Shown here piece after piece: positions 1 through 46,020 of a DNA stretch of 46,020 nt. Made by a program: the position numbers and the translations under genes. The stretch is from contig JAPSIA010000009.1 in the NCBI GenBank assembly GCA_031179215.1, forward strand, positions 1 through 46,020, read 5' to 3'. How positions within the stretch are numbered: position 1 is the first letter of the stretch; the number at the start of each line of letters is the position of its first letter. The notes below the pieces were generated by a model that saw only the letters and a program-made list of their open reading frames with translations, ran no database searches and was not told where the DNA came from. This stretch comes from Agrococcus sp. GTDB taxonomy: Bacteria; Actinomycetota; Actinomycetes; Actinomycetales; Microbacteriaceae.

Positions 1-1
1 G

Positions 2-208
2 GTGCGCGAGGCGGCCAAGCTCGTCGAGAAGGCGCGCGCCGAGCTGCGCGCGGTCGAGGCGAAGGCGTCGGATGCGGTGGCCAAGGCCACGGAGCGGTTG
101 CGGGCCGCGGAGGCCAAGGCCCAGGCGGCCGCCGACAAGGAGGCCGCGAAGGCCGCGATCAAGGCGGCGAAGGCCGAGGCCAAGGCGCGCAAGGAGGGCC
201 GGCCCTGA
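2..208 (+). CDS. C-terminal part of an Ala/Lys/Glu-rich helical (histone-H1/coiled-coil-like) protein; 5' end outside window
   Basis: Open frame from window edge to TGA at 208; low-complexity EAKAKA repeats. Confidence 0.4.
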   Translation: MREAAKLVEKARAELRAVEAKASDAVAKATERLRAAEAKAQAAADKEAAKAAIKAAKAEAKARKEGRP

Positions 209-268
209 CGCCCGAGTCGTGCTGAAGGTTGGGCTGTGCTTCTGCGCCGTGCCGCGCAGGCTGGAGGC

Positions 269-1222
269 ATGATCCGCAGACTCGTCTCGATGGCCGGCAT
301 CGTCATCGTCGGCACCGTCCTCCTCGCCGGCTGCGCCGCCCCCGGCGTCAGCACCCACGAGGAGCCAGCGATCGGGGTGCACTCGAGTGGCGTCGAAGCC
401 GCGCAGGAGGAGAGCGCCTCGGGCGGCGACGGCTCCGACACGGGCGCGTCGGGCGGCGAGCCCGAGCAGGCGGCCGAGGAGGATCGGGCCGTCATCATCA
501 CCGGCACCGTCGTCATGCGCACGGGCGACCCGCTCGAGGTCGCGGATGCGGTGGCGGAGTCTGCCCGAGCGCGCAGCGGCGCGATCGACGCGCGCGCCGA
601 AGGCGCCTCGACCGACTTCGAGCCCGCGTGGGCGACACTGACCGTGCGCGTACCGGCGGCCGAGGTCGACGGGCTGGTCGAGGCGCTGCGCGAGCTCGCG
701 GAGGTCACGCGCCTCAACATGGGCGAGCAGGTCGTGACGAACCAGGTGCGCGACCTCGAGGTGCGCGTCGACGCCTCGCGCGCATCCGTCGAGCGCCTCA
801 CCGAGCTGCTCGCGACCGCCGCCGACACCGAGACGCTGCTCGAGGTCGAGGCGCAGCTCACGCAGCGCACGGGCGAGCTCGAGCAGCTGCTCTCGCAGCA
901 GCGCGCGCTCGAGGAGCAGGTGGCGATGTCGACCCTGCAGGTCGAGATCCGCGCGACGACGCTCGAGGGGCCCACGGGCACGCCGAGCTTCTGGGATGGG
1001 CTCGTGAGCGGCTGGCAGGGCTTCCTCGCGTGGGGTGCCACGTTCCTGTTCGGGCTCGGCCAGGCCATCCCGGCGCTCGCCCTCCTGGCGCTCGTGGCCC
1101 TGCTCGCCGTGGCCGTCGTGCGCGGCATCCGGCGGCGGATGTCGTCCCGCGCGTCGGTCGCGGAGGGTGCGACGGTCACCAACCCGGCCGGCGCCGACGC
1201 GCCGGCGCGCACCGACGCCTAG
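269..1222 (+). CDS. DUF4349-type lipoprotein
   Basis: Lipobox LLAGC after hydrophobic leader; central coiled-coil (VRDLEVRVDASRASVERLTELL...), C-terminal TM helix; ATG at 269 preceded by GGAGG. Confidence 0.75.
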   Translation: MIRRLVSMAGIVIVGTVLLAGCAAPGVSTHEEPAIGVHSSGVEAAQEESASGGDGSDTGASGGEPEQAAEEDRAVIITGTVVMRTGDPLEVADAVAESARARSGAIDARAEGASTDFEPAWATLTVRVPAAEVDGLVEALRELAEVTRLNMGEQVVTNQVRDLEVRVDASRASVERLTELLATAADTETLLEVEAQLTQRTGELEQLLSQQRALEEQVAMSTLQVEIRATTLEGPTGTPSFWDGLVSGWQGFLAWGATFLFGLGQAIPALALLALVALLAVAVVRGIRRRMSSRASVAEGATVTNPAGADAPARTDA

Positions 1223-1324
1223 GCCGCAGCTCCTGCGCGAGAGGAAAAGTTCTACCAGAGGTTGAACCTGCGGGGTACACTCGAGGCGGTCCCTCCCCCA
1301 GCCCGCACCGTCACGAGGTCTCGC

Positions 1325-2647
1325 TTGCGTCGCCGTTCCATCCTGCTCGCCGTCACCGCCGCACTCGGCGTCGTCGCCGCCACCGCCGTCGTCGCGCCCG
1401 CCGCCCCGACGGTCGCCGCCGACGACCTCGCCGAGGTGCAGGAGGCCCACTTCGCGGTGATCGACGAGATCGCGCGGTGGGATGCGCGCACCCCGCATCC
1501 GCGCCTCGGCGCGATCGAGGGCGACCCGGTCGCCGGCACGATCGACATCGGCTGGGCCGGCTTCGTGCCGACCGAGGTGCGAGCGATCGCCGATGCGGCG
1601 GCTGCGCAGGGCATCCGCGTCTCGTTCGTGCCGCAGGAGTCGAGCGAGCAGGAGCTGCTCGAGATCGCCTACGGCCTCGCCGCCTCGATGCCCGTCGAGG
1701 GCGCCTTCGCGATCGGCCTCGGTGCCGACGAGCTCTCGGTCGAGCTGCCCACGCGCGCGGTGGCCGAAGCGGTCGGCAGCGAGCACATCGAGCTCGAGGG
1801 CGAGGTGCTCGACGTCATCGACGAGGCCGAGCAGGCCGCCGCCGAGCTCGGCGCCGCGGTCACCGTCGAGGAGACCGATACGGCACCGGTCAACGCGGCC
1901 GACACGCAGCTGCGCGCGGGCGCCGCGCTCGACGCGGCGCAGGCCGCCAACCTCTCGGCCGGCCGCTCGAACGACTCGAGCGTGCTCTCCGGTGGCATGC
2001 GCGTGCAGACCCAGTGGCCCAACGGCGCGTGGGTCGGCTGCACGTCGGGCTTCACGGGCTTCTTCGGGCACCGCCCGCTCATCGTCACCGCCGCGCACTG
2101 CAGCGACTACGCCGACGGACGCGCGGTGCGCAACTCGGCTGGCACGCGCATCGGCACCATGGATCTCGTCGCCGAGCTCAACGACGGCGCGCGCGCCTAC
2201 GACCTCGGCGTCATCGCGGGCTCCTACGACGCCCGCACGCTCCCCCGCATCTACACGAACGAGACCGCGACGGTGAACATCACGCGCGAGCAGACGACGT
2301 GGCCGCCCGCCGGCTACCGGCTGTGCTCCTCTGGCCAGATCACGGGCTGGAAGTGCGACCTGACGGCTGGCGAGGCCTACGTCACCTGCTACGGCACGAG
2401 CCGCGGCAGCGAGTGCATGCACGTGCAGATCGTGCGCTCGAGCGGCGCGAGCGCGTTCTGCCTCGGCGACTCGGGCGGCCCGGTCGTGAGCATGCCGACC
2501 TCGCAGGGCGCGATCGCGGTCGGCATCGTCTCGGGCCTGAAGTCGCGGGTGAGCGTGCGCTGCTCGCCCGAGGGGCTCATCGCCCCCATCTCGCAGCTCA
2601 TGTCGACGGTGCACGGCCTGCAGCTGCACACGACGAACCGGCCATAG
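1325..2647 (+). CDS. Secreted trypsin-like (S1) serine protease with long pro-region
   Basis: Signal-like N-terminus RRRSILLAVTAALGVVAA; catalytic motifs TAAHC, YDLGVI, GDSGGP. TTG at 1325 has GAGG upstream; ORF track extends to TTG 1262. Confidence 0.8.
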   Translation: MRRRSILLAVTAALGVVAATAVVAPAAPTVAADDLAEVQEAHFAVIDEIARWDARTPHPRLGAIEGDPVAGTIDIGWAGFVPTEVRAIADAAAAQGIRVSFVPQESSEQELLEIAYGLAASMPVEGAFAIGLGADELSVELPTRAVAEAVGSEHIELEGEVLDVIDEAEQAAAELGAAVTVEETDTAPVNAADTQLRAGAALDAAQAANLSAGRSNDSSVLSGGMRVQTQWPNGAWVGCTSGFTGFFGHRPLIVTAAHCSDYADGRAVRNSAGTRIGTMDLVAELNDGARAYDLGVIAGSYDARTLPRIYTNETATVNITREQTTWPPAGYRLCSSGQITGWKCDLTAGEAYVTCYGTSRGSECMHVQIVRSSGASAFCLGDSGGPVVSMPTSQGAIAVGIVSGLKSRVSVRCSPEGLIAPISQLMSTVHGLQLHTTNRP

Positions 2648-2675
2648 GAACGCTCGCCGCCACTAGTCTCGCGCT

Positions 2676-3098
2676 ATGGACGCTCCCGACTCCGTCGAAT
2701 GGCTGCGTCTGCTCGCCGCCGAGCAGCACGATCCCGCCACATTGCAGCGCTCGGATCTTCCGACCGCTCCGGGGGTCTACGTCTGGCGGAAAGACGACCG
2801 CGTTGTGTATGTCGGCAAGGCCGACTCGTTGAGGTCGCGTTTGTCTACACATCGTGGCGCAGGCGCCTCGCTTTCGAGCTCCTCGTTTCGACGAAACGTC
2901 GCGCACCTTCTCTTCGGCATCGAGCCGCGTCTCACAGGAGCAGGGAGACAGAAGGTCACTCCAGAGCAAGCAGCTGCGGTCGCTGCGTGGATTCGCGGCT
3001 CCACAGTGGCGTGGCTGACCTTTGCGACAACGAGCGAGGCCAAGAACCTCGAGAAGCTCGTGCGCGCTCAGTGGTTGCCGCCGCTCAATCGCATTTGA
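2676..3098 (+). CDS. Stand-alone GIY-YIG domain protein
   Basis: GVYVW...RVVYVGKADSLRSRL and C-terminal EAKNLEKLVRAQWLPPLNR match GIY-YIG core motifs. Confidence 0.65.
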   Translation: MDAPDSVEWLRLLAAEQHDPATLQRSDLPTAPGVYVWRKDDRVVYVGKADSLRSRLSTHRGAGASLSSSSFRRNVAHLLFGIEPRLTGAGRQKVTPEQAAAVAAWIRGSTVAWLTFATTSEAKNLEKLVRAQWLPPLNRI

Positions 3099-3149
3099 CC
3101 GATCCCCCACCCGTAGCCAACGCTCAGCCGCCGGTGGCATGGTGTGCGC

Positions 3150-4502
3150 ATGAGCGCTCCCCCGCCGCCCGACGCTCGCCGCGCCGACGACGCCGCGGTC
3201 GTCGACGCCATCGCCGCCTGGATGCCGTCGACCCGCTGGTACCCGCTCAAGGGCCAGCAGGCCGCCGTCTCGCTCGTGCGCGCGTTCGAGCTCGGCGACG
3301 ACGTCTCCGTGCTGCTGCTGCGCGCCGGCGAGACGCTGCTGCAAGTGCCCGTCGCCTGGCGCGACGAGCCCGGCCCCGCGCCGATCGCCGAGCTCGACGG
3401 GCGTTGGCTCGTCGACGCGTGCCACGACGCGGATGCGGTGCAGGCGCTCGTCGATGTCGCCTCCGGCACGCGCTCGGCCGAGGGCCTCCAGGGCGACGCC
3501 ACCCGCCGCCCCGCCCCGGCGGGAGAGATCCGCGTGATCGCCGGTGAGCAGTCGAACACCTCGGTCATCGGCGGGCGCGACGCGGGCGACCCGTGGATCG
3601 CGAAGGTCTTCCGCGTCGTCGCGCCGGGCGAGAACCCGGACGTGGTCGTCACGGGCGCGCTCACGCGCGCCGGGTGCGAGCGGGTGCCGAGCCTGCTCGC
3701 CTCGCTGAGCGCGAGCTGGCCGGCCGAGGGCACGCTCGTCACCGGCCACCTGCTGGCGATCGCCGCGTTCGTGCCGGGCGCCGAGGACGGCTGGGAGCTC
3801 TTCCGCCAGCACGCGCTCGCCACGGTGCGCGGCGAGCAGCGCGACGCGCCCGACGCCGCCGCGCTCGGCGCCGCCCTCGCGACGGTGCACCGCGACCTCG
3901 CCGCAGCCATGGGCACCGCCGAGGCGAGCGAGGCCGACACCGAGCGCTTCATCGCCGGGCTCGAGCAGCGCCTCGCCTGGGCGCGCACGGAGGCCGCCGA
4001 CGCGCTCGACGAGCTCGACGAGCAGCTCGCCGCCGCGGCCGCGCGGCTGCGCGAGATCCGCTCGATCGGCTCCCTCCAGCACATCCACGGCGACCTGCAC
4101 CTCGGTCAGGTGCTGCGCGGCGCCGACGGCACGTGGGTGCTGCTCGACTTCGAGGGCGAACCGCTGCGGCCGATGCACGAGCGCCTGCAGCGCGAGCCCC
4201 GCGAGCGCGACATCGTCGGCATGCTGCGCTCGTTCGACTACGCCGCCGGCTCCGCGATGCAGGAGGAGCCGGGGGGCGACGCCCGAGCCGCGCGCGACTG
4301 GGTCGCGCAGCGCTGCGCGGAGTTTCTCGGGGGCTACGCGGATGCGCTCGGTCCCGTCGACGAGACCGACCCGGTCTTCGTCGCCCTCCTGCTCGACAAG
4401 GCGCTCTACGAGGTCGTCTACGAGCTGCGCAACCGACCCGACTGGCTGCCGGTCCCGCTCGAGGCGGTGCGCTCCCTGCTGAACCCCGCGCCGGGCGCGT
4501 AG
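3150..4502 (+). CDS. Maltokinase-like / aminoglycoside phosphotransferase-fold kinase
   Basis: GEQSNTSVI, HGDLHLGQVL, LLDFEGEPLRPMHERLQREPRERDIVGMLRSFDYA typical of Pep2/maltokinase. Confidence 0.75.
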   Translation: MSAPPPPDARRADDAAVVDAIAAWMPSTRWYPLKGQQAAVSLVRAFELGDDVSVLLLRAGETLLQVPVAWRDEPGPAPIAELDGRWLVDACHDADAVQALVDVASGTRSAEGLQGDATRRPAPAGEIRVIAGEQSNTSVIGGRDAGDPWIAKVFRVVAPGENPDVVVTGALTRAGCERVPSLLASLSASWPAEGTLVTGHLLAIAAFVPGAEDGWELFRQHALATVRGEQRDAPDAAALGAALATVHRDLAAAMGTAEASEADTERFIAGLEQRLAWARTEAADALDELDEQLAAAAARLREIRSIGSLQHIHGDLHLGQVLRGADGTWVLLDFEGEPLRPMHERLQREPRERDIVGMLRSFDYAAGSAMQEEPGGDARAARDWVAQRCAEFLGGYADALGPVDETDPVFVALLLDKALYEVVYELRNRPDWLPVPLEAVRSLLNPAPGA

Positions 4503-4527
4503 CCGGCGCGACCGACCCATCGCGACC

Positions 4528-5250
4528 GTGAGACCCCGCACCCTGCTCATCCTCGCCGCCGCCCTCCTCGGCGGCGTCGCGCTCGCCGTGCTGCTCTGGC
4601 CGCGCGCCGCCGGCGAGCCGCAGCCCTCGGGCACGCCCACGCAGTCGCTCACGCCTGGCTCCGCCGCAGACGCCCGCGAGGTCGCGGTCTTCATCGGCGA
4701 CTCCTACACGGTCGGCGCCGGCACGAGCCTCAGCGGCACCGGCTTCCCCGCCATGCTCGGCGCCATGCGCGGGTGGGAGGTCGTGAACCTCGGCATCTCC
4801 GGCACCGGCTACGCCACCGATCGCGACGAGAGCTGGTGCCCGCCCGCCGGCTGCCTCGACTACGCCGGCGTGATCCCGGATGCGGTGGCGCACGATCCCG
4901 ACGTCGTCGTGGTCTCCGGCGGGCGCAACGACCTCAGCCGCAACACGATCGACGAGCTCGAGCCGGCCGTCGCCGACTTCTACGCGCAGCTGCGCGAGGC
5001 GCTTCCGAACGCGCGGATCGTCGTGACGTCACCGATCTGGGACGACCCGCCGCCACCGCGCGCGCTGCTCGAGCTGAGCGACGTCGTCGAGCGGGAAGCG
5101 ACGCGGGTGGGCGCCGAGTACCTCGACCTCGGCGACCCGCTCGAGGGCCGCCCCGACCTCATCGCGCCCGACGGTCTCCATCCGAACGAGGAGGGCCTCC
5201 GGCTCATCGCCGAGCGCATCGACGAGCTGCTCTCCGCCGACGCTCGCTGA
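4528..5250 (+). CDS. SGNH/GDSL-type hydrolase, membrane anchored or secreted
   Basis: N-terminal TM; VFIGDSYTVG block I, GGRND block III, DGLHPNEEG block V. Confidence 0.8.
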   Translation: MRPRTLLILAAALLGGVALAVLLWPRAAGEPQPSGTPTQSLTPGSAADAREVAVFIGDSYTVGAGTSLSGTGFPAMLGAMRGWEVVNLGISGTGYATDRDESWCPPAGCLDYAGVIPDAVAHDPDVVVVSGGRNDLSRNTIDELEPAVADFYAQLREALPNARIVVTSPIWDDPPPPRALLELSDVVEREATRVGAEYLDLGDPLEGRPDLIAPDGLHPNEEGLRLIAERIDELLSADAR

Positions 5251-5350
5251 GGAATCGCCGACCGGGGGTGGTCGGCCGACGCTCGAACGCGATCACCCGC
5301 CAACCATTCCGCCGCTCGAGCAGCAGCCGGCCCCGGACATCGGGGCTGCA

Positions 5351-5387
5351 AGAGAAGAAAGAGCGCCGCCCCTCAGGGACGGCGCTC
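5351..5387 (-). terminator. Rho-independent terminator downstream of lsr2
   Basis: Minus strand: GAGCGCCG-TCCCTGAGGGG-CGGCGCTC followed by TTTCTTCTCT. Confidence 0.7.
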
Positions 5388-5400
5388 ATGGCTCAACGGC

Positions 5401-5754
5401 TCAGCGATTGTTGTATCGCTCCACGATCTCGGCAGGAATGCGGCCGCGCGTGGCGACCTTGAGTCCCTGCGACTCGGCCCATTCGCGAATGGCGGCCGTC
5501 TCGGAATTGCCGCCCCCGCTGCTGCGACGGCTGCTGCCGCTGCCGCCGCCGTTCGTCTTGCGACGGCCGGAGACGCGGCGCGATGCGCGCACGTAGCGCT
5601 CGAGCGTGTTCGAGAGCTCCTCGATGTGCTCGTTGCTGAGGTCGATCTCGTACTCTGCGCCGTCGAATGCGAAGCGCACGGTGCGGCCCTCACCATCCGA
5701 GATGCTCTCGCCCGAGAAGTCATCGACGAGTTGGACGAACGTCTTCTTTGCCAT
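5401..5754 (-). CDS. lsr2: Lsr2-family nucleoid-associated / xenogeneic silencer protein
   Basis: N-terminal MAKKTFVQLVDDFSGE, FDGAEYEIDLS, C-terminal AIREWAESQGLKVATRGRIPAEIVERY. Confidence 0.9.
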   Translation of the reverse strand: MAKKTFVQLVDDFSGESISDGEGRTVRFAFDGAEYEIDLSNEHIEELSNTLERYVRASRRVSGRRKTNGGGSGSSRRSSGGGNSETAAIREWAESQGLKVATRGRIPAEIVERYNNR

Positions 5755-5923
5755 AGCGGAGAAGATAGCGCATTCCGCGGCTATTCCATCAATCGAAACG
5801 CAACCGCGCGCGAAACCGACGACGCTTCATTCTCAGAGTCTCTGTGGTATTGCATTCCGTCCTTTCGACCGCGAACATCCGCTCGATCGGTAACGCCTCG
5901 AGAACGATGGAAGAATCGTGACC

Positions 5924-7714
5924 ATGCCCCGCGACGAGATGCCGCCCAGCCGATCCTCGGCGGCGGCACGCGCTGCTCGGCTCCTCGGCAACGCGTCGAT
6001 GGCGGCGACGACCTCGCTGCGCTCGGTGACCGACGACCCCCTCACCTTCGGCATCCAGCTCGGGCGCCGCTTCCCCGCCGCACGGCCAGCGCTCCTCGCC
6101 GCGGCCCGCGCCGCGCGCGGCGACGACCGGGACGTCGTCGTGAGCTGGCTGCGCGGCGACCTCGCGGCGACCCGCGGGTTGCTCGACGACCTCGCGCGGC
6201 GCGGCAGCCTCAGCAGGCTCGCCGCCGAGGTCGCGCAAGCGGCCGGTCGCCCCGAGCTCGTCGTCGACGACGAGCACGTGCATCCGGTCGCCCGCGCCCG
6301 CGCCGCGTGGCAGCTGGGCGAGGCGTCGCGCGCGATCGCGCTGCTCGGCGAGCGCGCTCCCGGCTCGCGCCTGCACCGCGCGCTGCGCGCCGAGCTCGCC
6401 CTCATGACGCCCGGCACACGCGTGCGCTGGTCGGGAGCGCACGCCGACACAGTGACCGGTGGGCGTGCCGGCATCCTGCACCTCCTGACGAACTCGCTCC
6501 CCCATACACAATCGGGCTACACCGTGCGCTCGCACGCGGTGCTGCTGGCCCAGCGCGAGGCAGGCCTCTCCCCGATCGCCATGACCCGCGTCGGGTATCC
6601 CGTGGTCGTCGGCGGCCTCGCCGCCGCCGCCGTCGACGTGATCGACGGACTCGGCTACCACCGCGCGCTTCCCTCCCGGCTCGCGCCGACGCCTGACGGC
6701 CGGCTCGCGCAACAGGCCGATGCCCTGGCCGCGCTCGCGGCGCGCATCCGCCCCGCCGCGCTCCAGACCACGACGCACTACCCCAACGCCCTCGTGGCTC
6801 GCGAGGTCGCCGAATCCCTCGGCATCCCCTGGGCATACGAGGTGCGCGGCATGCTCGAGCAGACCTGGGTCGCGGGCCTCGGCAGCGTCGAGGCCCGCGA
6901 GCGCGCCCTCGCGAGCGAGCGCTTCCGGCTCACGCGCGAGCGCGAGGCCGAGCTCGCGAGCGCCGCCGATGTCGTCTTCACCCTCTCGGGCAGCATGCGC
7001 GACGACCTCGCCGAGCGCGGCGTGCCGCGCGAACGCATCCACCTCGTGCCCAACGGCATCGACGCCTCGCTGCTCGAGCGCGTCGCGCCGGCAGCGCCCG
7101 AGGCCCGAGCGGCCCTCGGCCTCCCGCGCGAAGGGTTCTGGGTCGGGTCGACCTCCTCCCTCGTCGACTACGAGGGCTTCGACGTGCTGCTGGACGCGGT
7201 GGCGCTCGCTCGCGCGGAGGGTCACGACGTGCGCGTGCTCCTCGTGGGCGAGGGCACGGCGCGCCCCGCGCTCGAGGCGCAGGCTCGCGCCCTGGGCCTC
7301 GCCGACGTCGCCGCCTTCCCCGGCAGGGTGCCGCGCGAGGCGGTCGTCGGCTACCGCGACGCCCTCGACCTCTTCGTGGTGCCCCGACACGATCGCCCCG
7401 TCACCCGCACCGTGTCGCCGCTCAAGCCCGTCGAGGCGATGGCGAGCGACCGCCCGCTCGTCGTGAGCGCCCTGCCGCCGCTGCTGGAGACGATCGGTGC
7501 GGAGCTCGCGGCCGCGGGCGGCGCCGTGGCGCCCGGCGACGCCCGTGCGCTCGCCGATCGCCTCGTCGCCCTCGTCGCCGATGCGCGGCTGCGGGGACGA
7601 CTCGCGGCGCTCGGGCGCGCGCGAGCCGCATCGCGCACGTGGAGCGCGGTCGGCTCGACCTATTGCGCAGAATTCGTGCGCGTCGGCATAGAAGCGCCGA
7701 TGTGCGAATATTGA
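5924..7714 (+). CDS. GT4-family glycosyltransferase with N-terminal helical extension
   Basis: SLPHTQSGYTVRSH, YEVRGMLE, PNGIDASLLE, GRVPREAVVGYRDALDLFVVPR, SPLKPVEAMA. Confidence 0.85.
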   Translation: MPRDEMPPSRSSAAARAARLLGNASMAATTSLRSVTDDPLTFGIQLGRRFPAARPALLAAARAARGDDRDVVVSWLRGDLAATRGLLDDLARRGSLSRLAAEVAQAAGRPELVVDDEHVHPVARARAAWQLGEASRAIALLGERAPGSRLHRALRAELALMTPGTRVRWSGAHADTVTGGRAGILHLLTNSLPHTQSGYTVRSHAVLLAQREAGLSPIAMTRVGYPVVVGGLAAAAVDVIDGLGYHRALPSRLAPTPDGRLAQQADALAALAARIRPAALQTTTHYPNALVAREVAESLGIPWAYEVRGMLEQTWVAGLGSVEARERALASERFRLTREREAELASAADVVFTLSGSMRDDLAERGVPRERIHLVPNGIDASLLERVAPAAPEARAALGLPREGFWVGSTSSLVDYEGFDVLLDAVALARAEGHDVRVLLVGEGTARPALEAQARALGLADVAAFPGRVPREAVVGYRDALDLFVVPRHDRPVTRTVSPLKPVEAMASDRPLVVSALPPLLETIGAELAAAGGAVAPGDARALADRLVALVADARLRGRLAALGRARAASRTWSAVGSTYCAEFVRVGIEAPMCEY

Positions 7715-7768
7715 ATCGGTGCGCATACCGCGCCGCTCCACGTTCCCGAACAGATTGCTCAGCACCGC

Positions 7769-8731
7769 ATGACCTCCACGTCGCAGCGACCTGAGCATCG
7801 GGGACTCCGGAATCAGTGGCGACGAGCGTGGTCGACGCGCAAATCCGGTGCTTCGGCGCTGTCGGCCCCGATGCGCCGCGAGCTCGAGACGAAGTACGGC
7901 GACCTCACGCACCTGCGACGCGTGGGCACGAGGCCTCCGCTGCGCGAATACCTCACCGAGCTCGTCGACCGCCGGCACTTCATCTGGGCGGGCGCGCGCG
8001 GCGAGGCACTCACGCGCTACTCCAACGAGCGGCTCGGCATGGCGTGGTACGTGCTGCGACCCCTGCTGGATGCCGCCTTCTACTGGGTCATCTTCGGCGT
8101 GATCCTCGACATGTCGCGCGGCATGGAGAACTACACCGCCTTCATCCTCATCGGCGTGTTCATGTTCCAGCTCTCCTCCCGTGCGATCACGGGCGGCGTC
8201 GGGCTCATCCGCAGCTCGAAGGCGATGATCCGCGCCTTCGCGTTCCCTCGCGCATCGCTCGGGTTCTCGATGGTGCTGCGCGACCTCATGAGCTCGATGC
8301 CGGCGATCGCGGTGATGATCGTCATGATCATCGCGATCCCTCCGCACGAGGCGCCGAACGTCGCCTGGTCGTTCTTCCCCATCATTCTCGGCCTGCAGCT
8401 CGCGATGAGCCTCGGCTTCGTGTTCTTCTTCGGTTGGTTGGGCGCCATCATGCCCGACCTCGCGCAGGCGATGAGCTTCGTCTCGCGACTGCTCATGTAC
8501 GCATCCGCCGTCATCTTCCCGATCGAGCGGTTCGTCGACCACCCGACGCTGCTCGCGATCATCCAGCTGAACCCCATCTACGTCGTGCTCGACATGTACC
8601 GGATGACGCTCATCGACGGCGCGGCACCGCCCGTCGACGACTGGCTGCAGCTCGGAGCGTGGGCGCTCGGCGCCCTCGTGGTGGGCTTCACGCTGTTCTG
8701 GTGGAACGAGGAGCGCTATGGCCGCGAGTGA
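7769..8731 (+). CDS. ABC-2 type polysaccharide export permease (TagG/Wzm-like)
   Basis: Multi-TM protein; RYSNERLGMAWYVLRPLLDAAFYWVIFGVIL and downstream ATPase with overlapping reading frames. Confidence 0.8.
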   Translation: MTSTSQRPEHRGLRNQWRRAWSTRKSGASALSAPMRRELETKYGDLTHLRRVGTRPPLREYLTELVDRRHFIWAGARGEALTRYSNERLGMAWYVLRPLLDAAFYWVIFGVILDMSRGMENYTAFILIGVFMFQLSSRAITGGVGLIRSSKAMIRAFAFPRASLGFSMVLRDLMSSMPAIAVMIVMIIAIPPHEAPNVAWSFFPIILGLQLAMSLGFVFFFGWLGAIMPDLAQAMSFVSRLLMYASAVIFPIERFVDHPTLLAIIQLNPIYVVLDMYRMTLIDGAAPPVDDWLQLGAWALGALVVGFTLFWWNEERYGRE

Positions 8732-9557
8732 GCTCCAGGGCGGTTGGCGCCTCAGCGGCGAGCCCAAGGTGACGATCGCCGCCGAGAACGTGCGCCTGCG
8801 CTACACCGTCAGCCGCTCGAACGGCAGCGCGTGGTGGCGCCGCGGCGGCAAGAAGGCCGTCACCGGGCCCGTGCTGCGCGGCGTCTCGATGGCCGCCAGA
8901 GAGGGCGAGATGATCGGCCTCGTCGGGCTCAACGGCTCGGGCAAGAGCTCGCTGCTGCGCGTGCTCGCCGGCCTGCAGCCCGCGACCTCTGGCACCGTCG
9001 TCGCCTCCGCCCAGCCGCAGCTGCTTGGCGTGAGCGCCGCGCTCGTCCCCGAGCTCTCCGGCGAGGAGAACATCTGGCTCGGCACGCTCGCGATGGGCAT
9101 GACGCCCGACGACGCCTACTTCGCGAAGGAGCGCATCGAGCAGCTCGCGGGCATCGGCGACGCCATCAAGCAGCCGATGAAGACGTACTCGTCGGGCATG
9201 GCCGCGCGGCTGCGGTTCGCGATCTCAGTCGCCGCCGACCCCGAGATCCTCATGATCGACGAAGCGCTCTCCACCGGCGATGCCTCCTTCGCCGAGCGCG
9301 CGAAGGAGGCGATGCACGGCCTCATCACGCGCGCCGGCACGGTCTTCCTCGTCAGCCACGCCGCGAAGACGATCGAGGACATGTGCACGCGCGCAATGTG
9401 GCTCGATGCCGGCACGCTCATCGCCGACGGCCCGGCAGGCGAGGTCGCCAACATGTACCGCTACTACGCCCACAGCATCGCGCTCGGCAAGGACGAAGCC
9501 GCGAAGAACGCGCTGCTGAGCGCCACCGAAGCGCATCCCCCATCCCTCGCCCACTAG
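8718..9557 (+). CDS. Polysaccharide ABC transporter ATPase (TagH/Wzt-like, no C-terminal glycan-binding domain)
   Basis: Walker A GLNGSGKSSLLR, signature YSSGMAARLRF, Walker B ILMIDEALS. Confidence 0.9.
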   Translation: MAASELQGGWRLSGEPKVTIAAENVRLRYTVSRSNGSAWWRRGGKKAVTGPVLRGVSMAAREGEMIGLVGLNGSGKSSLLRVLAGLQPATSGTVVASAQPQLLGVSAALVPELSGEENIWLGTLAMGMTPDDAYFAKERIEQLAGIGDAIKQPMKTYSSGMAARLRFAISVAADPEILMIDEALSTGDASFAERAKEAMHGLITRAGTVFLVSHAAKTIEDMCTRAMWLDAGTLIADGPAGEVANMYRYYAHSIALGKDEAAKNALLSATEAHPPSLAH

Positions 9558-9586
9558 CCAACGCTGACTAGCGAACGGAGCACGAC

Positions 9587-10744
9587 ATGGCACAGCACAA
9601 GGTGATGACCGTCTACGGCACGCGCCCGGAGGCGATCAAGGTTGCGACCGTCATCGAGGCGCTCGAGCGCGACGACCGCTTCGAGTCGATCCCAGTGGTC
9701 ACTGGGCAGCACCGCGAGATGCTCGACCAGGTCAACACGATGTTCGGCATCACGCCCAAGCACGACCTCGACCTCATGAAGCCTGGCCAGCCCCTCAACG
9801 GCATCGTCTCCCGCGCGATCGCGGGCATCGACGAGCTCCTCGTCGCCGAGCAGCCTGACGTCGTCATCGTGCAGGGCGACACATCGACGGCCATGGCGGC
9901 CGCGATCGCGGCCTTCAACCGCCAGGTGACGGTCGTGCACCTCGAGGCGGGCCTCCGCACTGGCAACATCGACTCTCCGTTCCCCGAGGAGGCGAACCGC
10001 AAGCTCATCGGGCAGGTGGCCAAGCTTCACCTCGCGCCGACGAAGGGCTCTCGCGACAACCTCTTCCACGAATCGGTCGAGCCATCGACCATCGTGGTGA
10101 CCGGCAACACCGTCATCGACGCGCTGCTCGAGGCGTCCTCCTGGGACACCGTGCCCGGCGACCCGGCAGTCGCTGAAGCACTGGCGAGCGGCCGACCGAT
10201 CATCCTCGCGACGACGCACCGCCGCGAAAACCTGGGCGACAGCATGGACGCGATCGGTCGAGCGCTCGCGAAGCTCGCGAAGAAGCACAAGGATCACATC
10301 GTGATCCTCCCGGTGCACCGCAACCCCGTCGTGCGCGAGGCTGTCCTTCCTCATCTCGAAGGGAAGGACAACGTGATCGTCACTGAACCGCTTCCGTACG
10401 CGGAGTTCACCAAGGTCATGGCCGCGGCGCGCATCATCCTGACCGACTCGGGCGGCGTGCAGGAAGAGGCGCCCAGCCTCGGGAAGCCCGTGCTCGTGAT
10501 GCGCGAGAACACGGAGCGACCCGAAGCTGTCGACGCGGGGACTGTGCGCCTCGTGGGCACGGACTACGACCGGATCGTGTTCGAGGCCAACCATCTGCTC
10601 GAGGACGAAGGGGCCTACGAGGCCATGGCGAACGCTGTGAACCCCTACGGCGACGGGAAGGCGTCCGCTCGCTCGGTGGCCGCCATCGCGGAGCTGCTCG
10701 GTGTGGGTGAGCGCGAACCCGACTTCACTCCTCACCACGACTGA
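9587..10744 (+). CDS. wecB: UDP-N-acetylglucosamine 2-epimerase (non-hydrolysing)
   Basis: KVMTVYGTRPEAIKVATVI, VTGQHREMLDQV, VQGDTSTAMAAAIAAF, HLEAGLRTG, FPEEANRKL, LTDSGGVQEEAPSLGKPVLVMRENTERPE. Confidence 0.95.
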   Translation: MAQHKVMTVYGTRPEAIKVATVIEALERDDRFESIPVVTGQHREMLDQVNTMFGITPKHDLDLMKPGQPLNGIVSRAIAGIDELLVAEQPDVVIVQGDTSTAMAAAIAAFNRQVTVVHLEAGLRTGNIDSPFPEEANRKLIGQVAKLHLAPTKGSRDNLFHESVEPSTIVVTGNTVIDALLEASSWDTVPGDPAVAEALASGRPIILATTHRRENLGDSMDAIGRALAKLAKKHKDHIVILPVHRNPVVREAVLPHLEGKDNVIVTEPLPYAEFTKVMAAARIILTDSGGVQEEAPSLGKPVLVMRENTERPEAVDAGTVRLVGTDYDRIVFEANHLLEDEGAYEAMANAVNPYGDGKASARSVAAIAELLGVGEREPDFTPHHD

Positions 10745-12443
10745 CCGTAGCGTTCTACCGATCGGATCGTTCTTGCTCACGAATCAGTCGATTGGCCCCT
10801 ACTACTTCGTTGATGGGCGCGCAGAGGAGCTCGTTGTTGTTCCGGCGTTGTTAGACGCGCGCGAAGAGACCCGGGTACGCATCGACAACGAGCACACCGG
10901 CACAGCACTAGAACAGAGCATCCCTCCGGGAGGCCGTGCGCGCGTTCCCTTGAGAGACTTGCTCCCGCTCAAGCACGCCGTCATCAGCCTGCTCCGGGAA
11001 CGCGCCGGAGCATGGTCTGTCTGGCAGCGACGGGCCAGCCTAGAACATGTGGGCGAGTTCGCGCACGCGGTCATCAGCCCCGCGGAATGGGGCGTGCACG
11101 CCGACGCCATCGCAGTCTTGCGGGAGGCCGCATCTCGTGCCGTCGTCGCGCGCCGCTTCGTCGCTGCCGACAACAGCGTGGAGTACGTATACCCCGTAGC
11201 GCATCAGCATGCGCTGACGTTGGAATTTCACCGCGCAGGCGCCGACAGGGTCACCTTGGGCGAGCGCATCGGCCCGACACTGCGCTGGACGCCCACCGAT
11301 ATGGAAGGCGCTTCACCGTCGCGCGTTCACGCAACGCCTCACGGCATGTCGTTCACGTCTCGCCGGGACGTGACCTTAGCGCCCCGAATTCTGCGAGGGT
11401 TCGGTGAACGCGCCTTACGCACGGAGGGCTACCTGGGGGCATGGAACGGCGGCGAGCCGATTCCCGAAGCCATGGACTTCGTGATGGGCCGACAAGAGAT
11501 GCTCTTCCACCCGGAGGTACCGGAGCCTACCGCCCGCTACACCGGTCGCGTGATCTACATGGGCAGGCCACATGGATCGTGGGGTCACTTCCTCACTCAA
11601 GGGCTGGCTCGCTCCTGGTATGCGATGGAGCATCCGGACGTCCCGATCGTTTGGGACAATCCGCGTCCCTTGCCCGCATATCAGCAGCAGGTACTCGACA
11701 TGATCGGCGTACGGAACAAGCAGATCTTCCTGACAGAGGCGTCTCACTTCGAGGAGGTCGTATTTCCGTACCCTGGCGTGTGCATCGGCGATTACGTTCT
11801 CCCCGAGTTTGCGCGGGCGGTTGGTAACTTCGCGCCCGCAACCCTCGAACCGGGAAAGAAGCTGTTCCTGTCTCGGTCCGGAACCAGCAACTTCCCCGGA
11901 GGCATTGAATCGGAACTCGACCGACTGCTGGAGCGCTTCGGCTTTGCGGTCTTCAGACCAGAGCAGCACGACCTCGAGAAGCAGCTGGTGGAGATCTCCT
12001 CAGCGGAGGTCGTTCTCGCCGTTGAGGGTTCCTCCCTGCACACACCTCTATTGTTGAAAGATCCCATCAACACCCAGTTCTGGGCGTTGAGTCGTCACCG
12101 CCGAGGTGCCGGGCTATTTGAGCACATCAGAACCGCAAAAAGTCTCGACTATCAAACTTTGAACTTCCTACGATCCCGCACGCGGCGCGCTCGCGATCCC
12201 ATCGACCTCGACCTAGGCGCGCTGGAGGACGCCATGCGGTGCACCGGAGGGCTTGAGCATTCGATGGATTACTTAACACCATTTCTCGAGCGCCCCGATT
12301 CCACGCAGCTCTCCTACGGGACCCATCTCCAACATACGCAGGTGGTCCCGAGTGCGCGCGAGGCGGTCGCACAGAGAGCACAGATCGCGATCTATGAAGG
12401 CGATATCCGGGGTGCCGAGAAGCTGCTTTCACTAATGCATTGA
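10701..12443 (+). CDS. GT61/DUF563-like glycosyltransferase (start uncertain)
   Basis: HGSWGHFLTQGLARSWY, LFLSRSGTSNFPGG..E..LL.RFGF, EISSAEVVLAVEGSSLHTPLLL. Overlaps end of wecB; later TTG at 10773 possible. Confidence 0.65.
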   Translation: MWVSANPTSLLTTTDRSVLPIGSFLLTNQSIGPYYFVDGRAEELVVVPALLDAREETRVRIDNEHTGTALEQSIPPGGRARVPLRDLLPLKHAVISLLRERAGAWSVWQRRASLEHVGEFAHAVISPAEWGVHADAIAVLREAASRAVVARRFVAADNSVEYVYPVAHQHALTLEFHRAGADRVTLGERIGPTLRWTPTDMEGASPSRVHATPHGMSFTSRRDVTLAPRILRGFGERALRTEGYLGAWNGGEPIPEAMDFVMGRQEMLFHPEVPEPTARYTGRVIYMGRPHGSWGHFLTQGLARSWYAMEHPDVPIVWDNPRPLPAYQQQVLDMIGVRNKQIFLTEASHFEEVVFPYPGVCIGDYVLPEFARAVGNFAPATLEPGKKLFLSRSGTSNFPGGIESELDRLLERFGFAVFRPEQHDLEKQLVEISSAEVVLAVEGSSLHTPLLLKDPINTQFWALSRHRRGAGLFEHIRTAKSLDYQTLNFLRSRTRRARDPIDLDLGALEDAMRCTGGLEHSMDYLTPFLERPDSTQLSYGTHLQHTQVVPSAREAVAQRAQIAIYEGDIRGAEKLLSLMH

Positions 12444-12468
12444 GGCGCGGCACGGGCCTACATCGAAC

Positions 12469-13278
12469 TCACGAGTTCCGGGATCGACTCAATACCTCGT
12501 CGACTACGGCAATGAGCTGCTCCTTTGGAGGGCGGGCGTGACCCGGTCCCCAGTCGCCCACAATGAGGCGCATTCTTGCAGGGTCCACCGCGTCCATGAA
12601 GGGCTTCTGATGGTGCTCAATGTGGTGCAGATCGTTCTGGTTCTGAAGGTACACGATGTTCACATCAGGAGAATCGACCGCATACCGACCGACGAGGTCA
12701 TGCGTGACGAGTGTGCCTAGTCCAACCGCAATCGAGCTATCGTCGCCTGACAGTCCCCACGAGTGCCTTCCGTAAGCGGACCACCACCGCGGGTAGAACT
12801 TCAGTATGTCCGTCTGCGGATTCGCGACGATGACGGAGCTGCCGGGATGCAGCCGCGCGAGATTGAGGGCGGCAAACCCCCCTCCCGAACCACCGAAGAA
12901 GACTACGCGAGGCGCCCCGGCCAACGCGATGAGCTTGGCAACGAACGCAGAGATCAAGTCGAAACTGATGGCGCGCGAGCCGGCGAACCACGCAAGGAGC
13001 ACATCCTCGCTCAGCGACGGATCCGAGACCAGGATCCGATTGGCTTTTCGAGCGGCGAGCGTTGCTCCCGTGAAGTACGGCGTGGAGAACGTTCGTTTGT
13101 TGAGGGCTGCATGAAAAGACACGAAAGTGACATCCGCGCCGACGAAGTCGACCATCGCATCGAGCGCATGCAGTTCATCGAGGCGCACGGAGATGATGTG
13201 CTCGCCCCGATTGAAGCAAACGGACGAGATATCGGTATAAACGCGCTCAGGGCGCCTCCAACGACTAACGTCTCTCAT
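12469..13278 (-). CDS. Stand-alone alpha/beta-hydrolase-like protein (FGGSGGGFAAL elbow)
   Basis: VVFFGGSGGGFAALNLARLHPGSSVIVANPQTDI, QNQNDLHH, GPGHARP; SD AGGAAG upstream of ATG. Paralogous to the C-terminal domain of CDS 19763-22648. Confidence 0.7.
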   Translation of the reverse strand: MRDVSRWRRPERVYTDISSVCFNRGEHIISVRLDELHALDAMVDFVGADVTFVSFHAALNKRTFSTPYFTGATLAARKANRILVSDPSLSEDVLLAWFAGSRAISFDLISAFVAKLIALAGAPRVVFFGGSGGGFAALNLARLHPGSSVIVANPQTDILKFYPRWWSAYGRHSWGLSGDDSSIAVGLGTLVTHDLVGRYAVDSPDVNIVYLQNQNDLHHIEHHQKPFMDAVDPARMRLIVGDWGPGHARPPKEQLIAVVDEVLSRSRNS

Positions 13279-13332
13279 CCGACCACTTCCTGATTCGCGA
13301 TCCTAGTCGCCGACCGAGCGCGATGTGCCCCT

Positions 13333-16137
13333 TCACCGCCCGCATGGCACCGAGGTCCTCGAGGTGTTCTCGCCTGAATCAGATCCTATGTCTTGAGGCG
13401 CTGGCACCCCGTCGATGCTCAACAGCGTCTTGAAGTGATGCGACATCCGGTCACTCACGCGGTGCCCCATCGACCATGCCGGCGTGAACTCGTAGTCGAC
13501 CATCGAACGCCAACCGCGCATTGGCTCCTCCTGCCCCTTCACCGGCGCCACGAGCTCCGCCTTGTGCAGGGCGGAGATGTGGAGCGCGCGGCCGTTGGAG
13601 AGCGTGAAGGTCACCTGTCCATCCGTCGACCGTGGATCGGTCAGGCTTTCCGGAAGATTCCACCAGACCTGAAAGTCGTGGGGCTGCCCGTCTTGACTCG
13701 TCACTTCGTCGTCGATGAGGAGCCAGCTGCCCGGCAGGTAGGTGATGCTGCGGCGATGACTCCAGACCCCGTGATCGACGAAGCCGACGAGGCGGAATTT
13801 CGAGCCCTCCTGCTCGCCCGAGCGGATGCCCGAACCATAGGGCGCGCGATGGCGGCGCTCGTGGTCGCGGCCGTCGGCCTCGACGGTGTTGTGCGCGCGC
13901 GTCCGCTCCACATACTGCCGCTCCGGGCGGCCGTAGAAGAAGCCCTGGTCGCGGAGCGGCGAATCGGCCGGCAGCTGGTCGAGGTAGCCAAAGCGGCCCG
14001 CGTCGATGAGCAGCTCCTCACCCGCGTCGAACCACGTGATCGACAGGTCGTCGCAGTGCTTGTGCGTCCGGGAGTGGAACCCCGCCATGAGCGTGAGGTA
14101 GCCAGCGGAGCGGTGATCGTCGCGGCCGACCGGCTGCGGGGAACGCACGAACGCGTATCCCGACTGCTCGAGCAGCAGCAGCTCCTGCGGGTTCGGCTCG
14201 CCGACCGCGCCCTCGCGTACGAGGAAGGCGGTGTGCGGCGCTGCCATCTCCCGGTCCGAGCGCTGGGCCACGCGCGCGGGGGAATCGCCGATCTGCACGA
14301 CCGAGCGATCCGGCCGCAGGAACCACCCCATGACCTCGCTCGCGCGCTCAATGCGCTCGGCGACCTCGGGGTCGGTGAGCAGGCCGTCCTGCATCGCACC
14401 GATGAACGACGACAGCAGCATCCGGTGGTAGTCCGGCGAGTGCTCCAGATGCCCTCCGTCCTCGGCGAACTGCGTCGCCACGACGGTGCGCAGGCGATCC
14501 CGCCCCTGCGCCTCGACGATGTCCATGCCCGGCAGGACCGCGAGCCGCCGAGCGAAGCTCAACTGACCGACCGCGGTGTAGAAGCCGTGGTTGTTGGCCG
14601 CGTTGAACGCCTGCGGTGCGAAGAGCGCTCGCTGATGCCTCACGACGGCGCTCGCGAGGGCGGCGATGATGTCTTCGCCCGCTGCTTCGCGCACGGCTTC
14701 CTGCAGGAGATAGGCAAGCCGCGGCGCGCGCAGTCCGATCGCCATGTCGTACCAGGCCATCGTGCCGCGATCCTCGCCGTCGTTGAACGTCCGGGCCCAG
14801 TCGGCGGCGCGCTGCAGACACCAGTCCAGCGCCTCGCGATCGCGGTCGCGTTCCCACGCTCGGAGGAACGGCACCATGAAGTCCCAAGCGTGCAGGTGGA
14901 ACGCCTGCGAACGATGATCGCGGCACGCCTCGATCCAGTCGAAGGGCACCGTGATCAGCACAGGCTCGAGCCCCGCGTGGCGCCATCCGACGTCGCGCAC
15001 GCTCTGGACGGTGCCGGATCCGGCGAAGGTCTCGATGGTGCCCAGCTGCTTGCGCTCGGCGGTCCGCAGCGCCTTGATCGCCTGCTCGCTCGACAGCGAG
15101 AGGCGCGCGAGCGCGGCGCTGCCCTGCTCTACCGCGCCGACGCTCTCCAGCACTGCGGCCCATGCGTCCGCATCGTCGTCGGCGGCGATCGTGATGCGAT
15201 CGGCGGCGGCGCCGAGATCGACGAGGGCGTCCCGCAGCGCGGTGCTCGGCACGACGACGGCGTCGACTACGCTCGCCAGCTCCAGCTCACGCTCGCGTCG
15301 CAGGCTCCACACGTCCGGCATCCCCCACGCGTTCGGCACCTGCGCCTCGGACCACCCGTGCTTCGCGCGCTGCCGCTTGAGCCAGGATTCCTCCCACAGC
15401 CCGCGAACGTCGTAGACGACCGGGATGCCGTACGCGCGTCCGACCGCGTGCGCGGCGCTGCCGTTGACGAAGTCAGAGGAGGCGACGAGCACGGCTGGCT
15501 GCAGCTTGCGAACGACTGCTGCGAGACGAATCGTGAAGAGTCGCATCCACTCGTCGAACGCCCGCGACCCGCGGGCAGGGCCGGGGATCCGCTGGTAGCG
15601 CACGCCGTCGCGCTCGTCGACGTCGTAGCTCGAGCGGCCCGCGACGCCCATCTGCGTTGCGACGAAGATCTCCAGTCCGACGGCTCGCCCGGACCGCGCG
15701 AGCGCGTGAGTGCGTGAGGTGGAGCTCGATTCCGCGTCGAGCACGGAGCTGCTGGCGACGACGAGCGCCCGTCCCCGCACGCCCGCGTACGGACGCTCGG
15801 GCCTGGGCGGCTCGAGCGCGAGCTCGCCGCCCAGGACCGCGAGCTCGGCCGCGACGAGCGCACCTGTCGGCGGCGCATCCTCGCTCGCACGGCGATCGAT
15901 GATCTCCCCGAGGACGAGCGCTCGACGGAGGTAGCCTTGCTCTCGCAGGGCCGCGAACAACCGCCTCAGATCCTGCAGCGAGAGCTCCTCGTGGGCCTCG
16001 CGCTCGCGTAGGATCTCAAACGCTGGCACTGCCCGCTCCGTCGCCAGGAGGCCCGCGAGCACATCCGGCAGCCAGCGGTCGAGCCCATCCGCCTGCACGT
16101 CATGCTTCGTCGAGCGTGGCGCGGCCTCCGGCTTCAC
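13333..16137 (-). CDS. Fusion: truncated GT4 N-terminal domain + heparinase II/III-like domain
   Basis: Residues ~1-340 resemble the GT4 encoded at 16134-18416 (YGIPVVYDVRGLWEESWLKR); then NNHGFYTAVGQLSFARRL, GGHLEHSPDYHRM, HKHCDDLSITWFDAGEELLIDAGRFGY. No signal peptide. GTG start in a GTGA overlap with upstream stop. Confidence 0.75.
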   Translation of the reverse strand: MKPEAAPRSTKHDVQADGLDRWLPDVLAGLLATERAVPAFEILREREAHEELSLQDLRRLFAALREQGYLRRALVLGEIIDRRASEDAPPTGALVAAELAVLGGELALEPPRPERPYAGVRGRALVVASSSVLDAESSSTSRTHALARSGRAVGLEIFVATQMGVAGRSSYDVDERDGVRYQRIPGPARGSRAFDEWMRLFTIRLAAVVRKLQPAVLVASSDFVNGSAAHAVGRAYGIPVVYDVRGLWEESWLKRQRAKHGWSEAQVPNAWGMPDVWSLRRERELELASVVDAVVVPSTALRDALVDLGAAADRITIAADDDADAWAAVLESVGAVEQGSAALARLSLSSEQAIKALRTAERKQLGTIETFAGSGTVQSVRDVGWRHAGLEPVLITVPFDWIEACRDHRSQAFHLHAWDFMVPFLRAWERDRDREALDWCLQRAADWARTFNDGEDRGTMAWYDMAIGLRAPRLAYLLQEAVREAAGEDIIAALASAVVRHQRALFAPQAFNAANNHGFYTAVGQLSFARRLAVLPGMDIVEAQGRDRLRTVVATQFAEDGGHLEHSPDYHRMLLSSFIGAMQDGLLTDPEVAERIERASEVMGWFLRPDRSVVQIGDSPARVAQRSDREMAAPHTAFLVREGAVGEPNPQELLLLEQSGYAFVRSPQPVGRDDHRSAGYLTLMAGFHSRTHKHCDDLSITWFDAGEELLIDAGRFGYLDQLPADSPLRDQGFFYGRPERQYVERTRAHNTVEADGRDHERRHRAPYGSGIRSGEQEGSKFRLVGFVDHGVWSHRRSITYLPGSWLLIDDEVTSQDGQPHDFQVWWNLPESLTDPRSTDGQVTFTLSNGRALHISALHKAELVAPVKGQEEPMRGWRSMVDYEFTPAWSMGHRVSDRMSHHFKTLLSIDGVPAPQDIGSDSGENTSRTSVPCGR

Positions 16138-18416
16138 GTGGTCACCGTCTCGTGGTCAGGCAGGCGCATCCCTAGTGATCGATAGAGCTCGAGGTAGGTG
16201 GCGGCGTTCCGATCCCACGTGCGCTCGCGGCGCACCCACTCCGCACCCTGCTCACCCATCGTGCGGAGGCGTTGCGGGTCGCCCAGGAGCTGCGCGAGGC
16301 GCAGCGCGAGGTCATGCGGGTCCCCAGCTCGAAAGAGCCCAGCGGCGCCGCTGTCCTCGGCGATCTCCGCGAGCGCCCGCACGTCGGAGAAGAGGCAGGG
16401 CAGCTTAGCAGCCATCGCCTCGAACGGCTTGAGCGGCGTGACGAGCTCAGTCACCGCCGCGGACTTGCGCGGCACGACGAAGAGGTCGATGAGCGCGTAG
16501 TAGTCGTGCACGCGCTCATGCGGCACTCGCCCGGTGAAGTGGACTCGGTCGGCTCCGAGCGAGGCGGCGAGCTCGCGAAGAGAGTCGAGCTCGGGCCCAT
16601 CTCCGACGACTAGTAGCTGCACGTCGCGCTTTCCCAGCTGAGCGGCGGCGTGCGCCAGCGGCGTCTGCCGGTCCTGATCGGCGTGCGCCTCCATCGCCTC
16701 CCGGAGCGTGTGCACACCGCGCACGAGCGTATCGATGCCCTCGTACTCCACGATCGAGGAGACGTAGCCGACCACGATGCTGTCGGCGCCGATGCCGACG
16801 GACGCTCTGAGCGCCGCATCCGGCGTCGACGCGGCGAAGCTCGCTACATCCACCGCGTTCGAGGCGATGCTGACGGGGGGCACCGAAAGGCCCAGCCGCT
16901 CCCCCACCTGACGGATGTGCCGCTCCATCACCCGGGCGAGCGTCACGACCGCGTCGGACTCGCTGCGTGCGTGGGCCTCCCGCTCGACGCGGAGCCGGTA
17001 CATGTCCGGCAAGCCCCACCGTCGCTCGATCTCACCGAGATCGTCCCATCCCTCGGCGCGCGCGGTGCGCGACAGCCAGCTCTCCTCCCAAAAGCCGCGC
17101 GTCTCGTTGACGAGTGGGATCCCGTAGGCGCGAGCCACGGGCAGGGCGATGAGGGCGTTGATGAAGTCGGAGTGGACGTGCAGCACCGCGGGCCGTTCCT
17201 CGCGCACGACTCCGGCGAGCGCCTCGACGTTCGCTGACAGCCACTTGTCCCACGGGACCCGACCGCGCTCCGGGCCGCCGAGCGCGATGTAGGGCACGTG
17301 GTCGTGGTGATAGCGCTGCGTTTCGGGCCCAGATTCCGGACCGGACCCCGAATGCGTGACGACGATCGCGTTGATGCCCGCTCGACGCTGCGCCTCGACG
17401 GTGTAGTGCGTCCGCAGGGTGTAGCCCGATTGCGTGGTCGGCAGCGCCTTTCCCACCACGTGCATCACCACGTCCTGGCGCCGCGGTCCTGTCATGGAGG
17501 GCAATGTGTGGTCGAGCTCGAGCGCTCCCGAGTACAGCGCGAGCTCCGAAGCCATGACGCGCGCCATCTCCACGTCGGCGGGCTTGCTCATGCGAGCCGC
17601 GATCTCGCTGATCAGTGGCACTGCCCGGCTCATATACCCCGCGCGACGCAGCGCTCGCAGCAGCGAGCGCGCCTCGGCGTTCGTGAGCTGCTCGACGACT
17701 TCAGGGAAGGCGTCCATGAAAGGGATCGCCTCGAGCGCCTCGCTTCCGTGTGCTGCAGCAGCGACACGGTATTCGGCCAGCGGTCGTGTGACGATCTCGG
17801 TGAGGGAGAGGCCCTGCCGCTCAGCGAGCGCGACGACCGCGTCGACCACTTCGCCGGCGCGGTTCATCGTCGCGGAAGACGGCGACTCCGCCAAGCGGAC
17901 CTCGAGCTTCTTGATGCGAGCGCTCGCCGCAGCGAGCTCCTTGCCCGTCTCCAGCGCGCGCACCCGCCTCTGCAGGCGCGCGACCTCTGCTTCGAGAACC
18001 TCGACGGCCTCGTCGTGCTTCTTGAGCGATGCGTGGAGGCGTTCCTCGAGCTGGCGGACATCGCCAGACGTCCGATCTGCGCCATCTTGCAGGGCGCTGA
18101 CTGCAAAGGAGAGGCTCTCGACGCGCTCCAGGCGCTCGTTGGCCTGCTCGAGCGCGGTCCGTCCCGCGGTGACGTCGCTCTCGAGGGCGCTGATGCGCGC
18201 GGAACGCCCCCGCTCGCGGGCGCGCACGGATCGTGCACCGGCGAGGAGCCCGGCCACCACGACGATCAGGAGGATGACGGTGACCAGGGCGAGCGCGATC
18301 AACAGGCCGTCGGCTCGTGAGATCGCGAGCGTGGTGAGCAACCCGACCCCGACAGAACTCAGCGCAGCGACTGAGGCTGCGGCGAGCAGGAGCCAAGGGC
18401 GTGTGCGGGTTCGCAT
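16134..18416 (-). CDS. Membrane-anchored coiled-coil GT4 glycosyltransferase
   Basis: Two N-terminal hydrophobic helices, long heptad-rich segment, then ALPTTQSGYTLRTHYT, VNETRGFWEESW, GRVPHERVHDYYALIDLFVVPR, PLKPFEAMAA. Confidence 0.8.
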   Translation of the reverse strand: MRTRTRPWLLLAAASVAALSSVGVGLLTTLAISRADGLLIALALVTVILLIVVVAGLLAGARSVRARERGRSARISALESDVTAGRTALEQANERLERVESLSFAVSALQDGADRTSGDVRQLEERLHASLKKHDEAVEVLEAEVARLQRRVRALETGKELAAASARIKKLEVRLAESPSSATMNRAGEVVDAVVALAERQGLSLTEIVTRPLAEYRVAAAAHGSEALEAIPFMDAFPEVVEQLTNAEARSLLRALRRAGYMSRAVPLISEIAARMSKPADVEMARVMASELALYSGALELDHTLPSMTGPRRQDVVMHVVGKALPTTQSGYTLRTHYTVEAQRRAGINAIVVTHSGSGPESGPETQRYHHDHVPYIALGGPERGRVPWDKWLSANVEALAGVVREERPAVLHVHSDFINALIALPVARAYGIPLVNETRGFWEESWLSRTARAEGWDDLGEIERRWGLPDMYRLRVEREAHARSESDAVVTLARVMERHIRQVGERLGLSVPPVSIASNAVDVASFAASTPDAALRASVGIGADSIVVGYVSSIVEYEGIDTLVRGVHTLREAMEAHADQDRQTPLAHAAAQLGKRDVQLLVVGDGPELDSLRELAASLGADRVHFTGRVPHERVHDYYALIDLFVVPRKSAAVTELVTPLKPFEAMAAKLPCLFSDVRALAEIAEDSGAAGLFRAGDPHDLALRLAQLLGDPQRLRTMGEQGAEWVRRERTWDRNAATYLELYRSLGMRLPDHETVTT

Positions 18417-18513
18417 AGGTGCAAGTCTTCCGTAGAGCGGCGACCGGCGATCACGTCGCCAGCCACCCTCGAACCTACCGCGTGCTTCGTGCGCGCTCTC
18501 GGCGCTTACGCGC

Positions 18514-19749
18514 TCATCGGACGGGTCGGGCTGCCGCTTCGAGCACCTCTGAATAGCGCTCCGCGAGAATCTCGTAGTCGACGTTTCGCGCGACCCAGGC
18601 GCGACCCTCCTCGCGGCTGCTCACGCGTTCGCGGTCACCGAGCAATCCCTCCCACAGGGCGACGATCGCCTCGACCGACCCGGGCGCGACCACGTCGCCG
18701 CATTCAGACTCCAGCACGAGATCTGCTGCCTCTCCCGCGACGATCGCGCTGACGTGCTTGCCGGTCGCCATGAGCTCGTACAGCTTCGACGGCACCGTCC
18801 ACTCAAAAGGTTCCCAAGCGCGCAGCGAGACAACCGTCGTGTCCGCCCAGGCGTAGTGCCCGAACACCTCGTCCGGCCCGACCTTCCCGCGGATGTCCAC
18901 TGGTCCTCCGAGCGACGCGTTGAGCTCCCGCAGGTTTCGCAAGTCCGCTCCGTAGCCCACGATCCTCGTGGCGACTGGGAGGCCTCGATCGCGAGCCGTC
19001 GCCGTCGCGCGCACCAGGTACTCGAGCCCCTGACTACGGCCGACGGTTCCCATGTAGAGCACACGTAACTCCTGGTGGTCGTGCACGGTGGCCGGTATGC
19101 TCGCGTAGCGCTCGAGCACGGTGCCGTTGCGGATGACGTGCACGTTGCCGATGCCGCGCTCGCGCAGCACGCGAGCGAAGCTCTCGGTTGTGGTCACGAC
19201 GGTCGCGGCGCCGCGCTGCAACCCGGTTACCGCCTCGTGCACGCTCTGCTTCACCCGCGCAACAAGCCCCCTGCCTCCCGCGAGCCCTGGCGTGTGCGAG
19301 ACGAGATCGGGCCACGCGTCGCGCATCTCGGCAACGAGTGGCACCCCGAGCCGCCGGGCGATCGTGCGGCCGGCTGCGAGCGTCGGCAGCCCCGGCGCGG
19401 TTGCGATCACCACATCGGGCTCGAACCCTTCACCCGCCAGGCGCATCACGGCACGGATGCTGCGCTGAGCCACCCAGATGTGGTCTGCCGTTCTCGAGAC
19501 GATCGAGCTGTTGTGAGGAAGGAAACTCACGCGATGCACAGTCGCGCCATGAGCGCCGACGCTCGACGCTCCCGGACGAAGGTGTGCCCGCATGGCCGCT
19601 GGCGCACGCCCCGTCGGGTAGTGCGGCGTCGGCGCGACGACTCGGACCGCATGCCCCTGATGGACGAGCTTCTCGATGAGCGCGCTCCATCGCCGCTGTG
19701 GAGCGCCGTTCTCGGGCTCGAAGTAATGAGTGAGGAGCAGGATTTGCAT
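18514..19749 (-). CDS. GT4 glycosyltransferase (WbuB-like)
   Basis: MQILLLTHYFEPENGAPQRRWSALIEKLVHQGHAVRVVAPTPHYPTG; VIRNGTVLERY; VPSKLYELMATGKHV. Confidence 0.85.
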   Translation of the reverse strand: MQILLLTHYFEPENGAPQRRWSALIEKLVHQGHAVRVVAPTPHYPTGRAPAAMRAHLRPGASSVGAHGATVHRVSFLPHNSSIVSRTADHIWVAQRSIRAVMRLAGEGFEPDVVIATAPGLPTLAAGRTIARRLGVPLVAEMRDAWPDLVSHTPGLAGGRGLVARVKQSVHEAVTGLQRGAATVVTTTESFARVLRERGIGNVHVIRNGTVLERYASIPATVHDHQELRVLYMGTVGRSQGLEYLVRATATARDRGLPVATRIVGYGADLRNLRELNASLGGPVDIRGKVGPDEVFGHYAWADTTVVSLRAWEPFEWTVPSKLYELMATGKHVSAIVAGEAADLVLESECGDVVAPGSVEAIVALWEGLLGDRERVSSREEGRAWVARNVDYEILAERYSEVLEAAARPVR

Positions 19750-19762
19750 CGGTCTCCGCTAC

Positions 19763-22648
19763 TCAAGCCTGCCGCTGCGGGCGCCGCGAAGCGATCCGGT
19801 CGTAGACCCCGCCCATCACCGCACCGTACTCGTCATTGGCGAGAGCTCGGTGCCCAGGGCCGAGGTCGTAGCGGATCTCATCCAGGAAAGTTGCAGCGCG
19901 GCCGCGCAAGAACGCCCGCAGGGGCGCAGCATGTGCCTTCTCATGGAAGAGATCGCCGGAATTCATCACGAGCGTCACGTTCATTTCCGCTCCGAGTTCA
20001 TCGACGCGGCGCATGACGTCGATGCGAGGGACCAGCGAGGACGTCGCGTCTAACTCGCGGACGCCGAACGCCGCAATCATCGCCGCGCGGTATGCGACAA
20101 CGTTGTAGCGACGCAGGTCGGTCTGCGGGTTCATCGCGACCACGTGCGACCCGGGGAGGTGTGCGCCCACCTGCAGCGCCGCGAATCCACCTCCGGAACT
20201 ACCTTGCAGCACAACTTTCGAAGTACCAAGCGACCGCGCGATTTCCTGCACCGCGCGAGCGATCGCTGGTGCCAGGTCAACACGTTCGTGGCCGAGATAC
20301 CAGCCCAACCGCAGTTCTCGAGCCAGGTCGAGCGTCGGGTCGCCGAACGCCACTGTCGGGCCAGCCTGCAGCTCTTTCTGGAAGCGGAACCGCTGGAAGA
20401 GCGGCAAACTAGTTCTCGCCCGATCTACTGCACCGTGAAAGAGCACGGTGAGGGTGTCACCATCCGCGGGGTGAACCGCCGCCGGCAGCACGATTGAGCC
20501 CAGCGTGTACGCGAGCAGCGTCTCTTCCGAAAGCGATGGGACCACGGCATCGGCGCCACACAGCGCGATACCAGGAAGTCGCAATGTCGAGGCGCGGAAG
20601 TCCGCCCGGCCGGACCAGTTGACCAGCGCCGCTCGATCCTTTTGAACCTCGCGCGGCGTGGCGGGATGCCGAAGCGTCTCCTGAAGGTCGTTTACAGCGG
20701 CCTCGATGCCCAGGTCAATGCGTTCGTCGAGGCCGTGGTTCGCCCGGACGGCGCGCAAGCGCTCGGCAAGTGCCGCGCGTGTCGCCCTTCCGGATGCCTG
20801 CGATCCCGCCTCGCGGTTACGGGCTATCGCCTCGAGGACCGACGCGCGTACGTCCGGAGCATATGGAGCGACCGCGCTTGTACTCGCGCGGGCCCGCGAG
20901 GGTCCCGCTCCTTCAGCGTTGTCTGAATAGCCGATGACCGACGCTGCCGCTGGCTCGATCACCAATTGCTCAGCCACCCTGCCCGTGTCGATTCGGAGCC
21001 GAACCTGGCCCTTCGGAGCGCTGCGCACAGTCTCCACCTGCGGTTTGGCACCTCGGAAGCCCGCGGCGATGACGGTGATGAAGCGGAACGCCGTCCCTGT
21101 CTTGGTGAAGCGCAACGAAGGCGCCGGGGACCGCTGCTTCCATCCCGTAGCGACCCAGCCCCGCAATGGCCGTTCCTGCCCCGAGACCACGTCCCACTCC
21201 GGCCTGGAACCCGTGTAGACGACCGAAGCGCGCTTCTCACCTGCGGATAGCTCGAACCCGCGGTCGGATAGAGCCGCATCGGTGCCCGCGCCACACTGCC
21301 AATGCTGCACTACGGTGCAAGTTTCTTCCGACTGAACACTGTCGATCACGACCGCATACTCTCCGGACACCGAGTAGACGATTCGTCGTATCAGCCGCAC
21401 ACCCGCGTACCCGCGATCGACGAAAGTCACGTCGTAAACCGCGTCGTCAATACGGCGGGCCGTGCACGCAACCACCGACTTCGGGTCGTAATCGCGGTCG
21501 ACGACGACGGGTAGGCTGTGCGAATCGCGCCGAAGGCAGAACGCGCGCATGTCGCCGTGACCATATTGGAACTTGCCCGGGTCGGAGATCCACTCGTGAC
21601 CCATCGACGAGAAGGTCATCGAGCCGCCGTCAGCGTGGCCGTGCACGCGATCGGCGTGACCGAAGGACACTGACCAGAAGGTCTCTTCGGCGAAGTCGCG
21701 CTCCTGCTCACCCCATCCACTTCGCGCGAACAAGTAGCCGGCGTCGTAGATACGGATCAGGTCCTCGGGCGGAGCCCCATCAGCGCCGCGACTGGTGACC
21801 CAGGTCGTGGCGGGGTGTCCGACCGCCTTAACGTTCCCCCCATCCGTGTCGCCGATACCGACAAGCTTGCCGTCGGGCTTCGTGGCATGAGCAAGCTCGA
21901 TCGGCACGCGATCGAGCAGTTGCAGGCTTTCCGGAACCGGTCGTCCTTCCACCTCGAGCCGCCGACGGGCCGCGGTCCACCAAATGTAGTTCGCGAAGTG
22001 ATACGCGATGGCGCCCTCCGCGTTCACTCCCTCTTCGTCATACGCGGTCTCGAACAACGACGACATTCTGTCCTCCGCGAGCGCCATCGCCTCTTCGTTC
22101 CTCAGCACGGCACCGCAGACGAATAACCCCTGGTGCTGGTGAAGCGCGTGGTTCGAATGACCAAGATTCGACTCATCGGAAAGCCAGCGGAGGTGTTCCT
22201 CAATGCTAGGCACCAGCCACTGGAGTGCCTCCGGATCCCGCCGAACGACGAATGGCACCGCGACGCAGAGCGCAAGCGCCCTGATGCCATCCACCATGTC
22301 GCCCCAGCTTCCTGCCCACGCGGGGGCGGAGGAAGGGTTGTGGCGTACCCAACTCTCGGCATAGCGAAGCCACGTGTCCGCAGCGCCGTCGTCGCCGCGC
22401 TCGGCACGTCGGCGCAGCGGGTCGAGCCACCGCAACATGTGAAGTTGCGCATGCCAGTTGCGGTCCTGGGTCGCTTGAGCCGACCAGTCGAATGTCTCGG
22501 GTAGGGCCCACGCCGCGTGCGGCGAGAGGTCGAGGAACCCTGCTTGCACGCGCGCGGCGAGCGCCTCATCGCGGGCTGTGTGCTCGAACTTGGCGCCGAA
22601 GGACTGGCGCCGGGCGGCCTCGACATCGATGTCGATCAGAAACGTCAT
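19763..22648 (-). CDS. Fusion: heparinase II/III-like lyase + alpha/beta-hydrolase-like domain
   Basis: SWGDMVDGIRAL, SNHALHQHQGLF, NAEGAIAYHFANY, RVHGHADGGSMTFSSMGHEWISDPGKFQY (heparinase fold); C-term VVLQGSSGGGFAALQVGAHLPGSHVVAMNPQTDL, GPGH. Confidence 0.75.
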   Translation of the reverse strand: MTFLIDIDVEAARRQSFGAKFEHTARDEALAARVQAGFLDLSPHAAWALPETFDWSAQATQDRNWHAQLHMLRWLDPLRRRAERGDDGAADTWLRYAESWVRHNPSSAPAWAGSWGDMVDGIRALALCVAVPFVVRRDPEALQWLVPSIEEHLRWLSDESNLGHSNHALHQHQGLFVCGAVLRNEEAMALAEDRMSSLFETAYDEEGVNAEGAIAYHFANYIWWTAARRRLEVEGRPVPESLQLLDRVPIELAHATKPDGKLVGIGDTDGGNVKAVGHPATTWVTSRGADGAPPEDLIRIYDAGYLFARSGWGEQERDFAEETFWSVSFGHADRVHGHADGGSMTFSSMGHEWISDPGKFQYGHGDMRAFCLRRDSHSLPVVVDRDYDPKSVVACTARRIDDAVYDVTFVDRGYAGVRLIRRIVYSVSGEYAVVIDSVQSEETCTVVQHWQCGAGTDAALSDRGFELSAGEKRASVVYTGSRPEWDVVSGQERPLRGWVATGWKQRSPAPSLRFTKTGTAFRFITVIAAGFRGAKPQVETVRSAPKGQVRLRIDTGRVAEQLVIEPAAASVIGYSDNAEGAGPSRARASTSAVAPYAPDVRASVLEAIARNREAGSQASGRATRAALAERLRAVRANHGLDERIDLGIEAAVNDLQETLRHPATPREVQKDRAALVNWSGRADFRASTLRLPGIALCGADAVVPSLSEETLLAYTLGSIVLPAAVHPADGDTLTVLFHGAVDRARTSLPLFQRFRFQKELQAGPTVAFGDPTLDLARELRLGWYLGHERVDLAPAIARAVQEIARSLGTSKVVLQGSSGGGFAALQVGAHLPGSHVVAMNPQTDLRRYNVVAYRAAMIAAFGVRELDATSSLVPRIDVMRRVDELGAEMNVTLVMNSGDLFHEKAHAAPLRAFLRGRAATFLDEIRYDLGPGHRALANDEYGAVMGGVYDRIASRRPQRQA

Positions 22649-22699
22649 TCGTGGACTCTCTTCTTGCAGGTCTGCGCGAGCGGCATCAGCGTCCGCTGC

Positions 22700-24871
22700 C
22701 TACCGTCCCATGCGAAGCAACTCTTCGTAGCTCGCAGCGACGGTCGCGGAGATGCGCCTCCAATCCCGATGCTCGACGACCCAGTCGCGCGCTTGCCGTC
22801 CGATGCGGTGTCGCAGCTCGGGGTCATCGAGCAACCTCGTCAGTTCGGTCTGCAAACTCCGGGCGTCACCCTTGGCGTGCAGGAAGCCGTTCTGCCCGGG
22901 CGTGACAATCTCTGCCAGCGCCGCCACATCGGATGCCACCACCGCCTTGCCCATCGCCATTGCCTCGAAGGGCTTGAGCGGCGAAACCATCTCGCACACA
23001 GGGAGCGGCAGGCGCGGGAACGGCGCGATGTCGACGAGCGAGTAGTAGCGCTCGACGTCCTCGTGCGGGACTCGGCCGGTGAATGTCACAACGTCGTCGA
23101 GGCCCTCGTCGTAGACCCTAGCTTGGAACCGCTCGAGCTCCGCGCCGTCGCCCACGAAGAGCACGTGGAAGTCGGAGCGCACAGCCGCGAGCTCTGCGGC
23201 CGCGTCGATCAGCAGCTCCAAGCCCTCGTAGTCGAGGATCGAGCCGATGTAGCCGATGACCGTCTTGTCCTGCACGCCGAGCTCGCGCGCGAGCGTCTCA
23301 TCACGGGCGATCGGCTGGAATCGGCTGGAGTCGACACCGTTCGGCAGCACAGTGATCTTGTCGCCATCGACGCCACGGGCGATCATTTCGTCGCGCAGCG
23401 CGTTCGTGATCGTGAAGACCTTGGTCGCCCCACGTGCCGCGTCGGCCTCCATGCGCGCGATGTAGCGGAACATGTTGCTCTGCGCCCACTCCGGGTTTCG
23501 GGAGCCGCGAGTCACCTCCCACAAGCCGCGCACCTCGTAGATCGAGGGCAAGCCAAGCTCGTTCGCGGCCGCCACCGCCGTGAGCCCGTTCCAGTGGTTC
23601 GAGGCCGCGTGGATGATCGCTGGACGCCCTCGCAGCGCCAGCTCCTGCAGCGCGGCCCGGTAGCGCTGCACGTAGAAGTAGAGCGGGTTCTTCTTCTCGA
23701 TCTCGCGACCCGCGAGCAGGCGCAGGTAGTCGACGCCGTCGATCTCATCATGCGGCGGCACGTCGAGCACGTCTTCCTTGCCGGGCATGTCGAACGGGTA
23801 ACCGAGTCGCGTGACGCCGTCGACGTCCCAGCCGGCGCGGTTCAGTCCGCTCAGTAGCCCGTGGGTGCGAGTCGCATACCCCGCTGAGTTGTAGGGCAGG
23901 CTGTTGTGCAGCAGGTAGAAGACCTTGCGCGGCGCTGGCTCGTACGCCGGTTCAGTGGCGCGCGGAGGGAACGGGAAACCGGACTTCCCGAGCCGATAGT
24001 TCGAGAACTCTCGTTCACCCAAAGCCTTCAGGGTGCGCTTCGACCAGACGTCGCCGGGCAACAGCTTCGAGTACACCGTCAGATAGGCGCGGGCCTGCTT
24101 GCTGCGGTCTGCCGCGAGCGCGCGCCGGATCGCGCGACGCAGAGAGTTCATCGGTACCGCGGCCGGAGCCATCGCCTCGATGTGCTGCACGGCGCGGCCG
24201 GACTTGCCTCGGCCGAGCAGCACGATCGCGACAGCCCGGTCAGCCTCGTTCGCCGAGAGGCCCGCCGTCGCTGCGCGGAGGGCGTCCTCGGGAAGGTCGG
24301 CATCGGTTCGGAGCGCCCGATCCAGTGCGATCACGGCTCGCGAGACGGGATCCGGGCTCGTGGCGAGGACCGCCTCCGCGTCCGTGAGCTGGTGCGGGAT
24401 GACGAAGTCCAGCGCACCTCGGTGAGCGCCAGGATGCGCCGCCAGGTCAGCGACCATGCGGCCGAGCGCCCAGCGGAAGTGTCGTTGCGGGCGGTTGCGC
24501 CTGCGAAGCACCTCTGAGAAGAGCTCGATCGCGTCGGGATTCGCGCCGTTCACGGCGATCGACGCGGCGAGGACCTCCTCGGCACCCGCGGAATTGGATC
24601 GGGCAATGAGGTGGCGTGCGTACTCGACGGCCGGCGCTCCCCACTCCGGAGCGAGCGCGATCGCCTCGCGAAAGCGCACTTCGGCTCGCGCGTCTTTGCT
24701 GTCGCGCGAAGCGGCCCGCGCCTCTTCCAAGGCCGCCGCGGCCGCGTCACGCTGCTCGGGCATCGCGGCGCTCGAAGCGGGCGTCGGGCGAGCAGGCGCT
24801 TCGCTGCCACCACCGAGGCGGCGCAACGCTCGTCGGCCGAGACCGCCGAGCCCGTTGGAGCTCAACGCCAC
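22700..24871 (-). CDS. GT4 glycosyltransferase with N-terminal TPR-like extension
   Basis: SLPYNSAGYATRTHGLL, YEVRGLWE, LPNGVDSSRF, GRVPHEDVERYYSLVDIAPFPR, SPLKPFEAMAMG; GTG at 24871 overlaps the wecC stop. Confidence 0.8.
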   Translation of the reverse strand: MALSSNGLGGLGRRALRRLGGGSEAPARPTPASSAAMPEQRDAAAAALEEARAASRDSKDARAEVRFREAIALAPEWGAPAVEYARHLIARSNSAGAEEVLAASIAVNGANPDAIELFSEVLRRRNRPQRHFRWALGRMVADLAAHPGAHRGALDFVIPHQLTDAEAVLATSPDPVSRAVIALDRALRTDADLPEDALRAATAGLSANEADRAVAIVLLGRGKSGRAVQHIEAMAPAAVPMNSLRRAIRRALAADRSKQARAYLTVYSKLLPGDVWSKRTLKALGEREFSNYRLGKSGFPFPPRATEPAYEPAPRKVFYLLHNSLPYNSAGYATRTHGLLSGLNRAGWDVDGVTRLGYPFDMPGKEDVLDVPPHDEIDGVDYLRLLAGREIEKKNPLYFYVQRYRAALQELALRGRPAIIHAASNHWNGLTAVAAANELGLPSIYEVRGLWEVTRGSRNPEWAQSNMFRYIARMEADAARGATKVFTITNALRDEMIARGVDGDKITVLPNGVDSSRFQPIARDETLARELGVQDKTVIGYIGSILDYEGLELLIDAAAELAAVRSDFHVLFVGDGAELERFQARVYDEGLDDVVTFTGRVPHEDVERYYSLVDIAPFPRLPLPVCEMVSPLKPFEAMAMGKAVVASDVAALAEIVTPGQNGFLHAKGDARSLQTELTRLLDDPELRHRIGRQARDWVVEHRDWRRISATVAASYEELLRMGR

Positions 24872-26115
24872 AGGCCCTTGGTGTCGACGACGATCTTCTC
24901 GGCGAGCAGCTCCCGATCGAGCGTCTTGAACTGGTGGTGGTCCACGAGCACGAGAACGATGTCGGCGCGCGCAATCGCGTCTTCGACTTCCGCGAGCGCG
25001 ACGTTCGGGCGCTGCGAGAGCGGCACCGGCAGCTCGTCGACGTTGGGCTCCGCCACGAGGACCGTCGCGTGCTCCATCTCCGAGGAGAGTCGCTCGACAA
25101 TCGCCTTCGACGGCGACTCGCGCAGGTCGTCGATGTCCGCCTTGAACGCGATGCCGAGCGCGGCGATCACGGGCTCGCGGAACTTGGCAGCCTTCGCCAT
25201 GACCTTCTCGAGCACGAAGTCGGGCTTCGAGTCGTTGACCTCCCGCGCGAGGCGCACGAGCTTCGCCTGCTCGGGCGCGGCCGAGACGATGAACCACGGG
25301 TCGACCGCGATGCAGTGGCCGCCGACGCCAGGGCCCGGCTGCAGGATGTTCACGCGCGGGTGGTGGTTGGCGAGCTCGATGAGCTCCCAGACGTCGATGC
25401 CCTGGCTCTCGGAGATGATGGAGAGCTCGTTGGCGAACGCGATGTTGACGTCGCGGAAGGCGTTCTCCGTGAGCTTCGCCATCTCGGCCGTGCGGGCGTC
25501 GGTGATGTGCAGCTGGCCCTTGCAGAAGCTTGCGTAGAGGTCGCGCGTCATCTCCGACGCCTCGTCGGTCGTGCCGCCGATGATGCGGTCGTTGTCGATC
25601 ATCTCGATCATGATGCGACCGGGGAGCACGCGCTCGGGCGCGTGCGAGAAGTAGACCGAGTTGTGCCGACCGGGCTCGTCGGTCAGGTCCGGACGCTCGG
25701 CAAGGATGACCGCCGCCATCTGCTCCGTGGCCCCGGGAGGCGACGTCGACTCGAGCACCACGAGCTCGCCGCCGTCGAGCTTGGGAGCGATGCCGCGAGC
25801 GGCTGCCTCGATATAGGAGAGGTCCGCCTCGTGGTCGCCCTTGAATGGCGTGGGGACGGAGACGATGTACGCGTCTGCCTCGGGCGTCTCGATCTGCGCG
25901 CGCAGCTTGCCCTGGGCGACGGCGCCCGCGACCACGGTCTCGAGCCCCTCCTCGACGAACGGCACGCGGCCGGCATTGATCGCGTCGACGTTCGACTGCT
26001 TCACGTCGACACCGATGACGGTCTTGCCGGCCTGGGCGAGCACCGCGGCCGTGGGCAGGCCGATGTACCCCAGCCCGATGACGCTGACGATGTCCATGGG
26101 AGTGGTGGGGCTCAC
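24862..26115 (-). CDS. wecC: UDP-N-acetyl-D-mannosamine dehydrogenase (UDP-glucose/GDP-mannose dehydrogenase family)
   Basis: VSVIGLGYIGLPTAAVLAQAGKTVIGVD, LLESTSPPGATE-like VVLESTSPPGATEQM, NAFRDVNIAFANELS, GPGVGGHCIAVDPWF; AAGGAGA 7 nt before GTG at 26115. Confidence 0.9.
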   Translation of the reverse strand: MSPTTPMDIVSVIGLGYIGLPTAAVLAQAGKTVIGVDVKQSNVDAINAGRVPFVEEGLETVVAGAVAQGKLRAQIETPEADAYIVSVPTPFKGDHEADLSYIEAAARGIAPKLDGGELVVLESTSPPGATEQMAAVILAERPDLTDEPGRHNSVYFSHAPERVLPGRIMIEMIDNDRIIGGTTDEASEMTRDLYASFCKGQLHITDARTAEMAKLTENAFRDVNIAFANELSIISESQGIDVWELIELANHHPRVNILQPGPGVGGHCIAVDPWFIVSAAPEQAKLVRLAREVNDSKPDFVLEKVMAKAAKFREPVIAALGIAFKADIDDLRESPSKAIVERLSSEMEHATVLVAEPNVDELPVPLSQRPNVALAEVEDAIARADIVLVLVDHHQFKTLDRELLAEKIVVDTKGLWR

Positions 26116-26296
26116 CGGCGAGTCTCCTTGAAGATGAGGAAGATTGCGTATCGCCTCCAGGGTATCGGTATCAGAGAGCGTTGGGCGCTGTAGCACAGGC
26201 CGTGCTGTGAAACGCCTGCTAGAGCGCAGGTGCACGCCGCACCTCGACTAGGGTTGATGGGCGCTGCGCAGCCCTGCGCCCGAGACCTGGAGCCCC

Positions 26297-27073
26297 GTGA
26301 CCGAACCCGACGCATCCGCACCGCGCGTGCTGGTCTTCGGCAGTTGCGTCGCTCGGGACACGATCGAGTTCGCGGCGTCCGACAGCGTCGACCTGCGCGG
26401 TTACGTGGCGCGGCAGTCGCTCATCTCAGCGGGTGACGACGCGAGCGCGCACCTTCCCGACTCGCTCGGCGTCTCGTCGAAGTTCCAGGAGCGGATGATC
26501 CGCAACGACTTCGCCGGCAACCTCTTCTCGCGGCTCGAGAGCCTCGCGGGCGAGATCGACGTGCTGCTGTGGGACCTCGCCGACGAGCGGCACGGCGTGC
26601 ACCGCTTCCCCGACGGGACGATCGTGACGCGCAGCATCGACACCATCCGCGCCGAGCCGGTCTCGGCGCTGCTCGAGGAGACCGAGCACATCCCCTTCGG
26701 CAGCGACGAGCACTTCGCGCTGTGGACGCAGCACGTGGATGCGTTCGACGCGCGCCTGAGGGAACTCGGGCTGTTCGATCGCACCGTCGTGCTCGAGGTG
26801 CCGTGGGCGCTGCGGACGACCGAGGGCAAGACGACGCCGTGGAGCATGGGCGTGCGCGCCGGCGACGCCAACAAGAGCTACCAGCGCTACTACGACTACC
26901 TGCGCCAGACGGGTCATCGCATGGTCGAGCTGCCGGCGGAGCTCGTGCTCGCCGACCCCGACCACCGCTGGGGGCTCGCGCCGTTCCACTACACCCCCGA
27001 GGTCTACCGCGAGGTGCTGTGGCAGCTGCGCGAGGTGCACGGCGTCGAGGGGCTGCGCGCCGCTGACCGCTGA
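26297..27073 (+). CDS. DUF6270-like protein (FGSCVARD motif)
   Basis: RVLVFGSCVARDTIEF, LLWDLADERHGV, PFHYTPEVYREV. Confidence 0.7.
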   Translation: MTEPDASAPRVLVFGSCVARDTIEFAASDSVDLRGYVARQSLISAGDDASAHLPDSLGVSSKFQERMIRNDFAGNLFSRLESLAGEIDVLLWDLADERHGVHRFPDGTIVTRSIDTIRAEPVSALLEETEHIPFGSDEHFALWTQHVDAFDARLRELGLFDRTVVLEVPWALRTTEGKTTPWSMGVRAGDANKSYQRYYDYLRQTGHRMVELPAELVLADPDHRWGLAPFHYTPEVYREVLWQLREVHGVEGLRAADR

Positions 27074-27167
27074 CGCGCCGCGGCGCGCTCCCCCGCTCGA
27101 CTGCAGCGAGGGCGCTCGCATGCGCGCGCCGGCGCCCTCGCGCGTCGGGCACGCGCGCTGACGCGAA

Positions 27168-27209
27168 TGCCCCCTCATAACGACCCGGAGGTCGAGGCAT
27201 GAGGGGGCA
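27168..27209. terminator. Bidirectional terminator-like hairpin between convergent genes
   Basis: TGCCCCCTCAT(27168-27178)...ATGAGGGGGCA(27199-27209), perfect 11-bp inverted repeat with inner CGACC-CGGA-GGTCG stem; no strong T tract. Confidence 0.6.
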
Positions 27210-27236
27210 CTCGCGAGCGGCGCTACCGCGTCGGCC

Positions 27237-30200
27237 TCACTCCGCCACCGCGCGTCGGCGGCGGGCGACGAGCGCCGCACCGGCTGCGAGCAGCAGCAGG
27301 CCGAGCGCGCTGAACAGCGCGACCGCAGGGAGGTCCTGGCCGGTCTCGGGCAGCACCGGAGTCGGTGCCACGGGCGGCTCCTCCACCTCGTGCTCCGTGC
27401 AGAGCGCGCTCTCCGGCTCACACACCGCCGGCGGCGCCTGGCCGGTCACGGCCAGCACGTTGCCGAGCGTGTGGTCGCCCTGGTGGGCCCAGTCGCGCAC
27501 GGTCACCGCATAGGTCACCGTGACCGTCTGCCCGGCCGCGAGCTCCCCCGAGACCGAGAACGACCCATCCGTCACCGCCGACACCGTCAGCGCCTCATCG
27601 GAAGCCGTCGGCGCCTGCGTGAGCTCGGCGTCGTCAAGCACGCCGGCCATGTGGTCGGTGTAGTCGATCGACTCGGCGCCGGCGCCCTCGTTCCGGAACG
27701 TGAGCGTGTAGGTGAGCTCCTGGCCGACCTCGACCGCCGTGCCCGAGGCCGGGTCAGCGGCCTTGGCGACCGTGACGTCGGAGACCGGGTTGAAGGTGCA
27801 GTCCTCGCCGTTCGCGCACACGGGCTCCTCCGGCACCTCCTGCTCGGGGTCGAGCAGGAAGTTCGCCAGCTGCGCGTCGCCGAGCGCGTCGGCGGCGTGC
27901 ACCGTCACGGTGTAAGTCACCGTGACCGACTGGCCCGCGGCGAGCTCTCCCGTGATCGAGAAGCGGCCGTCGGCGATCTGGGAGACGCTGAGCGCCTCGT
28001 CGGATGCGGCGGGCAGCACCGTCACGTCGGCGTCGTCGAGCACGTGCGTGAGGTCGTCGACGCGGTGCACCGCGCCGGCGGCCGCACCCGTGTTCTCGAA
28101 CTCGAGCGTGTAGGTGAGCTCCTGCCCCGGGCGGATCGCCGTGCTCGAGGCCGGGTCGACCGACTTCGCGTCGACGATGCGGGGCGCGGCGTTGCGCGTG
28201 CAGTCCTCGCTGCCCTCGACGCAATCGGCCGGGCTCTCGGGCGTCGGCGACTCGGGCGCCAGCAGGAAGTTCGCCAGCTGCGTGTCACCGAGCTCGTCGT
28301 CCGCCCTGACCGTCACCGAGTAGCTGACGGCGACGACCTGGCCGGGGGCGAGCTCGCCCTCGATCGCGAAGCGGCCGCCCTCGATCGGCGACACCGTCAG
28401 GGCGTCGTCGGATGCGCTCGGCTGCACCGTCACGTCGGCGTCGTCGAGCACGTGGGTGAGGTCGTCGACCTTGGCCACGGCGCCGGGCGCGGAGCCCCGG
28501 TTCTCGAACGTCAGCGTGTACGTGAGCTCCTGACCCGAGGTGACGGCCGTGCCCGACTCGACGTCGACCGACTTCGCATCGACCACGTTCGAGATCGTGT
28601 GGCGCGTGCAGTCCTCGCCGCCGTCGCAGGCGTCGACCGCCGGCGTCTCGGCGCCCGGGTCGAGCAGGAAGTTGCTCAGCACCGTGTCGCCGAGCTCCTC
28701 GGCGGCCTTGACCGTGACCGTGTAGGTCACCGTGACCGTCTGGCCGGCGGCGAGCTCGCCCGTGATCGAGAAGCGGCCATCCGCGATCTCCGACACCGAG
28801 AGCGCGTCGTCGGATGCGGTCGGCGCGACGGTCACGTCAGCGTCGTCGAGCACGTGCGTGAGGTCGTCGACGCGGTCGACCGTGCCGACCGCCTCACCGA
28901 GGTTCTCGAACGTCAGCGTGTAGGTGAGCTCCCGACCGGGCTCGACGTCGGCGCCCGACTCCGGCGTCGCCGACTTCCCGTCGACGATCTCGGGGATGCG
29001 GTGCTGGGTCGTGGGCGGCGGGAACGACGGCGGGCAGTCCTCGCCCTCGCAGTCGGGGTTCGGCACGGACGGCGGCACGTCGGGCGTGAGCACGTTGCCT
29101 GCGATGTTGTCGCCGCGCTCCCCGTCGGGGCGGACCGTCACCTGGTACGTCACCGTGACCGTCTCGCCCACGGCGATGTCGCCGGTGACGCGGATCGTCT
29201 CCGCCTCAGCATCGAACGTCGCCTCGATCGCGTCCGCCTGCTCGGCACCCACGACCGGGCCCGTCGTCAGCTCGGCGTCGTCGAGCACACCGGAGAGGTC
29301 GTCGGTCGCGTCGACCGGGCCGACGGCCTGGCCGTCGTTCGTCCACGAGAGCGTGTAGGTCACGACGTCACCCGCGACGACCGTCTCGCCCGAGGCGGGC
29401 GCGGCGGCCTTCGCCGGCGTCACGTGCGGCAGCAGCACCGACGACTCGGCGGGCGGGTCGCACAGCTCGCCCTCGGCGCACACGGCACCGGCCGTGTTCA
29501 CGAGGTCGTGGTCGCCGAGGTTCGTGACCGTCACCGAGTAGGTGATCGTCACCGACTGACCCGTGGCGAGCGGACCCGACCACGTCAGCGTGCCGTCCTC
29601 GATCGCGGGCGCGGCCACGTCCGTGCCGTCAGAGGCCACCGCGGTGACGTCGCCGTTGATCGCCGCGTCGTCCAGGACCTCGGTCATGTCGTCCGTGACC
29701 ACCGCGGGCTGCTCGGTCGTGTAGTCGCCGGCACCGTCGTTCGTGACCGTCACCTCGTACTCCACCACGTCGCCCGGCAGCACGTCCTCGGCGGGCGTCG
29801 CCGCCTTCGTCACCGACAGGTGGCGCACGGCGTGCTCGGTCTCGGGGCAGCCACCCGGCTGGCATGAACCGTCGGCGTTCGTGACGACGTTGCCCAGCAC
29901 GTGGTCACCCTGCTCGGCGTAGGCGCGCACGACCACGGCGTAGGAGACGGTGACCGTCTCGTCGGCCGGGATGACACCCGTGATCCGCAGCTGGTCGCCC
30001 TCGAGCGCGGCCGTCAGCGCGGCATCCGACACGACGATCGAGTCGGCGTCGAGCGCCGCGTCATCGAGCACGTCGCTCAGGTCGTCGACCTGGTCGACCG
30101 TGACGGCCGCCTCGCCGATGCTCGCGAACGACAGCGCGTAGGTGATCTCCTGGCCGGCGCGCACGGTGGCGCCGCTAGCCGGGTCGGCCGACTTCGCGAC

Positions 30201-33200
30201 CTCGAGCTGCGGGATGCGGTGCTCGGTCGTGGGCGGCGGGAACTCCGGCGGGCAGTCCTCGCCCTCGCAGTCGGGGTTCGGCACGTACGGCGGCACGTCG
30301 GGCGTGAGCACGTTGCCGGCGATGTTGTCGCCGCGCTCACCATCTGCGCGCACTGTCACCTGGTACGTGACCGCGACGGTCTCGCCCGGCAGCAGCGAAC
30401 CGGTGACCCGGATCGTCTGTGCGTCGGCGTCGAACACCGCGGCAACCGCGTCGGCGAACTCGGCGTCGACGACGGGCTCGGCCGTGAGGTCGGCGTCGTC
30501 GAGCACGTCCGACAGATCGTCCGTCGCGTCGATCGGACCGGCGGCCTGACCGTCGTTCGTCCACGAGAGCGTGTACGTCACGACGTCGCCGGCGACGACC
30601 GTCTCACCCGAGGCAGGATCCGCCGACTTCGACGGCACGACGCGGGGCAGCAGCACCCTCGACTCCACGGGCGGGTCGCACAGCTCGCCCTCGGCGCACT
30701 CGCCGCCTGCAGTGTTCACAAGGTCGTGATCGCCCAGGTTCGTCACCGTCACCGAATAGGTGATCGTCACCGACGCGCCGACGGCGAGCGGCCCCGACCA
30801 CGTCAGCGTGCCGTCCTCGATCGCGGGCGCCGCGACGTCCGAGCCGTCTGAGGCGACCGCGACGGCGTCGCCGCCGAACCTCGCGTCGTCCAGCACATCC
30901 GTCATGTCGTCGGCGAGGACCGCGGGCTGCTCAGCCGTGTAGGCCGCCGCACCGTCGTTGGTCACCGTCACCGTGTACTCGACGGTGTCGCCCGGCAGCA
31001 CGTCCTCCGCCGGCGTCGCCGACTTGTCGACCGAGAGGTGGCGGATCGGATTCTCGGTGCCCGGGCAGCCTTCGGGGTCGCACGAGCCGTCGGGGTTCTG
31101 CACGGTGTTCGCGAGCACGTGGTCGGCCTGCTCGGCGAACGCGTCGACGCGCACGCGGTAGGAGACGGTGATCGTCTCGTCAACCGGCACCTCGCCCGTG
31201 ATCGCGAGCGCGTCGCCGTCGAGCGTGGCGCTGAGGGCCGTGCTCGAGACGACGAGCGAGCCCTCGACGAACGTCGCGTCGTCGAGCACGTCGCTCAGGT
31301 CGTCGACGCTCGCGACCGCAGCGGGCGTCTCGCCCAGGCTCGAGAAGCTGAGGGTGTAGGCGACCTCCTGGCCCGCGCGCACGGTCGAGCCGTCGGCAGG
31401 GTCGACCGACTTCTCGATCGCGAGCTCGGCAGCGGGCACGCGCACCGAGGCGCAGTCGTCGGCGCCGGGGGCAGCCTGGGCCGCCGGCACGCAAGCGACG
31501 TTGTAGAGGATGTTGTCACCGGTGCGCTCGTCGTAGGTCACGCTGTACTCGATCGCGACCGACTCCCCCGCCGCGAGGGGTCCGGACCACGTGAGCTCCT
31601 GCGCGTCGGCGTCGAACGCAACACCCGACGCGGGCGCGATGATGCCGTTGAACGTGGCGTCGTCGAGCACGGCGCTGAGGTCGTCCCTGACGGACGCGGG
31701 GGTCGTCGCGGTGTAATCACCGGGACCCGGGTTGGTGACCGTGACCTCGTAGGTCACGACGCCGCCGTCCGCCGGCAGGTCCTCGACGTCCGAGCGCTTC
31801 GCGACGGCCAGCCGCGGCAGCTCGCCCGACGTCGTGGCGCAGGGCTCGTCCGTCTCGGGATCGACGCCGTCGACCGCGCACGTCGGCGTCGGCGGCACCT
31901 CGCCCGCCGGCGGCGGGGTCGAGGGCTGCCACGCGACGTTGCGCACGACGCCGTCGCCGGCGCCCGTGAGCGTCACCGAATAGGTGATCTCGACCGCGGC
32001 GCCGACCGCGAGCGGGCCAGCCCACGACACGTGCTGCGTGCCGACGCGTACTGCGCCGGGGACGTCGGAGCCGTCGGAGGCCACCGCTCGCGGCCCCGTG
32101 CCGAAGGTCGCGTCGTCGAGCACGCCAGAGAGGTCGTCGAAGACGATCGCCGGCGCGGCATCCGTGTACGCGGCGTCGCCCGTGTTCGTCACCGTGACGG
32201 TGTACTCGACCGTGTCGCCGGCTCGCGAGTCAGCCGTGAAGGTCGTCGACTTCGCAACGCTCAGCTCGCGATGCAGCACGGTGACGGCGTGGTCTTCGAC
32301 CTCGCCGTCCGCGGCGACGCCCAGCGCGCGCTCGTCCACAGCGGTCGCGGCGTCGTCGACGAGGTCGTCGGTGGTGAGGCGGAGCCGCATGTACGACGCG
32401 GTGCCGTCCTGCGCTGGGGCGAGTCCGGAGAACTCGAGGTCCACCGAGGTAGCGCCGTCCGGCACCGGGGCCGAGGCCGCCTCGTCGGCATCGAACGTGC
32501 CGCTGCCGTCGACGTCGATCCAGCCGAAGAGGGTGGCAGCCGCCCCGCGCGCGTTCGTGACCGTGACCGGAACGGTGACTGCTGTCGCGCCGGGCTGGAG
32601 CGCCACGGCGCTCTCGAGCGCATTCTCGTCGGCGATGCCGTTCGCGTCGTCGCCGTCGGCCAGCGGCGAGGGCTGCCCTTCCGCCTCCGGGTCGATCTCC
32701 GAGCCGAGCGTCAGGCCCGGCGCGACGCCGTGCCGGGCGCCGTCCGCCCCCGCCGTGGTGCCGTAGGTGTCGGGCGCATCGCCGTAGTCGGCGCAGACGG
32801 GCTCGGGCAGGATCTGCGCGAGGAAGCCGGCGTAGGGCGCTCCGCTGGCGACGCGCACGATGATGGTGTTCTCACCGTGCTGGAAGCCCTCCGAGAGTCG
32901 CGTCGACGCCTGCGTGCCCTCCCTGAAGCCGCCGTGGAAGTACGGGTCGGTCGGCGACTGCGGGAGCGATTCCTCGGAGGCGCTCTGCGCGACGCCGTTC
33001 ACCCAGACCTCGGGCACGGAGTTGTCGGCGTAGAAGTCCATGGGCAGGGCAAAGCCGTCGAGCTGCACCAGCTCGCTGATCGTGAAGTCGTACCGGAAGT
33101 AGAGATCGATGTTGCCAGCGTGGCTCCCGTTGGCGTTGTACGAGATCCAGTCGGCGTTGCCGTAGGGGCTCTCGATCCACGCATTGGAGACGGGCGGCAC

Positions 33201-34637
33201 GACGTAGGCGGGCTCGTACGACGTCACGCTCGCGAACCCGCTCGCGTTGCCCCGGCCAACCTGCCAGTTGAGGTCGCGCGAGCCAGCGGGCAGCGAGCCG
33301 CCGTTCATGTCGGTCGCGGTGTTGAAGATCGAGGTGTCGCTCACGCACGTGACGTCCGCGGGGTCGAGAAACTCGACCGTCGCCTCGCCCGGCGGGTTGA
33401 GACCCACCTCGTCGACGTTGTCGGCATCGTTCGTGTACGTCCCGACCTGCGAGGAGGTGACGTCGACGGTGATGGTGCACGAGACCTCATCGGTCGCGAG
33501 CGCACCGTTGGTCACCGAGATCGTGGTGCCGCCCGGCTCTGCCGCGCGGTCTGCGACGCACGTGCCGCCCAGGTTGGGCGTCGTCGCGACCTCGAGGCCC
33601 TGGGGCAGGGTGTCGGTGAAGCCCCAGCCGTCCTTGGCCGCCAGCTCGCTCGTGTTCGTGACCGTGAAGGTGAGCGTCGAGACGCCGTCGACGAAGGTCG
33701 ATGCCGGCGAGAACGACTTGTCGAGCTGCGGCGTGACGTCGAGCACGCGGATGTTGTCGTAGGCGCCGTCGTTGCCCGCGCCGTTCCCGTTCTCGTTGCG
33801 CAGGACGATGCCGAAGGACTCGCCGGTCAGCAGCACGGAGGAGTCCGCGGCGAAGGTTCCAGCCAAGACCTCCGACATGGCGTCGCGCGACTGGTGCGGC
33901 GCGCTGAAGACCGACGCGCGCGGGTCCAGGCACGGATTGATGGCAGCGTCGGAGACCGGAATCTCAGCGCCGGAGGCGTCCCGCAGGTAGAAGCGCAGCA
34001 GCGGGTCGGTCGAGAAGCAGTTCGTGGCTGCGGCGTCCACGGAGAAGGTGACGAAACGGTTGGCGGCGGGGAACTCGAGCGGCGACTCCGTCGCGAACTG
34101 CACGAGGTTGTTGGCACCCGAGCCGGAGGTGTACGAGGCAGCGGCGGCGTTCGTCTCGGGCGTCGCACTGCCTGCCAGCTGGCCGAGCGCGTGGGGCAGG
34201 GCGGCGAGGCTGTCGAAGACGCCGATGCCCGTGCTCTCGGGACCGCCGGGACCGTTGCAATCGCCGACGATGCGCGTGCTGCTGAAGTCGACGATGAAGC
34301 CGTTGCACATCGCGCGGTTGCCCCAGAAGGGGTCGGTGGCGTACGTCGTGCCGTCGGCACCCGCGTAGTCGCTCACGAGCACGTTCGAGCCCGCGGCGCG
34401 GCGCTCGAAGTCCTCCTCGAAGAGGAGGATGGGCGCGCTCGGCTCGCCAGGCGTGCCGGGTGCCATGCGCAGCTGCGCCGCCTGCTGCGCCGCGCTTGCG
34501 TTCGCCGCGCTGGCTGCCGCAGGAGCCACGCCCCCGACACCCAGGAGCCCGGCAGTCAGCGACAGCACGGAGAGCGCCGCCACGGCTCCTCGACGACGTG
34601 CACGGCTGGACAGCCACTTCTGGAGCGCAGTGCGCAT
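27237..34637 (-). CDS. Giant (~2466 aa) LPXTG-anchored surface protein with DUF11-like repeats
   Basis: Signal peptide (RRRGAVAALSVLSLTAGLLGVGGVAPAAASA), GEVED-like GDAPDTYGTTAGADGARHGV, 12 repeats with VLDDA, C-term LPETG-hydrophobic-RRRR sorting signal; SD GAGAGGAA before ATG. Confidence 0.9.
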   Translation of the reverse strand: MRTALQKWLSSRARRRGAVAALSVLSLTAGLLGVGGVAPAAASAANASAAQQAAQLRMAPGTPGEPSAPILLFEEDFERRAAGSNVLVSDYAGADGTTYATDPFWGNRAMCNGFIVDFSSTRIVGDCNGPGGPESTGIGVFDSLAALPHALGQLAGSATPETNAAAASYTSGSGANNLVQFATESPLEFPAANRFVTFSVDAAATNCFSTDPLLRFYLRDASGAEIPVSDAAINPCLDPRASVFSAPHQSRDAMSEVLAGTFAADSSVLLTGESFGIVLRNENGNGAGNDGAYDNIRVLDVTPQLDKSFSPASTFVDGVSTLTFTVTNTSELAAKDGWGFTDTLPQGLEVATTPNLGGTCVADRAAEPGGTTISVTNGALATDEVSCTITVDVTSSQVGTYTNDADNVDEVGLNPPGEATVEFLDPADVTCVSDTSIFNTATDMNGGSLPAGSRDLNWQVGRGNASGFASVTSYEPAYVVPPVSNAWIESPYGNADWISYNANGSHAGNIDLYFRYDFTISELVQLDGFALPMDFYADNSVPEVWVNGVAQSASEESLPQSPTDPYFHGGFREGTQASTRLSEGFQHGENTIIVRVASGAPYAGFLAQILPEPVCADYGDAPDTYGTTAGADGARHGVAPGLTLGSEIDPEAEGQPSPLADGDDANGIADENALESAVALQPGATAVTVPVTVTNARGAAATLFGWIDVDGSGTFDADEAASAPVPDGATSVDLEFSGLAPAQDGTASYMRLRLTTDDLVDDAATAVDERALGVAADGEVEDHAVTVLHRELSVAKSTTFTADSRAGDTVEYTVTVTNTGDAAYTDAAPAIVFDDLSGVLDDATFGTGPRAVASDGSDVPGAVRVGTQHVSWAGPLAVGAAVEITYSVTLTGAGDGVVRNVAWQPSTPPPAGEVPPTPTCAVDGVDPETDEPCATTSGELPRLAVAKRSDVEDLPADGGVVTYEVTVTNPGPGDYTATTPASVRDDLSAVLDDATFNGIIAPASGVAFDADAQELTWSGPLAAGESVAIEYSVTYDERTGDNILYNVACVPAAQAAPGADDCASVRVPAAELAIEKSVDPADGSTVRAGQEVAYTLSFSSLGETPAAVASVDDLSDVLDDATFVEGSLVVSSTALSATLDGDALAITGEVPVDETITVSYRVRVDAFAEQADHVLANTVQNPDGSCDPEGCPGTENPIRHLSVDKSATPAEDVLPGDTVEYTVTVTNDGAAAYTAEQPAVLADDMTDVLDDARFGGDAVAVASDGSDVAAPAIEDGTLTWSGPLAVGASVTITYSVTVTNLGDHDLVNTAGGECAEGELCDPPVESRVLLPRVVPSKSADPASGETVVAGDVVTYTLSWTNDGQAAGPIDATDDLSDVLDDADLTAEPVVDAEFADAVAAVFDADAQTIRVTGSLLPGETVAVTYQVTVRADGERGDNIAGNVLTPDVPPYVPNPDCEGEDCPPEFPPPTTEHRIPQLEVAKSADPASGATVRAGQEITYALSFASIGEAAVTVDQVDDLSDVLDDAALDADSIVVSDAALTAALEGDQLRITGVIPADETVTVSYAVVVRAYAEQGDHVLGNVVTNADGSCQPGGCPETEHAVRHLSVTKAATPAEDVLPGDVVEYEVTVTNDGAGDYTTEQPAVVTDDMTEVLDDAAINGDVTAVASDGTDVAAPAIEDGTLTWSGPLATGQSVTITYSVTVTNLGDHDLVNTAGAVCAEGELCDPPAESSVLLPHVTPAKAAAPASGETVVAGDVVTYTLSWTNDGQAVGPVDATDDLSGVLDDAELTTGPVVGAEQADAIEATFDAEAETIRVTGDIAVGETVTVTYQVTVRPDGERGDNIAGNVLTPDVPPSVPNPDCEGEDCPPSFPPPTTQHRIPEIVDGKSATPESGADVEPGRELTYTLTFENLGEAVGTVDRVDDLTHVLDDADVTVAPTASDDALSVSEIADGRFSITGELAAGQTVTVTYTVTVKAAEELGDTVLSNFLLDPGAETPAVDACDGGEDCTRHTISNVVDAKSVDVESGTAVTSGQELTYTLTFENRGSAPGAVAKVDDLTHVLDDADVTVQPSASDDALTVSPIEGGRFAIEGELAPGQVVAVSYSVTVRADDELGDTQLANFLLAPESPTPESPADCVEGSEDCTRNAAPRIVDAKSVDPASSTAIRPGQELTYTLEFENTGAAAGAVHRVDDLTHVLDDADVTVLPAASDEALSVSQIADGRFSITGELAAGQSVTVTYTVTVHAADALGDAQLANFLLDPEQEVPEEPVCANGEDCTFNPVSDVTVAKAADPASGTAVEVGQELTYTLTFRNEGAGAESIDYTDHMAGVLDDAELTQAPTASDEALTVSAVTDGSFSVSGELAAGQTVTVTYAVTVRDWAHQGDHTLGNVLAVTGQAPPAVCEPESALCTEHEVEEPPVAPTPVLPETGQDLPAVALFSALGLLLLAAGAALVARRRRAVAE
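27980..28950 (-). repeat. Three tandem ~402-408-bp DUF11-like repeats ('DDLTHVLDDADVTV' type)
   Basis: Landmark GTCACGTC(G/A)GCGTCGTCGAGCACGTG at 28021, 28429 and 28831. Confidence 0.85.
28975..31430 (-). repeat. Tandem segmental duplication of a three-domain block, period 1218 bp (406 aa)
   Basis: Four landmarks offset by exactly 1218: 29011/30229, 29143/30361, 29461/30679, 30147/31365. Confidence 0.9.
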
Positions 34638-34850
34638 GCGGGTTCCTCTCGGACGAGCGAAGCGTCGCGACCTCGCGACGCGGGCGCCATTGCGATTCCG
34701 CAACAGGGCATCGTGAGCGAAGTTACAGAATCGGCAGCCGACACGCGAACGAACATGCAGATTCCGCAATCAGGGTCACCGCAGGAGCGGAAGCGTTTTC
34801 GGGCGGCGGCCTGAGCAGCGCCGCGAGCAGCGCCAGCTCGACGGCAGCGG

Positions 34851-36794
34851 TCAGAGGAGAATGTGCTCCTCGGCGCGGCCGAACCCGTGCACGTCGGCGT
34901 TCGCGAGGATCCGCTCGTCCTCGGTGACCCACGTGTGGTCGCTGCGCGCGGCGCGGAGCTGGATGAAGTTGTAGCGATCGGCGCTGTAGATGCCGCCGCC
35001 CGCCGCGAGGATGGCGCGCTGGAAGGCGGTGTCCTCCCCCAGGGTGCGATCCTCGAACGGCGCCGCCTCCCACGTCGAGCGAGGGCCCACCATCGTGGGG
35101 CCGCCGACGAGGTCGGTCCAGCGGTGCTCCCGCTCGGGCGACTGCAGCACGGTGGCGTTCCTCGACTCGAGGTAGAGGTAGCGCGCGTGCTTGCCGACGA
35201 GCTCGGCACCCGAGTACTCGAGCGCGAAGCACGAGTCGAGCAGGTAGTGGTCGCCGTAGACGTCGTCGTCGTCGAGCTTGGCGACGACGTCGCCGTCGCT
35301 CGCGCGCACCAGGCGGTTGAGGTTGGCACCGAGCGAGGTGTCGCGATCGGCGCGCAGCACGACGAGCTCGGCGATGCCGGCTTCGCGCGCGAGCGCCTGC
35401 AGATCGGCCTCGTCGGCGTCGAAGCCGTGCAGCAGCAGCGCGAGCTGCACGTCGACGTCGACCTGCCGGCCCGCGGTCGCGATGATGCCGGGCACGAGGT
35501 GCGGCCGGATCGTGGGGGCGATGATGCTCACGCGCGGGCGGCGCCACGCGGCCGGGTCGGCGATGCCGACCGACTCGAGCACCTGCGTCGCGCGGCGCGA
35601 GAACGTGTGCTCGCGCCAGATGCGCCGCTGCGCCAGGTGCACCTGCCGGTCGCGCAGCTCTGACGAGCGCACGAGCGCGCGCAGCACGAGCGCGGCCTCC
35701 TGCTGGTCGTCGACGATCGAGATCTCCGACTCGTCGAACCAGTGCTCGACCGCAGGGCTGCGGGTCGTCACGACCGGCGTGCCGCTCGCGAGGATCTCGA
35801 ACACCCGCCGCGCGAGCATCGTCGGGCTGTCGACGACCGAGTTGACGTTGAGCATCACCTTGTAGGCCCGATAGGCCGAGAGCATGCGCTCGTAGTCGAG
35901 CGAGCCGCGCACGAACGGCGAGAGCGCCTCCGGGAAGCGGTACTTCGGGTCGTGCTCGAAGCGGGAGAAGATGTCGAAGCCGATGCCGCGCCGCTCGGCG
36001 ATGTCGGCGGCGGCGCCCAGCAGCAGATCCATCTGCGCCTGGCGCTCGGGGAACTTGTGCGACCAGTAGCTGCCGCCGAAGGCGACGTCGCGCACCTGGT
36101 GCAGCCCCTGCTGCCGCATCGGGTGGTGCAGCGCCGGCTGTGCGGCGAAGCCGAGCACGTCGACGCGGTCGTGACCGAGCGCGTCGCGGTAGCGACCCAG
36201 GAGGTTCTCGTCGGTCGTGAAGACGCGGTCGAACAAGCGGGCCGTCTCGAGGAAGTCCTCGAAGTGGGGCGGATCCTCCTTGTTCCAGAAGACCGAGGGG
36301 ATGCCGTGCTCTCGGCAGTGCGCGACGAGCTCGCGCAGCGCCTCGGGCGGGGCTTTGGGGCCGCTGAGCTGGAACTTCCACGCGCCGCGGGAGCCCGACC
36401 ACGCCGACTCGACGAACAGGAGGTCGATCCCCTGCTGCTCGAGCTGCTCGCGCCACTGGCTGGGCCTCAGCTCGACGACGTCGAACTCGTAGCCCCACGC
36501 GCTCGCCGAGAAGGTGTCCATGATCGTGCCCACGCGCAGCTGCGGGCGCCGCGGCCCGCGGTCGGCGACGGGCCAGACGGGCATCTCGGCGGCGATGTCG
36601 ACGGGCTTCGCCGCGGCACCGTTGCGCTCGGCCATCGTGCGGCGGAGCCGCCAATCGCGCACCTGCCGCACGCCGCCCTTGCGGAGGTGCCAGAGGCCGG
36701 TCCGGAGGGTCTGCAGCGGCTTCACGGTCTCCATCCAGCGGTCGGCGCGGCGCCCGCGAGCGGGGCGGCGTCGAAGGGGTGCACTGCTCGCCAT
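34851..36794 (-). CDS. Two-domain glycosyltransferase: CgeB-like GT + GT2-like domain (start uncertain)
   Basis: FVESAWSGSRGAWKFQL, FWNKEDPPHFEDFLETARLFDRVFTTD, FGGSYWSHKFPERQ, NVNSVVDSPTMLARRVFEILASGTPVVTT; then VSIIAPTIRPHL...DGDVVAKLDDDDVYGDHYL. Confidence 0.8.
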   Translation of the reverse strand: MASSAPLRRRPARGRRADRWMETVKPLQTLRTGLWHLRKGGVRQVRDWRLRRTMAERNGAAAKPVDIAAEMPVWPVADRGPRRPQLRVGTIMDTFSASAWGYEFDVVELRPSQWREQLEQQGIDLLFVESAWSGSRGAWKFQLSGPKAPPEALRELVAHCREHGIPSVFWNKEDPPHFEDFLETARLFDRVFTTDENLLGRYRDALGHDRVDVLGFAAQPALHHPMRQQGLHQVRDVAFGGSYWSHKFPERQAQMDLLLGAAADIAERRGIGFDIFSRFEHDPKYRFPEALSPFVRGSLDYERMLSAYRAYKVMLNVNSVVDSPTMLARRVFEILASGTPVVTTRSPAVEHWFDESEISIVDDQQEAALVLRALVRSSELRDRQVHLAQRRIWREHTFSRRATQVLESVGIADPAAWRRPRVSIIAPTIRPHLVPGIIATAGRQVDVDVQLALLLHGFDADEADLQALAREAGIAELVVLRADRDTSLGANLNRLVRASDGDVVAKLDDDDVYGDHYLLDSCFALEYSGAELVGKHARYLYLESRNATVLQSPEREHRWTDLVGGPTMVGPRSTWEAAPFEDRTLGEDTAFQRAILAAGGGIYSADRYNFIQLRAARSDHTWVTEDERILANADVHGFGRAEEHILL

Positions 36795-36795
36795 C

Positions 36796-37446
36796 CTATG
36801 CACGGCGGGCGAGGGCGCCGAGCGCGGCCGTGAGCCGGTCGACGTGCTCGGCCACCGCATCAGCGGAGCGCCGGTAGGCCGCCGGAGAGCGCCCGTAGGG
36901 GTCGTCGATGTCGATGTGCCGCGTCGCCGCGAGCGGCAGCAGGCCCCTGGCGCGGCCGGCCGCCGCGACCACGCGGCCGAGGAACCCGGCGACGCCGTCG
37001 TCGCCCAGCGGCTCGACGCGCTCGGCCCCGGTGCGCTCGGCGAGCATCTCGACAACCCGGGTGAGCTCGATGAGCGTGAACACCCGGTGGTTCGCACGCG
37101 GCACGGCACGCACGACGGCGCTGCGGTGCTCGTGCGTGAGCCCGATCACGAGGTCGGCGAGCTCGATGTGCTCGGGCAGCAGCCGCCGCGCGCGGTGTGC
37201 CGCGCTGTCGGCGATGCCGAGCCGCTCCGCCTCGGCGAGCGCGAGCGGCTCCATGGGGGCGCCGTCGCGCGCCATCGTGCCGGCGCTCGCGATCTCGACC
37301 GCCGATGCGTCGGCGCCCCGCACGGCGAGCGGCAGTCGCGCGCGCAGCAGCTGCTCGAGCTGCGGCGAGCGGCACAGGTTGCCGGTGCACACCGCGAGGA
37401 TGCAGAAGACGTCCCTCTGCTCGAGCGGATCGGCGTGCCGCGCCAT
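36796..37446 (-). CDS. Low-molecular-weight protein tyrosine phosphatase
   Basis: FCILAVCTGNLCRSPQ (CX5RS P-loop), ADLVIGLTHEHRS, C-terminal DIDDPYGRS. Confidence 0.9.
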   Translation of the reverse strand: MARHADPLEQRDVFCILAVCTGNLCRSPQLEQLLRARLPLAVRGADASAVEIASAGTMARDGAPMEPLALAEAERLGIADSAAHRARRLLPEHIELADLVIGLTHEHRSAVVRAVPRANHRVFTLIELTRVVEMLAERTGAERVEPLGDDGVAGFLGRVVAAAGRARGLLPLAATRHIDIDDPYGRSPAAYRRSADAVAEHVDRLTAALGALARRA

Positions 37447-37505
37447 GCGACGAACCTACGCCACGCGGTCGCGCAGCACCGGGGATCGGCCGCGAGGATG
37501 GAGCC

Positions 37506-38036
37506 GTGCGCCGCTCCCTCCCGCCCACTCGCGCGTCGCGCGCACGCTCAGGCGAGCCCACGATCGACGCGCGCGCCGCGCACGCCGCCCCGCTGCGCCG
37601 GCTCGGCGTCGTGGGCCTGCTGCTCGCGCTGCCGGTCGTGGCGGTCGTGACCCTGTGGCCGACGCACTGGCTGCTGCGCATCAAGCCGCGCGTCGTGCAG
37701 GGGCTCGAGTGGCTGCACGCGCACGACATGCTCGAGTGGGTGTACTGGACGCGCCTCGAGGTGCTGACGAACGTGGCGATGTTCGTGCCGCTCGCGGTGC
37801 TGCTCGTGTTCGTGCTCGGCGCCAGGCGGTGGATCGTGCTCGGGCTGTGCCTCGCCGTGACGGTAGGCATCGAGCTCGCACAGCACCTCTTCCTGCCGGG
37901 CCGGGTCGCGACGGTGCGGGATGTCGTGGCGAACGGGGTCGGCGCGGGCCTCGGCGTGCTCATCGGCATCGGGATCGAGGCGATCGTGCGGCGAGGCCGG
38001 CAGCGCGGTCGCGAGCGCGGCACACCCGCGGGCTGA
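37506..38036 (+). CDS. VanZ-like membrane protein
   Basis: NVAMFVPLAVLLVFVLG...GIELAQHLFLPGRVATVRDVVANGVGAGLG. Confidence 0.8.
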   Translation: MRRSLPPTRASRARSGEPTIDARAAHAAPLRRLGVVGLLLALPVVAVVTLWPTHWLLRIKPRVVQGLEWLHAHDMLEWVYWTRLEVLTNVAMFVPLAVLLVFVLGARRWIVLGLCLAVTVGIELAQHLFLPGRVATVRDVVANGVGAGLGVLIGIGIEAIVRRGRQRGRERGTPAG

Positions 38037-38132
38037 GCTCGCGGCCGCGCGTGGACGACGCCACGGCGCCGGGCTCCGCTAGCCTCCTCGGCAGGGCGAT
38101 CCGCCCTCCACGCGCACAACCGGGAGCCCGCC

Positions 38133-39668
38133 ATGCTCGACGCCCTGCTCGGCCGGCGCCTCGAGCGGCAGCAGCGGCAGGCGGTCGACGACTTCCACCG
38201 CCGCGAGCAGCAGCTCCGGCCCGGCTACAAGGTGTGGGGCTACCGGAACGTCTTCGCCAAGGGCTTCCTCGTCACCGACGGCGCTGTCGACTACGCGCCG
38301 CGCGAGTCGTGGGATCGGCTGTCGATCGGACGCTGGCACGTGCGGCTCGACCCGGCCCTCGAGCGGCAGGCCGCCGCCTCCCCAGCCGGCCAGGTGCTCG
38401 TGCTCGGGCAGGCCTTCGACGACGCGGGCCCGCGACGACGGGGCGGCGTCGCCGAGCGCATCCTGCGCGCCCTCGCGAAGGCGTCTGGCCTGGATGCGCA
38501 GACGCGCGCCCTCGACGAGGCGATCGCGTGGGTCGCGGGCCGCTACGTCGTGCTCGTCGCCCGCGGCGACCGGCTCGACGTCTACGGCGACCCGCTCGCG
38601 ACGCGCTCGGCGTACTGGCACCGAGGCAGCGCAGGGGTCGCGCTCGCCTCGCACACCGGCATCCTCGCCGAGCTCGTCGGCGGGCTCGAGAGCTCGCGCA
38701 TGCGCTGGGTGCTCGGCAATCCGGAGTACCACGAGCCGGCGGGCCGGTGGCTGCCCGGCCTCGTCACCGCCCACGACGACGTCGGCCAGGTCTTCGCCAA
38801 CGGCAGGCTGAGCATCCGCGGCACCGATGTCGTGCACGAGCGCTTCTGGCCGCGCGAGGATCGCGTCGAGCTGCCCGCGCTCGAGGCGGCGACCAGGTTC
38901 CGCGACGAGCTGCGGCAGCAGGTGCGCAACTGGATCTCGGTCGCGGATGTCACGGTGCTCACGCTCACGGCCGGGCGCGACTCGCGCGCGGTGCTCGAGG
39001 CGGGGCTCACCGACCTGCGACGCGCGGGCGCCGTCGCCATGACGTACCACGCGATGCACCGGCCCGAGAAGAGCACGCGCGCCGACCTGCTCGCCGCGAA
39101 CCGCATGGCGGCCGCGGCGGGGCTGCACCACCTGACGCTGGATGTGCCGCCGATGTCGCCGACGTCGGCGTTCGCGGCGCTGTACCGCCGCTCGTTCCCG
39201 ACCTACCACCGCTACGCGAACCTCGCGAACGCGATGTACCTCGCGGCTCCGGCGAAGGCCGCGACGATCTTCGGCGTCGGCGGCGCGATCATCACGGGGA
39301 TGTACCGCAACACCGACGACCGCGACCTGCGCCCCGAGCTGCTCGCGCGGAAGTACACCGCCTCACCGTTCGGGCGCGACCCCGAGCTCGTCGAGGAGCT
39401 CGCCCGTTGGATGGACTACGCGCACTTCTCGACGGATGCGCTGCGCGGCTACGACTTCTACGACCTGTTCCACTGGGAGCACCGCATGTCGAAGTGGGCT
39501 GCGACCGGGTACGCCGAGTACGACCTCGCGACGACGCCCGCGCCGGTGCTGAGCTCGCGCCGGCTGCTCGTCGCCGCCCTGTCGCTGCCGAAGCCGCAGC
39601 GCGTCGACGCGCTCGTCTACCGCTTCATCGCGGAGGGCGAGGCGGCGCTCACCGCGCCGACAGCCTAG
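38133..39668 (+). CDS. Asparagine-synthase-like protein
   Basis: VAGRYVVLVARGDRLDVYGDPLATRSAYWH (GATase-II-like), VLTLTAGRDSRAVLEAG (variant of SGGxDS PP-loop); SD GGGAG before ATG. Confidence 0.7.
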   Translation: MLDALLGRRLERQQRQAVDDFHRREQQLRPGYKVWGYRNVFAKGFLVTDGAVDYAPRESWDRLSIGRWHVRLDPALERQAAASPAGQVLVLGQAFDDAGPRRRGGVAERILRALAKASGLDAQTRALDEAIAWVAGRYVVLVARGDRLDVYGDPLATRSAYWHRGSAGVALASHTGILAELVGGLESSRMRWVLGNPEYHEPAGRWLPGLVTAHDDVGQVFANGRLSIRGTDVVHERFWPREDRVELPALEAATRFRDELRQQVRNWISVADVTVLTLTAGRDSRAVLEAGLTDLRRAGAVAMTYHAMHRPEKSTRADLLAANRMAAAAGLHHLTLDVPPMSPTSAFAALYRRSFPTYHRYANLANAMYLAAPAKAATIFGVGGAIITGMYRNTDDRDLRPELLARKYTASPFGRDPELVEELARWMDYAHFSTDALRGYDFYDLFHWEHRMSKWAATGYAEYDLATTPAPVLSSRRLLVAALSLPKPQRVDALVYRFIAEGEAALTAPTA

Positions 39669-39685
39669 CGAGTCCGGACCGGCCG

Positions 39686-40063
39686 CTACCTCGACTCGTC
39701 GTCGAGCCTCCCCAGCAGGTCGACGGCCGCCCGTGCGTACTCGCTGATCCAGCGGTCGTGGATGCGCTTGATCGGCAGGGGCGCGAGCGCGAGGTGCCGC
39801 TCGCGGCCCACCTTGCGGCCCGTCACGAGCTCGGCCGCCTCGAGCACCTTGAGGTGCTGCAGCACCGTGGTGCGGTCGAGCTCCGGCAGCTCGGCGCACA
39901 GCGACCCGGTCGTGCGCGGCGAGCGCTTGAGCGCGTCGAGCATGCGGCGGCGCACGGGCGAGGCGAGCGCCTTGAACACGCGGTCGTCGTCCGCCGTGTC
40001 GTTCGACGCGAGCGCAGACGCAGACGCGTCCACCAGCTCACCCTTGCCGCCCGCACCAGACAT
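39686..40063 (-). CDS. ArsR-family winged-helix regulator
   Basis: FKALASPVRRRMLDALKRSPRTTGSLCAELPELDRTTVLQHLKVLEAAELVTGRKVGRERHLAL; in-frame ATG also at 40081. Confidence 0.85.
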   Translation of the reverse strand: MSGAGGKGELVDASASALASNDTADDDRVFKALASPVRRRMLDALKRSPRTTGSLCAELPELDRTTVLQHLKVLEAAELVTGRKVGRERHLALAPLPIKRIHDRWISEYARAAVDLLGRLDDESR

Positions 40064-40082
40064 GTTGTAAGAATACAACATG
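40061..40082. promoter_or_regulatory. 22-bp palindrome spanning both divergent start codons (putative operator and -10 region)
   Basis: CATGTTGTA-AGAA-TACAACATG, perfect 9-bp arms. Confidence 0.7.
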
Positions 40083-40556
40083 AATGAATCCCCGAGCCTC
40101 GACTCGCTGTCCTTCACCGTCTCCGGTCGCATCGGTCGGCCCTGCGCCGAGGTCTACGAGGCCGTCGCCGACCCCGAGCAGCTCTCCCGCTACTTCACCA
40201 CCGGCGGTGCCCGGGGCCGGCTGGAGCCGGGCAACGCCGTCACCTGGGACTTCCACGACTTCCCCGGCGCCTTCCCCGTCACCGTCGTCGAAGCGGAGCC
40301 GCCGCGGCGCATCGTGATCGAGTGGGAGGGGGTGGAATCCGTCGGGGACTCCGGCACGACCCGCACGACGTTCGAGTTCGAGCCGATCGACGGCGACACC
40401 CGCACGCTCGTGACGATCACCGAGGCGTCGTGGAAGCCGACGCCGGCGGGAGCGAAGAGCGCCTTCGACAACTGCGAGGGCTGGACGAGCATGCTCTCGG
40501 CAATGAAGGCATGGGTCGAGCACGGCATCAACCTGCGCGAGGGCTACTACGCCTAG
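40080..40556 (+). CDS. SRPBCC/AHSA1-like protein
   Basis: RPCAEVYEAVADPEQLSRYFTTGGARGRLEPGNAVTWDFHDFPG... WTSMLSAMKAWVEHG; divergent from arsR-like gene. Confidence 0.8.
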   Translation: MNESPSLDSLSFTVSGRIGRPCAEVYEAVADPEQLSRYFTTGGARGRLEPGNAVTWDFHDFPGAFPVTVVEAEPPRRIVIEWEGVESVGDSGTTRTTFEFEPIDGDTRTLVTITEASWKPTPAGAKSAFDNCEGWTSMLSAMKAWVEHGINLREGYYA

Positions 40557-40610
40557 CGGAGCGGGGAGAGCTGCCTCCGCCCGCTCGCCCCGCTCTGCGA
40601 GGATGCAGTC

Positions 40611-41936
40611 GTGGGAACCCTGCTGCGGCGGCTGCACTCGAGGCTCGACTACCTGCGGTTCGTCTACCGGGGCGAGCTCAGCTGGATCGTCGCGCTCGCG
40701 CTCTTCGCGCTCACGCTGCCCATCAGCTCGCTGCCGGCCGAGATCGTGCTCGCGGGCGCCCTCCTCGGCGGCGCGGCCGCGCTGTTCGGCCTCGTGCGCA
40801 CCGGCGTCGCGATCCTGCGCGAATGGCGCAGGGCGAAGCTCGTCGACCTCGGCCTCGAGGCCGTGCGGGAGGTCGCGCCGCAGTGGGAGTCGGCCGGCTC
40901 TTCGAGCGCCATGGTGCGGCACGCCGCGCCCGCCGACCTGACGGCCTTCTGGTGGGATCGTGAGGTCAACCGCTCCCTCTGGCAGCACTCGCACCGGTTC
41001 GCGATCGTGGTGGGCAGGCTCGGGGCCGGCCGGTACCACCTGCCGACGCGGCTGCAGGACATCGCCGGGCGCGCGCTGCGCTACGGCAAGGTCTCCGGCA
41101 AGACCCGGCGCGAGAACCGCAGCCTGCCCATCCGCTTCAACGGCCGGTTGCTGCGCCTCGCGACCGAGCCGACCGTGGCGGCGATCGAGCAGGGCGAGCT
41201 CGAGTTCGAGCGCGTCAGCTACTTCGACGGCGAGTGCAGCAACGAGCTCTGGACGGCGGGTGAGGTCGCCGGCGGCAAGCCCGAGGACCGCAGCGTCGTC
41301 CACCACTACGCGTGCGACCGCGCCGGCAGGATGCTCGCGCTCGAGAACGCGCGCGTGGCCAACATCGTCGGCATCTCGGTGCTCGCGATCACGAGCGACG
41401 ACCACGCGGTGCTCGTGCGGCAGAGCACGGGCAACTCCATCGCCCCCGGCGCGTGGGCGGCGAGCGGCTCCGGCTCGCTCGAGCAGCGCGACCTGCTCAC
41501 GGCGAGCTCCGCCGGGCACGGGAAGGACGACGCCGTCAGCCGTCGCTTCAATGCCGCGACCCTCATCCTCGACGGCATGCTGCGCGAGCTGCGTGAGGAG
41601 TCGCTGCTGCGACCCGACGAGATCGACCGCGGCAGCGCGCGCATCACGGCCTACTGGCGCTGGGCGCAGCGCGCGATGAAGCCCGAGTTCTCGGGCATCG
41701 TGCGCGTGAACGTCACGGGCGCCGAGCTCGCGGCGCGCCGGCACCGCGGCACCGAGCGCGCCTTCAGCGCGAGCGTCGCCGCCTTCCCGCTGCAGACCGT
41801 GCTCGATCGCCTCGCGAGCGGCGCCAGTCCCGTCGACGGAGTGCTGAGCCCCAGCACGGAGGTCACGCTGCTCGCCGCGGCGGCCTTCCTCGAGGACCCG
41901 GTCGGCAAGGCCTGGCGCGGCGCCGTCGCTGCGTAG
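40611..41936 (+). CDS. Membrane-anchored protein with degenerate Nudix-like domain
   Basis: N-terminal TM pair; GNSIAPGAWAASGSGSLE...ILDGMLRELREESLL resembles REUXEE. Confidence 0.5.
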   Translation: MGTLLRRLHSRLDYLRFVYRGELSWIVALALFALTLPISSLPAEIVLAGALLGGAAALFGLVRTGVAILREWRRAKLVDLGLEAVREVAPQWESAGSSSAMVRHAAPADLTAFWWDREVNRSLWQHSHRFAIVVGRLGAGRYHLPTRLQDIAGRALRYGKVSGKTRRENRSLPIRFNGRLLRLATEPTVAAIEQGELEFERVSYFDGECSNELWTAGEVAGGKPEDRSVVHHYACDRAGRMLALENARVANIVGISVLAITSDDHAVLVRQSTGNSIAPGAWAASGSGSLEQRDLLTASSAGHGKDDAVSRRFNAATLILDGMLRELREESLLRPDEIDRGSARITAYWRWAQRAMKPEFSGIVRVNVTGAELAARRHRGTERAFSASVAAFPLQTVLDRLASGASPVDGVLSPSTEVTLLAAAAFLEDPVGKAWRGAVAA

Positions 41937-41988
41937 CCGCACGCGATCACCCCTCGACGATGGCACGCGCGCGCGGCATGCTGGCGGC

Positions 41989-42582
41989 ATGACCGATACG
42001 TACCACCACGAGCCCCCGTACACGATCGGCGTCATCTGCGGCAGCATCTCCGCCTCGTCGATCAACCGCCGCCTCGCGCGAGCGCTCATGAAGCTGGCGC
42101 CCGACGCGCTCGAGTGCTCGTTCATCGAGATCGACGCGCTCGACCTCTACGACCACGACCGCGACGACGCGTACCCGCCGGAGGCGGTCGCGCTCAAGGA
42201 GGCGATCACGCGCGCGGACGGCATCCTCATCGTCACGCCCGAGTACAACCGCTCGATCCCCGGCGTGCTGAAGAACGCGATCGACTGGGCGTCGCGCCCC
42301 TACGGCGACAACGCGCTCAGCCGCAAGCCCGTCGGCGTCATCGGCACCTCCCCCGGCGCCATCGGCACCGCGGTCGGCCAGCAGCACCTCAAGTCGATCC
42401 TGTCCTACTGCAACGCGCCGCTGATGAACGACATCGAGGCCTACGTGCAGTACACGGATGGGCTCGTCGACGACGACGACGAGGTCACGGTCGAGTCGAC
42501 GAAGGAGTTCCTGACGACCTACATGCACGCCTTCGACGACTTCGTGCGGCGCGTGCTGACGGTCGTGCCGCAGCAGCGCTGA
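41989..42582 (+). CDS. NADPH-dependent FMN reductase
   Basis: GVICGSISASSINRRLARAL, ILIVTPEYNRSIPGVLKNAIDWASRP. Confidence 0.85.
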   Translation: MTDTYHHEPPYTIGVICGSISASSINRRLARALMKLAPDALECSFIEIDALDLYDHDRDDAYPPEAVALKEAITRADGILIVTPEYNRSIPGVLKNAIDWASRPYGDNALSRKPVGVIGTSPGAIGTAVGQQHLKSILSYCNAPLMNDIEAYVQYTDGLVDDDDEVTVESTKEFLTTYMHAFDDFVRRVLTVVPQQR

Positions 42583-42594
42583 GCGCTGCTGCGG
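42568..42594. terminator. 12-bp perfect hairpin with the FMN-reductase stop codon as its loop
   Basis: CCGCAGCAGCGC-TGA-GCGCTGCTGCGG between convergent genes. Confidence 0.6.
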
Positions 42595-42603
42595 GCCCCG
42601 GCC

Positions 42604-43167
42604 TCACTCGGCCAGGTGACGCCCGATCGCGAGCTCGCCGACGGCGCGGCCCAGGCGCCGCGCGACGTCCTCGAGCTCGAGCGCGCGCGGCCGCGGTCGC
42701 ACGGTGGAGATGCGCAGGAGGCCGCGGGCCGCGAACGCCGCCTTCGCCACGCTGCGCGCGAAGGCCGCGTGGCCGCGCTCGAAGAGCGAGACGACCTGCC
42801 GCGACGCGGAGGCGCTCGCGACCGACTCGAGCGTGAGCGTGTACTCCTCGAGGGTGAACACGCGATGGCGCGCCAGCAGCGGCCGCGAGAGCTTTCGCAC
42901 GTGCTCTGCGTCGAGGGCCAGGATCAGCTCCGCCTGGCGGCACCGCGCGCGCTGCGCCCGGGGGTGGGTCACCTCGGCAAGGTCGAGGATCTGCACGTCG
43001 ATCGCCGCGTCGAAGCGCTCCGGCCCACCCATCGCGGCGGCGACCTCGCCGATCGCGAGCGCGATCACGCGTCGCGAGCGCTCCGCGTCGCCGTCGTGGA
43101 CGGCGAGGACCCGCAGCACGCGCTCGGTGCCCCCACCGTGCGCGCGAGAACGAGTGAGGCTTGGCAT
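42604..43167 (-). CDS. LMW-PTP-like protein lacking the catalytic cysteine (putative pseudophosphatase)
   Basis: RVLAVHDGDAERSRRV in place of VCTGNxCRSP; AELILALDAEHVRKL...RHRVFTLEEYT aligns with the active paralogue at 36796-37446. Confidence 0.55.
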   Translation of the reverse strand: MPSLTRSRAHGGGTERVLRVLAVHDGDAERSRRVIALAIGEVAAAMGGPERFDAAIDVQILDLAEVTHPRAQRARCRQAELILALDAEHVRKLSRPLLARHRVFTLEEYTLTLESVASASASRQVVSLFERGHAAFARSVAKAAFAARGLLRISTVRPRPRALELEDVARRLGRAVGELAIGRHLAE

Positions 43168-43226
43168 GGTTGCAATTCTACGGCTCGAGTGGGGTACAAA
43201 CGCGCCGATATCAGATCAGGACTCGC

Positions 43227-44483
43227 TCAGCGTCGCAGCAGGGCCTCGATGAGCGCGGCCGCGCGCTCCGCTCCCCCGAGCGCCTCGAGCTCGGCGGCGA
43301 TCTCCCTCGCGCGCTCCCGGAACGACGGCTCGCGCAGCAGGCGACGCACGGCGTTCCGCACGCGGATCGGCCGGGGCCGGCCCGAGTGCAGGTCGAGGCC
43401 CGCGCCCGACCACGCGACGCGCGCCGCGATCTCTGGCTTGTCGAGCGAGCTCCCGGCGATCACGAGCGGCACGCCCGCCGAGAGCATCTCGAGCACCCCG
43501 CCCCATCCCCCGTTGGTCACACCGACGGATGCGTGGGGCAGCACCGCCGAGAACGGCACGAAGTCGACGAGCCGCGCGTTCGCCGGCACGTCCCCGTCGA
43601 AGGGCACGCCGGCCGTCGTGCCGATGACGCGCACCCGGTCGTGCGCGAGGCCCTCGAGCGCCGGCTCGAGCAGCTCGTGCGGATCGGTCTCGAACGTGCC
43701 CTGCGTGACGAGGACGACGGGGCGCGGCTCGTCGGCGAGCGTCGCGGCCCACAGCGGCGGCGCGCCGAGCGGCGACGGCGCCCGCAGGAGCCCGACGAAC
43801 TCCACGCTCGACGGCAGGTCGCTGCGCGGATACTCGAGCAGCGGCGACCCGGTCGCGATGACGAGGGCGCTCGAGTAGAGCGCCTCGCCGAACGGCCGGC
43901 CGGGCCCCAGGCCCGACTGCTCGCGCGCTGCGCGGTAGGCGTGCTCGATCGAACCGGTGACGGCGGGCATGAGGGCACGCAGGATGCGGTCGCGCACGTG
44001 CCCCGCGACGCTGTGCGCCGGCTGCAGCGCGAGGCCCGACGGCGGGAGGTCCTTGCTCGGCATCGTGAGAGGCACGAGCGAGATCGTCGCCCACGGCAGC
44101 TCGAGCACCTCGGCGGCGAAGCCGGTGCCGAGCGCCATCACGTCGCCGACGAGCGCGTCGAAGGGCTGCCGCTTGAACGCCGCGACGATGTCCTCGAGCT
44201 GACCGGGCGCGGTGCCGATGATCAGGTCGCGCAAGCCGGCCACGGTGCCGTGCAGGCCTGGCCTGCTGGTCTTCGGGAAGGTGCGCGCGATGTCGCGCTC
44301 GTCGAAGTCCTGGGCGTCGCGCCACTGCACGAGCTCGCAGCCGAGCTCGTCGAACGCGTCGGCGTAGTGCGCACCGGTGTAGACCGTCACGCGGTGGTCG
44401 CGCTCCAGGAGCGCGGCGGCGACCGCCGCCATGGGTCGGACGTGTCCCGCGAGCGGCATCGCGGTCACGAGGAAGTGCGCCAC
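43227..44483 (-). CDS. GT1 (MGT/UGT-like) glycosyltransferase
   Basis: MAHFLVTAMPLAGHVRPMAAVAAALLERDHRVTVYTG; VLVTQGTF; VNGGWGG-like VTNGGWGGVLEMLSAGVPLV. Confidence 0.85.
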   Translation of the reverse strand: MAHFLVTAMPLAGHVRPMAAVAAALLERDHRVTVYTGAHYADAFDELGCELVQWRDAQDFDERDIARTFPKTSRPGLHGTVAGLRDLIIGTAPGQLEDIVAAFKRQPFDALVGDVMALGTGFAAEVLELPWATISLVPLTMPSKDLPPSGLALQPAHSVAGHVRDRILRALMPAVTGSIEHAYRAAREQSGLGPGRPFGEALYSSALVIATGSPLLEYPRSDLPSSVEFVGLLRAPSPLGAPPLWAATLADEPRPVVLVTQGTFETDPHELLEPALEGLAHDRVRVIGTTAGVPFDGDVPANARLVDFVPFSAVLPHASVGVTNGGWGGVLEMLSAGVPLVIAGSSLDKPEIAARVAWSGAGLDLHSGRPRPIRVRNAVRRLLREPSFRERAREIAAELEALGGAERAAALIEALLRR

Positions 44484-44513
44484 GGCGACACGCTATTGGC
44501 CGCCCGAAGAACC

Positions 44514-44550
44514 TTGAGAGGAATTGTGAAACACTGTTATGGTTCTTGAG
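44514..44550 (+). promoter_or_regulatory. Predicted leaderless promoter of CDS 44550-45002
   Basis: TTGAGA (44514-44519) - 18 nt - TATGGT (44538-44543) - 6 nt - GTG start at 44550. Confidence 0.5.
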
Positions 44551-45002
44551 TGTCCCGAGTCGTGCAGCTCGCGCTCGGCCTCGTCGCCGTCGCGACCGGC
44601 GTCGGGCTGGCCGCGATCATCGCCGTCACCTGGCGCCCGTGCGCGGGCGCGCAGATGCCCCTCGACCCGCTCGTCGCGCCCGCGTGCGCGGAGGTGGCGA
44701 GCGGTGGCAACACCGCGTGGATCGGGCTCCTGCTGTGGCCCCTGGCCCTCGTCATCGCGGGCTTCGCCGTCGTGCGGGTCATCTCGCGCGGGTGGGGCGC
44801 GGTCTCGTGGGCGATCGTCATCCTGCTCGTCCTCGTCACCGTCATGGCGAATCCGCTGCCCGAGTACTGGCTGCTGAACCTCAACGCGAAGTCGTGGGAC
44901 GAGCCGCCCTTCACGGGCGCGCTGACCGCGCTGACGTTCCTGCTCGCGGGCGCCGTGCTCATCGCCACGCGCGACGCGCGGGTGCGCGCGCCGATCGAGT
45001 GA
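44550..45002 (+). CDS. Small four-helix-type membrane protein of unknown function
   Basis: Several hydrophobic segments; GC-biased coding frame to TGA at 45002. Confidence 0.55.
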   Translation: MSRVVQLALGLVAVATGVGLAAIIAVTWRPCAGAQMPLDPLVAPACAEVASGGNTAWIGLLLWPLALVIAGFAVVRVISRGWGAVSWAIVILLVLVTVMANPLPEYWLLNLNAKSWDEPPFTGALTALTFLLAGAVLIATRDARVRAPIE

Positions 45003-45041
45003 GAGGCTTGCGGCAGGTCACTCCCACCCCCAAGGAGCCGC

Positions 45042-46020
45042 ATGAGCCTCGACGTCGCCGCGCTGCGCGCGCACTTCCCCTCGCTCGCCTCGGGCCTCGC
45101 GCACTTCGACGGCCCCGGCGGCACGCAGACGCCCGCCGTCGTCGCCGATGCGATCGCGAGGACGCTGACGGCGCCGCTGTCGAATCGCGGCAGGATGACG
45201 CTCGGCGAGCGGAACGCCGACGACGCGGTCGCCGCGTTCCGCCTGGCGATGGCCGATCTGCTCGGCGCCTCGCCGCGCGGGGTCGTCTACGGCCGCAGCG
45301 CGACGCAGCTCACCTACGACCTCGCTCGCGCCCTCGCGAAGACGTGGCGGCCCGGCGACGAGGTCGTCGTCTCGCAGCTCGACCACGACGCGAACGTGCG
45401 CCCGTGGATCCAGGTGGCCGAAGCCTCGGGTGCGGTCGTGCGGTGGCTGCCCCTCGACGCCGCGACCGCAGACCTCGACCTCGGCGGCCTCGACGAGGTC
45501 GTCACCGAGCGCACGCGGCTCGTCGCGGTCACCGGAGCCTCCAACCTGCTCGGCACGAAGCCGCACGTCGCGCGCATCGCCGAGCGCGCCCACGCGGTCG
45601 GCGCGCTCGTGCACGTCGACGCCGTGCACTACGCGGCGCACGCGACGGTCGACATGGCGGCGCTCGGCGCAGACTCCCTGGTGTGCTCGCCCTACAAGCT
45701 CTACGGGCCGCACTGCGGCGCGCTCGCCGCCGACCCCGCGCTGCTCGAGTCGCTGCACCCCGACAAGCTGCTGCCGTCGAGCGATGCGGTGCCCGAGCGC
45801 TTCGAGCTCGGCACGCTGCCGTACGAGCTCATGGCGGGCGTCACGGCCGCGGTCGACTTCCTCGCGGACCTCGGCGCGCCGCCCGCCGCGGCGGCCTCCC
45901 GTCGCGAGCGGATCGCGGCCGCGCACGAGGCGATCGACGAGCACGAGCTGCGACTGCGGGGCCGCATCGAGGAGGGGCTCGCGGCCTTCGGCGAGCGGGT
46001 GGCGCTCCACTCGGTCGCCG
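45042..46020 (+). CDS. Cysteine-desulfurase-like class V aminotransferase, truncated by window end
   Basis: AAGGAG upstream of ATG 45042; FDGPGGTQTP, LVAVTGASNLLGT, HVDAVHYAAH, SPYKLYGPHCGAL (PLP lysine). Confidence 0.85.
   Translation, partial: MSLDVAALRAHFPSLASGLAHFDGPGGTQTPAVVADAIARTLTAPLSNRGRMTLGERNADDAVAAFRLAMADLLGASPRGVVYGRSATQLTYDLARALAKTWRPGDEVVVSQLDHDANVRPWIQVAEASGAVVRWLPLDAATADLDLGGLDEVVTERTRLVAVTGASNLLGTKPHVARIAERAHAVGALVHVDAVHYAAHATVDMAALGADSLVCSPYKLYGPHCGALAADPALLESLHPDKLLPSSDAVPERFELGTLPYELMAGVTAAVDFLADLGAPPAAAASRRERIAAAHEAIDEHELRLRGRIEEGLAAFGERVALHSVA

Follow-up and report, generated by a model that had tools for sequence, protein, structure and literature searches.

A glycosyltransferase half joined to a complete lyase

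The window (the whole 46,020-nucleotide stretch of the Agrococcus sp. contig that was analysed) contains a gene whose 934-residue product combines half of a GT4 glycosyltransferase (GT) with a heparinase II/III-fold lyase (Table 1). The gene starts at a GTG that overlaps the TGA stop codon of the one directly upstream, which encodes an intact GT4, and the two genes are therefore probably translationally coupled. The locus also holds several GTs, the WecB- and WecC-type enzymes that lead to UDP-ManNAcA and a Wzm/Wzt-like exporter pair; homologues of these last three recur in most of the relatives' loci, not all of them seen within the stretches read. Given the genes for UDP-ManNAcA and the usual ABC exporter, polymer synthesis probably takes place in the cytosol; most likely the polymer contains ManNAcA and is completed there before ABC export.

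Table 1. Features of the fusion gene and of the surrounding locus (positions in the window; aa, residues of the encoded protein)
Feature	Position	Strand	Description
Whole fusion gene	13333..16137	-	934 aa, single open frame, GTG start
N-terminal helical module	15808..16083	-	aa 19-110; helices H19-102 in model; aligns with intact GT4s
GT4 GT-B N-terminal half, without donor domain	15184..15786	-	aa 118-318; PF13439/PF13579, Foldseek to GT-B enzymes
Eroded loop	15709..15732	-	aa 136-143; ESSSTSRT versus Q[ST]GYTLRT invariant in intact GT4s
Linker	14983..15183	-	aa 319-385
Lyase (alpha/alpha)6 toroid half	14194..14982	-	aa 386-648; N516, H517, Y570 predicted catalytic
Lyase C-terminal beta-sandwich half	13402..14193	-	aa 649-912; H692 predicted catalytic; H694, D696, D712, H749 predicted metal site
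Intact GT4, proposed partner	16134..18416	-	2 TM, coiled coil, helical module, GT-N, GT-C
UDP-GlcNAc 2-epimerase, WecB type	9587..10744	+	PF02350, E 1e-112
UDP-ManNAc dehydrogenase, WecC type (makes UDP-ManNAcA)	24862..26235	-	NF008286, 573 bits versus cut-off 459
ABC exporter pair, Wzm/Wzt-like	7769..9557	+	PF01061, PF00005
Second heparinase-fold protein with alpha/beta-hydrolase-like domain	19763..22648	-	961 aa

Several other genes of the locus deserve mention. The 961-residue protein keeps the catalytic N, H, Y and H and the metal residues of the heparinase fold, carries a GSSGGGF elbow with a weak XcbB/CpsF match, and recurs in most related loci; a stand-alone alpha/beta-hydrolase-like protein of 269 aa (12469-13278, reverse strand) is related to its C-terminal domain and could be placed in no family with confidence. 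A DUF6270 protein (26297-27073, forward strand, E 7e-75) adjoins the UDP-ManNAc dehydrogenase gene, and a further GT4 (22700-25297, reverse strand) has an N-terminal extension of about 450 aa that lacks a Pfam match and is partly common to two of the related loci (L007 and L046).

The fusion protein consists, in this order, of a helical module, the N-terminal half of a GT4 GT-B fold, a linker and a complete lyase. The GT half (PF13439/PF13579) is matched by Pfam Glyco_transf_4 (aa 143-317, E 1.2e-10) and Glyco_trans_4_4 (aa 141-317, E 1.3e-10), and the lyase (PF16889 and PF07940) by Hepar_II_III_N (aa 408-622, E 2e-8) and Hepar_II_III_C (aa 652-856, E 5.6e-18), all above the curated cut-offs. 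The original prediction, that the first ~340 aa resemble the adjacent GT4, holds with 35% identity over residues 38-318 (E 2.5e-39, far above chance), and can be refined into the module, GT half and linker of Table 1; the module is common to the intact GT4s of the clade, including the neighbour. The upstream GT4 has Pfam matches to both GT halves. In the fusion protein neither Glycos_transf_1 nor Glyco_trans_1_4 (GT-C) is matched, and the alignment with intact GT4s shows a clean gap where the C-terminal donor domain with its PLKPFEA motif should be, confirming that the domain bearing the predicted PLKPFEAM sequence is missing.

Structure prediction gave the same picture for both parts. The AlphaFold2 model has a mean pLDDT of 74, with most blocks of the N-terminal half at 75-95 and low confidence at residues 688-695 and 725-766, around parts of the active site of the lyase. 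Foldseek matched the N-terminal part to half of GT-B enzymes (GlgM, E 4e-6; SPS, E 2e-4), so the N-terminus is indeed a GT-B half by both profile and fold, and the C-terminal part to heparinase III/HepC (4mmh, E 2e-18), confirming the two-domain fold of an (alpha/alpha) toroid and a beta-sandwich. No signal peptide or TM segment was evident when the half-form sequence was read by eye.

Relatives and descent of the fusion

The same half-GT and lyase architecture was found in five other genomes (Phycicoccus L006, Agrococcus L007, Isoptericola L008 and Micrococcales L038 and L039), with 47-58% identity for the first three. Since the fusion is conserved in independent genomes and across genera, an assembly or frameshift artefact, the possibility raised with the original prediction, can be rejected, and the half-GT plus lyase architecture is real. 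A further relative, L040 (genome G552), has this architecture with a frameshift near the junction; the junction sequence runs on in the other, overlapping frame, and L040 was rejected as a natural split of GT half and lyase and not counted as one. Within the genus Agrococcus the fusion occurs in 2 of 24 genomes, so its distribution is patchy, and no plasmid-borne copy was found among the plasmid records searched.

Nine other genomes (L041-L049) encode this lyase fused to a whole GT4, GT-N and GT-C included, in a single frame of 1192-1407 aa. These complete fusions have a GT4 of the same clade as the halves, a lyase of the same family (42-49% identity) and a similar locus; however, they still have GT-C, the donor domain, and, as read by eye, begin with a TM hairpin ahead of the GT, and the window protein has neither. 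Directly behind the complete fusion, L043 (11653-13422) and L047 (11335-13353) carry a tandem second lyase copy without a GT, and in L052 (8635-12462, forward strand) the fusion partner of the same GT4 clade is not a lyase but another complete GT4-like domain. Unfused arrangements occur as well: L050 has GT4 and lyase as separate adjacent genes, L009 has a lone lyase, without any GT half, next to an intact GT4, and G1123, a more distant genome, has the lyase about 1 kb from a GT4 match on the other strand. Every half-type locus also has, as a separate gene, one intact GT4 of the same clade; in the window this gene lies directly upstream. In the open-licence papers searched, we found no description of a heparinase-glycosyltransferase fusion, nor of the complete GT4-heparinase fusions of the other Micrococcales.

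The GT halves are monophyletic in the GT tree (support 100/99), and in the lyase tree they group with the complete fusion L041, with moderate support (86/82). AU tests on the GT-N data reject a single clade of all fusions and halves (p 1e-5), and with it a single common origin, but are compatible with halves plus L041 (p 0.157). The lyase was therefore probably fused to this GT4 clade at least twice, and a later loss of GT-C in one of these lines is likely, with moderate support for this scenario. The lyase-proximal end of the linker in the halves resembles the junction of L041 (SRRLPV...SVKHEGWR). On this view, GT-C would have been deleted from a complete GT4-lyase fusion to give the half form, in genomes where another intact GT4 continued synthesis. 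The heparinase-like domain is present at the C-terminus, as originally predicted, but it does not seem to have replaced the GT-C domain, which appears to have been deleted from a protein that already carried the lyase.

Residue conservation in the two halves

The predicted active site of the lyase is intact: the catalytic residues N516, Y570 and H692 and the metal residues H694, D696, D712 and H749 are all present in the window protein and conserved in at least 21 of 22 relatives. Residue roles in both lyase halves were taken from a study of PL35 enzymes (PMC12088678), and the spacing matches that of His401, 403, Asp405, Asp421 and His457 of GAGase II, which were probed there by mutation. Next to the catalytic Asn516, H517 (21 of 22 relatives) corresponds to the alginate (mannuronate) lyase His described in the same work, a conserved residue of alginate lyases on which the alginate activity of GAGase III depends (PMC12088678). 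The best sequence match is the PL17 enzyme 8bdd (E 2e-5) and the best fold match the PL12 enzyme 4mmh. The window lyase thus resembles the heparinase II/III-fold lyases (PL12 HepC, PL17, PL15, PL39 and PL35) in its two-domain fold, its Asn-Tyr-His set and its His/Asp/Asp/His metal site; it differs in its low identity to them (~10-16%), its fusion to a GT half, its lack of a secretion signal and its place in a biosynthetic rather than a catabolic locus.

A comparison of 7 half-type proteins with 15 intact GT4 relatives gave a different result for the GT half. Gly138, Asn201, His218 and the TLA motif at 296-298, invariant in all 15 intact GT4s, are among the residues gone in all seven halves; Gly138 is lost with the loop Q[ST]GYTLRT, and His218 is the first His of HxHSD, ahead of SDF in the intact enzymes. 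In GT4 enzymes the Gly loop, this His and Asn201 generally line the active cleft. The halves keep G164, W197, P214, SD..N, P239, W248, W252 and E284, with exceptions mainly in L008, and conserve Q67, S131, Y171, R210 and K211 specifically. With the cleft residues gone and the structural and half-specific positions kept, the half is very unlikely to be catalytically active, and it is still constrained. It retains the N-terminal fold of the retaining GT4 GT-B enzymes (MshA, BshA, PimB', GlgM and SPS) but, without their C-terminal domain and cleft residues, is no longer an enzyme of that family.

The half also evolves faster than the lyase, with a mean identity of 48% versus 58% (L008 excluded) and dN/dS values, at near-saturated dS, of about 0.24-0.57 (pairs tested except window-L008) versus 0.15-0.29, which points to a weaker but real purifying constraint on the half. 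In the Isoptericola protein L008 (9974-12736, forward strand) the GT half is strongly eroded (branch 2.4 versus 0.35-0.7 in the others) and the lyase conserved; a docking function, if the half has one, may have been lost there.

Possible roles of the half and the lyase

As a rule, polysaccharide lyases are secreted enzymes that break down polymer of foreign origin or polymer already exported, and alginate-type systems have a separate periplasmic lyase. For the window protein, the complete GT4-lyase fusions of the relatives and the one intact GT4 in every half-type locus point to tethering of the lyase to its cognate GT4. We propose that the catalytically dead GT4 half anchors an active lyase of ManNAcA polymer at the synthase complex or on the nascent chain, where chains would be trimmed or edited, and consider this reading, with the C-terminal domain as an active uronate lyase, about as likely as not. 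On this proposal, a ManNAcA-containing polymer would be assembled on the cytosolic face, the half would bring the lyase either to the chain end or, acting as a pseudo-subunit, to the GT4 synthase complex, and the lyase docked there would cut 4-linked ManNAcA bonds by beta-elimination, so trimming or editing over-long or misassembled chains ahead of export. We hold only tentatively the broader idea that the lyase is physically coupled to the synthase that makes this polymer in the cytosol, in some lineages on one chain with a complete GT and in others through docking by the dead half, and sets chain length or edits before ABC export. The half's faster evolution relative to the lyase counts against tethering, and so do the eroded half of L008 and the lyase copies without a GT half (L009, L043 and L047), which would make the tether dispensable. 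A parallel by description, from another actinobacterium, is the teichuronic acid synthetase of Micrococcus luteus, in which two glycosyltransferases form a membrane complex that builds a ManNAcA-glucose polymer (PMC3005890); unlike the window system it has no reported lyase subunit.

The fold itself cannot distinguish a lyase from a C5-epimerase, and dermatan sulfate epimerase (DSE) shares both the fold and the active-site triad of heparinase-like lyases. A heparinase-like domain that epimerises uronic acids in the nascent chain (for example ManNAcA to L-GulNAcA) would suit the cytosolic biosynthetic setting and is consistent with the conservation of all catalytic residues; however, the nearest solved structures, by sequence and by fold, are all lyases, and we consider the epimerase unlikely.

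Another role for the GT half is the one first predicted, a glycan-binding module on the acceptor side that would hold the polymer end for the lyase without contacting a GT4. GT-B N-terminal domains usually contact the acceptor, at least six of the seven halves retain W197, SD-N (221-225), W248 and W252, and the basic pair R210-K211 is present in all seven and not conserved in the intact enzymes. Since H218, N201, G138 and the TLA motif have disappeared from every half, an intact acceptor site is nevertheless doubtful, and binding of this kind would leave the one intact GT4 per locus unexplained. The mechanism as first stated is possible but improbable: the loss of the cleft residues weakens it, and the comparison across relatives speaks rather for coupling to the GT4 itself.

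The faster evolution of the half, its strong erosion in L008 and the existence of lyases without it (L009) would also fit a vestige of the GT-C deletion, a passenger that keeps only the lyase's start codon and solubility. Such a passenger would hardly be retained in seven genomes with a dN/dS well below 1, even with near-saturated dS, or preserve the half-specific K211, R210 and Y171 even in L008, and we regard this explanation as quite unlikely. A catalytic pairing in trans with a GT-C encoded elsewhere is highly improbable: split GT-B enzymes such as Alg13/Alg14 and EpsE/EpsF do exist and also have the acceptor half as a polypeptide part of its own, but their two halves form one active enzyme (PMC8993221), whereas here the N-side cleft residues are gone, every GT-C match in the window genome (88% complete) lies within a frame of full-length size (414-1156 aa), and no stand-alone GT-C partner gene was found in that genome.

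Taken together, the arrangements run from separate genes through the complete fusion to the half fusion and clearly illustrate, in nature, the conversion of an enzyme half into a probable docking module. If tethering of the lyase to the synthase is correct, the covalent joining of a lyase to a biosynthetic GT, achieved in more than one way, would make cutting a part of cytosolic synthesis and would offer a testable model of chain-length control for ABC-exported uronic-acid polymers in Gram-positive bacteria.
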